Assembly (NCBI RefSeq): GCF_027595165.1
Contig: NZ_CP097291.1
Span: 2,418,001 to 2,482,000, forward strand
From: Providencia sp. PROV188
Lineage (GTDB): Bacteria > Pseudomonadota > Gammaproteobacteria > Enterobacterales > Enterobacteriaceae
DNA: 64,000 nt
Direction of reading: 5' to 3'
Positions 1 to 64,000 of the stretch are shown here, one piece after another (within the stretch, counting starts at the first letter, position 1; each line of letters begins with the position of its first letter). The translations under genes and the position numbers were made by a program. A model generated the notes under the pieces. That model was not told the origin of the DNA, did no database searches, and saw only the letters and a list, made by a program, of their open reading frames with translations.

Positions 1-89
1 TGCAAAAAAGATCGGTTGTAGCTTCTTAGACCAGTAAATAACTCTTCTTTATCTTCAGGGGTAATATCATGTGTAACTGTAACTTTCAT
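1..89 (-). CDS. GNAT-type N-acetyltransferase, N-terminal fragment (runs off the window)
   Basis: An ATG on the minus strand at 89 opens a frame that stays open to the window edge (29 codons). It begins MKVTVTHDITPEDKEELF and continues into GLRSYNRSF. The GLR-x-YN pattern shortly after the start is common at the N-terminus of one GNAT acetyltransferase group, where it precedes the acetyl-CoA domain. Only this N-terminal part is visible, so the acetyl-CoA binding motif cannot be checked and the substrate is unknown. It is divergent from the permease gene that starts at 289. Confidence 0.55.
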   Translation of the reverse strand, partial: MKVTVTHDITPEDKEELFTGLRSYNRSFL

Positions 90-288
90 AACAACCTCAT
101 TTTATTTATCGGTATTTTTATGATGTAGAAAACATCCCGCCAACAAATTAATTATCGCTTACTGTCCGTATAACATCGTATTACGAATATCCTAGTTAGA
201 CACCATTTACTTAATTAAAAACTAAACATTTTTTATCTTGCCTGTAATTTTATTCACCGTAAAATCCCCCTAATCTTTCAGAAAAAAT

Positions 289-1533
289 GTGAATAATATG
301 ACGCTTACCATTATTATTTTTGTGTTGGTCTATATCGCCATGGCATTTGGCAAACTACCCGGCTTTAAAGTTGATAGAACGGGCGCCGCCGTCATCGGTG
401 CATTAGCCATGATGGCCATCGACAGCATCACGCCACCTCATGCCTGGAATGCCATTGATTACCGCACTATCGGCATGCTATTTGGTTTGATGGTGGTCTC
501 CGCTTCGTTTGTGGTTTCCGGCTTTTATAGTTGGACCGCCGATCGCGTGGCGATGCTCAAAGTCAGTGCGCCTACACTGCTTGCCGTACTGATCGCCGTT
601 GGCGGATTACTTTCCGCACTGTTAACCAACGACGTGGTTGTCGTCGCGATGACACCATTATTGGTCTCCATCACACTATCTCGCGGGCTTAACCCCATTC
701 CGTTTCTGCTTGGATTCTGTTTTGCCGCCAACAACGGTGCAACCGGCTCGCTGATTGGTAGCCCGCAAAATATGATCGCGGCACAGGGGCTAGATATTTC
801 CTTTGTGGGCTTATTACAATCCTCGGCAATACCGGCATTATTATCTTTACCGCTCACCTGGCTGGTATTGGTGTGGTTATATCGCAACCGCTGGTACTTA
901 GCTAAAGAGCCGACTAATACCCCTAAAACGGTCTCTCCTCCAACACCACTCGATACATGGGAAACTGCTAAAGCCGGTGTGATCACACTCGCCGTGATTG
1001 TGGCTTTTGTGGTGAGTGATATACCAAAAGAGTTAATCGCATTAACGGCAGCGGGTTTCCTATTACTGAACCGTTCCATTGCATCTAGCGATATGCTTAA
1101 GTTAGTGGATGGGAATTTATTACTATTAATCATGGGATTATTTGTCGTCAACGCGGCATTTGCTGGAACAGGATTACCGCAGCAAATGTTGAATGATTTA
1201 CGCGCTCATGGTGTTGAACTCAATAACCCATTCATTCTATTTTTAGTAACCGGCGTTCTCAGCACTATTGTCGGAAATAACCCCTCTGTCATGCTGCTGG
1301 TGCCTTTTTTAACGCCTGACGGTAACGCTGATGCATTAGGCGCCGCATTAGTCCTTGGCTCTGGTTTTTCCAGTAACTTGTTTGTGTTTGGTAGCTTGGC
1401 GGGCATTATTGTTGTGGAACAAGCGGCGGCTTATGGTGTGAAAATTTCATTCTCAGAATTTGCAAAATCTGGGGGAATTGTTGCCGTTCTCTGTATGCTA
1501 TTAGCCACTGCATGGATTTTATTCGCGTTATAA
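289..1533 (+). CDS. SLC13/ArsB-type (ion transporter superfamily) anion permease
   Basis: A 414-residue, very hydrophobic protein with roughly ten or more membrane segments. Two re-entrant-type motifs recur: LTNDVVVVAMTP near residue 112 and TIVGNNPSVMLLVP in the C-terminal half. A GSLIGSPQNMIAA segment lies between them. This layout (TNDV and a GSPQN/GNPQN motif in each half) is typical of the SLC13/CitMHS/ArsB/NhaD ion transporter superfamily. The substrate could be an organic acid, sulfate or another anion and cannot be read from sequence. The frame opens at GTG 289; an in-frame ATG at 298 is equally possible because neither has a strong ribosome binding site. It converges on the cyclase gene across a bidirectional terminator. 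Confidence 0.8.
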   Translation: MNNMTLTIIIFVLVYIAMAFGKLPGFKVDRTGAAVIGALAMMAIDSITPPHAWNAIDYRTIGMLFGLMVVSASFVVSGFYSWTADRVAMLKVSAPTLLAVLIAVGGLLSALLTNDVVVVAMTPLLVSITLSRGLNPIPFLLGFCFAANNGATGSLIGSPQNMIAAQGLDISFVGLLQSSAIPALLSLPLTWLVLVWLYRNRWYLAKEPTNTPKTVSPPTPLDTWETAKAGVITLAVIVAFVVSDIPKELIALTAAGFLLLNRSIASSDMLKLVDGNLLLLIMGLFVVNAAFAGTGLPQQMLNDLRAHGVELNNPFILFLVTGVLSTIVGNNPSVMLLVPFLTPDGNADALGAALVLGSGFSSNLFVFGSLAGIIVVEQAAAYGVKISFSEFAKSGGIVAVLCMLLATAWILFAL

Positions 1534-1537
1534 AACT

Positions 1538-1574
1538 AACGCCTTTCTCAGCCTATTTAACTGAGAAAGGCGTT
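1538..1574. terminator. Bidirectional Rho-independent terminator
   Basis: A perfect 14-bp inverted repeat (arms 1538-1551 and 1561-1574, AACGCCTTTCTCAG) lies between two convergent genes. T-rich bases on both outer flanks make it usable from either side. Confidence 0.8.
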
Positions 1575-1582
1575 TAGGATTT

Positions 1583-2323
1583 TCAGGGAAGAATAGCAAA
1601 TGAGCGCACAGGAAACCCACTAGCATTATTGGGTTTCGCCACAATATTAAAAATCACAGCACCACGAGTCGGTAATTGATCTAAATTCGCCATCAACTCT
1701 ATTTGGTAAGTATCTTGTTCTAATACGTAATATTCACCTAATAGCGCGTTATTTTGGCGAAAATCTTTCGCTGCATCAGTATCAAATGTCTCATGCCCAA
1801 TGGCTTTAATGCCACGCTCTTCAAATAAAAATTTGAGCGCATCCATACCCCATCCCGGGATTTGATTATTACCTTCTGCGTCTTTATTATCCATGGCTTC
1901 TTGAGAAGGCCAGCGCTTATGCCAATCTGTGCGTAGTGCTACAAAACTATCCGGTTCGATTCGCCCATGTTCACGCTCGAAAGCTAAAACATCTTCGCGA
2001 GAAAATGCAAAATTAGGGTCTTGTGCCGCTCGCTCAGATTGGTTGATAACGATCAGCGGTAAGACTAACTCTTGCAGCTCCAATTCATGTAAAAAGCGTT
2101 TTCCTTCAACAAAATGGCAAGGCGCGTCAATATGCGTGCCGTATTGCCCAGGAAAGGTAAATTGCTGAGCAAAAAAGCCGTCAGAGTAGCCAAATAATGT
2201 TTTAAATTCTGCAGAGTCAAACATAAAGAAATGAGGAGAATCTTTATCAAAGCTGTGCGTTAAATCCACCCATTTTTTGGATTTTAATACCTTTAGTGCA
2301 TTTAAAACTTCGTTAGCCATCAT
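1583..2323 (-). CDS. Cyclase family protein (kynurenine formamidase-like metal hydrolase)
   Basis: A 246-residue protein of the cyclase/KynB fold (Pfam cyclase family, PF04199). The metal-binding signature is present as GQYGTHIDAPCHF, with His64, Asp66 and His70 as the expected ligands; Gln60 replaces the His often seen at the motif start. Members hydrolyse amide or lactone bonds (for example N-formylkynurenine) or act on isatin. The true substrate here is not deducible. A good ribosome binding site (AGGGGAAA) precedes the ATG at 2323. It is encoded on the same strand as the MetQ-like lipoprotein gene upstream, 154 bp away, so it could be the distal gene of that unit, although the gap leaves room for its own promoter. 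Confidence 0.8.
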   Translation of the reverse strand: MMANEVLNALKVLKSKKWVDLTHSFDKDSPHFFMFDSAEFKTLFGYSDGFFAQQFTFPGQYGTHIDAPCHFVEGKRFLHELELQELVLPLIVINQSERAAQDPNFAFSREDVLAFEREHGRIEPDSFVALRTDWHKRWPSQEAMDNKDAEGNNQIPGWGMDALKFLFEERGIKAIGHETFDTDAAKDFRQNNALLGEYYVLEQDTYQIELMANLDQLPTRGAVIFNIVAKPNNASGFPVRSFAILP

Positions 2324-2477
2324 TTTCCCCTATCTGGTTTTAGTCTTTATCAAGACAATTTTATTTTGCTATTTTTATTTATTCTGAATAGGTAATAACC
2401 AACTCTATGACGTTTGTCTATCTTTCTAAACAATCCGTTGCCAATTTTTCACCAAATTGGCAACGAAGATTCGAATA

Positions 2478-3320
2478 TTATTTAGAATAATTTGCCCATG
2501 CAGCAGGTTCAATAAAACCATCATAAATACGCTGAGAGCGAATATAATCTGCATACTCTTTTGATTCAAAAGCCTCTTTTAAATCTTTAGCCCATTGAGT
2601 GTCGAGATCTTTTTGTAGCACAGAAACCACAACGCGATGCTCAAGCGGTGAATTTTCAACAACCAAACCATCCGCAATACGCTGCCCTGCACTCGCCACA
2701 TAATTACCATTCACTACTACAAAATCCACATCATCCAATAGACGTAAACCTTGCGCGGCATCTGTTTCACGGATATCGAGCTTATATTTTGCCGGTTCAA
2801 TGTCATTGACGCTAAAGCTGAGCGTACTGACATTCGGTTTGATTTTAATCCAACCCAGTTGCTCTAAAATTCGAGCTCCACGTTCCGCGTTTACAGGGTC
2901 ATTTGACAGCGCGACAATCATGCCATCTTGCACATCATTCAGCGTTTTGTGTTTATTCGAACGTAAACTCTGCGGTGCGCTTGGTGAATCGGCCAATGCG
3001 ACCATATTAATATTATTTTTTTGGTTATACGCTTCCATATAAGCGCGACTTTGGTTTACTGATGCGTCAATTGCCCCTTCTTCAAATGCAGGGTTAATTT
3101 GCCTGTTTTGTGAAAACTGACGTAACGTCACTTGGTAACCTTTTTTCTCTAAAATAGGTACAATGCCTTTATCGACTTGGTCGATATAATTCCCAACACC
3201 GAAGCCAATAGTAATTTGCTTTTTATCTGAGCTGTCTTTTTCTTTATTATCACCACATCCTGCCAATAAAATGATTGCGGTTGCCACTAAAGATAAATTT
3301 ATTATTTTTTGTTTGAACAT
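2478..3320 (-). CDS. NlpA/MetQ-family ABC transporter substrate-binding lipoprotein
   Basis: 280 residues. A type II signal peptide ends in the lipobox LAGC (residues 19-22), so the mature protein should be lipidated at Cys22. The body carries family features such as the early GVGNYIDQ strand, the FEEGAIDASVNQSRAYM segment and the ALSNDPVNAERGARIL block, which resemble the MetQ D-methionine receptor. It lies divergently from an operon that supplies a MetN-like ATPase and a MetI-like permease, making a complete importer split by a shared 242-bp regulatory region. Because that operon also encodes redox enzymes rather than methionine enzymes, the ligand is probably another sulfur compound (inference). 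It ends close to residue 280, near the usual MetQ length of about 271. Confidence 0.85.
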   Translation of the reverse strand: MFKQKIINLSLVATAIILLAGCGDNKEKDSSDKKQITIGFGVGNYIDQVDKGIVPILEKKGYQVTLRQFSQNRQINPAFEEGAIDASVNQSRAYMEAYNQKNNINMVALADSPSAPQSLRSNKHKTLNDVQDGMIVALSNDPVNAERGARILEQLGWIKIKPNVSTLSFSVNDIEPAKYKLDIRETDAAQGLRLLDDVDFVVVNGNYVASAGQRIADGLVVENSPLEHRVVVSVLQKDLDTQWAKDLKEAFESKEYADYIRSQRIYDGFIEPAAWANYSK

Positions 3321-3420
3321 TTGAAATTTCCTATGGTGATTACTTTTTAATTACTTTCAGCTTTTAATATTGCCAATCGACCGGAGTATAAACAGGATTT
3401 ATTTAACGTCTTAGATCCGT

Positions 3421-3493
3421 TCGTTATAACTTAAATAGAAATGAATATAAAAATGAATCAAACCAAAATGGTTATAACGATATAACAAAATGG
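3421..3493. promoter_or_regulatory. Candidate sulfur-regulator operator in the divergent promoter region
   Basis: GTTATAAC occurs twice, at 3423-3430 and 3471-3478. The second copy lies inside a direct-repeat structure with CAAAATGGT on each side (3464-3494). The 10-mer TGGTTATAAC (3469-3478) is also found upstream of cysP (31249-31258), and its first eight bases occur upstream of cysK (22205-22212). A CysB- or Cbl-type LysR regulator would be the natural candidate, but this is inference from motif sharing. Confidence 0.35.
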
Positions 3494-3562
3494 TAGTTCG
3501 AATAATGATGTGATTGATATGTAATGAAGGAGATAAAAAAATTTAAATAAAGTGAGTTATTT

Positions 3563-4696
3563 ATGACAGTAAAATTTGATTTAATTAACAATATTCTTAA
3601 CCTGACACCAGACTCAGAATTAGCGAAAAACCGCGCAGAAAGGCCGGTTGCAACAGAAAATACTCAAGCCGCTTTTGAGGCTGTTTTTTCTGTGCCATCT
3701 CAAATATTGCCTCTAAATGTGAAATACTATTTTGCGCTTTCCGTGGCGAAAATTACTGGTTCAATATTACTCGCAAAATATTATGCTGAATTATTATCAT
3801 CACAATCCATCGTCGAAATAACACCTGAGATTACGCTTGCAGAGAAATATCTGCGAGTATTAACCAGCAATCCAAATCAAGCTGATTATGCTTTAACACA
3901 ACAATTTATTCAGCAAGGATGGTCTGAGCCCGATATTATTTTATTGGCTCAGTTAATTACCTTTGTCACTTATCAATCCCGCTTAGTTGCTGGCCTGGAA
4001 TTATTAATTGGACAAAGCCAGAATTCAGATAATAAAGCAGACCAACACTTTCCAATTTTGGCAGGAAATTGGAACCACGCAACGACAACACAGTTAGGGC
4101 AACCATCACCGACCGCCTTTACACAGCAGCAATTAGGTTGGGAGTCTTGGTTATCTGCGCGAGATGTCAATTCGTTAAGTGACGATGAAACTCAAACGCT
4201 GAAAAAACATGGGCAATTAAATTCTGAATATTTCCTTCTGTTAGCTCATCAAAGCGAGATTTTAGCGCTACGTACACAGATAGACCGAGGTATTTTTTAT
4301 ACCTCAGGTGGGCTACCTCGCTGGGAGAGAGAGTTTGCTGCTGCTGCGGTCAGTAAAGTGAATGGCTGCATTTATTGCGCTTCAGTTCATGCGCGCAAAG
4401 CTAGCCAGTATGCAAAAGAACATCTCGGTGATGTCGAGAAACTGCTGGCGACACCCGCAGGAAATGTGCTTGCTGAAGGCTATGAATCGAGGCTTTTAGC
4501 TATCGTTTCTCTTGTTGCTTCGCTCTCTACTACGCCTATTCAAGCCTCAGCTGAGCAAATCGATCAGCTACGCTCATTAGGGTTAACGGAACTAGAGTTA
4601 CTCGATTTAATTCAATCCAGTGCATTTTTTTCATGGGCTAATCGCTTAATGCTGACATTGGGAGAACCGTTTGAACTCCCTGAAAATAAGGAGTAA
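3563..4696 (+). CDS. Fused CMD-domain / alkylhydroperoxidase (AhpD-fold) protein
   Basis: 377 residues in two parts. The N-terminal half (about 1-180) looks like the CMD-domain subfamily named after Avi_7170 and contains no cysteines. The C-terminal half carries the AhpD redox motif as C-I-Y-C-A-S-V-H, with Cys269, Cys272 and His276, and matches the Avi_7169-type alkylhydroperoxidase subfamily. In many bacteria these two are separate adjacent genes; here they form one chain. AhpD-fold proteins reduce peroxides or act in oxidative chemistry through the CxxC pair. It is the first gene of a four-gene operon, four bases before the monooxygenase gene. A GAAGGAGA ribosome-binding-like stretch lies some 25-30 bp upstream and a weaker AAGTGAG lies nearer the ATG. 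The role is unknown; detoxifying peroxide or completing oxidation of the imported compound is plausible. Confidence 0.8.
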   Translation: MTVKFDLINNILNLTPDSELAKNRAERPVATENTQAAFEAVFSVPSQILPLNVKYYFALSVAKITGSILLAKYYAELLSSQSIVEITPEITLAEKYLRVLTSNPNQADYALTQQFIQQGWSEPDIILLAQLITFVTYQSRLVAGLELLIGQSQNSDNKADQHFPILAGNWNHATTTQLGQPSPTAFTQQQLGWESWLSARDVNSLSDDETQTLKKHGQLNSEYFLLLAHQSEILALRTQIDRGIFYTSGGLPRWEREFAAAAVSKVNGCIYCASVHARKASQYAKEHLGDVEKLLATPAGNVLAEGYESRLLAIVSLVASLSTTPIQASAEQIDQLRSLGLTELELLDLIQSSAFFSWANRLMLTLGEPFELPENKE

Positions 4697-4700
4697 TACC

Positions 4701-6161
4701 ATGGATAAGGTCATTGGATTAGCGGCTCTAGAGGCGCAAATAAATCAGGATTTGCAGTATCTTAATTTACCGATTAGCTCATGGTCGTTGTCAGATGAAG
4801 ATCTTGATAAACAAAAGATTAATGTCGCCATTATCGGTGGGGGCATGTCGGGAGTAACGGCGGCTTTTGCCTTAAAATTACGGGGAATTAACGCTATCGT
4901 TTTTGACCAAGCGCCCTCAGGCAAAGAAGGTCCTTGGCAAACGCCAGCCTTGATGGAAACCTTGCGGTCACCTAAACAGGTTGTCGGCCCTGCTCTTGCA
5001 TCCCCCTCTTTAACATTCCAAGCCTGGTTTAAAGCTCAATTTGGCGATGATGTGTGGGAAAATCTCGATAAAATCCCACGCTTACAATGGGGTGAGTACC
5101 TACAATGGTTTAAAACCATGACGGCACCCACACTGCTAAATCAGCACCAATTAGTCGATGTTAAATTAATCCCTCAAGGCCGAGAGTTAACGTTTGATAC
5201 TCCCAATGGACAAACCTCTTTTGTTGCTCAGCATGTTGTCATTGCAACCGGCATGGAATCATTTAGCGAGCCTAACATCCCAGAATTTATGAATAAAATT
5301 CCAACTCAATACTGGGAGCATTCATATGCGGGTAGCAACTATGAGAGATTTAACGGGCTCGATATTGGCGTTGTAGGCTACAGTGCGGGAGCTATGGACA
5401 GTTCAGCCACTGCATTAGAACATGGTGCTAAGTCTGTTGAGTTGTTGATCCGAGCAAAAGAGATGCCGCGAGTAAACCGAGGAAAGGTCGCCGGAAGTGC
5501 CGGTTTTACCAATGCCTATGGGTATTTTACCGATGCGCAAAAATGGCATTATGCCGATTATGTTTTGAAAGCGAAAACCCCTGCCCCTCATGGTAGTACA
5601 CTACGAGTTTCTCGTCATACACATGCTTATTTTAACTTCAATACACAAGTCAATGATGTCACCGTCAAAGAGAATAAATTGCACGTTTCCACCAACCAAG
5701 GGGATTTCTCTTTTGATTACCTCATTTTAGCGACTGGCTACCGACTAAATTGGCAAAAATACAGCCCATTTCATCGCCTAGCGCCGTTTATTAAAACGTG
5801 GAGAGATGTTTATACCCCACCTAAAGGTGAGGAAAATGATGAACTTGCCGCGCATCCCTATCTTGGTGAACACTTTGAATTGCAAGCAAAATCGGGTTAC
5901 GAGTTTCCGTTTATCGACCACTTTTATTGCTTCAATTTAAGCGCTTCGCTCAGCATGGGTCCCTTAATTGGCTTGATCCCAGGCACCAATACCGGAGCTG
6001 AGCGTTTAGCGGATCATATTGCTGCCAAGTTGTATCTAGCCCATCGGCAACAGCACCTTGAGTTGGTTAAAACCAGTACAGAAAATGAGTTATTAGGTGA
6101 TGAATGGCAACCTGCCTTACCACCCGCTCAGCGTGTACAATTGATTGAAAATGTGGAGTAA
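4701..6161 (+). CDS. FAD/NAD(P)-dependent flavoprotein monooxygenase-like oxidoreductase
   Basis: 486 residues from the ATG at 4701, chosen because AAGGAGT precedes it by a normal distance and an upstream in-frame ATG at 4671 would overlap the previous gene. An FAD-binding Rossmann motif GGGMSG is at residues 46-51. A second nucleotide-binding segment, VVGYSAGAMDSSA, lies in the middle, followed by an LILATGYRLNW strand similar to the ATG motif of class B flavin monooxygenases. These features fit an enzyme that uses NAD(P)H and O2 to oxygenate a soft nucleophile, possibly sulfur. The exact substrate is not known. The gene sits between the peroxidase-like gene and the ABC ATPase with only a few bases between stops and starts, so translation is probably coupled. 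Confidence 0.8.
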   Translation: MDKVIGLAALEAQINQDLQYLNLPISSWSLSDEDLDKQKINVAIIGGGMSGVTAAFALKLRGINAIVFDQAPSGKEGPWQTPALMETLRSPKQVVGPALASPSLTFQAWFKAQFGDDVWENLDKIPRLQWGEYLQWFKTMTAPTLLNQHQLVDVKLIPQGRELTFDTPNGQTSFVAQHVVIATGMESFSEPNIPEFMNKIPTQYWEHSYAGSNYERFNGLDIGVVGYSAGAMDSSATALEHGAKSVELLIRAKEMPRVNRGKVAGSAGFTNAYGYFTDAQKWHYADYVLKAKTPAPHGSTLRVSRHTHAYFNFNTQVNDVTVKENKLHVSTNQGDFSFDYLILATGYRLNWQKYSPFHRLAPFIKTWRDVYTPPKGEENDELAAHPYLGEHFELQAKSGYEFPFIDHFYCFNLSASLSMGPLIGLIPGTNTGAERLADHIAAKLYLAHRQQHLELVKTSTENELLGDEWQPALPPAQRVQLIENVE

Positions 6162-6164
6162 AGG

Positions 6165-7178
6165 ATGATTGAATTTAACAATGTCCAAAAGATTTATGAA
6201 AAAAATGGGCAATCCTTAGTCGCTCTACAAGATATTAATTTGCATATCAATAAAGGTGATATTTTTGGTTTTATTGGTTATAGCGGTGCAGGTAAAAGTT
6301 CCTTGATCCGCTTAGTCAATCAATTAGAAAAGCCTACCGGTGGCGCCATCAAGGTCGATCAGCACAATTTAGCGGAGCATACCCCATCGCAAATACGGAC
6401 ACATAAAAAAAGTATCGGAATGATTTTCCAACATTTCAATTTGTTGGAAACCAAGACTGTCGAACAGAATGTTGCTATGCCCCTGGTTTTACTTGGCATT
6501 GATAAGCACGAAATTGCCCGTCGCGTAGATAACATTCTTGAATACGTTGAATTAAGCGATAAGAAACACCAATACCCTAACCAGCTTTCTGGTGGGCAAA
6601 AACAGCGTGTTGGAATAGCGAGAGCGTTGATTAATAATCCACAAATCTTGCTGTGTGATGAGGCAACCTCTGCCTTGGATCCGCAAACCACCGCCTCTAT
6701 TTTGGCATTACTGCAAAAAATCAATCGTGAGCAGAAAATTACCATTTTATTGGTCACTCATGAAATGGAAGTCATTGAGCAGATTTGTCATCGTGTCGCC
6801 GTCATGGAATCCGGTCGCATTGTTGAAGAAGGCACAGTACTTGATATTTTTGCCAATCCTCAACATCCAACCACGCAAAAATTTGTGGGTACTGTGCTCA
6901 ATGAAAAAATTCCGGAGCGTGTACTCCATCAGCTTGAACATCAAGAGGATGTATATCGATTAGAATTTTTAGGCAAATCCGCTCAAGAGCCTGTGGTGAA
7001 TGAACTTATTATCAAAAATATTATTAAAATCAATATCCTATTTGCCAACATGAAAGAGATCAACGGCGTCGTTTTAGGCAGTATGTTTGTTCAGATGTTA
7101 GGCGATAAACAGCACATTGATGAAGCCGTAGCCTATTTACGCCATCGTGGCGTTGCAGTGAATAAGGGGACAGTATGA
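6165..7178 (+). CDS. MetN-like ABC transporter ATP-binding protein with NIL domain
   Basis: 337 residues. Walker A is GYSGAGKS (residues 38-45), the ABC signature is LSGGQKQR, and Walker B is LLCDEATSALDP, followed by the H-loop LLVTHEME. The last 90 or so residues resemble the NIL ligand-sensing domain that in MetN senses intracellular methionine and inhibits transport. Length (MetN is about 343) and architecture fit a D-methionine-type importer ATPase. The start is 3 bp after the monooxygenase stop, with AAGG just upstream; it overlaps the permease gene by 4 bp (ATGA). As the housekeeping metNIQ normally lies elsewhere with no redox genes, this is likely a paralogue for a different sulfur-containing substrate (inference). 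Confidence 0.88.
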   Translation: MIEFNNVQKIYEKNGQSLVALQDINLHINKGDIFGFIGYSGAGKSSLIRLVNQLEKPTGGAIKVDQHNLAEHTPSQIRTHKKSIGMIFQHFNLLETKTVEQNVAMPLVLLGIDKHEIARRVDNILEYVELSDKKHQYPNQLSGGQKQRVGIARALINNPQILLCDEATSALDPQTTASILALLQKINREQKITILLVTHEMEVIEQICHRVAVMESGRIVEEGTVLDIFANPQHPTTQKFVGTVLNEKIPERVLHQLEHQEDVYRLEFLGKSAQEPVVNELIIKNIIKINILFANMKEINGVVLGSMFVQMLGDKQHIDEAVAYLRHRGVAVNKGTV

Positions 7179-7843
7179 GTGAGTTTTTTGAAACAGCACT
7201 GACAAGTAAACAATTTTTATTGGCCATGTCAGAAACATTCACTATGGTGAGTATTGCGCTTGTCCTCGGTTCGCTATTCGGGATCTTATTGGGAATTTTA
7301 TTAGTTATTACTCGCCCAGACGGAATTTGGGAAAACAAACGTATTTATCGCGTTATTAACCCTATTATTAATATATTCCGTTCACTACCTTTTATTATTT
7401 TATTAGTGGCTATAATCCCATTAACACGCTTTGTGGTAGGAACATCTATTGGCACCACCGCGGCGATAGTCCCTTTAGTCATTTATATTGCGCCATATAC
7501 GGCAAGATTGGTTGAGAATTCATTGCTCAGTGTCCATTCGGGTATTATTGAAGCTGCCGATGCAATGGGAGCGACCAACTGGCAAATTGTTTGGCACTTT
7601 ATTCTACCGGAAGCAAAGTCATCATTAATTTTAAGCTTAACGGCTGCCAGTATAACGCTGGTTGGGGCAACGGCGATGGCTGGAGCCGTTGGTGGCGGCG
7701 GTGTTGGTGATCTTGCGCTAAATTACGGTTATCAACGCTTTGATAATGTTGCTATGGCAATTACGGTTGTGACCTTGGTGATTATCGTGCAAGGAATACA
7801 GTTTATTGGTGACACTTTGGCAAGAAAGGCGCGTTTTCACTAG
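7175..7843 (+). CDS. MetI-like ABC transporter permease
   Basis: 222 residues with about five membrane helices. The EAA cytoplasmic loop that docks on the ATPase is readable as EAADAMGATNWQIVWHF around residue 128. Length and sequence resemble MetI (217 residues). It starts inside the end of the ATPase gene with an ATGA overlap and closes the operon, since a strong terminator follows at 7851. Together with the ATPase and the divergent lipoprotein it forms a full methionine-type (MUT family) importer in the inner membrane. Confidence 0.88.
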   Translation: MSEFFETALTSKQFLLAMSETFTMVSIALVLGSLFGILLGILLVITRPDGIWENKRIYRVINPIINIFRSLPFIILLVAIIPLTRFVVGTSIGTTAAIVPLVIYIAPYTARLVENSLLSVHSGIIEAADAMGATNWQIVWHFILPEAKSSLILSLTAASITLVGATAMAGAVGGGGVGDLALNYGYQRFDNVAMAITVVTLVIIVQGIQFIGDTLARKARFH

Positions 7844-7850
7844 TTAATAT

Positions 7851-7890
7851 AAAGTCGATGAAATATCTTCATCGACTTTTATTTATTTTT
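7851..7890 (+). terminator. Rho-independent terminator of the ABC/monooxygenase operon
   Basis: Arms AAAGTCGATGAA (7851-7862) and TTCATCGACTTT (7868-7879) with a 5-base loop, followed by a T-rich tail. Confidence 0.85.
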
Positions 7891-8211
7891 CATACAATTA
7901 ACCATCTCTCTTCCCTTTTCAATTCCTCCGCAAAAAATATTTACACATAAAAAAGTCGCTATTAATACGAGTTTAATAAAAAAACAGGCTATTTCTAAAA
8001 ATTAAATTTTAAAAAATGCAGTAAAATACCAATATATTTTAAATGATTCATATATAATCATAATACTATACATCATAATGTTTATTTGACCACTTGAGAC
8101 CAAAAACACTATGAAATGTATATTTTAGTCACTTTGATAACATCTTTAGCTACCTCGCGCGCTTTACGATGCATCGTCAGCGTTTTATTAACCTCTAACT
8201 GAAAACTGATT
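7891..8211. other. AT-rich intergenic stretch upstream of the antiporter gene
   Basis: No gene is visible. A possible promoter for the antiporter is TTGACC (8086-8091), 18 bp, TATGAA (8110-8115); the -10 element is imperfect. Short A/T tracts fill the rest. Confidence 0.35.
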
Positions 8212-9939
8212 ATGCCGACTATCGAACAACTTATATTGCTTTCATCCATATTGATTTTGCTCGGTATTTTTTCGAGTAAATTGTCTGCAAGACTTGGTTT
8301 GCCAATGTTGGTTATGTTTCTCTTTATTGGCATGCTGGCAGGTGAGGATGGCTTAGGGAAAATTACCTTTGATAACGTCAATGTATCTTATGCTGTTGGC
8401 TCTCTCGCCCTTGCTCTAATCCTTTTCGATGGTGGGCTACAAACCTCAGTAAAATCAATTAAGCTAGTCTGGAAACCTGCATTCACCTTAGCTACCGTTG
8501 GTGTTTTGATTACTGCGGGTATCACTGGGTTAGCCGCTGCCTATATTTTAGGTATTCCACTTCTTGAAGGGTTGCTTTTAGGCGCCATTGTTGGCTCAAC
8601 GGATGCCGCCGCCGTATTTTCACTGCTACGCAATGCAGGCATTTACCTAAATGAGCGTTTACAGGCGACTTTAGAGATAGAGAGTGCAACCAACGACCCC
8701 ATGGCCATATTTTTAACCGTTGGACTACTGCAACTACTAATGAACCCACAAGCCTCTGGCAGTGAATTAGCGTTATTATTTGTTAGCCAAATGGGAATTG
8801 GTGCTGCTGTAGGGGTAGGTGTTGGTTGGATTTCAATAAAGATCATCAACAAAATTAAGTTACTTGCGGCAGGTCTTTATCCCGTTTTAGTGGCGGCTTG
8901 TGGTTTGTTTTCATTCGGTGTCGCCAGTAATTTAGATGGAAGTGGCTTCTTATCTATTTTTGTCACGGGTGTGGTTATTGGTAATCACTCATTTGTTTTC
9001 CAGCGCAATACCTTTCTATTCCATGATGGGCTGGCATGGTTAAGCCAAATCATCATGTTCGTGATGTTAGGCTTATTGGTTAACCCTAGCTCATTAATTG
9101 AGGTATGGCAGGAAGGGTTGCTCATTGCGCTGGTATTAACCTTTGTTGCAAGACCGTTGGCGGTTGTCCCTGTACTCAAACTATTTCGCTTCACTCGAAA
9201 TGAGATAGCACTTATCTCCTGGGTTGGACTAAGAGGCTCTGTTCCGATTATTTTGGCTATTTTCCCCTTCATTTTTGGGTTACCGGGGGCCAACCTCATT
9301 TTTGATGTTGTTTTCTTCGTGGTACTCATTTCTGCAACGCTACAAGGTTCCACGCTGCCTTACTTTGCTCGCAAATTAAATCTTATGCAACCACCACCGC
9401 TTCTGCCCGCTGCGACATTAGATATTACTGCTGTCGACCAGATTGATGCTGACTTGGTCGAATATACGCTGGGCGAGGACTGCTCTGCGGTAGGACGAAG
9501 GTTATCTCAATTAGCCCTGCCTGACCAAACCGTGATTGCGATGATCACCCGAGAAAAAAGTGTATTGCCACCACGCGGCTCAACAATCTTAATGGCAAAT
9601 GATCATTTGTTTGTCGTACTAAAACCGCAAAGTCGCCTATTCTTAGAAAGATTATTCTCCGAACAAACCTCTTCAGAACCAACCGTTATGGAGCTACCTG
9701 AATCAGGTTTAAGCTTAAAAGGCACAACGCGATTAAATGAAATTTATGAGTCATATGGGATTTTGATTGAAGTTGATTCCGATAAAACACTCAATCAATT
9801 TATTCACGTCAATACTGAAAATGAACCCTCTCAAGGGGATGTGATTAAGCTAGATGGCATACAAATAAAAATTGATGAAATGATCGGCCCACGTATCGTT
9901 ACTGTTATTTTAGAGCCAGTAAAAATCCAGCAGGAATAA
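8212..9939 (+). CDS. cvrA: Potassium/proton antiporter CvrA (NhaP2 type)
   Basis: 575 residues. The first 400 form a CPA1-type cation/proton exchanger with about 12-13 membrane segments and the motifs FIGMLAGEDGLG, GSTDAAAVFSLL and ESATNDPMAIFLT; the paired acidic residues of the last are expected in the ion-binding site. A RCK/TrkA-C domain follows (about 400-480) and then a CorC/HlyC-like C-terminal domain, the architecture of CvrA/NhaP2. These proteins export K+ (and Na+) in exchange for H+ and protect against high internal potassium or low-osmolarity stress. It is monocistronic: an operon terminator lies upstream and a strong terminator just downstream. The identity as CvrA rather than a close CPA1 paralogue rests on length and domain order. 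Confidence 0.82.
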   Translation: MPTIEQLILLSSILILLGIFSSKLSARLGLPMLVMFLFIGMLAGEDGLGKITFDNVNVSYAVGSLALALILFDGGLQTSVKSIKLVWKPAFTLATVGVLITAGITGLAAAYILGIPLLEGLLLGAIVGSTDAAAVFSLLRNAGIYLNERLQATLEIESATNDPMAIFLTVGLLQLLMNPQASGSELALLFVSQMGIGAAVGVGVGWISIKIINKIKLLAAGLYPVLVAACGLFSFGVASNLDGSGFLSIFVTGVVIGNHSFVFQRNTFLFHDGLAWLSQIIMFVMLGLLVNPSSLIEVWQEGLLIALVLTFVARPLAVVPVLKLFRFTRNEIALISWVGLRGSVPIILAIFPFIFGLPGANLIFDVVFFVVLISATLQGSTLPYFARKLNLMQPPPLLPAATLDITAVDQIDADLVEYTLGEDCSAVGRRLSQLALPDQTVIAMITREKSVLPPRGSTILMANDHLFVVLKPQSRLFLERLFSEQTSSEPTVMELPESGLSLKGTTRLNEIYESYGILIEVDSDKTLNQFIHVNTENEPSQGDVIKLDGIQIKIDEMIGPRIVTVILEPVKIQQE

Positions 9940-10009
9940 TATGTTAAAAATAGTGATAATCCATTTTCATTTTTCCACGCTTATTTTCTAAATTGTATGC
10001 ATAAAAAAT

Positions 10010-10036
10010 AAAAGCCCCAAAGGGGCTTTTATTTTT
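10010..10036 (+). terminator. Rho-independent terminator of cvrA
   Basis: Arms AAAAGCCCC (10010-10018) and GGGGCTTTT (10022-10030) with an AAA loop and an ATTTTT tail. Confidence 0.9.
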
Positions 10037-10183
10037 GCAAGTACTCTATATAAGAGGGAGATTAATATATTCAATGACTTTTACTAACTAACTTGAGTTA
10101 ATTAATTTTATCGTTCTCAATTGAAACAATTTAATTACTGTACTTAATTTGTTTCATTATGAAACGTATACATGGAATAGATA

Positions 10184-10483
10184 TTATACGAGAGAATAAA
10201 GTGAGTCGTTAAACCCTTTAGATTCTCTTTCCTCAGACGCGTTGATATCATCCTGGAGAACTTCACTGAAGAACTCACCCATATTTACGCCTAGTACCTT
10301 TAATACGCGAACTAAGCAATCTATATCAATACGATTCACACCTCGTTCATAACGAAATAGTTGTTGTTCACTGATGTCGATCTCTTTAGCTAATTGGAAA
10401 ACCGTATAGCCTTGAGCTTTTCTTAAAGACTTAATTTTTTGTCCAACTGCACAAGCGACAGGATATTTTGTATTCATAAACAT
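10184..10483 (-). CDS. MrpJ-like XRE-family transcriptional regulator (orphan)
   Basis: 99 residues with one HTH_3/XRE domain at about residues 14-70. The recognition helix region reads SEQQLFRYERG (38-48), which matches the SQQQxSRYERG pattern of the Proteus MrpJ family; these proteins are normally encoded at the end of fimbrial operons and repress motility while favouring adherence. No fimbrial gene is in view. Two starts are possible, ATG 10483 or ATG 10477 (MNTKYPV...), with AAGCGAG upstream; the second is spaced better. The gene is preceded by a 1.4-kb AT-rich region without genes, which suggests long-range or nucleoid-protein regulation. Which genes it controls is unknown. Confidence 0.75.
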   Translation of the reverse strand: MFMNTKYPVACAVGQKIKSLRKAQGYTVFQLAKEIDISEQQLFRYERGVNRIDIDCLVRVLKVLGVNMGEFFSEVLQDDINASEERESKGFNDSLYSLV

Positions 10484-11867
10484 TCTCGCTTCAATCTATA
10501 TTAATTGAATAAAAATCAGCAGGTATTTTCTGCCATTTTCATTGTTATTTTATATGTACTATATAGTTCATCGATAAAAACATGGTGATACATCCAACAT
10601 CACTAAGAGAATGATATACTAGCCTTCTAATTAGTTTCAACTAGTCCAAAAATGACATTGCAACTATGTAACAAAATATTTTTTTCTATACAAACAAGAC
10701 GAGTTAGCAAATAAATCCTTAATTATCAATCTGTTATGCAAATTGATAGCCAGTGAATATCACCGAGTAAACTCAGGTGAAAGAGCACATCGCAAGACAA
10801 TTCACTAAAAACCAACCACTTTCCCGCCAATAAATCCAAAAATAAAGGAAATAAACAGAATAATTTAACACTGTAACAAAGTTAATCGTTTCACGATAAC
10901 ATTGGTAGTTTTTTGAGTCAAAAACCACATTAAGTGAGCATTTTCTGTAAAAGAAAGTAAAAAATATGTGTTTTACATATGTAACTATTTTGCAACATAA
11001 AACATCAATAACTTACATTTTTGAACCGCATGCTACAAATTAATTAAACGCTATATTTTTAAAGTAACTTAGTGAATTTAATGCACCCACATATTCAACA
11101 TAACAAAACATTAACGTTAAGGAAGCCGAACATTCACTTTACTTGATGAATATCACAAAAATATGAACATTACTGATTATCGATAATCTTATTTTAATAT
11201 TATGAATACATGAACACTCAGAAATTATTGAACTTTAAGATTATCAAAACGTGAATAGCTAGAATTATTCACTAATATACTACTTTGAAGATATTCTTTT
11301 ACTGTAATATCAATGAAAGTTTTGTTTGTTATTTCTTTAATATCATCTAAGAATATTCTTAATAATTTATTTAATCCAAACCAACATAAGGCTGTTCATG
11401 GGTATCGCATAATTTAGTTTCTAACGCAGTTACATTACCGCCATAGTTTTAAATAAAAATTCATTTCAGATAAAACTATTAATGCATTAATCCTTTAACA
11501 TCTCCATTTAGGTAATTTCACTTAAGGCGTTAACATTCTTTATTTTTATTAACTAGATTTTGATTTTAACCAAATTGAGACTTATTCAATGCAAGGAAAA
11601 ATCTCGTTATCGTTTCATTGAATATATTGATTCATAAAAAAAACAAAAGTTTATATTAATAATATAATGGTCAATATAACGCCATATTCAATCTTAATAG
11701 GAATAATACTTAATGAGTAATATGAATATTTAAGCAAAATCAACGAAGGATCATAGAGAGAGGATGATGAAAATTTATTGAATGTAACTATACGCAAATT
11801 AACTAAAATCAGTAAGTTATATCTTCAATTGACGTTTTTAGAGAGGCGCTTTTTGAGAATGATGAAG
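10484..11867. other. AT-rich gene-free region
   Basis: About 1.4 kb with stop codons in all frames and no convincing gene on either strand. It is visibly richer in A and T than the flanking genes. Short inverted repeats occur (for example around 10963-10982, ATATGTGTTTTACATAT). A small GC-richer island at 11374-11450 has a 25-codon open frame between two stops on the minus strand. Plausible contents are the regulatory region of the MrpJ-like gene, decayed coding sequence, or a small RNA, but none can be confirmed. Confidence 0.6.
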
Positions 11868-11943
11868 TGGTGGGCGATAGCGGGCTCGAACCACTGACCC
11901 CCTCCTTGTAAGGGAGGTGCTCTACCAACTGAGCTAATCGCCC
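11868..11943 (-). tRNA. tRNA-Val (TAC)
   Basis: 76 nt including the encoded CCA. The anticodon stem CTCCCTTACAAGGAG carries anticodon TAC. It is the last tRNA of the six-gene minus-strand operon and identical in body to the other three valine copies. Confidence 0.97.
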
Positions 11944-11964
11944 ACTTCATGACGCTGTACTTGA

Positions 11965-12040
11965 TGGTGGGTCGTGCAGGATTCGAACCTGCGACCAATT
12001 GATTAAAAGTCAACTGCTCTACCAACTGAGCTAACGACCC
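11965..12040 (-). tRNA. tRNA-Lys (TTT)
   Basis: 76 nt with encoded CCA. Anticodon stem-loop TTGACTTTTAATCAA gives anticodon TTT. Identical to its neighbour at 12085-12160. Fifth gene of the operon. Confidence 0.97.
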
Positions 12041-12084
12041 ATATTCAAGTATCTGTACTGCTTGAATGACTTATTTCATTTAGA

Positions 12085-12160
12085 TGGTGGGTCGTGCAGG
12101 ATTCGAACCTGCGACCAATTGATTAAAAGTCAACTGCTCTACCAACTGAGCTAACGACCC
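12085..12160 (-). tRNA. tRNA-Lys (TTT)
   Basis: 76 nt with encoded CCA, anticodon TTT. A copy of the preceding lysine tRNA, and the fourth gene of the operon. Confidence 0.97.
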
Positions 12161-12202
12161 ATCTGTATTTCTGAATTGTTTTTAATGCAAGAAAAGATGA
12201 AG

Positions 12203-12278
12203 TGGTGGGCGATAGCGGGCTCGAACCACTGACCCCCTCCTTGTAAGGGAGGTGCTCTACCAACTGAGCTAATCGCCC
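12203..12278 (-). tRNA. tRNA-Val (TAC)
   Basis: 76 nt with encoded CCA, anticodon TAC. Third gene of the operon. Confidence 0.97.
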
Positions 12279-12309
12279 ACTTCATAATAACCACATTGTC
12301 ATAAATAAT

Positions 12310-12385
12310 TGGTGGGCGATAGCGGGCTCGAACCACTGACCCCCTCCTTGTAAGGGAGGTGCTCTACCAACTGAGCTAATCGCCC
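12310..12385 (-). tRNA. tRNA-Val (TAC)
   Basis: 76 nt with encoded CCA, anticodon TAC. Second gene of the operon; only about 27 bp separate it from the first. Confidence 0.97.
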
Positions 12386-12412
12386 AATCATTTATGTTTT
12401 CATCGTCAACGG

Positions 12413-12488
12413 TGGTGGGCGATAGCGGGCTCGAACCACTGACCCCCTCCTTGTAAGGGAGGTGCTCTACCAACTGAGCTAATCGCCC
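12413..12488 (-). tRNA. tRNA-Val (TAC)
   Basis: 76 nt with encoded CCA, anticodon TAC. Promoter-proximal gene of the operon. The cluster corresponds to the valU-valX-valY-lysV locus near gltX in E. coli, expanded here by one lysine and one valine copy. Confidence 0.97.
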
Positions 12489-12506
12489 CGTCGTCGATGG
12501 AGGTGC

Positions 12507-12534
12507 ATTATAGGGATACTGCGTTCTGAGTCAA
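12507..12534 (-). promoter_or_regulatory. Sigma-70 promoter of the Val/Lys tRNA operon
   Basis: Read on the minus strand, -35 TTGACT (12534-12529), 16-bp spacer, perfect -10 TATAAT (12512-12507), then a GC-rich start region GCACCTCC typical of stringently controlled stable RNA promoters. Confidence 0.85.
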
Positions 12535-12741
12535 CGGTTTTTGAATAGATTTTTTCTGTTCGTTGCAAAAATAATCAAGATGTTTTAATTATCACCTAAG
12601 AAGTACCCTTTTTAATCAATTAACTACATTATCCTACTAAATTTTATTAGAAAAAAATCATCCGAAGCTCACCAGACTAAAAATTTCAGCGGTTATTTTC
12701 CCAATTTGATGATTTTCTTTATCTGTATAGAGAGAAGCAGA

Positions 12742-12769
12742 TTGAGGATTCACTACAGGGTGATAGAAT
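12742..12769 (+). promoter_or_regulatory. Candidate gltX promoter
   Basis: -35 TTGAGG (12742-12747), 16-bp spacer, -10 TAGAAT (12764-12769), about 65 bp before the gltX start. The remaining gap between this and the tRNA promoter (12535-12741) holds nothing else that I can recognise. Confidence 0.5.
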
Positions 12770-12843
12770 AGAGGAACTTTTAGCAATGCTTACGATGAAC
12801 ATAAGCGCATAAGAAACAACGTTTCGCAATTAAGGCAATCTCG

Positions 12844-14265
12844 ATGAGTAAAATCAAAACCCGTTTTGCACCAAGCCCAACTGGCTACTTGCACGTTGGT
12901 GGTGCTCGTACCGCCCTGTATTCCTGGTTATATAGTCGCCACAATCAGGGCGAATTTGTCCTGCGTATTGAAGACACCGACTTAGAACGTTCAACTCAGG
13001 AAGCTATCGACGCCATTATGGACGGTATGAACTGGTTGAATTTAAATTGGGATGAAGGTCCTTACTATCAAACTAAGCGTTTCGACCGCTACAATGCGGT
13101 AATTGATACCATGTTAGAAGCAGGTACCGCTTACCGCTGCTACTGCTCTAAAGAGCGTTTAGAAGCGTTACGCGAAGAACAAATGGCAAAAGGCGAAAAA
13201 CCTCGCTATGACGGTTGTTGCCGTGACCATGAACATAACCACACTGCGGCAGAACCGCATGTTGTTCGCTTCCGTAACCCACAAGACGGTTCTGTAATTT
13301 TCAATGACACCATTCGTGGTCCAATTGAATTTAGCAACCAAGAGCTGGATGACTTAATCATCCGTCGTACCGATGGTTCTCCAACTTACAACTTCTGTGT
13401 CGTTATTGATGACTGGGATATGGAAATTACCCACGTCATTCGTGGTGAAGACCATATCAATAACACCCCTCGCCAAATCAACATTCTCAAAGCATTAGGC
13501 GCGCCAGTGCCTGAATATGCTCACGTTTCGATGATTTTAGGTGATGATGGTAAAAAACTGTCTAAACGCCATGGCGCTGTTAGCGTTATGCAATATCGCG
13601 ATGACGGTTACCTGCCACAAGCACTATTAAACTATTTAGTACGCTTAGGCTGGTCACACGGCGACCAAGAGATCTTCTCAATTGAAGAAATGAAAGAATA
13701 TTTTTCTCTTGATGCTATCAGCAAATCAGCGAGTGCATTCAACACTGAGAAATTACAGTGGCTGAACCATCACTACATCAATACTCTGCCAGCTGAAGAA
13801 GTGGCAACCTACCTTGCATGGCATATCGAACAGCAAAATATCGACACCAGCACAGGTCCACAGTTAGTTGAGTTAATCAAATTACTGGGTGAGCGCTGTA
13901 AGACACTGAAAGAAATGGCGGAATCTTGCCACTACTTCTATCAGGACTTTGAAGAGTTTGATGCTGATGCAGCGAAAAAACACTTACGCCCAGTTGCACG
14001 TCAGCCATTAGAAGTGGTGAAAGACAAATTAATCGCTATTTCCGATTGGACGGCCGAGAATGTCCATCAAGCGATTGAAGCGACCGCGGCTGAATTAGAT
14101 GTGGGTATGGGTAAAGTGGGAATGCCTTTACGTGTAGCGGTAACTGGTGCAGGCCAATCACCTGGGTTAGATGTTACCGTTCATGCTATCGGTCAGGCTC
14201 GTTCTGTAGCTCGTATCGAAAAAGCATTAGCGTTTATCGCAGAACGCGAAGCATCCGCACAATAA
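12844..14265 (+). CDS. gltX: Glutamyl-tRNA synthetase
   Basis: 473 residues, close to the E. coli enzyme (471). A class I synthetase that charges tRNA-Glu with glutamate in the cytoplasm. The HIGH-equivalent is in [16 protein letters not shown] near the N-terminus and the KMSKS-equivalent is KKLSKRHG around residue 238-245. The zinc-site region with paired cysteines (YRCYCSKE and GCCRDH) is present. The C-terminal anticodon-binding domain is complete. It is monocistronic, with a candidate promoter at 12742 and a terminator at 14295. The cluster of tRNA genes on both sides matches the gltX neighbourhood of other Enterobacterales. Confidence 0.97.
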
Positions 14266-14294
14266 TTTTCTAAATTAAGAAGCCTTTCTATTTT

Positions 14295-14327
14295 ACTGCC
14301 TCTTAACTTAAGAGGCAGTTTGCTTTT
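14295..14327 (+). terminator. Rho-independent terminator of gltX
   Basis: Arms ACTGCCTCTT (14295-14304) and AAGAGGCAGT (14310-14319), 5-base loop, then TTGCTTTT. Confidence 0.8.
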
Positions 14328-14405
14328 CAGCTCCCGCATTAAATGGGAATTGATTGCAAAATGTTCTATATTTCAGCAGTTAAACCCGAAAAACATATTA
14401 ATATA

Positions 14406-14434
14406 TTGACACTCCAATCGAGCTTGAATATGAT
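14406..14434 (+). promoter_or_regulatory. Sigma-70 promoter of the tRNA-Ala pair
   Basis: Perfect -35 TTGACA (14406-14411), 17-bp spacer, -10 TATGAT (14429-14434), followed by the GC-rich discriminator GCCTCCCG. The tRNA begins 26 bp further on. Confidence 0.85.
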
Positions 14435-14459
14435 GCCTCCCGTCCAAAAGATTTTGTTT

Positions 14460-14535
<76 letters not shown>

Positions 14536-14584
14536 TCTAAAAACCAGTTTAGATGGCTGAATTTCATAACAAAAGACTACGTTT

Positions 14585-14660
<76 letters not shown>

Positions 14661-14872
14661 AACTCTTTCTTATCTCCCTTTAATTCACTCTTTCCTTTTC
14701 CAAATTCTATTTGCAGTTTATCTTAATAATTTAGCCTAACTCACTTTCCCCTACTGTACCGTCTATTCACATTTGATTTACTCATATATAATTAGCTTAT
14801 AATTTTATTTAAATAGAATTATTCAGATGTCTCATCGCACATCGTCCCTATTCCATTTCAACTAGGTGAGTT

Positions 14873-16213
14873 ATGCCACACATAGATGCCGATATCATTG
14901 TGATAGGAGCAGGCGTTTCAGGTTTATCAGTCGCAAATCAATTACAGTCACAACCCCCCCAACATAAAAAAGTCCTTATCTTAGAAGCACGCGACCGTCT
15001 TGGTGGGCGTATTCATACGCGTGAAATTGATAACCAATTTTATGATTTAGGCGCTTCTTGGATCCACGGTATTACCGACAATCCAATCAGTGCAATCGCA
15101 CAACAGCACCATATTCAAACCGTTGTTTTCAATTACCAAGACGCTATTTTCTATAAAAAAAATGGCTTGGTTTTGTGTGAGAACGAAAAAGAGGCTTTTG
15201 AAGCGGGTCTTGACTATTTAATGGAACAGTTTGAAACCATTTCATCACCCTGCCAATTTAACAATGCAGCCGAAGCGTTAAATAGTTGGTTGCAAAGCCC
15301 TGAATTCCACCATTTATTGACAGTAGACCACCATGCAAGTCAATCCCTGTTTGAACAGCTACAAACAGGTTTACATGAGTTTTTTGAAGTTATCGCTGAA
15401 GATCCCTGTGCTTGCACATTAGAGACATTATCTCCCTATTTTTTACAACTTGAAGGCTTTTGTGAAGGCGATGAAGTGATCTTCCCTCGCGGATATTCCC
15501 AAATTATCGAAACGCTATCAAATGGGCTGGATATTCGCCTTAACCATCCAGTTGAACATATTCATTACTTAGATAATTATGTCACTATCACCACGCTTAA
15601 TGGACAACAATTCAATGCCCATAAAGTCGTTGTCACCGTACCGCTAGGGGTGTTGAAGAAAAACAAAATTCATTTTACGCCTGCACTGCCTGAAAAAACT
15701 CAAGAAGCTATTCATCAGTTAGGTTTCGGTGTATTCAACAAGTTATTTGTCACCTTTGAACAGGCTTTTTGGCGTAAAAATTCACTCAACAACGTCAATA
15801 GTATGTATATTCATGAGTCTGATTATTGGCTAAATTTTATGGATGTAAGCGCGATTTACCAAAAACCAACGTTGCTGTTTTTATTTGGTGGGTTGTCCGC
15901 AAAATGGCTTGAAGAGTGTGATGAATACGCCGCATGGCATGAACTGCAACAATCGCTCAGTAAGGTATTTGATAATGTACCCGCACCTATACAGCTGATA
16001 AAAACCGAGTGGGAAAAAGATATTTACGCTTATGGCTCGTTTAGCTACCCCGCACCTAACTATTCAGCGGATCAAATTGCCCAATTAAAACAGCCTATTG
16101 ATAACAAAGTTTTCTTTGCAGGAGAACATTTAGCACTATCAGGAGCTGGTACCGTACACGGTGCTTATCAATCGGGTATAGATGCCGCCAACAGCCTGCT
16201 TAATACGCTTTAA
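14873..16213 (+). CDS. Flavin-containing amine oxidase (polyamine/monoamine oxidase family)
   Basis: 446 residues. The N-terminal dinucleotide-binding motif GAGVSG (residues 12-17) is followed by an EARDRLGGRIHTRE segment, the GG doublet and arginines of the flavin amine oxidase family, then YDLGASWIHG, a substrate-entry signature of polyamine oxidases. The C-terminal FAD-contact motif is FFAGEHLALSGAGTVHGAYQSG. No signal peptide is evident, so it should be cytoplasmic. Such enzymes oxidise amines to aldehydes with release of H2O2. The WIHG stretch resembles spermine/spermidine oxidases and histone-demethylase-like proteins, but the substrate is not proven. AGGTGAG precedes the ATG. It converges on ypeB. 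A stand-alone, probably accessory gene. Confidence 0.82.
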   Translation: MPHIDADIIVIGAGVSGLSVANQLQSQPPQHKKVLILEARDRLGGRIHTREIDNQFYDLGASWIHGITDNPISAIAQQHHIQTVVFNYQDAIFYKKNGLVLCENEKEAFEAGLDYLMEQFETISSPCQFNNAAEALNSWLQSPEFHHLLTVDHHASQSLFEQLQTGLHEFFEVIAEDPCACTLETLSPYFLQLEGFCEGDEVIFPRGYSQIIETLSNGLDIRLNHPVEHIHYLDNYVTITTLNGQQFNAHKVVVTVPLGVLKKNKIHFTPALPEKTQEAIHQLGFGVFNKLFVTFEQAFWRKNSLNNVNSMYIHESDYWLNFMDVSAIYQKPTLLFLFGGLSAKWLEECDEYAAWHELQQSLSKVFDNVPAPIQLIKTEWEKDIYAYGSFSYPAPNYSADQIAQLKQPIDNKVFFAGEHLALSGAGTVHGAYQSGIDAANSLLNTL

Positions 16214-16235
16214 TTATCGATTAAGCCTCTAACCC

Positions 16236-16451
16236 TTACTTTCGTTTTAGGGGCTTAACAATGCTATCTAGCCCTTCTATCTTCAGCCCAAGAGTTATCT
16301 CCATCAATTCCCCTAATCGCCCTGCAGGAAACTCCCCTTTTTTATAAAACCACAGCAAGTATTCCTCAGGAAGATCAATCAGGACACAACCTTTATATTT
16401 ACCAAATGGCATCGATGTATTGGCTATATCGAGTAAGTCTTGTTTTTCCAT
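16236..16451 (-). CDS. ypeB: DUF3820 family small protein YpeB
   Basis: 71 residues, strikingly similar to E. coli YpeB from the first residue (MEKQDLLDIANTSMPFGKYK) with the family core MPFGKYKG, DLPEEYLLWF and GEFPAGRLGELM. The family (DUF3820, also called putative quorum-sensing-regulated virulence factor) has no established biochemical role in enterobacteria. It lies downstream of nupC on the same strand but beyond the nupC terminator, so it is likely transcribed separately or by read-through. An inverted repeat at 16221-16231/16248-16258 overlaps its 3-prime end and may act as a weak terminator for the convergent amine oxidase gene. Confidence 0.88.
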   Translation of the reverse strand: MEKQDLLDIANTSMPFGKYKGCVLIDLPEEYLLWFYKKGEFPAGRLGELMEITLGLKIEGLDSIVKPLKRK

Positions 16452-16472
16452 TTATCCGCTCTTGTTTTAGAT

Positions 16473-16505
16473 ATAAAAAAAACGGCATTCACTGAATGCC
16501 GTTTC
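16473..16505 (-). terminator. Rho-independent terminator of nupC
   Basis: On the minus strand, AAACGGCATTC / GAATGCCGTTT stem with a 4-base loop, followed by a run of eight T. Confidence 0.9.
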
Positions 16506-16532
16506 TCACTGTAACACTTTTTATCGTAATAA

Positions 16533-17717
16533 CTACAGGATTAATCCAACCACCGCAGCAGATAAGAAGCTTACCAGCGTTGAACCGTACAGTAATTTCA
16601 GACCAAAACGTGCAACGGTATTACCTTGTTTTTCATCTAACCCTTTAATAGCACCAGCAATAATACCGATGGAAGAGAAGTTAGCGAATGACACTAAGAA
16701 TACAGATAAGATACCCACAGAGCGGTCAGATAAACCCGATGCTACGGCTTTTAAGCCATCCATTGCCACGAATTCGTTGGTCACCATTTTCACTGCCATG
16801 ATACCGCCAACTTGTAACGCTTCATTCGCAGGGATACCTAACATCCAAGCAAATGGATAGAACACATAGCCCAGCATAGTTTGGAAGCTAACATTGAAAA
16901 TAGCAGAGCAGATTCCGTTAACCATCGCAATCAGGGCGATAAAACCAATCAGCATCGCAGAAACGATAATCGCAACTTTAAACCCAGCAAGAATATATTC
17001 ACCCAGCATTTCGAAGAAGCTTTGACCTTCATGCAGGCTGCGCATTTGGATCTCTTTTTCCCCTTCTGGTGGGTACGGGTTGATCAGCGATAACACCACG
17101 AATGTACCAAACATGTTTAAGACCAAAGCGGCAACCACATATTTTGGATCTAACATGGTCATGTATGCACCCACGATGGACATTGAAACGGTAGACATCG
17201 CCGTTGCCGCCATGGTGTACATTCTTCTTTCTGACATGCTGCCTAATTGGTCTTTATAGGCAATAAAGTTTTCTGACTGACCCAACAGTAATGAACTTAC
17301 TGCGTTGAATGACTCAAGTTTACCCATGCCGTTTACTTTCGACAGCACCGTACCGATGATGCGGATAACGAAAGGCAGGACTTTAATGTGCTGTAAAATA
17401 CCAATCAGTGCAGAGATAAAGATAATTGGACACAATACTTGTAGGAAGAAGAATGCTAAGTTGCCTTCAATCATTCCGCCAAAGATAAATTTGGTCCCTT
17501 CTGCCGCATAACCCAATAAATGGGTAAATACGCCAGCAACACCAAGAACGAAAGACTCACCGATACCTGATTTTAAGAACAGGTAAGCGAGTGCAATTTG
17601 GATCACAAGTAATTGAATAACATAGCGAGGGCGGATCCCTCTACGGTTACTACTCGCTAAAATAGCGAGAGCGCCGATGATGACGATGGATAAAATAAAG
17701 TGCAGGATCGAGGTCAT
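16533..17717 (-). CDS. nupC: Nucleoside/proton symporter NupC
   Basis: 394 residues from ATG 17717, chosen over an upstream TTG because GGAG lies seven bases before it and the product then begins MTSILHFIL as in NupC (E. coli 400 residues). A concentrative nucleoside transporter (CNT family) of the inner membrane, importing nucleosides other than guanosine with protons. Family blocks include [10 protein letters not shown], the [22 protein letters not shown] core, NEFVAM and [13 protein letters not shown]. Single-gene unit with its own terminator. A CRP-like site upstream (17783-17798) fits the known cAMP-CRP/CytR control of nupC in E. coli. Confidence 0.93.
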
Positions 17718-17782
17718 ATTTGACTCCAACAAAGTTACGAATCAGTCTATGCGCATATTCTATGTAATAGACAACATTTAAA

Positions 17783-17798
17783 TGAGATTAACGTCACA
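17783..17798 (-). promoter_or_regulatory. Putative CRP-binding site of nupC
   Basis: Minus strand TGTGACGTTAATCTCA, one mismatch from the TGTGA-N6-TCACA palindrome, about 66 bp upstream of the nupC start. A second, weaker GTGATC/CGTGAC stretch lies near 17838-17854, compatible with a CytR-type arrangement. Confidence 0.6.
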
Positions 17799-17892
17799 TT
17801 AATATGAAAACTGACTCAGCCTATCTTTCAAAAGTCACGACCAGATCACGTTTCATGAGTAACACATTAATAACAACTGTAAAAATGTTAGC

Positions 17893-17937
17893 CAGAAAAT
17901 AAGAAATGCCATTATCACGACGGACGATAATGGCATT
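17893..17937 (-). terminator. Rho-independent terminator of ligA
   Basis: Perfect 12-bp arms AATGCCATTATC (17905-17916, 17926-17937) with a 9-base loop, and T-rich sequence on the downstream (minus) side. Confidence 0.8.
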
Positions 17938-17959
17938 GCGCATTAAATATAGGTCACGA

Positions 17960-19999
<2,040 letters not shown>

Positions 20000-20011
20000 T
20001 CACCAATAGAT

Positions 20012-20039
20012 ATAAAAAACCCCCTGAATCGGGGGTTTT
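20012..20039 (-). terminator. Rho-independent terminator of zipA
   Basis: Stem AAAACCCCC/GGGGGTTTT (20016-20039) around a short loop, with six T on the minus-strand side. Placed between zipA and ligA. Confidence 0.85.
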
Positions 20040-20041
20040 AA

Positions 20042-21085
20042 TTAACTTAATGTATTTCGAATTCTTGCATGATACACCTCTATTTTTTGAGGTGTCAGTA
20101 TTTTTCGTTCATCATCCAACACAACACCACCTGCATCTGATGCAATACGTTGTGCCGCTTGGAGCATTAATTTAAAGTTCTGGCTAGCTTCACCATAAGA
20201 CGGCACCATCATAAAGATAGAGACGCCCGGTGTGGTGAAATCAGACATAGCTTCTGGGTCAAATGATCCTGGTTTCACCATGTTTGCCAGACTAAATAAT
20301 ACTGGACCCGATCCCGCTGGATGAACGTGACGGTGGAAGATATTCATGGCACCGAACTGGAAGCCCGCTTGAAGAATACTTTGCAGCAATGCTTCACCTT
20401 CAAGAACCTGCCCGTGATGCGCTGCAACATGCAGTACCAGAACAATTTCTTTTTCACTTGCAACTGCCGCTTTTTCTACTGATGCACTTGGTGCTTCATG
20501 CTCTACTTCACTATGAGGTTGAGCCACAGGTTGTACCGCTTCTTGATGAGCAGAGACTTGTGGTACAGACTCTGGCTGTGCAGAAACATGGATTTTCGGC
20601 TCTGTATGAATGCGTACAGGTTCTGAAACATGCTCTTGTAAATCAGCTTCATCTGCCATATTAATCGTCAATTGCTCAGGGGCATGGCGATTATCAACAT
20701 GTGGAGCAAACACAGGCTCAGAAGCTGTTGGTTTAACTGGCTTTGAAGCAGGCTGTGGTGAGTGCTCCGCAGTTAAATTAAACTCAGGCTCAGCGTCACG
20801 TTGAATTGTATGGGGTTGAGAGACAGGCTCAGCACGCGGCTCCTCTTTCACCATATAGATAGGCTGATCTTCAACAGCGGCTTTTTGTACCGGTTGATTT
20901 TCAGTAAACAGAGCAGAATCATCATATTCTGATGAACTTTCCTGCGTGTCATTCTTTCTACGTTTTACAGGTCTGTCGCGAAATAACTTAGAGCGCTCTT
21001 TACGGCTGGTCCATAAACCATGCAGTAATAAAGCGACAATGGCTATCGCACCTACGACCACTAATATTAGACGCAAATCCTGCAT
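20042..21085 (-). CDS. zipA: Cell division protein ZipA
   Basis: 347 residues (E. coli 328). N-terminal membrane anchor ([20 protein letters not shown]), a basic stretch ([16 protein letters not shown]), a long Pro/Gln/Val/Glu-rich linker of about 170 residues, and the C-terminal FtsZ-binding domain (about 210-347, starting [20 protein letters not shown]). It tethers FtsZ to the inner membrane and is essential for septal ring assembly. The linker contains repeated VSEP/VSQP/VSAQPE-like phrases and is expected to be disordered. It is divergent from cysZ, as in other Enterobacterales. Confidence 0.95.
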
Positions 21086-21304
21086 CGCTGCTATCTCTAG
21101 TTGATGAATAATGATGCCATCACGGCGGAAACTACCTTAAGATTATTTCTCAATTGCTCTAAGTGCAACCCTCAGAACGATTTTCTTACAAGAAAGAGAA
21201 TATTCCGCCTTCGTTTGCTGCTTTTTTAAACAAAATTATCACTAGTCAGTGTAATTTCATACCTATATGATACATGCTCACCCGCAAAGGAGATAATAAG
21301 AAGT

Positions 21305-22069
21305 ATGACCCAATCGACATTTTCGCCACAAAAAAATCACTCTGGTTTTTATTACTTTTCACAAGGGTGGCGACTAATCACTCGTCCTGGCATTAAGCGT
21401 TTTGTTATTTTACCCCTATTAGCAAACATTCTGCTGCTTGGTGGCGCTTTTTGGTGGTTATACAGCAAGCTTGGCGGATGGATTGAGCAGGTTATGAGCT
21501 ACATCCCTAGCTGGCTACAATGGCTTGACTATCTGATTTGGCCTGTTGCCGTCATTTCTATCTTACTGATTTTCAGCTATTTCTTTAGCACGATTGCCAA
21601 CATCATCGCGGCTCCGTTTAACGGCTGGCTATCAGAGCATTTAGAAGCTGAATTGACTGGTAAGCCTGCACCTGATACGGGAATGGCAGAATTGCTAAAA
21701 GATGTACCGCGCATGATTAAACGCGAATTTGTGCGAATTGCTTACTATTTGCCACGAGCCATCGTGTTATTGGTGCTGTTCTTTATTCCCGGTATTGGAC
21801 AAACTGTTGCACCCGTTTTATGGTTCCTGTTCGGCGCTTGGATGATGTCTATTCAATATTGCGATTACCCATTTGATAACCATCGAGTTGGGTTTAACGA
21901 CATGAAGCAAGCACTCTCAAAAGACCGAGTGAATAATGTTCAATTTGGTGGTGCCGTCAGCTTATTAATGATGATCCCAATTTTGAATTTAGTCATCATG
22001 CCGGTTGCAGTTTGTGGCGCAACCTTAATGTGGGTTGACCGTTATCGCGCTCGTTATGCTCGCTATTAG
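21305..22069 (+). CDS. cysZ: Sulfate transporter CysZ
   Basis: 254 residues (E. coli 253). An inner-membrane protein with four long hydrophobic segments (about 36-58, 72-100, 150-190, 215-240) that brings sulfate into the cell for cysteine synthesis. Strong family blocks are [19 protein letters not shown] and [32 protein letters not shown] precedes the ATG at 21305. It lies upstream of cysK on the same strand, but a hairpin and 255 bp separate them. Confidence 0.94.
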
Positions 22070-22095
22070 CCCTCATCAAAACTAACGCTTTCTAG

Positions 22096-22127
22096 GGATA
22101 TGCAGGTACCTATCTGCATATCCTTCT
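22096..22127 (+). terminator. Probable terminator of cysZ
   Basis: 10-bp perfect arms GGATATGCAG (22096-22105) and CTGCATATCC (22114-22123) with a short pyrimidine tail TTCTCC; the tail is weaker than usual. Confidence 0.55.
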
Positions 22128-22324
22128 CCACTGCTCCTACTCTCAAATTCGCCCGATATCAAACATTCCATCTTAGTTATAATAATGCAATTTTAAATAA
22201 CCCATGGTTATATTCTAGCGTTAAATCATATTTGCAATAATCAGATGTTCGAGTATGTTGAATTCATATTCAATTTTGAAAACACACCTAATTCTTGGCT
22301 AACCGTTAATTTTAAGGATGTCCC

Positions 22325-23281
22325 ATGAGCAAAATTTATGAAGATAATTCGTTGACCATTGGAAATACTCCATTAGTGCGTTTACAGCATTTTGGCAACG
22401 GTAATATTTTGGCAAAAGTGGAATCTCGTAACCCAAGCTTCAGCGTGAAATGCCGTGTGGGCGCGAACATGATTTGGGATGCAGAGAAAAAAGGCATCCT
22501 GACAAAAGATAAAGAACTGGTTGAGCCAACAAGCGGAAATACGGGGATTGCCCTCGCTTACGTGGCCGCGGCTCGTGGTTATAAACTAACGCTGACCATG
22601 CCAGAAACCATGAGCGTAGAACGCCGTAAACTTCTAAAAGCCCTTGGCGCTAATTTAATCCTGACTGAAGGCGCCAAAGGTATGAAAGGCGCTATTGCGA
22701 AAGCGGAAGAAATCGTCAACAGCAACCCAAGTAAGTATCTGCTATTACAGCAATTTAGTAACCCAGCCAACCCAGCCATTCACGAGAAAACGACCGGGCC
22801 TGAAATATGGAATGATACTGATGGCAACGTGGATGTCGTTGTTTCTGGTGTTGGAACTGGCGGGACTATCACAGGTATTGGACGCTATTTAAAGCAGACA
22901 AAAGGGAAAAAAGATGTGGTGATGGTTGCCGTTGAACCCGCAACTTCCCCAGTAATCACTCAAGCTCTTGCGGGTGAAGAAATTAAGCCGGGCCCCCATA
23001 AAATCCAAGGAATCGGTGCTGGCTTTATCCCTGGCAACTTAGACCTTTCTATTATTGATAAAGTCCTGCAAGTTACTGATGACGAAGCAATTTCAACCGC
23101 TCGTGAGTTAATGGAAAAAGAAGGTATTCTGGCGGGTATTTCTTCGGGTGCTGCGATTGCGGCAGCCGCTAAACTTGCTGCACTACCAGAATATAAAGAC
23201 AAAAATATTGTGGTCATTCTTCCGTCTTCAGGAGAGCGTTACTTATCCACCGCACTGTTTGCAGATATTAATGCCGAATAA
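22325..23281 (+). CDS. cysK: Cysteine synthase A (O-acetylserine sulfhydrylase A)
   Basis: 318 residues (E. coli 323). PLP enzyme that makes cysteine from O-acetylserine and sulfide. PLP lysine is Lys42 in [11 protein letters not shown]; the phosphate and substrate loop is [19 protein letters not shown] and the C-terminal ISSGAA block follow. TAAGGATG sits upstream of the start. Monocistronic with its own terminator. The upstream region contains TGGTTATA at 22205-22212, sharing eight bases with the motif before cysP and before the ABC/monooxygenase cassette; CysB control is expected from knowledge of the regulon. Confidence 0.97.
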
Positions 23282-23305
23282 TGATTGTTAGGTTAACATT
23301 ACGTT

Positions 23306-23334
23306 AAAAAAGCACCAATTAGGTGCTTTTTTTG
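23306..23334 (+). terminator. Rho-independent terminator of cysK
   Basis: AAAAAAGCACC (23306-23316), loop AATTA, GGTGCTTTTTTT; strong U tract. Confidence 0.92.
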
Positions 23335-23636
23335 TGGGTGAGATCATAGATTAGCACGGATTGGGATGATTTATTATCCGGCATTTAGTATTAAACATAG
23401 TAATTATTTCACACCTCGAAATTAATCATTTTTTAGTCACTCATCTATTGAATGGCAAAATACCCACTAAAAGCGTTGTGTGAAATTTAAGCTAAATAAA
23501 TGATAATTTGGTTGATACCAAACAAAGTAGAAAACCAAATGAATCGTTGATAATCTAAATTATACGCATGCTCAGCATATTTCATCTACAATAGGCTGTG
23601 TCATCATAAAAATCTTAAAATCACTGAGGAAATATT
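23335..23636. other. Upstream region of ptsH
   Basis: No gene is visible. In other enterobacteria this position carries several pts promoters including a CRP-dependent one. I see half-sites only (TTTCACACC near 23407, GTGTGAAA near 23478) and no convincing full CRP palindrome. TGAGGAAAT precedes the ptsH ATG. Confidence 0.4.
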
Positions 23637-23894
23637 ATGTTCCAGCAAGAAGTTACTATTACAGCACCTAACGGTTTACATACTCGTCCTGCGGCTCAAT
23701 TCGTTAAAGAAGCAAAAGCGTTCACTTCAGACATTACTCTGAGTTCAGGCGGCAAGTCAGCTAGCGCAAAAAGCCTGTTCAAACTACAAACATTAGGTTT
23801 AACCCAAGGCACCGTAGTCACCATTTCTGCTGAAGGTGAAGATGAGCAACAAGCAGTTGAATTTTTAGTTAAACTGATGGGCGAATTAGAATAA
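23637..23894 (+). CDS. ptsH: Phosphocarrier protein HPr
   Basis: 85 residues, the exact length of E. coli HPr. Active-site His15 is in [10 protein letters not shown]; the Ser46 region reads [13 protein letters not shown]. HPr accepts phosphate from enzyme I (PEP-derived) and passes it to the sugar-specific EIIA proteins, including Crr encoded two genes on. First gene of ptsH-ptsI-crr. The gap to ptsI is 136 bp and contains a stable hairpin. Confidence 0.98.
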
Positions 23895-23933
23895 CGTTTC
23901 ACTTTGCCATCTTGTTTTAACGTAATAATTCCC

Positions 23934-23960
23934 TGTCCCTGAATAATTTATTCGGGGACA
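23934..23960 (+). other. Intercistronic hairpin between ptsH and ptsI
   Basis: TGTCCCTGAATA (23934-23945) pairs with TATTCGGGGACA (23949-23960), allowing one G-T pair, with a 3-base loop and no U tract. It could stabilise a ptsH-only mRNA or attenuate read-through. Confidence 0.55.
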
Positions 23961-24030
23961 CCTGCTTAATCACTTATATCTACTGTTGTCTCTGCAACAT
24001 CAAATCTCCTATCAGTAGTAAGGTAATATT

Positions 24031-25758
24031 ATGATTTCAGGAATTTTAGTATCCCCAGGTTTTGCTTTTGGTCAGGCTCTCATCCTCAAAGAAGATCCTA
24101 TTGTTGTCAGCACCCGTAAAATCACTGACGAGCAAATTGATAAAGAGATCCAAAACTTCATTGATGGACGTAACAAATCAGCTGAGCAGCTTAGCCTTAT
24201 CAAAGATAAAGCAGAAAAAAATCTTGGTGCGGAAAAAGCTGAGATTTTTGAAGGTCATATCATGCTGCTGGAAGATGAAGAATTAGAGCAAGAAATTATT
24301 TCTCTCATCAAAGGCGATAAAAAAACCGCGGATGCGGCGGTTTACTCAGTCATTGAAGACCAAGCTCAAGCATTAGAAGCATTAGATGACGAATATCTGA
24401 AAGAGCGTGCCGCTGACGTACGTGACATTGGTAAACGCCTGCTCAGAAATATTCTTAATATGCCGATTGTCGATTTAAGCGCAATCACCGAAGAAGTTAT
24501 TTTAGTTGCCCCTGATTTGACTCCATCCGAAACTGCTCAGTTAAACTTAGACAAAGTATTAGGTTTTATCACTGACCTCGGTGGTCGTACTTCCCATACC
24601 TCTATCATGGCTCGTTCACTGGAAATTCCTGCGATTGTCGGTACCACCGATGCGACCAGCAAAGTGAAAAGCGGTGATTTTATTGTATTAGATGGCGTGA
24701 ACAACACCATTTACCTCAATCCATCTGAAAGCGAAATTGATAAGCTGAAAGCCTTCAGAAATGAATACCTACAAGAAAAAGAAGAGCTGGCGAAATTAAA
24801 AGATTTACCAGCAATGACCTTAGACGGTCATCAAGTTGAAGTCTGTGCAAACATCGGTACTGTGCGTGATGTCGCAGGTGCTGAGCGTAATGGCGCAGAA
24901 GGTGTGGGTCTATACCGCACTGAATTCTTATTCATGGACAGAGACGCTCTGCCAACAGAAGAAGAGCAATTCCAAGCGTATAAAGCTGTAGCAGAAGCCA
25001 TGGGCAGCCAAGCAGTGATTGTACGTACAATGGATATTGGTGGTGATAAAGACTTACCTTACATGAACTTACCGAAGGAAGAGAACCCATTCCTTGGCTG
25101 GCGTGCAATTCGTATTTGTCTTGACCGCAAAGAAATTCTACACTCTCAATTAAGAGCTATTTTAAGGGCGTCTAAATTTGGTAAACTGCGTATCATGTTC
25201 CCGATGGTTATTTCTGTCGAAGAAGTTCGAGAACTGAAAGCAGAACTTGAGATGCTTAAAGAGCAGCTACGAGAAGAAGGCAAAGCCTTTGATGAAGCGA
25301 TTGAAGTCGGTATTATGGTGGAAACGCCAGCTGCGGCAGTCATTGCACATCATTTGGCGAAGGAAGTTGATTTCTTTAGTATTGGGACGAATGATCTCAC
25401 TCAATACACTTTAGCGGTTGACCGTGGTAATGAGCTGATTTCACACCTTTATAATCCGATGTCTCCAGCCGTCTTGAACTTGATTAAACAAGTGATTGAC
25501 GCTTCTCACGCGGAAGGTAAATGGACGGGTATGTGTGGTGAATTAGCAGGTGATGAACGTGCGACCTTATTGCTGTTAGGCATGGGTCTGGACGAATTTA
25601 GTATGAGCGCAATCTCAATTCCTCGTATCAAAAAGCTTATTCGTAATGCGAATTTTGCAGATACTCAAGCGCTAGCGGAACAAGCACTTGCTCAACCAAC
25701 AGCCGATGAATTGATGAAACTTGTCGATACCTTTATCCAAGAAAAAACGTTATGCTAA
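24031..25758 (+). CDS. ptsI: PTS enzyme I (phosphoenolpyruvate-protein phosphotransferase)
   Basis: 575 residues, as in E. coli. It transfers phosphate from PEP to HPr. The phosphorylated His189 is in [13 protein letters not shown]. The PEP-binding domain carries [14 protein letters not shown], the Mg2+/PEP site [13 protein letters not shown], and the catalytic [13 protein letters not shown] segment near the C-terminus. AAGGTAAT lies upstream of the ATG. Soluble cytoplasmic dimer; middle gene of the pts operon and 48 bp before crr. Confidence 0.98.
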
Positions 25759-25806
25759 CAGCAGCACATTAGTTCGGTCCCATATAAAACGATTAGGAGA
25801 AGGTCC

Positions 25807-26316
25807 ATGGGTCTGTTTGACAAACTGAAATCACTAGTTTCGGAAGACAAGAGTAGCAGTGGCAATATTGAAATCATCGCGCCATTATCAGGCGAGATAG
25901 TCAATATTGAAGATGTACCAGACGTTGTGTTCGCAGAAAAAATTGTTGGTGACGGTATTGCTATCAAGCCTTCTGGCAACAAAATTGTGGCTCCGGTTGA
26001 TGGTACAATCGGTAAAATCTTTGAAACTAACCATGCGTTTTCTATTGAATCTGATGATGGTATCGAACTGTTTGTTCACTTCGGTATTGATACTGTTGAA
26101 CTCAAAGGCGAAGGCTTTAAACGTATCGCAGAAGAAGGTCAATCTGTGAAAAAAGGCGACGTTGTCATTGAGTTTGACTTAGCCCTGTTAGAAGAAAAAG
26201 CAAAATCAGTTCTGACTCCAGTTGTTATTTCAAATATGGACGAGATCAAAGAGCTGAATAAATTAAGCGGTACCGTGACTGTGGGTGAAACAGTCATTAT
26301 GCGTATTAAGAAATAA
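25807..26316 (+). CDS. crr: Glucose-specific PTS enzyme IIA (EIIA-Glc, Crr)
   Basis: 169 residues, identical in length to E. coli. The phosphorylated His91 lies in [13 protein letters not shown] and the partner His76 in TNHAFSIES. It passes phosphate to the glucose IIBC and, depending on its phosphorylation state, controls adenylate cyclase and inducer exclusion. The N-terminal helix [14 protein letters not shown] is the membrane-interacting segment. AGGAGAAGG precedes the ATG. Last gene of ptsH-ptsI-crr, followed by a terminator. It converges on cysM. Confidence 0.98.
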
Positions 26317-26349
26317 TTGCGCTAAACCTTAAAAAGCAGCTTAATAACA

Positions 26350-26386
26350 AACCACCAGCGACATTTTTGCCCTGGTGGTTTTTTGT
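26350..26386 (+). terminator. Rho-independent terminator of the pts operon
   Basis: AACCACCAG (26350-26358) and CTGGTGGTT (26372-26380) with a 13-base loop, followed by TTTTTG. Confidence 0.9.
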
Positions 26387-26422
26387 TGGGTTCTATTTTC
26401 TAGACGTTCTATCAACAAACGT

Positions 26423-27307
26423 TTATTTATCAAAAACACCTGTCGACAAATAGCGGTCACCACGATCACAAATAATCGCCACAATCACGGCATGAGGATT
26501 CTCTTTTGCTACTCGTAACGCACCCGCTACCGCACCACCTGAACTTACGCCACAAAAAATACCTTCACGTTTTGCTAAAGCGCGCATCGTGTCTTCAGCT
26601 TCTTGCTGATTAATATCGAGTACAGTATCCACTAATTCGCTGTCAAAAATCCCCGGTAAATATTCTGGAGACCAACGGCGAATCCCTGGGATTTGGCTCT
26701 TTTCAGCGGGTTGTAAGCCCACAATTTCCACATCTTGTGATTGGCTTTTTAAGTAACGACTCACGCCAGTGATGGTGCCTGTTGTCCCCATACTAGACAC
26801 AAAATGGGTAATTCGCCCTGCTGTTTGTTGCCAGATCTCGGGTCCTGTAGTTTTAAAATGGGCTAAAGGGTTATCAGGGTTATTAAATTGGTCTAAAACC
26901 TTCCCTTCGCCTCGCTTTGCCATCTCTTGAGCTAAGTCCCTCGCCCCTTCCATTCCTACTGTCGTACTCACTAAAATAAGTTCTGCACCATAAGCTTGCA
27001 TAGACGCTTTACGCTCTTGGCTCATGTTATCTGGCATTAACAGCTTCAGTTTGTAACCTTTCACCGCAGCAATCATCGCTAAAGCGATCCCTGTATTGCC
27101 ACTGGTGGCTTCAATAAGCGTATCTCCCGGTTTGATCTCCCCGCGTTTTTCGGCTTCGTTGATCATCGAAAATGCCGCTCTATCTTTTACTGAACCGGCA
27201 GGGTTATTTCCTTCAAGCTTTACCCAGATTTCAGCATCCAAACCTTCCGTTAGACGTTGCAAGCGAACCAACGGCGTATGACCAATAAACTGTTCCAACG
27301 TTGACAC
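26423..27307 (-). CDS. cysM: Cysteine synthase B (O-acetylserine sulfhydrylase B)
   Basis: 294 residues (E. coli 303). PLP enzyme that makes cysteine from O-acetylserine with sulfide or S-sulfocysteine from thiosulfate. Lys41 in AGSVKDRAA is the PLP lysine; [11 protein letters not shown] is the substrate loop. The start codon is GTG at 27307, with AAGGAAA about nine bases upstream. It is the last gene of the cysP-T-W-A-M order, 81 bp after cysA, with no clear terminator between, so cotranscription as in E. coli is likely. Confidence 0.96.
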   Translation of the reverse strand: MSTLEQFIGHTPLVRLQRLTEGLDAEIWVKLEGNNPAGSVKDRAAFSMINEAEKRGEIKPGDTLIEATSGNTGIALAMIAAVKGYKLKLLMPDNMSQERKASMQAYGAELILVSTTVGMEGARDLAQEMAKRGEGKVLDQFNNPDNPLAHFKTTGPEIWQQTAGRITHFVSSMGTTGTITGVSRYLKSQSQDVEIVGLQPAEKSQIPGIRRWSPEYLPGIFDSELVDTVLDINQQEAEDTMRALAKREGIFCGVSSGGAVAGALRVAKENPHAVIVAIICDRGDRYLSTGVFDK

Positions 27308-27388
27308 TGTGTTTTTCCTTATAATAATTTTTTATTGATTGATAATATAATTAACAATTAATTCTAAAATCAATCATCCCTTATTAAT

Positions 27389-28477
27389 CTACGCGCTTTT
27401 AGCTAGAGAGGGGAAAAATAATGGCTCTTTACCCTGATAAATTTGTGTTTGTTGGCTGCCGAGGTAGTAATTTTCGCCCCTTGTAGGAACAGTACGCGCA
27501 TCCTGCCATACCACGGACAAGGTTTCCTCACTCCAACCTAAAGGTTGCACCGTTAATTGCCAAAAATGGCCGCGAGGGCCTGATTCAATGATCCTTACTG
27601 GCAATTGGTGTTGTTCATCCCTTTCTTTCTGCAAACGAATATCCCAAGGGCGAATAAATACATCGACCTCCCCTTGCTGAGCACTAACCTGCGCGAGTGG
27701 GAAAGTAAAGTTCGCTATCTGCAACTGTGAACCGCGGATCTGTCCAGGGATTTTGTTAACCTCCCCCATGAATTCAAGCACAAAACGCGTTTCCGGTGAT
27801 TGCCAAATTTCATTTGGAGTACCGACTTGTTCAATATGCCCTTGGCTCATCACGACTATGCGATCTGCAACTTCCATCGCTTCCTCTTGGTCATGAGTCA
27901 CGAATACACTCGTGAATTTCAACTCTTCATGAAGCTGACGCAACCAACGACGTAATTCAATACGCACTTGCGCGTCTAGTGCACCAAACGGTTCGTCTAA
28001 CAGCAAAATTTGCGGCTCTACCGCTAATGCTCTTGCCAATGCTACCCGCTGTTTTTGTCCACCAGAAAGCTGAGAAGGAAAACGCTCAGCCAAATGGGCT
28101 AATTGCACCATCTCAAGCAGCGCCATTGCTTTTTGCTTAATCGCTGCTTTTGAGGGTCGCTGTTTTCGAGGTAATACCGTCAAACCAAACGCCACATTCT
28201 CGAATACCGTCATATGGCGAAATAGCGCATAATGCTGGAAAACGAAACCGACATGCCTATCTTTCGCATGGACTTGGCTTACATCTTGACCATGGAAACG
28301 TAACGAACCGTGGCTTTGTTGCTCTAGCCCCGCAATAATCCGCAACAAGGTGGTTTTCCCAGAGCCAGATGGCCCCAACAATGCCACCATTTCCCCTGAG
28401 CCGATATCCAATGAGATATTGTTCAGCACTGATGTTTTACCAAACAATTTACCAACATGATTAATTTCAATACTCAT
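27389..28477 (-). CDS. cysA: Sulfate/thiosulfate import ATP-binding protein CysA
   Basis: 362 residues (E. coli 365). ABC ATPase: Walker [13 protein letters not shown] (about 34-45), Q-loop FVFQHYALF, signature [16 protein letters not shown], Walker [14 protein letters not shown]-loop [18 protein letters not shown]-terminal TOBE-like regulatory part follows (about 235-350). It energises the CysTW permease that takes up sulfate or thiosulfate bound by CysP. Two bases separate it from the cysW stop. Confidence 0.96.
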
Positions 28478-28479
28478 AA

Positions 28480-29340
28480 TTAATGGACTCCTGACTCAGT
28501 TTGCTGCCGGCTTAAATGCCATTGCAAAGCACTTTTCACAATCAAGGTAATAATCGCTAATAACGCTAAAATAGCCGCAGCCGTGAACGCACCTACCGTA
28601 TTGTAATCTTGATGAAGCAACTCAACTTGCAGAGGCAATGTGTAAGTTTCACCACGAATAGCGCCCGATACCACAGACACCGCACCAAATTCGCCAATGG
28701 CACGCGCATTGGTTAATACCACGCCATAAAGCAGCGCCCAGCGAATATTTGGCAGAGTGACTCGCCAAAACATTTTCCAACCTGACGCACCCAATAATGT
28801 TGCTGCTTCGTCCTCTTGGCTTCCCTGACTTAGCATCAATGGCACTAGCTCCCTGACGACAAATGGGCATGTCACAAAAATAGTCACTAACGCCATTCCC
28901 GGCCATGAAAACATCACCTGAATATCAAAGCCTTCTAACCAGCCACCAAACCAACTATTCGAACCGTAAAAGAGTAAATAGAGTAGCCCTGCCACGACCG
29001 GCGAAACCGCAAAAGGAATATCAACTAAGGTCAATAACAACTGGCGCCCTGGAAACTGAAAACGCGTCACCAACCACGCCAACATCACGCCAAAAACCAA
29101 GTTAACAGGCACTGTGATCAACGCGATAAGAATCGTTAACCCGATGGCATGGAGCATGTCTGGGTTGCTTAAGTTGACGAGTACTTCACCTAATCCCTTC
29201 TCAAATGCCGTGATAAAAATCCAGATAATTGGCACCACCAGCAGCAATACCGAGAAAAATAGCCCAATTCCAATGAGTGCCCATTTTCCCCAGTTGATAT
29301 TTCTGCGTTGAGTGACTGGAAATGGTGTGACTTGTCCCAT
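28480..29340 (-). CDS. cysW: Sulfate/thiosulfate ABC transporter permease CysW
   Basis: 286 residues (E. coli 291). Six predicted membrane helices and the EAA loop [22 protein letters not shown] for contact with CysA. It forms a heterodimeric channel with CysT. The start overlaps the cysT stop by one base, consistent with translational coupling. Confidence 0.95.
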
Positions 29341-30170
29341 TAATGCCCCCCTAAGCGTTTACCAAAGCGGCTTTGGATTACATTCACCGTGAATAAAAGA
29401 AGCAGTGATACCGCTAAAATTACCGAGGCAATCGCACTAGCGGCAGGGTAATCAAACTGCTGCAATTGGCTGAAAATCATTAAGGAGACCACCTCCGTTT
29501 GCCACGCAATGTTTCCGGCGATAAAAATAATCGCCCCAAATTCACCAAGGCTGCGTGTAAAAGATAAAACGGTTCCCGCTATTAGTGCAGGAGAAACTTC
29601 AGGTAATACAACACGGCGGAACGTTTGCCAGCGTGTTGCACCTAGCGTTTGTGCAGCTTCTTCGTATTCAGGCCCTAACTCTTCCAGTACAGGCTGAACC
29701 GTTCTGACCACAAAAGGAATGCTGGTAAAAGCCATCGCGACGGCGATACCTAACCAAGTATTTACCACTTTGATATCGAACTGATGCAGATACTGTCCAT
29801 ACCAGCCCGATGTGGCAAATAAGGTCGCAAGAGTCAGCCCAGCGACCGCCGTAGGAAGCGCGAAAGGTAAATCCACCAATCCATCTAGGAACAAGCGACC
29901 AGGAAAGCGATAACGCGTTAAAATCCATGCCAGCAACATGCCAAAAACCGCATTAAATAGGCTTGCGACCAGAGCCGCCAATAAAGTTACTTTATAAGCA
30001 GCAACCACTTGAGGGTAACTGATCACAGCCCAATACTGCTGCCATGTCATATCGGAAAGCTGCACCACGAGAGCGCTTAAAGGCAATAACAAAATCAAAC
30101 AGACGAAAAACAAGCTACTACCTAACGTCAGTCCGAAACCGGGTAAAAACCGCTTTCCTGATTTACGCAT
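29340..30170 (-). CDS. cysT: Sulfate/thiosulfate ABC transporter permease CysT (CysU)
   Basis: 276 residues (E. coli 277). Six membrane helices; the EAA loop reads EEAAQTLGATRWQTFRRVVLPE. It pairs with CysW in the inner membrane. Its start codon overlaps the cysP stop by one base. Confidence 0.95.
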   Translation of the reverse strand: MRKSGKRFLPGFGLTLGSSLFFVCLILLLPLSALVVQLSDMTWQQYWAVISYPQVVAAYKVTLLAALVASLFNAVFGMLLAWILTRYRFPGRLFLDGLVDLPFALPTAVAGLTLATLFATSGWYGQYLHQFDIKVVNTWLGIAVAMAFTSIPFVVRTVQPVLEELGPEYEEAAQTLGATRWQTFRRVVLPEVSPALIAGTVLSFTRSLGEFGAIIFIAGNIAWQTEVVSLMIFSQLQQFDYPAASAIASVILAVSLLLLFTVNVIQSRFGKRLGGH

Positions 30171-31192
30171 TAACGACGACCTTGTTCCATAAGTTGATCA
30201 AATTCCCCTCCCGTCGAAAAGTGGTCATTCATCACATTGTTCCAATTGCCAAATTGTGATTCCACCGTAAACAGCTGAGTTGACGGGAATTTGCTTTTAT
30301 TCGCTTCCATCACCTGTTTGTCATTCACGCGGTAATTAAAGCGAGTAATAATATTTTGTGCCTCGGGGGTGTAGAGGTAATTTAAGTAGGCTTTTGCCGC
30401 TTTTTCTGTGCCATTTTTTTGCACATTTTTGTCAATCCACGCGACTGGGAATTCCGCCAAAATATCGACCGGAGGCACAATCACTTCGTAGTCGGATTCG
30501 CCATATTGGCTACGAATGTTATTCACTTCAGACTCAAAGCTAATTAAAACATCCCCTAACCCTCGCTCGATAAATGAGGTTGTTGCACCACGACCGCCCG
30601 TATCAAACACTTCAACGTTTTTCAGGAATTGCTGCATTTTTTCGCGTGTTTTAGGGCTATCTTTACCATTTTCTTGGTTAAATGCTCCCCATGCTGCAAG
30701 GTAGGTATAGCGACCATTTCCCGACGTTTTGGGGTTTGGAAATACCAGTTTCACGTCACTGCGTGCAAGGTCGTCCCACGTTTTAATGCCTTTCGGATTG
30801 CCCTTACGAACTAAAAATGCCATTGTCGAATAATAAGGGGAGCTATTATTCGGTAAACGCGCTTGCCAATCTGCCGGGATTAATTGCCCTTTATCGTGGA
30901 GAATTTGCACATCAGTCACTTGGTTAAACGTCACCACATCCGCTTTTAGCCCTTGCAAAATGGCCAACGCTTGCTTCGATGAGCCCGCGTGAGACTGCTT
31001 GATTGTCAGTGGATCATTAGGGTTTTCCTGCGCCCACTGCTTTTCAAATTCAGGGTTTAACGCCGCAAATAGCTCTCTTGAAATATCATAGGAACTATTC
31101 AGTAATTCAGCCGCCGTCAGGGATGCGCTACTCATTAACGAAAACATCGCCAAACTCGCTAAGCCTGTATTTTTAAAAATTGATTTTTTCAT
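30170..31192 (-). CDS. cysP: Thiosulfate/sulfate-binding periplasmic protein CysP
   Basis: 340 residues from ATG 31192, chosen because AGGGAT precedes it and the product then starts with a proper signal peptide ([17 protein letters not shown]..., cleavage probably after LTAA near residue 28); a longer in-frame extension to 31291 has no signal character. The mature protein begins [19 protein letters not shown], as in CysP rather than Sbp. Ligand-site blocks are [33 protein letters not shown] and [12 protein letters not shown]. It binds thiosulfate and sulfate in the periplasm and is the first gene of the cysPTWAM operon. Confidence 0.95.
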
Positions 31193-31248
31193 ATGATCCC
31201 TACTCGTGACTAAACCCAAACATAATCTAAAAAACAATGTATATGTTT

Positions 31249-31258
31249 TGGTTATAAC
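31249..31258. promoter_or_regulatory. Candidate CysB-type site upstream of cysP
   Basis: TGGTTATAAC, identical to 3469-3478 in the divergent cassette promoter and sharing TGGTTATA with the cysK upstream region. It lies 57 bp upstream of the cysP start, among further GTTAT-type half sites (31264-31269, 31309-31315). CysB binding is inference. Confidence 0.35.
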
Positions 31259-31471
31259 TTTGTAGTTATCAATCATCTTTTGATATATCAAGTTGGAATA
31301 ACAAAGAGGTTATAGCAATAAGCCATAAAATTCAGAGGAAATTTAAGATGTTAATGTAATGAGGAAGGTTCATTTAAGCCTAGAATAAAACGTTAAGAAT
31401 AAACATGCATACTTGCCAAACCTAATTATAGTGTGTATCGTGTGTATGTCAGTTGGCGAGATGGAGGGATC

Positions 31472-31657
31472 TTGAAAAGTTCGGAGCTGATAAATATGTT
31501 AGAAAATAATGGATGGAAATTAGAGCGAGTTAAAGGGAGTCATCACCAATTTTCTCATCCAGACTTTTCAATTGTTATCACAGTCCCGCATCCTCGAAAG
31601 GATTTAAAGATAGGTACACTTAATCAAATCCTTAAAGCGGCTAAACTGAAACATTAA
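31472..31657 (+). CDS. hicA: HicA-type mRNA interferase toxin
   Basis: 61 residues from TTG 31472. GGAGGG lies just upstream of this codon, and the homology to HicA begins at once with the SSELINMLENNGW helix; upstream ATG/GTG frames add residues atypical for HicA. The core VKGSHHQFSHPD contains the catalytic His of the double-stranded-RNA-binding-like fold, and VPHPRKDLKIGTLNQILKAA completes it. HicA cleaves mRNA and tmRNA when free of its partner. It lies 54 bp upstream of hicB and divergent from cysP. Confidence 0.9.
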   Translation: MKSSELINMLENNGWKLERVKGSHHQFSHPDFSIVITVPHPRKDLKIGTLNQILKAAKLKH

Positions 31658-31711
31658 TTAAAGACGCGCTCTTTTAACACGCTCCGAGCGCTATCTTTAT
31701 GGAGACAAAAC

Positions 31712-32128
31712 ATGCTATACCCAGCCTTTATTGAAATTGATCATGATGGTAGTGCGAGTGGTTGGTTTCCAGATATTGAAGGTTGTACTTTTGCTGGCGA
31801 CAATATTGAAAATGCTTACACTGATGCAAAATCAGCACTCGATGCCCACTTTGAATTATTAAGTGAAAAAGGGTTTGAAATTCCTGAGCCAAAATCTCAG
31901 CAAGAGCATCTAAATCGTACAAAAGATGAATATCAAAATGGTCTTTGGTTATTCGTTGATATCGACATGGATAAATATGATGGACGTGCAGAAAGGATTA
32001 ATATTACGCTACCTCATCGCTTACTGCATCGTATTGATACGCTAGTTAAAGCCAATCCCGAGTATGGAAGCCGTAGTGGATTCATTGCTGCCGCAGCACG
32101 TAAAGAACTCCAAAAAACCGATCAGTAA
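31712..32128 (+). CDS. hicB: HicB-type antitoxin
   Basis: 138 residues. The N-terminal partial RNase-H-like fold starts MLYPAFIEIDHDGSASGWFP and includes DIEGCTFAGD. The C-terminal part (about 95-138) reads INITLPHRLLHRIDTLVK, which fits a ribbon-helix-helix DNA-binding domain, so this is the RHH subclass of HicB. It neutralises HicA and probably represses the pair. AGACAAAAC separates the Shine-Dalgarno TGGAG from the ATG. It converges on yfeX. Confidence 0.9.
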   Translation: MLYPAFIEIDHDGSASGWFPDIEGCTFAGDNIENAYTDAKSALDAHFELLSEKGFEIPEPKSQQEHLNRTKDEYQNGLWLFVDIDMDKYDGRAERINITLPHRLLHRIDTLVKANPEYGSRSGFIAAAARKELQKTDQ

Positions 32129-32133
32129 ACACT

Positions 32134-32164
32134 TTCAAGCTGCCGCTATCTGCGACAGCTTGAA
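32134..32164. terminator. Possible bidirectional terminator between hicB and yfeX
   Basis: TTCAAGCTG (32134-32142) and CAGCTTGAA (32156-32164), extended by CGC/GCG with one mismatch. U tracts are weak on both sides. Confidence 0.5.
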
Positions 32165-32178
32165 TTGTCTCGATAAGA

Positions 32179-33075
32179 TTATAGGGATAATAATCTTTCA
32201 ATTGATGGCGCGTAATAATAGCTACCAGAAACGGCTTTCGTCATACGCAGCAGATCATCATATTTACCATCAGTTTCACCAAACATGCTCAGTAATTGTT
32301 GTTCAATATTATGGATGGTTGCGCAGTAGGCAATAAAGAATAAACCGTGTTTACCGCTTGCTGTGCCGTATGGCAGGCTATGGCGCATAACGGAGAGCTC
32401 TTCGCCCTCTTCTTCAATCACTACGCGAGAAACGTGAGATGTTTTATTACGCGCATCTTCGTCTAATTCAACGCTATCGTGTTTAGTACGACCAATCATT
32501 TTCTCTTGTTCATGCTCAGAGAAACGAGACCATTTTTTCAGGTCATGCTCATAGCGTTGTACCATGACATAGCTACCACCAATGTCATCGCCTTGATTAA
32601 TCAACGTCACTTCAGCAATTTCTTCGCCTTGAGGGTTTTCTGTACCATCAATGAAACCGCTTAAATCTCTATCTTCAACCCAACGGAAACCATGAATTTC
32701 TTCAACCACTTCAATGGATGAACCAAATGCTTTTAGCGCGGCTTGCGCCAGAGAAAAGTTAATATCATGACGTAATGATTGAATATGAATAAACATATCG
32801 CGCTGAGTCGCAGGCGCTAGTCCTTTGCCGAGCGTGCGAAATGGCTTTAATTCTGGTGAAACAGCTGAGTGTCCGAGCTGCTTCCAAACATCTGAACCAA
32901 ATGCAATCACAGCACCAAGACGATCATCAGGGAATTTTGCTTGTAGTTTGGTTAATTCATCAACAAAAATCTTGCACCCTGATTTCACCTCTTCGAGCGA
33001 CCCGGTCACCATGGCTTCAATAAAAATACCAAAACGACTATGTTCCTTCAAAATACCACTTTGGGAATGAGACAT
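32179..33075 (-). CDS. yfeX: Dye-decolorizing-type heme peroxidase YfeX
   Basis: 298 residues from ATG 33075 (E. coli YfeX 299); an upstream start at 33108 would add residues not found in the family. AAGGGG lies upstream of the chosen ATG. The Dyp signature [13 protein letters not shown] is present, with Asp as distal catalytic residue, and the proximal heme histidine is expected in the [18 protein letters not shown] region or just before it. A cytoplasmic heme protein with peroxidase activity toward porphyrinogens; proposed iron-release activity is debated. yfeY lies upstream on the same strand, as in E. coli, but a hairpin separates the two. Confidence 0.92.
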
Positions 33076-33237
33076 GCATAAACCCCTTAGAATGAATAAA
33101 TTACACAAACCTATACTTTAAATTAGTTTATCGCATTAATAATGATTTTCACCTTGTTTTAACGCAAGAGTTGGCCAGTCTAGGAAATATTAGAAGGGTC
33201 TGACGAGAGAAAAGAATAAATAGCAATATTATCAGTA

Positions 33238-33282
33238 GATTATAACCGTAAGTTATTGCCTATTAAATCGAATAACTTACGG
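33238..33282 (-). terminator. Probable terminator of yfeY
   Basis: Perfect 12-bp arms CCGTAAGTTATT (33246-33257) and AATAACTTACGG (33271-33282), 13-base loop, with TTATAAT on the minus-strand side; imperfect U tract. Confidence 0.6.
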
Positions 33283-33311
33283 CCTTTTGTCCAAAATTTT
33301 AGCTAAGTAAC

Positions 33312-33896
33312 TTATTTATGCCAAATAATTTGCGACACTTTCCATGTTTTCAACACTTCATCGGCCGGCATTAAATTCTCAGGACCTTGCCATTTTCCGC
33401 TGAATTTATAAACCACTTTGCTACTTTGCGGTGCAACACACAGTACTGTCGGTACATTATCAACCGCTTCCCCTAAGGAACATGATCCGTAGGCCTTCTG
33501 GTAAATGTCGCTAAACTCAGTACCAATTTGGGTATCCCATTCAGTGAGCATATCAGGATCATTCACGACAATACTAGATACGGTGCCTTTTTCAGGACCA
33601 AAGACTTCGACTTCAACGTCTAAATCTTTCATAGCTTGAAACACCGAAACCATTTCTCCATTTTCAAGCTGCATGCCACCACGTATGGCATAGCGGTCAT
33701 CAAGTTGATTATTAATCACATCACGTTCCATTGGCGTCAGACTTGTGATTGCCCCCACGCCCGCTTCTGAAATCATTAGAGGGCTATGAAACCATGTGGA
33801 TGGTGAAAATAGGCTTTTACCAGCACAACCCGATAGCATCACCGCGCCACCAAGTAGAGAAACTTTAAATAGGGTTACGAATACGTTTTGGGACAT
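33312..33896 (-). CDS. yfeY: RpoE-regulated lipoprotein YfeY
   Basis: 194 residues (E. coli 191). Type II signal peptide with lipobox LSGC (Cys at about residue 24), so probably an outer-membrane-anchored lipoprotein. The body includes MERDVINNQLDDRYAIRGG and a C-terminal KWQGPENLMPADEVLKTWKV, as in YfeY. In E. coli it belongs to the sigma-E envelope stress regulon; a sequence resembling a sigma-E promoter lies at 33930-33956. Biochemical function is unknown. Confidence 0.88.
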   Translation of the reverse strand: MSQNVFVTLFKVSLLGGAVMLSGCAGKSLFSPSTWFHSPLMISEAGVGAITSLTPMERDVINNQLDDRYAIRGGMQLENGEMVSVFQAMKDLDVEVEVFGPEKGTVSSIVVNDPDMLTEWDTQIGTEFSDIYQKAYGSCSLGEAVDNVPTVLCVAPQSSKVVYKFSGKWQGPENLMPADEVLKTWKVSQIIWHK

Positions 33897-33929
33897 ATCA
33901 TCCTCTTTAGCGGGTCATATAATGCATAC

Positions 33930-33956
33930 TGAGACCGTCCATTTCATAAAAGATTC
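33930..33956 (-). promoter_or_regulatory. Possible sigma-E promoter of yfeY
   Basis: Minus strand GAATCTT (33956-33950), 15-bp spacer, TCTCA (33934-33930), compared with the sigma-E pattern GGAACTT-N15/16-TCTGA. Two to three mismatches, so tentative. Confidence 0.3.
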
Positions 33957-33998
33957 ACGCTGTTTAGCCAAACCTTCAAGAAAATAATCACCAGCAGT

Positions 33999-34430
33999 TT
34001 AGAAATCCACTTCGTGAGTCAATCTTTTTGAATAGATCAAACGCTCAGCTTGCTCTTCTTCATACAACATTTTTTCAAACATGCAGATTGCCGAATCAGA
34101 CTCTTCGTTGACCAACAATTCGATTCTGCCACAACCACGGGCAATCAATTTTTTCTCTAAACGACTCACTAACGCATTAGCAATACCGCGCCCGCGAAAT
34201 TCAGGATGTACAGCTAAATACACAGCGGTACCACGAATTCCATCGTAGCCCCCCATAATGGTTCCGACCACTTCACCCGATACCTCGGCGACAAGGAAAA
34301 GATCGGCACCGCACTGTAGTTTACGCTCAATATCTAATTCAGGATCACCTGAAATTTCATTCAATTGACAGCGTTCCCACAGCGTAAGCACCTCTTCATA
34401 ATCATTTTGGCGAAATATGCGTATTTCCAT
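33999..34430 (-). CDS. ypeA: GNAT acetyltransferase YpeA
   Basis: 143 residues from ATG 34430, chosen because the product then begins [19 protein letters not shown] like E. coli YpeA (141 residues); an ATG one codon earlier and a longer upstream frame exist. The acetyl-CoA site is [15 protein letters not shown], the typical RGxGxA motif of the family. Substrate unknown. On the strand opposite to hemF, which starts 137 bp away. Confidence 0.88.
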
Positions 34431-34566
34431 CATCTTGTCCGTTTGAGCTAAACTGTCTGCCATTATCACTGCTTTTGATACACAATCAATAATCAATATG
34501 CCTTTTTTACCTCAACGGGGTATACTTTACCCAATTTATTTCTCCCGACGGTTCTATTAAAAAACA

Positions 34567-35490
34567 ATGAATTACCCAGATATTGAACGCATAAAAGCCT
34601 ATTTGCAAAGCTTGCAAGATACCATCTGCCAAAAAATCACAGAATTAGATGGCAAAGAAACCTTCCTTGAACAAACTTGGGAACGTGCTGAAGGCGGTGG
34701 TGGACGCAGCCGAGTTTTAACCCACGGCGCACTTTTTGAACAAGCTGGCGTGAATTTCTCACATATCAAAGGTGAAAAAATGCCTGCTTCAGCGACAGCA
34801 CATCGCCCGGAGTTAGCAGGACGTAGCTACCAAGCCATGGGCGTTTCATTAGTTATCCACCCTCTCAACCCTTATGTACCGACCACACATGCCAATGTGC
34901 GCTTTTTCATTGCTGAAAAAGAAGGTGCCGACCCCGTGTGGTGGTTTGGTGGTGGTTTCGATTTGACCCCCTATTATGGATTTGAAGAGGATGCTGTCCA
35001 TTGGCATACCGTCGCTAATGAACTTTGTACGCCTTACGGAACGGAGGTTTACCCTAAATACAAGCAGTGGTGTGATGACTATTTCTTCTTAAAACATCGC
35101 AATGAGCCTCGTGGCATCGGCGGATTATTTTACGATGACCTTAACCAATGGGACTTTGAGTCTTGTTTTGCATTCACGCAAGATGTCGGCAATGGCTTTT
35201 TACAAGCTTATGTACCCATTGTCGAAAAACGTCGAGAAATCCCATGGGGTGAGCGTGAACGCCAATTCCAACTTTATCGTCGCGGACGCTATGTAGAATT
35301 TAACCTTGTTTGGGATAGAGGCACACTCTTTGGCTTGCAAAGTGGCGGGCGCACAGAGTCCATTTTGATGTCTATGCCGCCATTAGTACGTTGGGAATAT
35401 GACTACCATCCAGAAGCCGGTAGCCCAGAAGCTAAGCTGTATACCGACTTTTTGATCACTGGTAAAGATTGGCTCACACACAATAAATAG
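34567..35490 (+). CDS. hemF: Oxygen-dependent coproporphyrinogen-III oxidase
   Basis: 307 residues (E. coli 299). Converts coproporphyrinogen III to protoporphyrinogen IX with O2 in heme synthesis. Conserved blocks include [71 protein letters not shown] and [24 protein letters not shown]; His residues in the HAN and HWH motifs are the expected catalytic/metal ligands. Soluble dimer. Single gene with a hairpin downstream. Confidence 0.96.
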
Positions 35491-35519
35491 TACAAACTTC
35501 TGTAATTAATCAGATTTCT

Positions 35520-35560
35520 ATCTGCTAGTTTTGATAATAAAAATTAGCAGATATTGATTT
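35520..35560 (+). terminator. Probable terminator of hemF
   Basis: ATCTGCTAGTTTT (35520-35532) and AAAATTAGCAGAT (35540-35552), one G-T pair, followed by ATTGATTT. Confidence 0.6.
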
Positions 35561-35639
35561 AATTACTTAATTATCATGTAGTTACAATAAAATCACAACC
35601 GTTTATGATTCCATTTCGTCAAACAAAATGGAGTTATAA

Positions 35640-36770
35640 ATGAATCAGATACTTGGTCGTTCACTATTATCACCTAGCTTAATCTCTCACTTCTATCAAG
35701 AAAGCCAATGCAATGATTTAAAATCAACCTTATTTCATATCAATGACATCATGAGCCGCACTTACACAGAAGAAGATGCGAACTATCAACGTCAATTACT
35801 GGCTAGCACTTGTAGCATCGCCGGCGGCACCTACAACCGAGTGATCCGTGATGCCCAACAACGTGTAGAAAATTACACTCACAACCACTCTAGCCTACCG
35901 ATTTGTCGCCGCGAAGAAATGCCAGTTGATGAGCATATGGCGCATAACGATTTCGCCGTTATTATGCGAGAAGAAGATAAAGTGGCACCGACTGAACCAG
36001 CACATCGCGTGTTCGCTGCTATTGGATTGATCCGCTCATTCCTTAAGGAGAAACTCAATATTGATCAGATGTTTGGTTGTGATGCTGATATCAATGCGGT
36101 TATCCATTATGACAAAAACTATTCCAATGCATTTTGGAATTCTCAAGCTATTTTCTTTGGGGATGGTGATGGAACTATTTTTGGCCCGTTCTACAACGAT
36201 ATTGACATAATCGCTCACGAACTCGCTCATGGATACATTGGCTCACAAGCTGATTTTGACTATGTCGATCAATCTGGTGCATTAAATGAATCTGTTGCTG
36301 ACGTATTAGGCATCATGGTGAAGCAATATGTTCAAAAGCAAACTGCGACACAGTCCAGCTGGTTACTGGGCGAAAACTTATTTATTGATAAGAGAAAGGG
36401 ACCTGCATTACGTTCAATGAAAAATCCGGGTACAGCATACTATTTCACTAAATCAAATAATGACCCTCAAGTGGGACATATGGATCAATATCGCGATTTA
36501 CCTCGCTATGTCGATAATGGCGGTGTGCATATTAACTCAGGCATTCCAAACAAAGCCTTCTATTTACTGGCAACAAAAATAGGTGGTTATTCTTGGGAAA
36601 TAGCTGGGAAAATCTGGGTTGCAGCGGTGTCAGATCCGAGCGTCTCGAATACGGCGACGTTTATTGAATTTGCTCAGGCAACAATTCGCTCAGCAAAAAA
36701 TCTGTTTGGTGATCAAATTGAATTGGCAACTCGCCAATGCTGGCTAGATGTTGGGTTACGTGTTCAATAA
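35640..36770 (+). CDS. Protealysin-like M4 (thermolysin family) metalloprotease
   Basis: 376 residues. The zinc site is HELAHGYIG (HExxH) followed 20 or so residues on by GALNESVADVLG, whose Glu is the third zinc ligand. A C-terminal DNGGVHINSGIPNKAFYLLA block carries the His that stabilises the transition state. The first 60-110 residues form a short propeptide of the protealysin type. There is no Sec signal peptide, which is also true of protealysin and grimelysin of Serratia, linked in those bacteria to actin cleavage and invasion. The usual neighbour, the inhibitor emfourin, is not visible here. AAATGGAG lies upstream of the ATG. The gene is accessory, lying between hemF and rluF; codon use is a little more AT-rich than its neighbours by eye. 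Confidence 0.88.
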   Translation: MNQILGRSLLSPSLISHFYQESQCNDLKSTLFHINDIMSRTYTEEDANYQRQLLASTCSIAGGTYNRVIRDAQQRVENYTHNHSSLPICRREEMPVDEHMAHNDFAVIMREEDKVAPTEPAHRVFAAIGLIRSFLKEKLNIDQMFGCDADINAVIHYDKNYSNAFWNSQAIFFGDGDGTIFGPFYNDIDIIAHELAHGYIGSQADFDYVDQSGALNESVADVLGIMVKQYVQKQTATQSSWLLGENLFIDKRKGPALRSMKNPGTAYYFTKSNNDPQVGHMDQYRDLPRYVDNGGVHINSGIPNKAFYLLATKIGGYSWEIAGKIWVAAVSDPSVSNTATFIEFAQATIRSAKNLFGDQIELATRQCWLDVGLRVQ

Positions 36771-36858
36771 AAATGAAGTGTAATAAGTAATTATTACGCC
36801 CTTGTCGGCCCACAAAGAGGCTGACTTTTATCTAAGACTTTGATCGAAAATCATAATA

Positions 36859-36906
36859 AAAAGGCCAAGTACACATGAGTTTTAGGTCACTCATCCTCAG
36901 CCTTTT
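36859..36906. terminator. Possible bidirectional terminator between the protease and rluF
   Basis: Outer arms AAAAGGC (36859-36865) and GCCTTTT (36900-36906) and inner arms ATGAGT (36875-36880) and ACTCAT (36889-36894), interrupted stem with T-rich flanks on both sides. Confidence 0.45.
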
Positions 36907-36941
36907 CTCACTTCAATATCTTTTGCTTCATTCTTGCCCAA

Positions 36942-37820
36942 TTAACGTTTTTTCTTTTTACGTCCTGGCTGGGTAAATTTCTTTTTCGGTGGTTCTGCAT
37001 TAGCTTTCGGCTTTTGGCTACCCACACCTTGCTTTCCTACTGCTTTCCCGCTACTGCTACGCGCTTGAGATTTTGCCGCTTTTTTAGGTTTAACATCGGA
37101 CTCTGATTTTTCAATCAAATTAAACAACTCGATAAGCTCATCATCGGTTAAGTCGCGCCACTCCCCCACAGGAATGCCCGTGAGCCTCACATTCATAATC
37201 CGCACGCGTTCTAACTTCGTAACTTCGTAGCCAAAATGTTCGGTCATACGACGAATTTGGCGGTTTAACCCCTGAACCAGCGTAATACGGAAAACAAACG
37301 GAGCCTCTTTTTTGACTTTACATTTCTTCGTCATGGTACCGAGAATTGGTACCCCCGCGCCCATGCCACGAATAAATTCATCGGTCACAGGCTTGTTCAC
37401 GGTGACAATGTACTCTTTCTCGTGATCATTACCTGCACGTAAGATTTTATTCACTAAGTCGCCATGGTTCGTCAGGAAGATCAATCCTTGGGAATCTTTA
37501 TCTAAACGACCAATAGGGAAAATACGGGTACTGTGATTCACATAGTCCACAATATTATCTTTTTCGCCACTTTCGGTGGTACTGACAATCCCAACAGGCT
37601 TATTCAACGCGATCAAGACTAAATCTTCTTCATTGCGCGGTTCAATTAACTGACCATTGACCTTGACCACGTCTCCCGCGGAAACTTGGTCGCCAATGCC
37701 TGCGCGTTTACCGTTAATGAACACATTGCCTTGCTCGATATAACGATCAGCCTCACGTCTAGAGCAGATACCGCTCTCGCTAATATATTTATTCAGGCGT
37801 GTGGTTGAATTGATTTCCAT
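36942..37820 (-). CDS. rluF: 23S rRNA pseudouridine(2604) synthase RluF
   Basis: 292 residues (E. coli 290). Modifies U2604 of 23S rRNA and also U35 of tRNA-Tyr. N-terminal S4 RNA-binding domain ([20 protein letters not shown]), then the catalytic RsuA-type domain with [17 protein letters not shown], whose Asp is the nucleophile, and [12 protein letters not shown] long Lys/Ser/Ala/Gly-rich basic tail (about 240-292, ending PGRKKKKR) is typical for RluF and likely disordered. Confidence 0.95.
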
Positions 37821-37880
37821 GGTTTTCCTCAGTCATTAAAACAACTTAAATTTTAGGGCTGTGGCGAGCTAATAAATAAT

Positions 37881-37918
37881 AGTAAAAAGCCGTAACAACC
37901 TAATTGGGTTACGGCTTT
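37881..37918 (-). terminator. Rho-independent terminator of der
   Basis: Arms AAAGCCGTAAC (37886-37896) and GTTACGGCTTT (37908-37918), 11-base loop, TTTTTAC tail on the minus strand. Confidence 0.88.
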
Positions 37919-37947
37919 AGTCTGTTTATCGCGCTAACAGTTGGCGA

Positions 37948-39426
37948 TTAGCGTTTTTTCAAGTGCTGCATCAGACGCTTACGTTTACGTAACTGGGTTG
38001 GTGTCAGTTTATTTTTCTTATCTGCATATGGGTTTTCACCCTCTTTAAACAGAATACGAATTGGCGTTCCCATTACATTTAATGAACGACGGAAATAGTT
38101 CATTAAATAACGTTTATAGCTATCTGGTAAATCAGAAACTTGGTTACCGTGGATCACAACGATTGGTGGGTTATGACCACCAGCATGCGCGTATTTCATC
38201 TTCACGCGGCGACCACGGATCAATGGTGGCTGATGTTCATCTTCCGCCATTTTCATAATACGTGTTAACAGTGCAGTACCAACCCGGCGAGTCGCTGATT
38301 CATACGCTTCTTGCACAGATTCAAACAAGTTACCCACGCCGCTACCATGTAGCGCAGAGATAAAGTGAATACGGGCAAAATCTACAAAGCCAAGACGAAG
38401 TTCCAGCATATCTTTGACATGCTCGCGATCTTCAGGCTTCATGCCATCCCATTTATTCACTGCAATCACTAATGAACGGCCTGCGTTCAAAATGAATCCT
38501 AGTAACGATAAATCTTGGTCAGAGATACCTTCACGAGCATCGATAACCAGCAAGACCACGTTAGCATCTTCAATCGCTTGCAGCGTTTTGATCACTGAGA
38601 ATTTCTCTACAGTTTCAGTCACTTTACCGCGCTTACGTACCCCAGCGGTATCGATGAGAATATATTCACGCTCATCACGCTCCATTGGGATATAAATACT
38701 GTCACGGGTGGTACCCGGCATATCAAAGACGACCACACGGTCTTCACCGAGAATACGGTTAGTTAGGGTCGATTTGCCCACATTTGGGCGCCCTACGATA
38801 GCCAGCTTTATTGGCAATGTACTCGGGTCAAAATCATCTTCTTCGTCTTCGGAGAATTCACCTTCTGCTTCCAGCTCAGCCCAATACGCAGCATTCGCTT
38901 CTTCGTCAGTAAGTTCGATTTCTTCGTCTTCAACCTCAATAAAAGGTTTTAAAGAGTGTTCAATTAACTGAGTGACACCACGACCATGAGAGGCAGCAAT
39001 AGGGTAAATTTCCCCAAGACCCAGTGAATAGAAATCACCAACAACGATATTGGCATCAATACCATCAGTTTTGTTGGCAACTAAATACGTTTTTTTCTTG
39101 CGGCTGCGTAAGTGCTTAGCGATGCCTTCATCCGCTGGCATTAAGCCTGCTCTTGCATCTACCATGAAAAGAACAACGTCAGCTTCTTCAATCGCTTGAA
39201 GCGACTGAGCCGCCATATGGGTTTCTACGCCCTCTTCAGTACCATCGATACCACCAGTGTCGATAATAATAAATTCGTGCCCTTCAACTTCTGCACGACC
39301 ATATTTACGATCACGGGTCAGACCGGGAAAGTCCGCTACAAGTGCGTCACGGGTACGGGTTAATCGGTTAAATAACGTGGATTTTCCTACGTTTGGACGC
39401 CCAACCAGCGCTACGACGGGTATCAT
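37948..39426 (-). CDS. der: Ribosome-assembly GTPase Der (EngA)
   Basis: 492 residues (E. coli 490). Two tandem GTPase domains, each with GRPNVGKST (near residues 8 and 212) and matching NKTDG / NKWDG motifs, then a C-terminal KH-like domain. An acidic linker rich in Glu/Asp (about 165-205) separates the G domains. Essential for 50S subunit maturation. It lies downstream of bamB on the same strand, but a terminator is present between them. Confidence 0.97.
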
Positions 39427-39480
39427 TCTTCAGTGCCTCACAACTTTAATTAACTAATAGAATTCTGAGGCTAAACTCAG

Positions 39481-39521
39481 AAAACAAAAAACGAAACGGC
39501 CCCTGTATTCAGGAACCGTTT
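39481..39521 (-). terminator. Rho-independent terminator of bamB
   Basis: AAACGGCCCCTG (39494-39505) and CAGGAACCGTTT (39510-39521) with two internal mismatches/wobbles, followed on the minus strand by CGTTTTTTGTTTT. Confidence 0.82.
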
Positions 39522-39554
39522 ATTTTATCGATAAATTGTCTGCTTGTCAGAAAA

Positions 39555-40727
39555 TTAACGTGTTAACAGGTAAACTGTTCCGTTTCTTGTCTGAACCATC
39601 AGTTTATCACTCGCAATGACTGGGCGGCTGTGGATCCCTGAACTGTTCAGTTTATTTTGAGCCACAAAGCCACCTGTGCTGGTATCTAACCAGTGCAGAT
39701 AACCTTCTTTGTCACCCACAACAATATAGCCGTTATAGACTTCTGGCGCAGATAATCCACGGTTTAGTAACTGATCTTGAGTCCATAATGTCACGCCGTC
39801 GCTCTTACGAACAGCCAGCACGCGGTCAGTTTGGTCAACTAAATACAGGTTATCACCCGATAACACCATGTCATTGATGGAGCCTAAATCACGCTTCCAT
39901 AACATTTGACCTGAACGCATGTCCAGTGCCGCCAATGTGCCGTTATAAGCAATCGCGTACACTTTGCCATCATCAATCACAGGCGTCATATCTACATCGT
40001 TCAGACGACCAATTTCTGTTGAACTGGTGACTAAAGAGATGCGTTGTTGCCAAATTAATTGACCTTGAGACAGCAGGACGGCACTCACTCGACCATTATC
40101 ACCACCAACGATAGCCGCACCAAATGCAATCGCAGGCGCAGACTCACCGCGTAATGACAGTGATGGGGTATCCATATTCACTGTCCACTTAATCGCGCCT
40201 GTCGCTGTATCCAGCGCTTGTAATTGACCATTGCTCGTGTGGATGACCACCATGTCGCCACTCACGACAGGCTTGGACAAGGCTTCGCCTGCCACTTCCA
40301 CATCCCACAACACTTCACCATTTTCTTTATTTAGCGCGATAACTGTACCACGCTCAGTACCGATGAAAATTTTGTCATCAGAAATGGTCAAGCCACCAGA
40401 CAGTAACGCAGATAAATTGGCAGAAAGAAAACCAGTACGTTTTGATAAATCGACAGACCACAGTTCTTTACCGCTATCAAGTTCTAGCGCTTTAACTAAG
40501 CCTTTACGATCCGCAGCGTAAATTGCTGAACCATCCCAAACAGGAGAAAGTTCAGAATAGAACTGCTCAACACCATTACCGACGGATTTATCCCAAACAA
40601 TAGAAGGTGTAAATTGATTCTCAACCTGTGGTAATGGCGCCATCACAATAGAATCAGTTTCGCTGGAACAACCGGCAAGTAAAGCTGAAGCAACCAGGCC
40701 TACCAAAAGAGTTTTGCGCAACTGCAT
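39555..40727 (-). CDS. bamB: Outer membrane assembly lipoprotein BamB
   Basis: 390 residues (E. coli 392). Signal peptide with lipobox LAGC (Cys at residue 20). The rest is an eight-bladed PQQ-type beta-propeller with repeated DxxSGxxLW phrases (GKELWSVDL, NGEVLWDVEV, TGAIKWTVNM, RSGQMLWKRDL, DGVTLWTQD). Part of the BAM complex that inserts beta-barrel proteins in the outer membrane. It follows yfgM by 21 bp in the yfgM-bamB-(der) order. Confidence 0.96.
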   Translation of the reverse strand: MQLRKTLLVGLVASALLAGCSSETDSIVMAPLPQVENQFTPSIVWDKSVGNGVEQFYSELSPVWDGSAIYAADRKGLVKALELDSGKELWSVDLSKRTGFLSANLSALLSGGLTISDDKIFIGTERGTVIALNKENGEVLWDVEVAGEALSKPVVSGDMVVIHTSNGQLQALDTATGAIKWTVNMDTPSLSLRGESAPAIAFGAAIVGGDNGRVSAVLLSQGQLIWQQRISLVTSSTEIGRLNDVDMTPVIDDGKVYAIAYNGTLAALDMRSGQMLWKRDLGSINDMVLSGDNLYLVDQTDRVLAVRKSDGVTLWTQDQLLNRGLSAPEVYNGYIVVGDKEGYLHWLDTSTGGFVAQNKLNSSGIHSRPVIASDKLMVQTRNGTVYLLTR

Positions 40728-40748
40728 AGTGTGTCGTTTCCTTTCTTC

Positions 40749-41372
40749 TTATGAATTAGATACGTTGTTCAATTTCAGAGTCAAAATACCTCTGAGTGAT
40801 TGAGAACCTTCACTTTCTAACCCCTGAGTGTATGCCGCTTTAGCGCCGGATTTATCACCCTTATGGAGTAAAGCATCCCCACGGACATCCTGTGCCGTAG
40901 CTTGCCATGACTTACCTTGGATCTTAGCAACAGAGGCGATAGCCGCATCCGCATTACCGAGTGCAAGTTGGATACGCGCTAAACGCAGGTTAATCACATC
41001 TTGCAAATCAGCGGTTTTTGCTTTCGCTAATGCGTCAGTCAATGCTTTCTCAGCACCTGCTAAATCGCCTTTATCAGCAAAAACTTGCGCCAGTTCCAGC
41101 CCAGTCATTGAACTGTAAACGTCGTTAGTTTCTGCTGCAAATTTTTGTGCAGCTTGAATACCTTCCGCTGAACCTGAACGTAACTGAGTATTGACGGCCT
41201 CGTATTTTGCTGCACTTTCTTGCAACACATTCGACTTGTGTGATTGCCAATAGTTCCAACCAAATACACCACCGACACCAATAACCAGTCCAACCACTAA
41301 AGCAACGCCGTTGTTAGCGAAAAAACGTTTGATCGCCTCAACTTGATCTTGTTCGTTTGTATAGACTTCCAC
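40749..41372 (-). CDS. yfgM: Ancillary SecYEG translocon subunit YfgM
   Basis: 207 residues (E. coli 206). Short cytoplasmic N-terminus (MEVYTNEQDQVEAIKRFFANNG), one membrane helix (ALVVGLVIGVGGVFGWNYW) and a periplasmic alpha-helical TPR-like domain (about 45-207). It associates with PpiD at SecYEG and also modulates RcsB stability in E. coli. GGAGAG lies upstream of the ATG. Ten bases after the hisS stop. Confidence 0.94.
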   Translation of the reverse strand: MEVYTNEQDQVEAIKRFFANNGVALVVGLVIGVGGVFGWNYWQSHKSNVLQESAAKYEAVNTQLRSGSAEGIQAAQKFAAETNDVYSSMTGLELAQVFADKGDLAGAEKALTDALAKAKTADLQDVINLRLARIQLALGNADAAIASVAKIQGKSWQATAQDVRGDALLHKGDKSGAKAAYTQGLESEGSQSLRGILTLKLNNVSNS

Positions 41373-41382
41373 TTGTCTCTCC

Positions 41383-42660
41383 TTAACCTAACAGCGTGGC
41401 GATACGCGATGCCATTAGTTGCTGTGAAATAGTTTCTTGCTCACCAGTACGTAAATCTTTCAACGTCACTTGGCTATTATTGATTTCGTCTTCACCTAAG
41501 ATCAGAGCAATTTTTGCCCCTTGCTTATCGGCACGCGCGAGCTGCTTCTTAAAGTTACCGCCACCGTGGTTAGTCATTAAACGCAGAGTTGGCAGTTCAT
41601 CACGCACTTTTTCTGCAACTAACAATGCAGCTTGTTGGCTATTTTCACCAAAAGAAGCCAGATACACATCGGCAACGGATGTATCTGCGATGAACTCTGG
41701 GTTCACTTCTTGAACCAGCAGAACCATACGCTCCATACCCATTGCAAAGCCAACTGCAGGTGTTGCACGACCGCCCAGTTGTTCTACTAGACCATCATAA
41801 CGTCCACCCGCACAGACCGTACCTTGGGAACCTAGCGCAGTTGTCACCCACTCAAACACAGTGCGGTTATAGTAGTCTAAACCACGCACCAAGCGTTGGT
41901 TAACACGGTATTTAATACCCGCGTTATCTAATAATTTGCACAGTCCATCAAAATGCTCGCGAGATTCCGCATCCAGATAATCAAACAGCGCTGGCGCATC
42001 ATTTAATAATGCTTGAACGTCTTGATTTTTAGAATCCAGCACACGCAGAGGATTGCTATACATACGACGTTTGCAATCTTCATCCAGCTTATCTTTGTGC
42101 TGTTCCAGGAAAGCGACTAACGCATCACGGTAGTTTGCGCGAGCTTCTAATGAACCGATTGAGTTGAGTTCCAGCGTAACATGCTCGCTGATCCCAAGTG
42201 CACGCCACCAGCGGGCAGTCATTAAGATCACTTCCGCATCAATATCAGGACCTGCCAGACCAAACACCTCAGCACCTAGCTGATGGAATTGGCGATAGCG
42301 GCCTTTCTGTGGACGCTCATAACGGAACATTGGCCCTAAATACCATAAGCGCTGTTCCTGATTGTACAGCAAACCATGCTCAATACCGGCACGGACACAA
42401 CCTGCGGTATTTTCTGGGCGCAGTGTGAGGCTCTCTTCGTTACGGTCGTTGAAGGTATACATCTCTTTTTCAACAACGTCAGTCACTTCACCAATCGCCC
42501 GTTTAAATAACGGGGTCTGCTCTACAATCGGGGTACGAATTTCGCTAAAACCATAACCCTGTAAAATATTCTTCAATGTTGCTTCGATTTTTTGCCACAC
42601 TCGAGTATCTGCTGGCAAGTAGTCATTCATGCCTCGGATGGCTTGGATATTTTTTCCCAC
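41383..42660 (-). CDS. hisS: Histidyl-tRNA synthetase
   Basis: 425 residues (E. coli 424). Class II synthetase: N-terminal RGMNDYLP, motif 2 in [21 protein letters not shown], the histidine-specific signatures [14 protein letters not shown] and the [13 protein letters not shown] loop, motif 3 in [11 protein letters not shown], and a C-terminal anticodon-binding domain. It probably starts the hisS-yfgM-bamB unit. Confidence 0.97.
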
Positions 42661-42794
42661 TTTATTTCTCTATTTTCAGAATTACATAAGGTCGATTATA
42701 AGAGCGAAATGTCATCAGGTTCAATCAACAAACTGCAAAACCACCGTGGAATCGGGAATTATCTGTTGATTTTGGTCGCTATGGCGTAATTTTA

Positions 42795-42831
42795 AGAAAA
42801 AATGACCGTGATTAACACTGCTAATCACGGT
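42795..42831 (-). terminator. Rho-independent terminator (distal) after ispG
   Basis: ACCGTGATTA (42805-42814) and TAATCACGGT (42822-42831), 7-base loop, and CATTTTTTCTT on the minus strand. Confidence 0.85.
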
Positions 42832-42838
42832 GATAAAT

Positions 42839-42866
42839 AAAAAACTGACTCATGATGAGCCAGTTT
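42839..42866 (-). terminator. Rho-independent terminator (proximal) after ispG
   Basis: AAACTGACTC (42842-42851) and GAGCCAGTTT (42857-42866) with one mismatch, 5-base loop, TTTTTTATTT downstream on the minus strand. Tandem with the hairpin at 42805. Confidence 0.75.
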
Positions 42867-42873
42867 CTAAATA

Positions 42874-43995
42874 TTATTTATCTATCTGATTAACATTTAT
42901 TCGCATGCTCTCGTCTAGCATTGCCGCTTTGGCTCGAATTTTAGCTTCTAGCTGATCAATAATGTTGTCATTATCAAAACGCTCTTTTTGACGAATACCA
43001 TCTTCGTAGAATCCACTCTTGGTTTTCGCACCCGCGACACCCAATGTGGACACTTCAGCTTCACCAGGACCATTCACTACACAACCGATGATAGACACAT
43101 CCATTGGCGTGATAATGTCTTCAAGTCGCTGCTCTAACGCGTTCACCGTGCCAATCACGTCAAACTCTTGGCGTGAACATGTTGGGCAAGCAATAAAGTT
43201 GATACCACGGGAACGAATACGCAGTGACTTCAGAATATCAAAGCCTACTTTCACTTCTTCAACAGGATCGGCAGCAAGCGAAATACGCAGTGTATCCCCG
43301 ATACCTTCAGAGAGCAGCATACCTAAACCGATAGCTGACTTCACAGAACCTGAGCGCGCACCGCCCGCTTCAGTAATACCTAGATGAAGTGGTTGGTCAA
43401 TTTTTTGAGCAAGCAGACGATATGAGCCCACAGCAAGGAATACATCAGAGGCTTTCACACTGACTTTAAATTGATCAAAGTTCAATCTATCCAAAATATC
43501 CACATGGCGCATGGCTGATTCAACCAACGCTTCTGGTGTCGGTTCACCGTATTTTTCTTGAATATCTTTTTCCAGCGAGCCGCCATTCACCCCAATTCGA
43601 ATAGGAATATTGTAATGACGAGCGCAGTCAACCACTTGGCGAATTCGCTCTTCACTACCGATATTTCCCGGGTTGATACGCAAGCAATCAACACCATATT
43701 CTGCCACTTTTAAGGCAATACGGTAGTCAAAGTGAATATCAGCGACCAGAGGGACATCAACTTGCTGTTTGATTAATTTAAAGGCTTCTGCGGCATCCAT
43801 CGTGGGTACTGATACGCGCACAATATCTACCCCAACACGTTCAAGGGCTTTAATTTGGCGAACAGTGGCTTCGACATCGGTTGTACGGGTATTGGTCATT
43901 GATTGAACAGCGATAGGTGCGCCGTCGCCAACAGGAACATTACCGACATAAATACGGGTGGATTTGCGTCTTTTGATTGGTGATTCGTTATGCAT
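42874..43995 (-). CDS. ispG: 4-hydroxy-3-methylbut-2-enyl-diphosphate synthase (flavodoxin)
   Basis: 373 residues (E. coli 372). Penultimate MEP-pathway enzyme making HMBPP from ME-cPP. TIM-barrel N-terminal part ([17 protein letters not shown]) and a C-terminal domain with the [4Fe-4S] cysteines in [10 protein letters not shown] and CVVNGPGEA. It depends on the Isc machinery encoded 15 kb downstream for its cluster. Follows rodZ on the same strand across a hairpin. Confidence 0.97.
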
Positions 43996-44105
43996 TTTTG
44001 TTTAATTCTCCGAACATCCATGTGCTCATTTTAATACCATGGCGCTCTTTAATATCATGGCATAGTGTATGGTCATTGCTTTAACGCGCCCCACTATACA
44101 CAAGA

Positions 44106-44154
44106 AAGCAAACTATAAACTATCACAAAGAGTGTTTTAGGATATAGTTTGCTT
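44106..44154 (-). terminator. Possible terminator/attenuator between rodZ and ispG
   Basis: AAGCAAACTATA (44106-44117) and TATAGTTTGCTT (44143-44154), a 12-bp perfect stem with a 25-base loop, modest TTCTTG tail on the minus strand. Confidence 0.45.
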
Positions 44155-44173
44155 CTTTAATTTCGTAATATTT

Positions 44174-45142
44174 TTATGCTTCTGGCAACTTAAATTTCGC
44201 GGAACGTTTCGCTTTGATAAAGCGGCTTAAATCAACGTTTTTACCTTGGAATTGCACCGTCACATTGGCTGGCGCACCGATATTTAAACGGTAAGGTTGT
44301 GCGCCATCAAGTTCTAATTTGTCGCCGTTATTTTTCATGCCGCTAAATAAAACTTTATTGTTTGCGTCACGAATTTCTAACCAACATTGACCAGAGAAAC
44401 TTAACGTTAAACCATTACCTGTTGCGGCTGGCATATCCGTTGTTTGAGAAGCATCTGCTTGGGCTCTGTCAACAGAAGGTGTTGTTTGCGGCGCATTTGG
44501 CAGCGGGATCGTTCTCACCCCTTCTGCATCTGTATTCGTTGCTGTTTGGGTATTCGTTGCTGTTTGGGTGTCCGTCAATACTGGTGCAGGATCGACCAGT
44601 GGGTCGGTTTGTACAGTGCTATTGTCAGTCGCAAGTGGCATATCAACCGCAATATTGTTTACGGGTTCACTAGTATCTTGTTGAACCAAGGCTTCATTTT
44701 GGTTAGCCATCGACAACAAATCTTTCTGTTGAGCATTATGATCTTGCCACCACCAAACGCCAATCATCGCAATTAAAACAATCACGATCAGCCACGTCAA
44801 TTTCATTAGCCAACCTTCGCGTTTTTTACGCTTTTTGCCTAATGAGTAGCTTTGCATTGGGGAAACATTCGGGGACTGTGCGGGAACATCACTTTTTAAC
44901 AGAGACGTAATTTCATTTTCAGGGATACCAACCATTCGTGCATACAAACGAATGTAACCACGTAAAAACGTAGGCTCTACGCCCGCAGGATGAATATCTT
45001 GTTCTATTTCCTTTACCGTACTCACTTTAAGACACAGTCGCTCCGCAACTGTTTCTTGCGTTAGTCCCATACGCTCGCGAGCGCGGGATAATAATTGCCC
45101 TACAGTGATAGAAGTTTGTTCGGTATTATTTTCGATAGTCAT
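44174..45142 (-). CDS. rodZ: Cytoskeleton protein RodZ
   Basis: 322 residues (E. coli 337). Cytoplasmic HTH_25 domain (about 14-90: LSRARERMGLTQETVAERLCLK), basic juxtamembrane stretch (GKKRKKREGW), one membrane helix (LTWLIVIVLIAMIGVWWW), a Thr/Asp/Pro-rich periplasmic linker with a duplicated TATNTQ phrase, and the C-terminal DUF4115 beta domain. It links MreB to the elongasome and sets rod shape. Confidence 0.94.
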   Translation of the reverse strand: MTIENNTEQTSITVGQLLSRARERMGLTQETVAERLCLKVSTVKEIEQDIHPAGVEPTFLRGYIRLYARMVGIPENEITSLLKSDVPAQSPNVSPMQSYSLGKKRKKREGWLMKLTWLIVIVLIAMIGVWWWQDHNAQQKDLLSMANQNEALVQQDTSEPVNNIAVDMPLATDNSTVQTDPLVDPAPVLTDTQTATNTQTATNTDAEGVRTIPLPNAPQTTPSVDRAQADASQTTDMPAATGNGLTLSFSGQCWLEIRDANNKVLFSGMKNNGDKLELDGAQPYRLNIGAPANVTVQFQGKNVDLSRFIKAKRSAKFKLPEA

Positions 45143-45272
45143 TAGCTGGCAACACTATTTCCAAGTTTAATAAATATAAAGCAGATTTTACGCTACTTTA
45201 CCCGTCTGATTACGTCATAGTTTCCAACAACAGTAGAGAAGATATGCCGCTTTAATTATTGTAGGCGAACCA

Positions 45273-45300
45273 GGGCGTTTTGCCTAACCATAAAACGCCC
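45273..45300. other. GC-rich hairpin between rlmN and rodZ
   Basis: GGGCGTTTT (45273-45281) and AAAACGCCC (45292-45300), no clear U tract in either direction. Could be a weak terminator or an mRNA-stabilising element at the rlmN 3-prime end. Confidence 0.45.
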
Positions 45301-45341
45301 CGAATTATAACCTAACTCACTGATTAGATATTATCTATATA

Positions 45342-46541
45342 TCAGACTGATTTTACCTGGATAGGTTCCCCAGCAAGGCGTTTTTTCAAGGTACGTTTCG
45401 TCCTATCAATAACATCCCCTGCCAGTTGCCCACATGCAGCATCAATATCATCACCACGAGTCTTGCGAACTATAGTCGTAAAACCGTATTCCATCAATAC
45501 CTTAGAGAATCTATCAATTCGGCTGTTGGAGCTGCGACCATATGGCGCTCCTGGGAACGGGTTCCATGGGATCAAGTTGATTTTGCTTGGTGTGTTTTTC
45601 AAACATTCCGCGAGTTGGTGGGCTTGTTCAACGCTATCGTTAATATGATCAAGCATCACATATTCAACCGTGACACGTCCCGCATTCGCATTGGATTTCG
45701 TTAAATAACGATTCACACTAGCTAAGAATGTTTCGATATTATATTTCTTATTGATTGGTACGATGTCATCACGCACATCGTCCGTTGGTGCATGCAGAGA
45801 AATAGCCAGCGCAACATCAATCATATCGCCTAACTTATCCAGTGCAGGAACCACGCCTGAGGTGGAAATTGTTACGCGGCGTTTTGATAGACCGAAACCA
45901 AAATCATCTAACATGATTTCCATCGCAGGAACCACGTTATTTAAATTCAATAACGGCTCCCCCATCCCCATCATCACCACGTTGGTGATAGGACGGCGGC
46001 CGCTAGACTTCAACGAACCGATGATTTTAGCCGCACGCCAAACCTGCCCGATGATTTCAGAAACGCGTAAGTTACGGTTAAAACCTTGCTGCGCGGTAGA
46101 ACAGAATTTACATTCCAGTGCACAGCCAACTTGAGAAGAAACACACAGTGTTGCGCGATCAGCTTCAGGGATATACACCGTTTCAACCAGTTGATCACCG
46201 ACTTTAATAGCCCACTTAATCGTGCCATCGGATGAACGTTGTTCATCAGCCACTTCAGGTGCTCGGATCTCAGCGACTTCGGTTAATTTCGCGCGTAGCA
46301 CCTTGTTGATATCGGTCATTAGCTCGAAATCATCGTAGCAATAGTGGTAAATCCACTTCATAACTTGGTCTGCACGGAACGGTTTTTCGCCGAGCTCAGC
46401 AAAAAATTCGCGCATCTGCTTGCGGTTTAAATCGAGCAGGTTAATTTTTTGACCGCTTTTTTCTGGCTGCCCATTTTTTTCTGGCATAGCAGATACAGCA
46501 GAAGGAGTTGCACATTGTGCATTGGTAGTCATATCAGACAT
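45342..46541 (-). CDS. rlmN: Dual-specificity 23S rRNA m2A2503 / tRNA m2A37 methyltransferase RlmN
   Basis: 399 residues (E. coli 384). Radical SAM enzyme; the cluster motif is [11 protein letters not shown] (CxxxCxxC), and the catalytic Cys of the methyl-cysteine intermediate is in DIDAACGQL near the C-terminus. The N-terminal accessory domain begins about residue 33 ([20 protein letters not shown]); the first 30 residues are a Gln/Ser/Pro-rich extension, so a start inside it is possible. Downstream of ndk with a terminator between. Confidence 0.95.
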
Positions 46542-46621
46542 TGAGTTTGCCTCGTTATTACACTTTCGGCAGTGCGAAAAGCACGACGTAAATTGAGATT
46601 GCGATTAGTCGGGACGACTAA

Positions 46622-46658
46622 AAAATAAATCACCCTGTTAACGCGATGATTAACAGGG
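46622..46658 (-). terminator. Rho-independent terminator of ndk
   Basis: CCCTGTTAA (46633-46641) and TTAACAGGG (46650-46658), 8-base loop, TGATTTATTTTTTA on the minus strand. Confidence 0.85.
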
Positions 46659-46712
46659 CGACATATTGTACAAATATTATAACAATAATGCTAATGCATT
46701 ATTGAGAACGCC

Positions 46713-47138
46713 TTAGCGTGGGCAGATTTCGTCAGCAGTGAAGAAATATGCGATTTCACGTGCAGCAGACTCTTCTGAATCTGAACCGTGAGTTGCGTTT
46801 TCAGTGAAGCTGTCCGCGTAGTCAGCACGTAAAGTACCTGCTAATGCGTTGTCTGGGTTAGTTGCGCCCATCAGGTCACGGTGACGTTGGATTGCGTTTT
46901 CGCCTTCTAACACTTGTAACATGATTGGACCAGAAGTCATGAATTCAACCAGACCATCAAAGAAAGGACGACCTTTGTGCTCAGCGTAGAAGCCTTCAGC
47001 TTGTTCACGAGTCAGGTGCATCATTTTAGCAGCAACGATTTTGAAGCCTGCGCTTTCAAAACGGTTGTAAATTGCACCGATGACGTTTTTCTTAACTGCG
47101 TTTGGTTTGATGATAGAAAATGTACGTTGAACAGCCAT
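46713..47138 (-). CDS. ndk: Nucleoside diphosphate kinase
   Basis: 141 residues (E. coli 143). Balances NTP and dNTP pools by phosphate transfer through the histidine in [12 protein letters not shown] (about residue 117). Full family sequence from [15 protein letters not shown] to the C-terminus. AAGAGGT lies upstream of the start on the minus strand. Single-gene unit with its own terminator. Confidence 0.97.
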
Positions 47139-47426
47139 AAATAACCTCTTAGCGATTGACTTGACTTTTACTCTTTATTCTCTGCTTTGTTTCTCTTATT
47201 TAACCCAATGTTTCCACTAGAATTTCAAGAGGGGCATATGAAGAACCAAGAATATGTGCCTGTTGTAGTTTTTTATATTGTTTCTATTCCTGATGTTAGG
47301 AAGCAGAAAAATAGGGCGTTGATTATAGGGGCTTGGATTACAATTTCCTACAGTCACATCAACATTTTGTTAATCTTTTCATAGCAAAAAATGCTAGATT
47401 TTTAATTAAGTCGTCGTTTTATGCTA

Positions 47427-49748
47427 TTACTTCACCTTAAAGTTGATAGCGGTGACCTGTCCGCTCATATCTAAGACAGATATTTGGTAGTTTCCACTTT
47501 TTTCGAGCGTCAGCAAAATTGCCCCATTTTGCTCGGTATTGTTCACTTGCTCGCCGTTTAAAAACCACCATTTTTGCCCTTGTCCACCTTGAGTGAGTAA
47601 ACGCAGGTCTAAACTGGTTTTTCCGGGTAAACGTTGGAGAACCTCCCCTTCGCGGATACCTGAAATTAATAATGGTGGCATTTCAAGATTTAACGGCGGA
47701 CAAACGGCATCCGGCTTAGGCAGTCGATTTATTCGTTTTTCACTTACAGGCAACCACGACTCTACGGTAATCGGCCATAAATGGATCTCTTTTTCTTGGG
47801 CATTTGGGCAATCTGGCGCAACTTGTAGCCCCTGCTCATTCACCCACACTTTTTGTCTGAGTCCAAGAGAGGATTCTTGATCCCGTGCCATTAGCGTTGG
47901 TGGAATCGTATTATCTAAAATCCAGCTCAAACGGCGCTGGCGACAATTACTATCTTCTTTCAGTAATGAGGTTCCCCCTGGCCAGCAGATCACGGCTTGG
48001 CTAACGCTCGCGGGTCTTGAATCTTTCGGAAGCACTTCTCGAGATTGATAAATTCGCGTCAGCAGCATGTTATTTACTTGGTTCATAATTGGAATTGCTG
48101 TGGCATAGCCAAGCTGCCCTGCAACTGGCGTTGCATCAGGACGCCCAACCCAAACACCAATCGTATAACGTGGGTTCACACCAATAGCCCAAGCATCGCG
48201 GTATCCGTAACTAGTCCCTGTTTTCCATGCAAGATTTGGCTGTCCCGATAAATTAGCATCAGGGACTGGGCGGGCTTCTCCTGCCATAATCCGGCGAACA
48301 ATCCACGCGGCCCCCGGAGACATTAACTTGCGGTCGCGGATAACATCTGTCGGTCGATAACGCAGTGGAGAAACTTCTCCTTGGCGAGCAAATGCACTGT
48401 AAGCTGACACTAAGTCTTCCATTCGTGCCGCCGTTCCCCCGAGGATCAACGACAAGTTAGGTTCTCCGCCAACTGGAAAACGCAGTTCTGTGCCCACATT
48501 ACGTAATTGCGCCGCAAAACGCTTACTGCCATAGACATCCAGCAGTTGCACAACGGGCAAGTTTAATGAGCGCACTAACGCATCACTCACACTGACAGGG
48601 CCATTAAAGCCGCTATCAAAGTTACCGGGACGATAATCATTAAATCGACGAGGAACATCCTGCAACAGTGATTCGGCGTGGATCAAACCATCATCCATTG
48701 CCAGCGCATATAAAAATGGCTTGAGTGTTGAGCCCGGTGAGCGCCACGCACTGATCATATCCACATGACCAAAGCGACTATCATCCTGAAAATCAATCGA
48801 CCCGATATACGCTTTCACGCTCATATCCGTGTGATCAACCACCAGCAATCCTAAGGAAGTTTGCTTAGGTAATTGGTTTTTCCAGTTCATCGCCATATCT
48901 TCAAGCTGCTTTTGCAGGCTAGCATCAATGGTAGTTTCCACGATGGATTCTTGGGAATCTTTGACCATCCGACGCGCCAGTAATGGTGCTAAATGCGGAT
49001 TTTTACGTGGGGCAAGCCAGATTTGCTCTTGCTTGATTTCATTGACTTTTTCAGTGCTCCAAACTTGGTATTCAGCCAGTCTGTCGAGTACTTTATCTCG
49101 TGCTGCTTGCGCCCGTTCTGGGTATCTGTCAGGTCTTAAACGGCTTGGCGCTTGTGGTAAAACCGCAAACAATGCCGCTTCACTTGCGGTCAATTTTGCA
49201 GGGGATTTATTCAAATAGACCCAGCTGGCAGCACCTATGCCCTCAATCGTCCCCCCATAAGGTGCTCGGTTAAGATACATTTCGAGGATTTCATCTTTAG
49301 AATAGTGATATTCCAGCTGTGCAGTACGCCATAACTGTTTGAGTTTGCCACCAAACGTGCGCTCATGTGGGTCAATCAGCCTTGCCACCTGCATTGAGAT
49401 GGTACTGCCCCCAGAGACAATGCGTCCTGAGCTCACTAACTGCCCTGCCGCCCGCATTAACGAAAATGGGTTAACCCCCGGATGCTGGTAAAAATGGCGA
49501 TCTTCATAGGTTAATAACGCGTCAATATATTCCGGCGAAACCTCGTCCAACTTAACAGGGAAACGCCAAATACCTTCTTTATCGGCAAAACGCCATAACG
49601 GAGTCCCATCCCCCGCGACGACCGTGCGTGCCATTTCAATCTGCTTGATTGGCAAAGGCCAAATTTTATCTGCTGCTAAAAAGGCCAGTGGCAATACCAC
49701 GACCAAAACCAGTAGCGTCCACCCAATGCGACGTAGCCATCTCTTCAT
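47427..49748 (-). CDS. pbpC: Penicillin-binding protein 1C
   Basis: 773 residues (E. coli 770). N-terminal membrane anchor, glycosyltransferase family 51 domain with TYEDRHFYQHPGVNP and GGSTISMQVARL, transpeptidase domain with the serine in SPGSTLKPF (Ser340), SxN-type and KTGT (in WKTGTSYGYRDAW) motifs, and the PBP1C-specific C-terminal BiPBP_C domain (about 690-773). A periplasmic peptidoglycan synthase of unclear physiological weight. It pairs with yfhM upstream, as in many Proteobacteria. Confidence 0.96.
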   Translation of the reverse strand: MKRWLRRIGWTLLVLVVVLPLAFLAADKIWPLPIKQIEMARTVVAGDGTPLWRFADKEGIWRFPVKLDEVSPEYIDALLTYEDRHFYQHPGVNPFSLMRAAGQLVSSGRIVSGGSTISMQVARLIDPHERTFGGKLKQLWRTAQLEYHYSKDEILEMYLNRAPYGGTIEGIGAASWVYLNKSPAKLTASEAALFAVLPQAPSRLRPDRYPERAQAARDKVLDRLAEYQVWSTEKVNEIKQEQIWLAPRKNPHLAPLLARRMVKDSQESIVETTIDASLQKQLEDMAMNWKNQLPKQTSLGLLVVDHTDMSVKAYIGSIDFQDDSRFGHVDMISAWRSPGSTLKPFLYALAMDDGLIHAESLLQDVPRRFNDYRPGNFDSGFNGPVSVSDALVRSLNLPVVQLLDVYGSKRFAAQLRNVGTELRFPVGGEPNLSLILGGTAARMEDLVSAYSAFARQGEVSPLRYRPTDVIRDRKLMSPGAAWIVRRIMAGEARPVPDANLSGQPNLAWKTGTSYGYRDAWAIGVNPRYTIGVWVGRPDATPVAGQLGYATAIPIMNQVNNMLLTRIYQSREVLPKDSRPASVSQAVICWPGGTSLLKEDSNCRQRRLSWILDNTIPPTLMARDQESSLGLRQKVWVNEQGLQVAPDCPNAQEKEIHLWPITVESWLPVSEKRINRLPKPDAVCPPLNLEMPPLLISGIREGEVLQRLPGKTSLDLRLLTQGGQGQKWWFLNGEQVNNTEQNGAILLTLEKSGNYQISVLDMSGQVTAINFKVK

Positions 49749-49788
49749 TCGTCAATATACCGAGAGTTATTATTTGTTTTTATGATAC

Positions 49789-49821
49789 TAAAAAAAGAGG
49801 GAAACACACGCTTCCCTCTTT
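49789..49821 (-). terminator. Rho-independent terminator of yfhM
   Basis: AAGAGGGAA (49795-49803) and TTCCCTCTT (49812-49820), 8-base loop, then TTTTTTTAG on the minus strand. It separates yfhM from pbpC. Confidence 0.85.
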
Positions 49822-49860
49822 ATCTTCATCTAATTCAATGATTCTCTAATTTAATATTAA

Positions 49861-52800
49861 TTAACGAACCACTTCCAACTGACCATCGGAGTAACCCGTT
49901 GCACGCCATTCTGGCACATACATGGATTCCACCTGTGGCACTGGTTTGTTATACACACCCGGCGTAACCGCGCGAGCTAAGTAAACCAGTGTGGTTGGAC
50001 GATATTGCTGAACTTCCACTGCCGCCACAAAACGGTCATCACGGTATTCCATGTGACGAATTTGCGATTGCTGCATATCATCAATCATCTCTTGCAGATT
50101 TGGCGCTGATTCACTGAGGTTAGCGCTGCTATTGGCTAAGTTTTGGTTTTCCAACTCTAAGCCCGCAGGTAATAAATCCACCACCAATGCATCAGGGACA
50201 GTTTGGTTGGCATTCACTTCCAACTTCACCACTACCATTTCGCCGCTTCTTAATCTATCGATTGAAATACGGTTGCCTTTCATATCGTAGTAACTGCGTT
50301 TGATATCCAGCACATTTGAATATGGCTTCGGTGAACGCATCGGATAGCCGACAACATTCAAACGAGTATACAGTGTGCTGGTACCGCTGTTTTCAACACT
50401 ATAACCATTCACTAGCTGTTGTTTAGTTAAGAACTCACTCACTGGTTTATCTGAAACCAATGGAGGCTCTTGACCATTCACTAGCGCTTTCCATGGTGTT
50501 TCTGTCTCATTGGCATAGAAACGACCCGCTAAGTACAGGGCATTGCTCTCTTGAGTCGAGAAATACTTCTGCGAAGTCAGATTGTTAGACAGCGTTTGCA
50601 ATTTTTGGTCACGAGATTTTGGCATTAAGTTATATTCATTCAGTAATGCCACGATCATCGCATCATCACGGATAGCTGAGCCGTAATCACCAATACTGCT
50701 GTAACGTGCACTTTGTTTCTTCATACCATCAATAATGGCACTTTCACCACGCGCTTTATCACCCATCAGGTTTAATGCAACACCCAGTTGAACTAACGCT
50801 AAACCGCTGGTCGCATTGTTAGCTTGACCATAGATTTGACGCAGTGCCCCTAATGGTGCTTTTTGCTGAGTTGCTAGCACTAAGCCCGCATAGGCTTGGA
50901 TCGCAAAACGGGATGCGTCTGGCTGATCCGTGTACGGATAACTCACTTGACTACCATCTTGCAGGTAACTTAACAGGCGTGCGTTAGCGTTATTCAATGC
51001 ACTTTGCGGTACGGAGAAACCACGTTGGTTCGCTTTGTTTAAGAAATCCGTCGCATACGCAGTTAACCAATACTCTTCACGCCCCATTTTATCCCATAGA
51101 GAGAAGCTACCGTCATCACGCTGCATGCTCAGTAAGTGCGGGATGCCTAACTCAATCGCTTTATGGCGATCTGCGTCAGTTTGTGAATTAATACCCAGTT
51201 TTTGCAGTTCAGCTTGTGTCGAGAACAGTGACGGATACAGCCCGCTCACTGTTTGTTCTAAACAGCCGTATGGATACGCAAACAGCTCACGAATATAGCG
51301 TGCAATTTGCAGCGGCGGACGGCTCGTTAACAGCACTTGCCCTTCCAGCGTATCTTGCTGTAAATAAGCAAAATCGTTGGTTGGTAATGACCAAATTTCA
51401 CCCGGTTCGATCGCGGTAGCAAATGCCACGGTTTCGGCTGGTTGTGCTGGACGCACGCCAACTTTCCAACTGTTTTTGTACTCTTTCTCCGCTTCCCCTT
51501 CGACTTTTACGCCGTTGATAGTCATGGAGACTTCGCCTTCACCAAAGCCATAATCAGCACTGACTGGCAATGTCACTGTGGTACGTTTGCCTTTGGTCAG
51601 TTCAATATCACGAGTTGGTGCACCGTCTAATTTCACCATGCCCGATGCTTTAAATGTGACGGTCACATTCTGCGTGTTGTCGGTCATATTGGTAAGATCT
51701 AACGCGAAGTAAGATTTATCGCCACCCGCCATAAATCGAGGCATCGACATTTGCGTCACTAATGGTGCCGCAACAACGACCTTACTGTCTGCATGACCAA
51801 AATCTTTTTGGTTCCATGCTTGTGCCATTAAACGCAATTCGCCATTAAAATCAGGAATTGCCAGCGTAATTTCGCCTTCGCCATTTTTGTCTAAGATGAC
51901 AGGTTGCGCTTGTTCCGCAATGATTTGTACCTCTGTCAGAGGCTTCATGCCACCACGCTCCAGCGCTGCATCTTCACCATCACCACCAAAGCGCAGGTTG
52001 GCTAACTTACCTTGACCTTCAATTAAGTGACCATACACATCATATTGGTCAACGCTGTAGCGTTTACGCCCAAAGAAAGCATCGTATGGGTCTGGTGTTT
52101 TGAAATCGGTGATATTCAGGACGCCCGTATCCACCGCAGACAGCAACACGTTCACTTTTTCAGGCAGTGGCTTGCCATCTTGAGCAGTAGCTTTGATCTT
52201 CACTTTCAGATCTTCATTTGGACGCATTTTTGTCGGTGCGTTCAGCGCCAGTGAAATCTTACGATTTTCATCAGCTAGCGGCAGATGCAATACCCCAACA
52301 GCGCGTTTAACGGTCGCCTCTTTGGAGTCATCTCCTGGGCGAACAACCACCGCAGAGATATATAAATCATGGCGCGCCCACTCTTTATTCACCGGCACTT
52401 CCACATCTAACCCGCCCGCTGGAACATCAATTTCCTGCCACCATAATGGCGCGCTGCTCGATTCAAGCAGAATGTAACCTTTACCTGCTTTTGGCGCTTC
52501 GATACGGACTTTGGCTTTTTCACCCGGTAAGTATGCTGGCTTGTTCAAGCTTAATTTCACTTGGTCAGGGCGAACGGAACCGCTGCCTCCGGTATTATCT
52601 TGCCAAGAGAAGCCTGCCCAGAATTGAATGCTGCTGACTAACTCATTTTCAGGGTTGGTAATTTCTAAACGGAATGAGCCCCAATCCACTGGGAATGAGA
52701 TCTTCGCGGTGCCATCTTTGGCGATAGAAATATTTTCATTCGCCACCACGAGATCTTTCTGATCGTAGTTAGAAACCCAACCACCGCTTTCTGACCAGCT

Positions 52801-54900
52801 CCAGTAGTAATCGCGACGCTCATACACTAAACGCGCAGTCAGGTTTTCCGCTGCCAGTTTGTGCCCTGCCATATCTGACATGACAATTTCAAACTCAGCT
52901 AATGAATTTTCATCGACGTTATAACGCTTCGCGTAGCGGTCTGTACGGTAATCGTAGATCTCTTTTTTCTCAAAGAGAGGACGAATACCCACTAATTTTT
53001 TCGCTGGCCAAATCGCTTGCTCAGCACGGCGAGTCACAGGACGACCGCCTGCTTCTAATAAGCTAGCTTGCAGAACTGCTGTAATTGGAGAGCGCGTTGA
53101 TTCCCAGTTGCTTTGCGGTAAGGAGATCACGGTTTCACCGCTACCATCTAAGGTTAAGTCAAACTCATCCAGCTTACGCGGTAAGCCTTCTTCATTCGTC
53201 GCACCGAATTCAAAGCCTGGCAATTTCGCAACCGCTTCACGATTAGCTTTCAGCAACACTTGACCTTGCAACTGATTATCCGCTGCTGGGGCGCCGTAGA
53301 GGTAACGACCTTTAATGTCAAAGTCAACGGGCTGCGAACTTAATACTGGCTTTTCACTACCTGTAATATCCAGCGCCATACGCTCTGGCATAAAATCTTC
53401 AACATTGAATTTGTAATAACGCAGTGGTGAACCATCACCTAAATCAAAACGCAGCGACCAACCACCCGTTTCAGCATTTTTCGGGATCTCTAGCTGATAC
53501 TGATACAAACCATCTTGTTTTTCATCCCCTTGCCATACAAAGCTCTTGTAGACCTGACCATCCGTCTTTAAGACATCCACTTTGACTGGCTGAGATTTCA
53601 CTGGCTGACCATCACCATCACGCAGTAAACCATTCACTAGCAGTAATTCGCCCGGACGATATAAATCACGAGGACCGAACACAAAGAACTGTTTTGCATA
53701 GCCTGAAGGACCTGAAATATCAAACTCAGACAGGTCTAATGCGGGTTGAGTCAAGTCAATCATACTGGTTTGCCCTTCGTGGGTTGCCAGTAATAATTTG
53801 CCGCCAGCCAGTTTGTCTAACTGAGCATGACCGTCACCATCAGTCGTGCCTTTGGTCACTAATTGACCTTTTTCATCCAAAATCCGCAGCTCGACGCCTT
53901 TAATCGCCGAACCTTTGGCTAATGATTGGGTGAAAATATCCACACGATCATGGTAGCTATGTAATGACACGCCGATATCACTAAGCGTAAAGACTGTCGC
54001 AGGGAATTGATAACTGTAGCTACCCGCTTTTTGCATGATCGCTAAATAAACGCCATCTTGTTGCAACTCTTTGATATCTTTTAATGGCAACAGAATGGAT
54101 TGGCGGGTGTTTTTATCTGGGTTTAAATCGAAACGCCCGGTATAGGCTAATTCGACTTTGTCGAGGAATTCATCGGAATACCAATATTCATAGTTACTGC
54201 GGTATTGCCACATCGCGAGGAATTGCGGTAATTGTTTTTCATCGACACGGAAGAAATTTACGTCGATTTTATCCACGTTCAGCGCGATGACAGGCAAGCC
54301 TTGGGCAACTTTGCTTGGCAGTAAAGAGCCTTTACTTGCGAACCCAACGGTTGGAATAATTTGCGCCGTTTGGAATTTCTTCTCAAAGCTGTTGTTGATG
54401 GTACGTTCGTTGACCGCTTTCACTCCCGGATTAACCGAAAGGTTTAATTCTTTCGATGGCGGTAAATGGCGGAAGCGTAATTCCATCTGGTTATCAGATA
54501 ACTCCCAATCTCCATCCAGCTTGCCTGATTTCACATCCACCAGATTCAAATATTGACCAAAGTTTTGATTTGGTTGTAAAGGCACCGAGAATGTCACGAC
54601 CATGGCGCTTGCACCATCTAGCTGCAATTCCGAGGCATCCAAAATTTCCAGATCTTTCCCGGCATATTTCTTCGCTAACTCGTCATTGGAAAGCTTAGGC
54701 GCAGCCTGTTTTTGTTCTGCAACGGGCGCCGTTTTGGTACTCGTTTCTGCCGCTGAGGTTGAGACATTACCCTCTTTTTTCGTGGTATCGTCAGTATTAT
54801 CGCAGCCCGCTAATGCCATAACGGACGCTAAGGCTAATGCTACATAACGCTTTTTCGTTTTTAGACCCGCCAATGAAGTCCAACTTGATTGTTGTTTCAT
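49861..54900 (-). CDS. yfhM: Bacterial alpha-2-macroglobulin lipoprotein YfhM
   Basis: 1679 residues (E. coli 1653). Signal peptide with lipobox LAGC near residue 32, so lipid-anchored and periplasm-facing. Several macroglobulin-like beta domains precede the thioester domain, whose CLEQ thioester is intact (Cys1213). Bacterial homologues trap proteases by covalent bonding after bait-region cleavage and are thought to protect the periplasm when the outer membrane is breached, with PbpC repairing the wall. The first ATG gives a basic n-region (MKQQSSWTSLAGLKTKKRY) followed by the hydrophobic segment. A terminator lies between this gene and pbpC. Confidence 0.95.
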   Translation of the reverse strand: MKQQSSWTSLAGLKTKKRYVALALASVMALAGCDNTDDTTKKEGNVSTSAAETSTKTAPVAEQKQAAPKLSNDELAKKYAGKDLEILDASELQLDGASAMVVTFSVPLQPNQNFGQYLNLVDVKSGKLDGDWELSDNQMELRFRHLPPSKELNLSVNPGVKAVNERTINNSFEKKFQTAQIIPTVGFASKGSLLPSKVAQGLPVIALNVDKIDVNFFRVDEKQLPQFLAMWQYRSNYEYWYSDEFLDKVELAYTGRFDLNPDKNTRQSILLPLKDIKELQQDGVYLAIMQKAGSYSYQFPATVFTLSDIGVSLHSYHDRVDIFTQSLAKGSAIKGVELRILDEKGQLVTKGTTDGDGHAQLDKLAGGKLLLATHEGQTSMIDLTQPALDLSEFDISGPSGYAKQFFVFGPRDLYRPGELLLVNGLLRDGDGQPVKSQPVKVDVLKTDGQVYKSFVWQGDEKQDGLYQYQLEIPKNAETGGWSLRFDLGDGSPLRYYKFNVEDFMPERMALDITGSEKPVLSSQPVDFDIKGRYLYGAPAADNQLQGQVLLKANREAVAKLPGFEFGATNEEGLPRKLDEFDLTLDGSGETVISLPQSNWESTRSPITAVLQASLLEAGGRPVTRRAEQAIWPAKKLVGIRPLFEKKEIYDYRTDRYAKRYNVDENSLAEFEIVMSDMAGHKLAAENLTARLVYERRDYYWSWSESGGWVSNYDQKDLVVANENISIAKDGTAKISFPVDWGSFRLEITNPENELVSSIQFWAGFSWQDNTGGSGSVRPDQVKLSLNKPAYLPGEKAKVRIEAPKAGKGYILLESSSAPLWWQEIDVPAGGLDVEVPVNKEWARHDLYISAVVVRPGDDSKEATVKRAVGVLHLPLADENRKISLALNAPTKMRPNEDLKVKIKATAQDGKPLPEKVNVLLSAVDTGVLNITDFKTPDPYDAFFGRKRYSVDQYDVYGHLIEGQGKLANLRFGGDGEDAALERGGMKPLTEVQIIAEQAQPVILDKNGEGEITLAIPDFNGELRLMAQAWNQKDFGHADSKVVVAAPLVTQMSMPRFMAGGDKSYFALDLTNMTDNTQNVTVTFKASGMVKLDGAPTRDIELTKGKRTTVTLPVSADYGFGEGEVSMTINGVKVEGEAEKEYKNSWKVGVRPAQPAETVAFATAIEPGEIWSLPTNDFAYLQQDTLEGQVLLTSRPPLQIARYIRELFAYPYGCLEQTVSGLYPSLFSTQAELQKLGINSQTDADRHKAIELGIPHLLSMQRDDGSFSLWDKMGREEYWLTAYATDFLNKANQRGFSVPQSALNNANARLLSYLQDGSQVSYPYTDQPDASRFAIQAYAGLVLATQQKAPLGALRQIYGQANNATSGLALVQLGVALNLMGDKARGESAIIDGMKKQSARYSSIGDYGSAIRDDAMIVALLNEYNLMPKSRDQKLQTLSNNLTSQKYFSTQESNALYLAGRFYANETETPWKALVNGQEPPLVSDKPVSEFLTKQQLVNGYSVENSGTSTLYTRLNVVGYPMRSPKPYSNVLDIKRSYYDMKGNRISIDRLRSGEMVVVKLEVNANQTVPDALVVDLLPAGLELENQNLANSSANLSESAPNLQEMIDDMQQSQIRHMEYRDDRFVAAVEVQQYRPTTLVYLARAVTPGVYNKPVPQVESMYVPEWRATGYSDGQLEVVR

Positions 54901-55088
54901 TACCGCCCCATCCCTTATTAAGTTAATTTATTATGTTCATGAAGCCCAAGAAAATCCTTGAACTTAAATACGTTGCGATGATTGAGCTTAGTGTGTAATC
55001 CGCAATAATAAGTATGCGCATTAATTGAATACATAATTTAACAGAATGTAACACCAACACCTATCAGACAAAACGGAAAAAACAGCAT

Positions 55089-55124
55089 GAAAAAATAAAG
55101 ACGCGGAGAAGTCCGGTCTTTATT
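55089..55124 (-). terminator. Rho-independent terminator of sseB
   Basis: AATAAAGAC (55094-55102) and GTCTTTATT (55116-55124) with a GC-rich inner loop and TTTTTTCAT downstream on the minus strand. Confidence 0.75.
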
Positions 55125-55140
55125 TTGAGTAAGGAGAGAA

Positions 55141-55593
55141 TTAGGTATTTTTGATGGGAATACTGTCGCGCAAAAAGCTGCCTAAGCGGCGTTGATAAAA
55201 TGGCGCAACGTGCTGGGTAATAAAGTGGCTTAACCCTTTTTCGTCTTCGTTAACGATGCAAAAATCAATGGATTCATCCTCATCGATATATTCGCATGCG
55301 GTTGCGCCAGCTTCTTGAATAATTTCATCGATATTTTCTGCGCCTGGAACAAATTCCAACGCTATCATCAAAATATCATCAAACTGTTCATCTTCTGCTT
55401 CTTGGACCGAAACAATAAACGCGCGTCGTACGACTTTATGTTGTTTAAAAAATTCACTGAGCGCCGCTGTCAATTCTTCAGGTTCTTGTTCGAGAACGCT
55501 TAATTTTAATGAAGAGCCTTCTGGCACCGTGAGTTCAGTAAACTGAACATCGGATTGCGAGTCTGTTGTTAGGTTTTGGGATTGTTGCGTCAT
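55141..55593 (-). CDS. sseB: SseB-related protein consisting of the C-terminal domain only
   Basis: 150 residues, compared with about 258 for E. coli SseB. From residue 20 on it follows the SseB C-terminal domain (VPEGSSLKLSVLEQEPEELT, VVRRAFIVSVQEAEDE, KGLSHFITQHVAPFYQRR). The N-terminal SseB domain is absent: GAGGAT precedes the ATG at 55593 at a good distance and only 113 bp separate it from pepB, so there is no room for the missing half. E. coli SseB is linked to serine sensitivity and rhodanese activation but its mechanism is unclear. The position between pepB and yfhM is the conserved sseB locus, so this is the orthologue in shortened form. Confidence 0.85.
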   Translation of the reverse strand: MTQQSQNLTTDSQSDVQFTELTVPEGSSLKLSVLEQEPEELTAALSEFFKQHKVVRRAFIVSVQEAEDEQFDDILMIALEFVPGAENIDEIIQEAGATACEYIDEDESIDFCIVNEDEKGLSHFITQHVAPFYQRRLGSFLRDSIPIKNT

Positions 55594-55650
55594 TCAATAT
55601 CCTCTACAACCAAAAATAATATCGTCTAAATTCAAAAACCATTCATGTTA

Positions 55651-55692
55651 AAGAAAAAATCGCAGGCTGCATTGACTGCACCACTGCGATTT
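55651..55692 (-). terminator. Rho-independent terminator of pepB
   Basis: AAATCGCA (55657-55664) and TGCGATTT (55685-55692) with additional GCAG pairing inside, TTTTTTCTTT on the minus strand. Confidence 0.8.
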
Positions 55693-55706
55693 CATTATAA
55701 CGCGAA

Positions 55707-57002
55707 TTATTTTGATTTTTTGAGAAGTAAGTTAGCTAATGTTCTCACACCAATACCGGTTGCCCCTTCAGCCCATAAGCTCACTGGCGATTTACGGTAA
55801 GTTGCTGAACAATCGATATGTACCCAGTTTTGACGATAATTTTCAACAAAGTGAGACAAGAAGGCTGCCGCAGTGCTTGCACCCGCAGTATGCGAAGGCG
55901 CTGCAATATTGTTCAGGTCAGCAAAACCAGAAGGCAGTTGTTGACGATGGAATTCAGCTAATGGTAAGCGCCAGAATAACTCGAACTCTTCATCTGATGC
56001 TGACATTAATTCTGCCACTAATTTGTCATCAAAGCTCAGTACCGAGTGGTAGTCATTACCCACAGCTGTTTTCGCAGCCCCAGTTAAGGTTGCCGCATCG
56101 ATTAATAACGTTGGTTTCTCTTTGCTTGCATCAATTAAACCATCCGCTAAGACTAAACGCCCTTCAGCATCTGTGTTCATGATTTCAACAGATTTGCCAT
56201 TACGATAACGGATAATATCCCCTAATTTAAAGGCATTGCCGCTAACCATGTTGTCCGCGATACACAGGAATAATTTTACGCGTTTGTTTAAACCACGCGT
56301 GATCGCCAGCGCTAAAGAACCCACTAATGTTGCTGCGCCGCCCATATCTGCTTTCATTGAGTTCATTGAAGCAGATGGCTTAATGCTATAACCCCCTGAA
56401 TCGAAGGTAATGCCTTTACCGACTAAACAGGCGAATACAGGCGCTTTCTCATCTTTACCTGGGTTGTAATCCAATGCCAGCAATACTGGAGGACGGCTAG
56501 ACCCACGACCCACAGTATGAATACCTGCATAACCTTGCTCTAATAGGTCATCGCCTTTGACAATGCGGTAGCTGATATCTTGAGCGCCTACTTTGCACAG
56601 TAAATCGATTGAACGTTGAGCCAGTTGCTCTGGACCTAATTCTTCTGCTGGCGCATTGATAATATCGCGAACCCAATCAATGGTATTGATGCGCTGTTCT
56701 AATTCTTTGCGATCCGCTTCTTGCAATGCTGGCCATTCGATAGTTCTCGCCCCTTTTGGTGCGCGGAAACCTTGCCAAAATGCCCAACTTTTTTCTAAGT
56801 CCCAACCTTCGCCTGTTAATGAAACATTGCGAATGCCTTGGCTATCTAACTTACGACCAGCACTTTGTACAGCACACAGCTTACCCGGATGCTTAAGGTG
56901 GATAGTCATGCCTTTATCGTTTGAACTTAATAGAGCGCCTTCACCCCAGCATGGTGCCGCAGGTTCGCATGTAATCATGACTGGCATAATTTGTTTGGTC
57001 AT
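55707..57002 (-). CDS. pepB: Aminopeptidase B (PepB)
   Basis: 431 residues from ATG 57002 (E. coli 427); GAGAAG lies just upstream, while the frame itself extends back to an ATG at 57023. M17 leucyl-aminopeptidase family: [16 protein letters not shown] (metal Lys/Asp), [11 protein letters not shown], and the metal/active signature [14 protein letters not shown] cytoplasmic Mn2+-dependent hexamer that trims peptides, including Cys-Gly. Last step before the sseB/yfhM region; it follows iscX but beyond a terminator. Confidence 0.95.
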
Positions 57003-57191
57003 TATTCTTCTCACTTTATCCACTAAGTTGATTATTGCGGGATCTTGAATTTAGCTTATCACTTTCTGCTATCAATCTTTGCTAATTCGCCAACTATACC
57101 CTAAAAATGGCAACGTTATTGAGTTTAGTTTCTATCAGACTAATAGGTTCTTTTGAATCATTTTAATTTCTTATGCAGTCTGTTACAGACG

Positions 57192-57234
57192 AAAAAAAAC
57201 CGGATGCAACCTATTCAGCGCTATCCGGTTTTTT
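57192..57234 (-). terminator. Rho-independent terminator of the isc operon
   Basis: AAAACCGGAT (57196-57205) and ATCCGGTTTT (57223-57232), 17-base loop, T run on the minus strand. It lies 12 bp after iscX. Confidence 0.9.
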
Positions 57235-57245
57235 ATCCACGAAAC

Positions 57246-57446
57246 TTATTCGTACTCGTCCAGCCAGACTAATAGAATAGCTTCGAGGATTTTTTCGTTA
57301 GATTTTTGCGGGTCATCCTCAAAATCTTCTAAGTCGCAGATCCATTGATGCATATCCGTGAAACGCACGGTTTTTGGGTCTGTATCCGGGTAAGCATCAT
57401 AGAGCGCTTCACCGATTTCACGACTGTTTGTCCATTTTAGGCTCAT
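57246..57446 (-). CDS. iscX: Fe-S assembly protein IscX
   Basis: 66 residues, as in E. coli IscX (YfhJ). Acidic, with [22 protein letters not shown] at the start and [12 protein letters not shown] in the middle, the conserved iron- and IscS-binding surface. A modulator of IscS activity and candidate iron donor. Last gene of the isc operon but set apart from fdx by 261 bp that hold two ERIC-type repeats. AAAT-rich leader with only a weak Shine-Dalgarno (GGAAAAAAT). Confidence 0.94.
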
Positions 57447-57498
57447 ATTTTTTCCAAATTATACAAAGTCAGTTTTTGGGATTATACCGCTCTAAATA

Positions 57499-57608
57499 GT
57501 TCGTGCTGTAGCTAGGCGGCAAAATAGTTAATCCCTAGGAGCATACACAAGTATGTGACTAGGGTTAACGAATGCAGCCAACACGCTACAGTGCGAACTA
57601 TGACGGGC
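57499..57608. repeat. ERIC-type intergenic repeat, copy 1
   Basis: The core at 57526-57570 matches the enterobacterial repetitive intergenic consensus as I remember it (AATCCCTAGGAGCATACAC then AAGTATGTGACTAGGGTT, against the ERIC primers AATCCCCAGGAGCTTACAT and AAGTAAGTGACTGGGG). Terminal inverted arms AGTTCGTGCTGTAGC (57499-57513) and GCTACAGTGCGAACT (57585-57599), with two mismatches, fold the whole unit into a long hairpin. Confidence 0.82.
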
Positions 57609-57705
57609 CTAGGCGACAAAGGAGTTAATCCCTAGAAACATACACAAGTATGTGACTAGGGTTAACGAATGCAGCTAACAACGCTACAGTGCGAAATATG
57701 ACGAG
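57609..57705. repeat. ERIC-type intergenic repeat, copy 2 (partial, tandem)
   Basis: Second copy of the core (57623-57667) 97 bp after the first, continuing through the AACGAATGCAGC and GCTACAGTGCGAA arm to the fdx stop codon. Its left arm is shortened. A CGAGCA/TGCTCG hairpin at 57702-57717 bridges the repeat end and the fdx stop. Confidence 0.78.
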
Positions 57706-57707
57706 CA

Positions 57708-58043
57708 TCAGTGCTCGCGAGCGTGGTTAATCGTATACTTCGGAATATCCACAACGAGGTCTTCATCCGCAACACGTGCTTGACAGCTTAAACGGCTTTC
57801 TGGCTCTAGGCCCCAGGCTTTGTCTAGCATGTCATCTTCGAGTTCGCTGCTTTCTTCGAGAGAGTCAAAGCCTTCACGAACGATGCAGTGACAGGTTGTA
57901 CATGCACAGGATTTTTCGCAGGCATGGTCGATTTCAATTCCATTGCGCAGTGCTACGTCTAAAATAGATTCGCCCTCTTGCGCTTCGACTACAGCACCTT
58001 CCGGACATAACGTACTATGAGGTAAAAAAACGATTTTAGGCAT
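57708..58043 (-). CDS. fdx: Ferredoxin, [2Fe-2S], of the Isc system
   Basis: 111 residues, as in E. coli. Adrenodoxin-type ferredoxin; cluster ligands appear in ACEKSCACTTCHC and the later SCQARV. It supplies electrons for cluster assembly on IscU. Two bases after hscA. The stop codon abuts the tandem ERIC repeats. Confidence 0.96.
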   Translation of the reverse strand: MPKIVFLPHSTLCPEGAVVEAQEGESILDVALRNGIEIDHACEKSCACTTCHCIVREGFDSLEESSELEDDMLDKAWGLEPESRLSCQARVADEDLVVDIPKYTINHAREH

Positions 58044-58045
58044 AA

Positions 58046-59896
58046 TTATATCTCATCCACAGAATGGCCTGACAGCGCCTGACGAATAGATGCATCCATT
58101 CGGCGAGCGGCAAATTCTTGGGATTTCTTATCCAGTTGTTTAATTGCATTTTCAATAACAGTAGGGTCTGTACCTTCTACTGCTTGGATTAACTCATTGA
58201 CCGCATTATCAATTTCTGACTCTTCGGTTGGAGTCAGTAAATGTGCATCTTGCTCTAATGCGCTCGTTAAACTTTCAAGCACTCTTGCCGCTTCAACTTT
58301 TTGCTCCGCTAGGCGGCGCGCATTTAAATCATCTTGCGCGTTAGTCATTGAATCTTTAATCATGGTTGAAATTTCGGTGTCAGTTAAACCGTAGGATGGC
58401 TTAACTTGAATCGATGCGGCAACACCCGTGGATTTTTCCATGGCACTCACACTGAGTAAACCATCTGCATCCACTTGGAATGTGACACGAATATGTGCGC
58501 CACCTGCCGCCATTGGCGGAATGTCACGCAGCGTAAAGCGCGCTAATGAACGGCAATCCGAAACCATTTCACGCTCACCTTGTACAACGTGAACGCTCAT
58601 GGCGGTTTGTCCATCTTTAAATGTTGTGAACTCTTGCGCACGAGCGACAGGGATGGTGGTATTTCGTGGGATCACTTTTTCCACCAAACCGCCCATGGTT
58701 TCCAAACCTAATGATAGCGGGATAACATCCAATAGCAGCATGTCGCTGTCTGGCTTATTACCCACTAAAATATCTGCTTGAATTGCAGCGCCGATAGCCA
58801 CGACTTTATCTGGGTCGATGGAGGTTAATGGTGTACGACCAAAAAACTCACCCACTTTTTCACGAACTAATGGTACGCGAGTCGAACCACCGACCATCAC
58901 CACATTTAAGACGTCATCATTTTCTACGCCAGCATCTTTTAAGGCACGGCGACATGCCATTAATGTGCGTTTAATATGGGTTTCAATCAGCGATTCAAAC
59001 GTTTCACGGCTCACTGTACCCTGCCAATTTGGCAAAGTGATTGTCGCGGAATCAGCGTCACTTAATGCGATTTTTGTTTCGGTGGCAATGTTCAATAATT
59101 GGCGCGTTAAATGGTGATCACCCTGAATGGAAAGCCCCGCTTGCTGTGCAATCCACTGCGCTAATACGTGGTCAAAATCATCGCCACCCAACGCCGTGTC
59201 ACCACCTGTAGCCAACACTTCAAAGACACCGCGGCTCAGGCGTAAAATCGACACGTCAAATGTGCCGCCACCTAAATCATAAACGGCGATAACCCCTTCT
59301 TGACCGGAATCTAAGCCATAAGCAATCGCGGCGGCAGTAGGTTCATTCAGTAAACGCAAAACATGCAAGCCCGCCAAACGAGCTGCATCTTTGGTGCCTT
59401 GACGCTGGGCATCGTCGAAGTAAGCTGGAACCGTGATCACCACGCCATCCATTTCACCGCCAAGAGTTTGCTCTGCGCGTTTTGCCAACGTTTTTAAAAT
59501 GTCAGCAGAAACTTGGATTGGATCCACTTGCCCTGCTGCCGTTTGAATAAATGGTAAACCATTTTCGCTAGCAGTTAGCTGATAAGGTAAATCCGGGTAA
59601 CGTTTTTGAATATCTGCTAATGAACGCCCCATCATGCGTTTCACCGAAATCACGGTGTTGACAGGATCTTGTTCGGATAACTGTTTCGCTTCCCAACCCA
59701 CAATGCGGTTATCTGCTTGATAATTGACTACAGAAGGAAGCAAATAGCGCCCTTTTTCATCGGGCAATGCAGCAGCTTCACCACTACGAACAGTGGCAAT
59801 CAGAGAGTGTGTTGTACCAAGATCGATCCCTGCAGCCAACTTGCGTTGGTGTGGCGCGGCGGTCATTCCTGGTTCGCTAATTTGCAATAAAGACAT
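58046..59896 (-). CDS. hscA: Hsp70-type chaperone HscA
   Basis: 616 residues, as in E. coli. ATPase domain with [14 protein letters not shown], the phosphate loop [14 protein letters not shown] and [12 protein letters not shown]; substrate-binding domain beyond about residue 385. It binds the LPPVK motif of IscU (present in the iscU product as ELPPVKIH) and helps release the cluster. Twelve bases after the hscB stop. Confidence 0.97.
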
Positions 59897-59908
59897 AATC
59901 GTTTTCTC

Positions 59909-60430
59909 TTAAAAGTCGTCTAGTAACCGTTCTTCGAGTTGCTCAGCTTGTTGCTGTAACTTATCGAGAAAACGCAATTTTCGGACGGTATCAGCGGCTT
60001 TTTCCCACTGCATCGCATCGAGTTCTGAAACCATCAAGGCGCTGCGCGTCTGCTGCATTTGTTTGACATTTTTCATAAAGGCAGACACCCGTTCAAGGGC
60101 TTGCGGGCTATTTTCGATGTTATCTAACTCTTCGCGTAATTCGAGTTGCTCCATCAGAAATGCGGTGTCATGCATGGTATGTTGTTCGTTATTTATATCA
60201 AAACCATGTAGTAACAGCATATATTCCGCACGTTTCAGCGGATGACGAAGGGATTGATATGCCGCATTGATAGTTGCAGCATGTTGGAGTGCTTGCATTT
60301 TTTCCTGTTCTGAACAGGTTGCAAAGCGATCGGGATGATATTGTCGCTGTAATTCTTGAAAGCGATGTGTGAGTTGCTCACTATCAATCGCGTAATTAGG
60401 GGTTAGCCCAAAAAGAGTAAAGTAATCCAT
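59909..60430 (-). CDS. hscB: J-domain co-chaperone HscB
   Basis: 173 residues (E. coli 171). J-domain (about 1-75) with the HPD triad in RQYHPDRFA and a C-terminal three-helix IscU-binding domain. It delivers IscU to HscA and stimulates its ATPase. Located between iscA and hscA, 112 bp after iscA. Confidence 0.96.
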
Positions 60431-60542
60431 AAGTGCTCAGTTTCTCGAACCGGGTACCAATGTAGCTAAGCTTAGCTAAAGATCATGTGGTCATTAACGC
60501 CACGTTAGTTACATTGGTCAAAGTCATGCTCATTTGAAGACA

Positions 60543-60866
60543 TTATACGTGAAAACTTTCACCGCATCCGCATTCACTGTTAACGTTAGGGTTATTAAAT
60601 TTAAACCCTTCGTTTAAGCCTTCTTTTACGAAATCCAGCTCAGTGCCGTCTAAATAAACCATGCTTTTGCCATCGACGATGACTTTAACACCTTTGTCTT
60701 CAAAAACGGTGTCTTCTTCATTAATTACATCAGCGAATTCAAGCACGTATGCCATTCCCGAGCAACCTGAAGTTCTTACACCCAAACGCAAGCCTTCGCC
60801 TTTACCACGATTATTCAAAAAAGATTGAATTCGTTGCGCTGCACTTTCAGTAAGAGAAATCGACAT
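60543..60866 (-). CDS. iscA: Iron-sulfur cluster carrier IscA
   Basis: 107 residues from ATG 60866, the E. coli length; GTGAGG lies upstream, and a longer frame start at 60893 is not family-like. Conserved cysteines are in [10 protein letters not shown] (Cys35) and [10 protein letters not shown] (Cys99, Cys101). A-type carrier for [4Fe-4S] assembly. Unusually, 204 bp rather than a few dozen separate it from iscU. Confidence 0.96.
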
Positions 60867-60891
60867 TGCAAACCTCACTTTAGAAACAAAC

Positions 60892-60925
60892 AAGGCAGAT
60901 GCTAGAAATTATTAGCATCCGCCTT
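60892..60925 (-). terminator. Attenuator-like hairpin between iscU and iscA
   Basis: AAGGCAGATGCT (60892-60903) and AGCATCCGCCTT (60914-60925), 12-bp stem with one mismatch and 10-base loop, followed on the minus strand by GTTTGTTTCT. A near-terminator in the middle of the operon. A perfect TATAAT (minus, 60950-60945) lies just upstream without a clear -35. Confidence 0.55.
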
Positions 60926-61070
60926 CAAATCATCGGTACAACTCATTATATTTAAAGTTGCATAATAAATACATCTTTAATTAATTTGAGTTTAACTATC
61001 AGTCGTGGGCTGTCTATTTTTGTTGTTTATATGCTCTAAGGTACAGCCCTTACTAACTGATATTTATCTA

Positions 61071-61457
61071 TTATTTGCCTTGGCGTTTGCTTTTGTAATC
61101 AGCAATAGCAGCTTTAATTGCATCTTCAGCCAGAATTGAGCAGTGAATTTTCACTGGCGGTAATTCTAACTCTTCTGCGATCGCTGTATTTTTGATTGAC
61201 TCAGCTTCGTCTAAGCTTTTGCCTTTCATCCACTCAGTTACCAGTGAACTTGATGCAATTGCAGAGCCGCAACCATAGGTTTTAAAGCGTGCATCTTCGA
61301 TGATACCGTCATCATTTACTTTGATTTGTAACTTCATAACGTCACCACAAGCAGGTGCACCTACCATACCGCTACCCACGCTTGGATCATTGTTATCAAA
61401 TGAACCGACGTTACGTGGATTTTCATAATGATCGATAACTTTTTCGCTGTAAGCCAT
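61071..61457 (-). CDS. iscU: Iron-sulfur scaffold protein IscU
   Basis: 128 residues, as in E. coli. Cluster-ligand cysteines are in GAPACGDVM (Cys37), KTYGCGSAIASS (Cys63) and IHCSILAEDA (Cys106). The HscA-recognition motif LPPVK is at residues 99-103. Clusters are built here from IscS sulfur and iron, then handed on by HscA/HscB. 24 bp after iscS. Confidence 0.97.
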   Translation of the reverse strand: MAYSEKVIDHYENPRNVGSFDNNDPSVGSGMVGAPACGDVMKLQIKVNDDGIIEDARFKTYGCGSAIASSSLVTEWMKGKSLDEAESIKNTAIAEELELPPVKIHCSILAEDAIKAAIADYKSKRQGK

Positions 61458-61481
61458 TTTTAAACTCCTGAAACTGTCTGA

Positions 61482-62696
61482 TTAATGGTGAGACCATTCG
61501 ATGCTGTTGAGATCTACGCCTGCTTTAAACATATCCCATAAAGGAGACAGCTCACGTAAGTGACCGATCGCACCATGAATTTGTTTAATTGCATAGTCAA
61601 TTTCTTCTTCAGTCGTAAAGCGACCGAAAGAGAAGCGAATTGAGCTATGAGCCAGTTCGTCATTCATACCTAAAGCACGCAGCACGTATGAAGGTTCTAA
61701 GCTTGCAGAAGTACATGCTGAACCAGAGGAAACTGCTAAATCTTTCAGCGACATCATTAATGACTCACCTTCAACATAGTTGAAGCTGACGTTCAGAATG
61801 TGCGGCGCACCATTTTCTAAGTCACCGTTCAGGTAAACTTCTTCGATATCTTTAATACCGTTCCATAAACGTAAGCGTAAACCACGCAGACGTTCAGATT
61901 CTTGAGCCATTTCTTCTTTAGCGATACGGTAAGCTTCGCCCATGCCCACGATTTGGTGAACAGGTAAAGTCCCTGAACGCATACCACGTTCATGACCACC
62001 ACCGTGCTGCTGTGCTTCCAAACGAATGCGTGGTTTACGACGAACATACAGTGCGCCAATACCCATTGGTCCGTACAGTTTGTGTGCAGAGAATGACATC
62101 AGGTCAACTTTTAACGTTGACAGGTCGATAGGTAATTTACCAACACTTTGAGTGGCATCAACGTGGAATACGATACCACGGCTACGGCATAATTCGCCGA
62201 TTGTAGCGATGTCCTGAACAATACCGATTTCGTTATTCACGTGCATGATTGACACTAAAATGGTGTCTTCGCGCATTGCCGCTTCTAACTCTTTCAGGTC
62301 AATTAAACCGTTGCTTTGAGGTGCTAAGTAAGTCACTTCAAAACCTTCACGCTCTAATTGACGGCATGTATCCAGAACTGCTTTATGTTCTGTCTTACAA
62401 GTAATGACGTGCTTGCCTTTTTTCTGATAGAACTGGGCAGCGCCTTTGATAGCTAAGTTATCAGATTCTGTTGCACCTGATGTGAAGACGATTTCACGAG
62501 GATCAGCATTCACTAATTCAGCGATTTGATTACGAGCAATATCTACCGCCTCTTCAGCTTGCCAGCCGAAACGGTGTGAACGAGATGCTGGGTTACCAAA
62601 ATTCCCATCCATTGTTAGACATTGCATCATTTTTTCAGCAACGCGCGGATCGACAGGCGTAGTTGCTGAATAATCTAGATAAATCGGTAATTTCAT
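61482..62696 (-). CDS. iscS: Cysteine desulfurase IscS
   Basis: 404 residues, as in E. coli. PLP Lys206 is in [10 protein letters not shown] and the persulfide-forming Cys328 in [14 protein letters not shown]. It draws sulfur from cysteine for Fe-S clusters, thiamine, and thiolated tRNA. 128 bp separate it from iscR, room for the RyhB-type regulation known in E. coli. Confidence 0.98.
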
Positions 62697-62824
62697 TGCT
62701 CACATACTCCAAAGGACAAGACAACTTTGCCTTTAATTTTTTAATGATCCCAATGGTGCAAGCCGCTATAGGTTGGGCTTTTTCACCATTTGGTGATCGA
62801 CTGCAATTTATAATCTATTTTATA

Positions 62825-63322
62825 TTAGGCACGAACATTGATAATGGATTCTGGCGTAATGCCGTTCGGCATTGTTTTACGCTTTTCATTATCTTGCCTA
62901 TCAGCAACATCCAGAACTTCTTGATTCTTAACCAGCTCATCTAGGCTGATGCTGCTGAGAAAACTGGTGATTCTATCACTTAGGTCACGCCATAATGCGT
63001 GAGTTAAGCAGCGGTCGCCATTTTGACAACCTTCTTTATTACCCTGACAACGGGTTGCATCTACGGATTCATCAACCGCAGCAATTACTTCAGCAACAAA
63101 GATTTGGTCAGCATCACGCCCAAGCAGATAACCGCCACCAGGACCGCGAACACTAGAAACTAAATCGTTTTTACGTAAACGAGAGAAGAGTTGCTCAAGA
63201 TAAGAGAGGGAAATTCCCTGACGTTCAGAAATGTCAGCTAAAGGTACTGGACCTGTCTGAGAGTGTAACGCGACATCTAGCATCGCAGTTACTGCGTAAC
63301 GCCCTTTGGAAGTGAGTCTCAT
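62825..63322 (-). CDS. iscR: Fe-S cluster-responsive regulator IscR
   Basis: 165 residues from ATG 63322 (E. coli 162). Rrf2-family winged helix protein starting [20 protein letters not shown]; the frame extends upstream but without homology. Ligands of the [2Fe-2S] cluster are in [20 protein letters not shown], the Cys92-Cys98-Cys104-His107 set. With cluster it represses isc through type 1 boxes, which are present upstream. Confidence 0.97.
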
Positions 63323-63362
63323 AACATAAATACTCCGTGGTAAAATATGCAGCAATTGTGAC

Positions 63363-63412
63363 ATACCCGAGTAATTTGGTCAACTATTTACCTGACTAAT
63401 TTACTCAAGTAT
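63363..63412 (-). promoter_or_regulatory. Two abutting type 1 IscR boxes
   Basis: Two 25-bp sites, 63363-63387 and 63388-63412, each fit the type 1 pattern ATAnnTGACnAAATnAnTC with an inverted half. On the minus strand the distal one begins ATACTTGAGTAAATTAGTCA and the proximal one ATAGTTGACCAAATTACTCG. They lie 41-90 bp before the iscR start, as in the autoregulated iscR promoter of E. coli. Confidence 0.88.
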
Positions 63413-63439
63413 TATGCTCACTTTACCACGGCATTAACC

Positions 63440-64000
63440 TCATTTTTTCGCCCATTTTTCCATTGATGTCAAAATGCCGCGAAGAATGTGCAACTCTTGG
63501 GTTTCAACATGGGCACGGGTAAATAAACGTCGCAGTTTATTCATAATTAACCCTGGATGCGCCTTGCGAATAAAGCCCGATTCATTCAATACGCTTTCAA
63601 GATGAACATAGAAACGTTCTAAATCTTCAGCCGGTGGGTATTCTACCTCATCATCGGTCGATGTTTGCGTATTTTTTTCAGCAATTGCCAAATACGCCAT
63701 GCGGATCTCGTAGCTAACTAATTGAACCGCCATTGCCAAATTCAACGAACCATATTCTGGATTGGTCGGAATATACAAATGGTAATTACATTTTTGCAAT
63801 TCTTCGTTGGTTAAACCGACGCGCTCACGACCAAAAACAATCGCGACGGGTGACTCTTTTGACTGTTCAACAGATTTCACGCCACATTCACGAGGCTCGA
63901 CCATTGGCCAAGAAAGTGTACGAGAACGTGCGCTGGTACCAATGACTAATTTGCACCCTTCTAATGCTTCATCGAGAGATTTTACGATTTTTGCATTACC
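63440..64000 (-). CDS. trmJ: tRNA (cytidine/uridine-2'-O-)methyltransferase TrmJ, partial
   Basis: The frame is open from the window edge to the stop at 63440 (186 residues), so the first 60 or so residues of a protein of about 246 are missing. SpoUT/SPOUT-fold motifs are visible: [27 protein letters not shown] and [17 protein letters not shown], which form the knotted SAM site. It methylates position 32 of several tRNAs. An internal ATG at 63904 is not the start. Upstream of iscR on the same strand, as in E. coli. Confidence 0.95.

Follow-up and report, generated by a model that had tools for sequence, protein, structure and literature searches.

Related systems

Several described gene sets resemble parts of the five-gene locus of Providencia sp. 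PROV188 analyzed here (positions 2478..7843 of a 64,000-nucleotide stretch of contig NZ_CP097291.1, which we call "the window"); our literature search found no study of the five-gene cassette itself. The MetNIQ methionine importer shares with it three protein families, the NIL domain and a lipoprotein. The NCBIfam LLM cassettes of Pantoea, Rhizobium and Paracoccus (TIGR04028 SBP, TIGR04027 LLM_KPN_01858, and TIGR04029/TIGR04030, CMD plus peroxidase) likewise combine a flavin monooxygenase with CMD/peroxidase genes, and in Pantoea and Rhizobium an importer as well, but their monooxygenase is of the LLM class whereas the one in the window is an FAD FMO, their importer is of the peptide type rather than the MetNIQ type, and those of Pantoea have extra amidohydrolase and VOC genes. 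Clusters of S. meliloti pSymB, Agrobacterium pAt, Pantoea and the Burkholderiales contain a homologous FAD FMO (about 37–46% identity) together with CMD and peroxidase genes; unlike the window, however, they carry Pot-, Dpp-, PAAT-, TctC- or TRAP-type importers, and their CMD/peroxidase proteins belong to another clade. The enzymes that lie beside urate genes in HpyO-type urate hydroxylase clusters are distant kin of the window's flavin enzyme, but the flavin gene of the window has no nearby urate genes and a search of its genome gave no match for the next two enzymes. HpxO-type modules are treated in excerpts of PMC10117892. The N-hydroxylating monooxygenases PvdA, KtzI, putrescine N-hydroxylase and SidA have 10–15% identity to the flavin enzyme in structural-match alignments. 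The known enzymes of that kind are biosynthetic, and none is known to have a CMD partner.

Organization and conservation of the locus

Each of the five genes has a complete open reading frame. The 280 amino acid MetQ-like lipoprotein (2478..3320, complementary strand; lipobox LLAGC, read by eye; Pfam NlpA lipoprotein, 1.9e-46) faces a forward-strand operon for a 377 amino acid CMD/AhpD fusion (3563..4696; Pfam CMD, 1e-09), a 486 amino acid FAD/NAD(P) monooxygenase (4701..6161, with an alternative longer TTG start at 4671), a MetN-like ATPase with NIL domain (6165..7178; ABC_tran 9.7e-37, NIL 6.1e-20) and a MetI-like permease (7175..7843; BPD_transp_1 1.3e-21). Within the operon the first three genes are spaced by 4 bp and then 3 bp, and the last two overlap by 4 bp, so coordinates and ORFs confirm an earlier reading of this DNA from its sequence alone (the sequence-only reading), which had described five intact genes with couplings of 3–4 bp or overlap. 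Intrinsic-terminator-like hairpins follow the metQ-like gene (2434..2467, complementary strand, 14 pairs) and the operon (7851..7879, forward strand, 12 pairs); both are consensus matches only, in a scanned stretch with 10 such sites observed versus 6.1 expected from shuffles. The first of these lies between the metQ-like gene and a cyclase gene (1583–2323). The latter adjoins metQ in 16 of 18 relatives, and we considered it as a sixth member of the cassette but set it aside because it lies beyond the hairpin and because, at E 1e-8, none of the 61 other CMD-linked loci among the matches listed has a homolog of it.

The intergenic region between the divergent units (3321..3562) contains a palindrome, GTTATAAC (3423..3430), mostly kept across the genus in a 19-sequence alignment judged by eye, and a candidate operator, the inverted repeat GTTATA-N4-TATAAC (3471..3486), which is degenerate in some relatives. 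The exact repeat occurs once in the genome, and one mismatch gives 12 further places versus 50 for a reversed control, so that no regulon can be named. No Rfam RNA match was present in positions 1–11000, and a search of a phage collection gave zero matches. PADLOC reported a weak match of flavin enzyme residues 31–71 to LmuA (E 2.1e-05), which we read as an FAD-binding segment.

The five-gene cassette is fixed in Providencia. Its flavin gene is present in 24/24 genomes of the genus and in 0/12 other genera of the family, and the gene-neighbourhood comparison proposed in the sequence-only reading bears out the arrangement within the genus, where the order and orientation of the five genes are kept in all 18 relatives with fetched flanks (23 relatives being available). 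The cassette is therefore not a chance assemblage. One relative (G019) has its CMD fusion broken into two frames.

The importer

The seven residues that contact methionine (N. meningitidis numbering) are Y81, F98, H100, Y103, R156, N213 and N238; the window's lipoprotein has N, N, S, Y, R, N and V at these positions (the last is R under another gap placement). Four of the seven are thus replaced (Y81 to N, F98 to N, H100 to S, and N238 to V or R), and the pocket residues agree in all 19 sequences, the window's included, save for one V to I change. In further difference from the methionine importer, the three proteins score below the NCBIfam cut-offs for MetN (TIGR02314, 369.2 against 499.7 bits), MetQ/NlpA (TIGR00363, 103.6 against 228.85) and MetI (PRK10782, 210.9 against 212, short by only 1.1 bits). 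We infer that the lipoprotein has lost methionine binding, and with four pocket contacts replaced we reject methionine import; the substrate is probably a small amino-acid-like compound other than methionine. The binding-site substitutions also defeat the argument that a methionine-type importer must bring in a sulfur compound.

The flavin monooxygenase and its neighbourhoods

The predicted fold of the flavin enzyme is nearest in structure comparison to ornithine N-hydroxylases, with small FMOs close behind. CMD/peroxidase genes lie near the flavin gene in 62/87 compared loci among the matches listed, in agreement with the sequence-only reading that such genes recur with flavin monooxygenases; its companion claim, that they recur beside methionine-type importers, is not supported in this sample, as MetQ and MetI homologs are found in 1/62 of these loci among the matches listed, and that one is the window itself. 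An importer of a named class is encoded on the flavin-gene strand in 54/62 CMD-linked loci (window included) and a LysR-cluster gene in 21/62, again among the matches listed. The named loci (n = 80) are the best of at least 107 confirmed relatives, so these tallies are not a random sample, and absences apply within the fetched flanks of at most 8 kb. Genes were called by script, so that starts may be wrong and some ORFs antisense; cluster names come from one representative each or from plasmid annotation (the PotB-cluster representative has no Pfam match), and the TctC matches are often lone binding proteins without a permease. The Dpp genes of locus L037 seem to form a unit of their own. For S. 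meliloti, where the record used is unannotated, the replicon, the position and the genes present served to identify the locus as SMb20278-85.

The KPN_01858 luciferase-like monooxygenase is absent from the window locus by Pfam and NCBIfam, the FAD enzyme standing in its place, and an LLM homolog was found in 0/62 CMD-linked FMO loci, window included, within the fetched flanks among the matches listed. The FMO tree is a quick one with long branches, the window's own included; because L081 and L095 are placed apart on it, the CMD-linked and urate-linked loci need two changes each.

The CMD/AhpD fusion

The fusion scores 102.4 bits with TIGR04029 (cut-off 100.75) and 228.8 with TIGR04030, just below its cut-off of 233.15. 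In a second peroxidase tree, from which 12 FMO-linked rows and a genus row (L135) were dropped and to which two LLM rows were added to give six, it clusters with three LLM-linked rows, Pantoea nearest (support 100/97); the AU test on this tree was made after the first tree had been seen. The peroxidase domain alone is 59–60% identical to the Pantoea fusions, while the Rhizobium LLM-linked protein, at 43%, is no closer to the window than the best FMO-linked one at 44%. By an approximate count, 11/59 peroxidase proteins among the matches listed are fused (at least 330 amino acids, window included). The Avi_7169/Avi_7170 proteins have family names, but we found no established function for them, and literature searches on these and TIGR04027–04030 gave nothing beyond one incidental mention of KPN_01858.

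The predicted structure of the fusion resembles that of human Sestrin2, residues 1–368 of the model matching Sestrin2 68–474. Like sestrins it pairs two AhpD-like domains of which only one has redox cysteine: the CxxC is confined to the C-terminal half (codons for CIYCASVH, amino acids 269–276, at 4367..4390 on the forward strand, the AhpD CxxCxxxH motif). The order of the two domain kinds, however, is the reverse of that in Sestrin2, a CxxC replaces the single Cys, and there is no Sesn-B. At the sequence level there is no significant match: Sestrin PF04636 matched one of 20 members at E 0.13 and none better, and of the 16 PDB sequences that the profile picked up to E 10, none is a chain named sestrin. 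The degenerate domain of Sestrin2 binds leucine.

A wider claim may be built on this likeness, which we regard as unlikely. The CMD/peroxidase pair, as a heterodimer or as a fusion, would be the sestrin-like protein of bacteria and the unchanging center of a general module for catabolism, working with flavin monooxygenases of two unrelated classes and with importers of six. Of its two domains, the one without cysteines would bind an amino-acid-like substrate or product, by analogy with leucine in Sestrin2, and the CxxC domain would finish the oxygenation. The Providencia version would have arisen by combining an FMO with a fusion of the LLM type and a MetNIQ importer put to a new use.

Proposed function and its alternatives

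We tentatively favor, at a little short of even chances, a cassette for uptake and oxygenation. The MetNIQ-type importer, apparently rebuilt away from methionine, would take in a small amine or amino-acid derivative that bears a carboxylate and has a polar side, and the flavin monooxygenase, with its predicted ornithine/putrescine N-hydroxylase fold, would oxygenate it, most likely at nitrogen. If the compound is a secondary amine, N-hydroxylation could give a nitrone whose hydrolysis would release a keto acid. The AhpD fusion, arranged in its model like Sestrin2, may then reduce the oxygenated product or clear peroxide from misfiring of the flavin enzyme. The look of the gene set supports the earlier suggestion of a catabolic importer and oxygenase cassette without a defined substrate.

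That the imported compound contains sulfur, as was first suggested, we now think doubtful, though it has a real chance of being right. Here a polar sulfur amino acid (a sulfoxide or S-substituted cysteine) would be imported, flavin oxygenation would lead to C–S breakage, and the CxxC protein would reduce the sulfenate or disulfide. The Pantoea LLM cassettes, with whose fusions that of the window groups, carry an M20 hydrolase whose nearest PDB entry is YxeP (359 bits), an enzyme that according to PMC9706529 deacetylates N-acetylcysteine in the S-(2-succino)cysteine pathway of B. subtilis. Two of four examined MetQ-like plasmid loci adjoin luciferase-like (LLM) or alkanesulfonate monooxygenase (SsuD) genes, but the MetQ-like proteins of those two loci retain six and all seven of the methionine contacts, whereas the thioether pocket of the window's lipoprotein is dismantled. 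A SufS-like PLP gene is present in 8/62 CMD-linked loci, and the locus of S. meliloti has a TauE/SafE gene, but sulfur-type neighbours of the flavin gene are scarce (TauE 1/62, a YxeP-like deacetylase 1/62, LLM none; all among the matches listed). The predicted flavin fold, nearest ornithine N-hydroxylases and then small FMOs, also points away from sulfur, and the single exact copy of the candidate operator gives no hint of a global sulfur regulon. Two papers that mention genes of the homologous S. meliloti cluster (PMC3596328, PMC3484140) report that it responds to nitrogen regulators, a further point against sulfur salvage, and that it is raised under high nitrogen, which would suit a protective module, one that takes up a toxic amino acid analogue or an oxidised metabolite to destroy it and not to feed on it. 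The AhpD-type redox domain and a MATE-cluster gene (named from Agrobacterium annotation) beside 7/62 relatives among the matches listed are consistent with such protection, but we hold it improbable, since uptake systems are not expected in defence against external toxins and 54 of the 62 loci have them. Improbable, too, is a cassette that degrades an N-heterocycle, its flavin enzyme being a ring hydroxylase of the urate or purine type (HpyO kind). Relatives of about 30–35% identity do adjoin urate-degradation genes in 9/25 CMD-free loci among the matches listed (an OHCU-decarboxylase-cluster gene in eight of the nine, and a PuuE-cluster gene only in L095), but urate genes occur in 0/62 CMD-linked loci within the fetched flanks among the matches listed, and eight of the nine urate-linked enzymes form, with seven unlabelled ones, a group free of CMD-linked enzymes (SH-aLRT 97; L095 lies outside). 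Moreover, neither hydroxyisourate hydrolase (PF00576) nor OHCU decarboxylase (PF09349) has a match in the Providencia genome, and with the missing linkage this leads us to reject a urate-to-allantoin pathway here.

A MetNIQ-type system that is genus-wide in Providencia is probably not for methionine, and metabolic models would err in assigning methionine uptake to it. That Avi_7169/Avi_7170 proteins occur with flavin monooxygenases of two unrelated kinds, and with importers of several classes, points to a common step that can be tested. The sestrin-like architecture, as predicted, would offer bacterial material for the interplay of a catalytic AhpD domain with a degenerate, possibly ligand-binding one.

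Cassette content and conservation within Providencia

The five genes at 2478–7843 of the window are intact and as tightly spaced as the sequence-only reading had claimed, and Pfam and NCBIfam confirm their families: a metQ-like lipoprotein gene (2478–3320, - strand) and, on the + strand, genes for a CMD/AhpD fusion (3563–4696), a flavin enzyme (4701–6161), a metN-like ATPase (6165–7178) and a metI-like permease (7175–7843). Between the lipoprotein gene and the four-gene operon is a divergent region of 242 bp, and the cassette is closely flanked at both ends by terminator-like hairpins. All 24 genomes examined from the genus carry the flavin gene, and none of the 12 further genera sampled in the family does; in other families of the order, 3 of 24 genomes gave weak partial matches and nothing stronger. 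The gene-neighbourhood comparison that had been proposed shows, within the genus, that order and orientation of all five genes are kept in all 18 relatives (of 23) whose flanks were read. In one of the 23 (genome G019, loci L026 and L135) the CMD fusion gene is split over two frames; its remaining four cassette genes match at full or near-full length.

A cyclase gene (PF04199; 1583–2323, - strand) neighbours metQ and shares its strand in 16 of the 18 relatives, with a terminator-like hairpin between the two. The cyclase gene is adjoined by a CitMHS/ArsB-like membrane transporter gene (289–1533, + strand), which turned up whole or in part in the flanks fetched for 12 of the 18. Elsewhere, six tRNA genes (Val, Lys) are arrayed at 11868–12488 (- strand) upstream of gltX (named by eye), beyond which lie two tRNA-Ala genes, and the second contig (C2, locus L158) carries near its positions 10579–12000 a match to a Providencia plasmid gene annotated with a TcdA/TcdB-type glycosyltransferase domain.

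The importer and its ligand pocket

In N. meningitidis MetQ the methionine backbone is held by R156, N213 and N238 and the thioether is surrounded by Y81, F98, H100 and Y103; N238A weakens binding >100,000-fold (PMC6739813). Aligned to that protein, the window's MetQ-like lipoprotein has N, N, S and Y at the thioether positions and R, N and V at the backbone positions; the N238 counterpart is V230, or R229 under an alternative gap, and is Asn under neither. These seven residues are identical in 19 of 19 sequences (the window and 18 relatives), apart from a single V to I change. Two NIL-domain ATPases and two MetQ-family lipoproteins are encoded in the genome; the non-cassette set scores as canonical, and its MetQ has F, F, H, Y, R, N and N at the same positions. 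To judge from these residues, the cassette importer is no ordinary methionine importer. Because two backbone contacts are kept and polar residues replace the aromatic pocket, the pocket suggests that the ligand bears a carboxylate and has a polar side. Beyond the genus, the best MetQ-like matches have about 35–37% identity; they come from 52 plasmid records and, at E 1e-40 or better, from 3 of the 294 further genomes searched in the order. On two Bacillales plasmids (L149 and L152), MetQ-like lipoproteins that retain 6 and 7 of the 7 methionine contacts adjoin genes for SsuD or another luciferase-like monooxygenase.

The flavin enzyme and its relatives

The flavin enzyme is about 37–46% identical to those of Burkholderiales, Rhizobiales, Rhodobacterales, Pantoea and others. 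Our comparison spans 87 loci, made up of 80 named contigs from genomes (the best 80 of 107 relatives), six plasmids and the window. Among these, 62 have a CMD or peroxidase gene within nine genes of the flavin gene, directly adjoining it on the same strand in 42. Importer genes on the flavin gene's strand at these 62 CMD-linked loci are Pot-type (18), Dpp-type (16), TctC/TctA (11), PAAT (4), TRAP (2) or of two classes (2); eight loci have none named, and the last is the window, the one locus with MetQ and MetI homologs. In 23 of the 62 a gene of the octopine/nopaline-dehydrogenase family lies nearby, and 18 of these 23 also have Pot-type genes. In a quick tree the window's lineage forms a long branch within a mainly betaproteobacterial group. 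Among 30 relatives from the CMD-linked clade, 149 columns show 90% conservation, and at 36 of these five genus members have a common change. Several arginines that relatives conserve are lost in the genus (positions 84, 177, 185 and 252); loss of the one after the second dinucleotide-binding motif may alter cofactor preference.

Some relatives in Bacillota and Alphaproteobacteria (L109, L113, L117, L099, L106 and others) adjoin hydroxyisourate hydrolase, OHCU decarboxylase and PuuE-type genes and are candidate urate hydroxylases; the urate-linked cousins probably include HpyO. Across the same 87 loci (with the best 80 of 107 relatives), urate-degradation genes are near 9 of 25 CMD-free loci and none of the 62 CMD-linked ones. 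Eight of the nine urate-linked enzymes form one supported group of the quick tree without CMD-linked members, L095 (urate-linked) and L081 (CMD-linked) being placed apart, and searches of the window's own genome for hydroxyisourate hydrolase and OHCU decarboxylase came up empty. Membership of the cassette in a urate pathway was rejected on the empty CMD-linked neighbourhoods and the absence of the next enzymes; neighbourhoods, tree and genome searches together make the flavin enzyme a distant cousin of the urate-linked ones, here outside their pathway.

Apparent hybrid origin of the cassette

The window's CMD fusion is about 44–47% identical to Pantoea fusions (for the Pantoea sequences listed) that lie beside a TIGR04027 luciferase-like monooxygenase (LLM-linked), versus about 30–34% to proteins beside FAD monooxygenases (FMO-linked). 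In the peroxidase-domain tree, which has only six LLM-linked sequences, the genus groups with three of them, Pantoea nearest (100/97), and apart from 46 FMO-linked sequences (100/98); a single AU test, run after a first tree was seen, speaks against placing it with the FMO-linked sequences (p-AU 0.024). Peroxidase-domain identity is 59–60% to Pantoea, 43% to LLM-linked Rhizobium and at best 44% to FMO-linked proteins, so that Pantoea alone stands out. On this evidence, related CMD/peroxidase proteins serve two unrelated flavin monooxygenases, and the Providencia cassette looks like a hybrid of one cassette's FAD enzyme, the other's fusion and a MetNIQ-type importer.

Regulation

Across 19 genomes GTTATAAC and an inverted repeat are largely conserved in the divergent region; the repeat is GTTATA-N4-TATAAC in the window and looser in some relatives. 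Since the genome holds a single exact copy of it, control by a dedicated regulator is likelier than control by a global regulator of sulfur or methionine metabolism; no regulator gene lies within the five-gene cassette. The kin cluster of S. meliloti, equated with SMb20278-85 by position and gene content, has LysR, a potFHIG-like importer, oxidoreductase SMb20280, SMb20279 and SMb20278. Mutations in glnD and glnBK affect this cluster, which belongs to the class raised under high nitrogen (PMC3596328); this links the cluster to nitrogen control, yet high-nitrogen expression does not suit simple nitrogen scavenging.

Sulfur compound or amine?

The sequence-only reading had the cell import a sulfur compound. 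This holds up in part: the argument from a methionine importer fails on the contact residues, and other hints of sulfur remain. The best evidence for such a substrate is a hydrolase in the Pantoea LLM cassette whose closest PDB relative is YxeP, which in B. subtilis deacetylates N-acetylcysteine (PMC9706529). The gene context on a Paracoccus denitrificans plasmid (L143), where a TIGR04027 luciferase-like monooxygenase, CMD and peroxidase come a short distance behind sarcosine oxidase, folD and purU, points to amines rather than sulfur. We consider an organosulfur substrate rather unlikely, and tentatively favour, at somewhat under even odds, a cassette in which the importer would take up an amine- or amino-acid-like compound, the flavin enzyme, with its predicted N-hydroxylase fold, would oxygenate it, and the predicted sestrin-like AhpD pseudodimer would carry out the step that follows.
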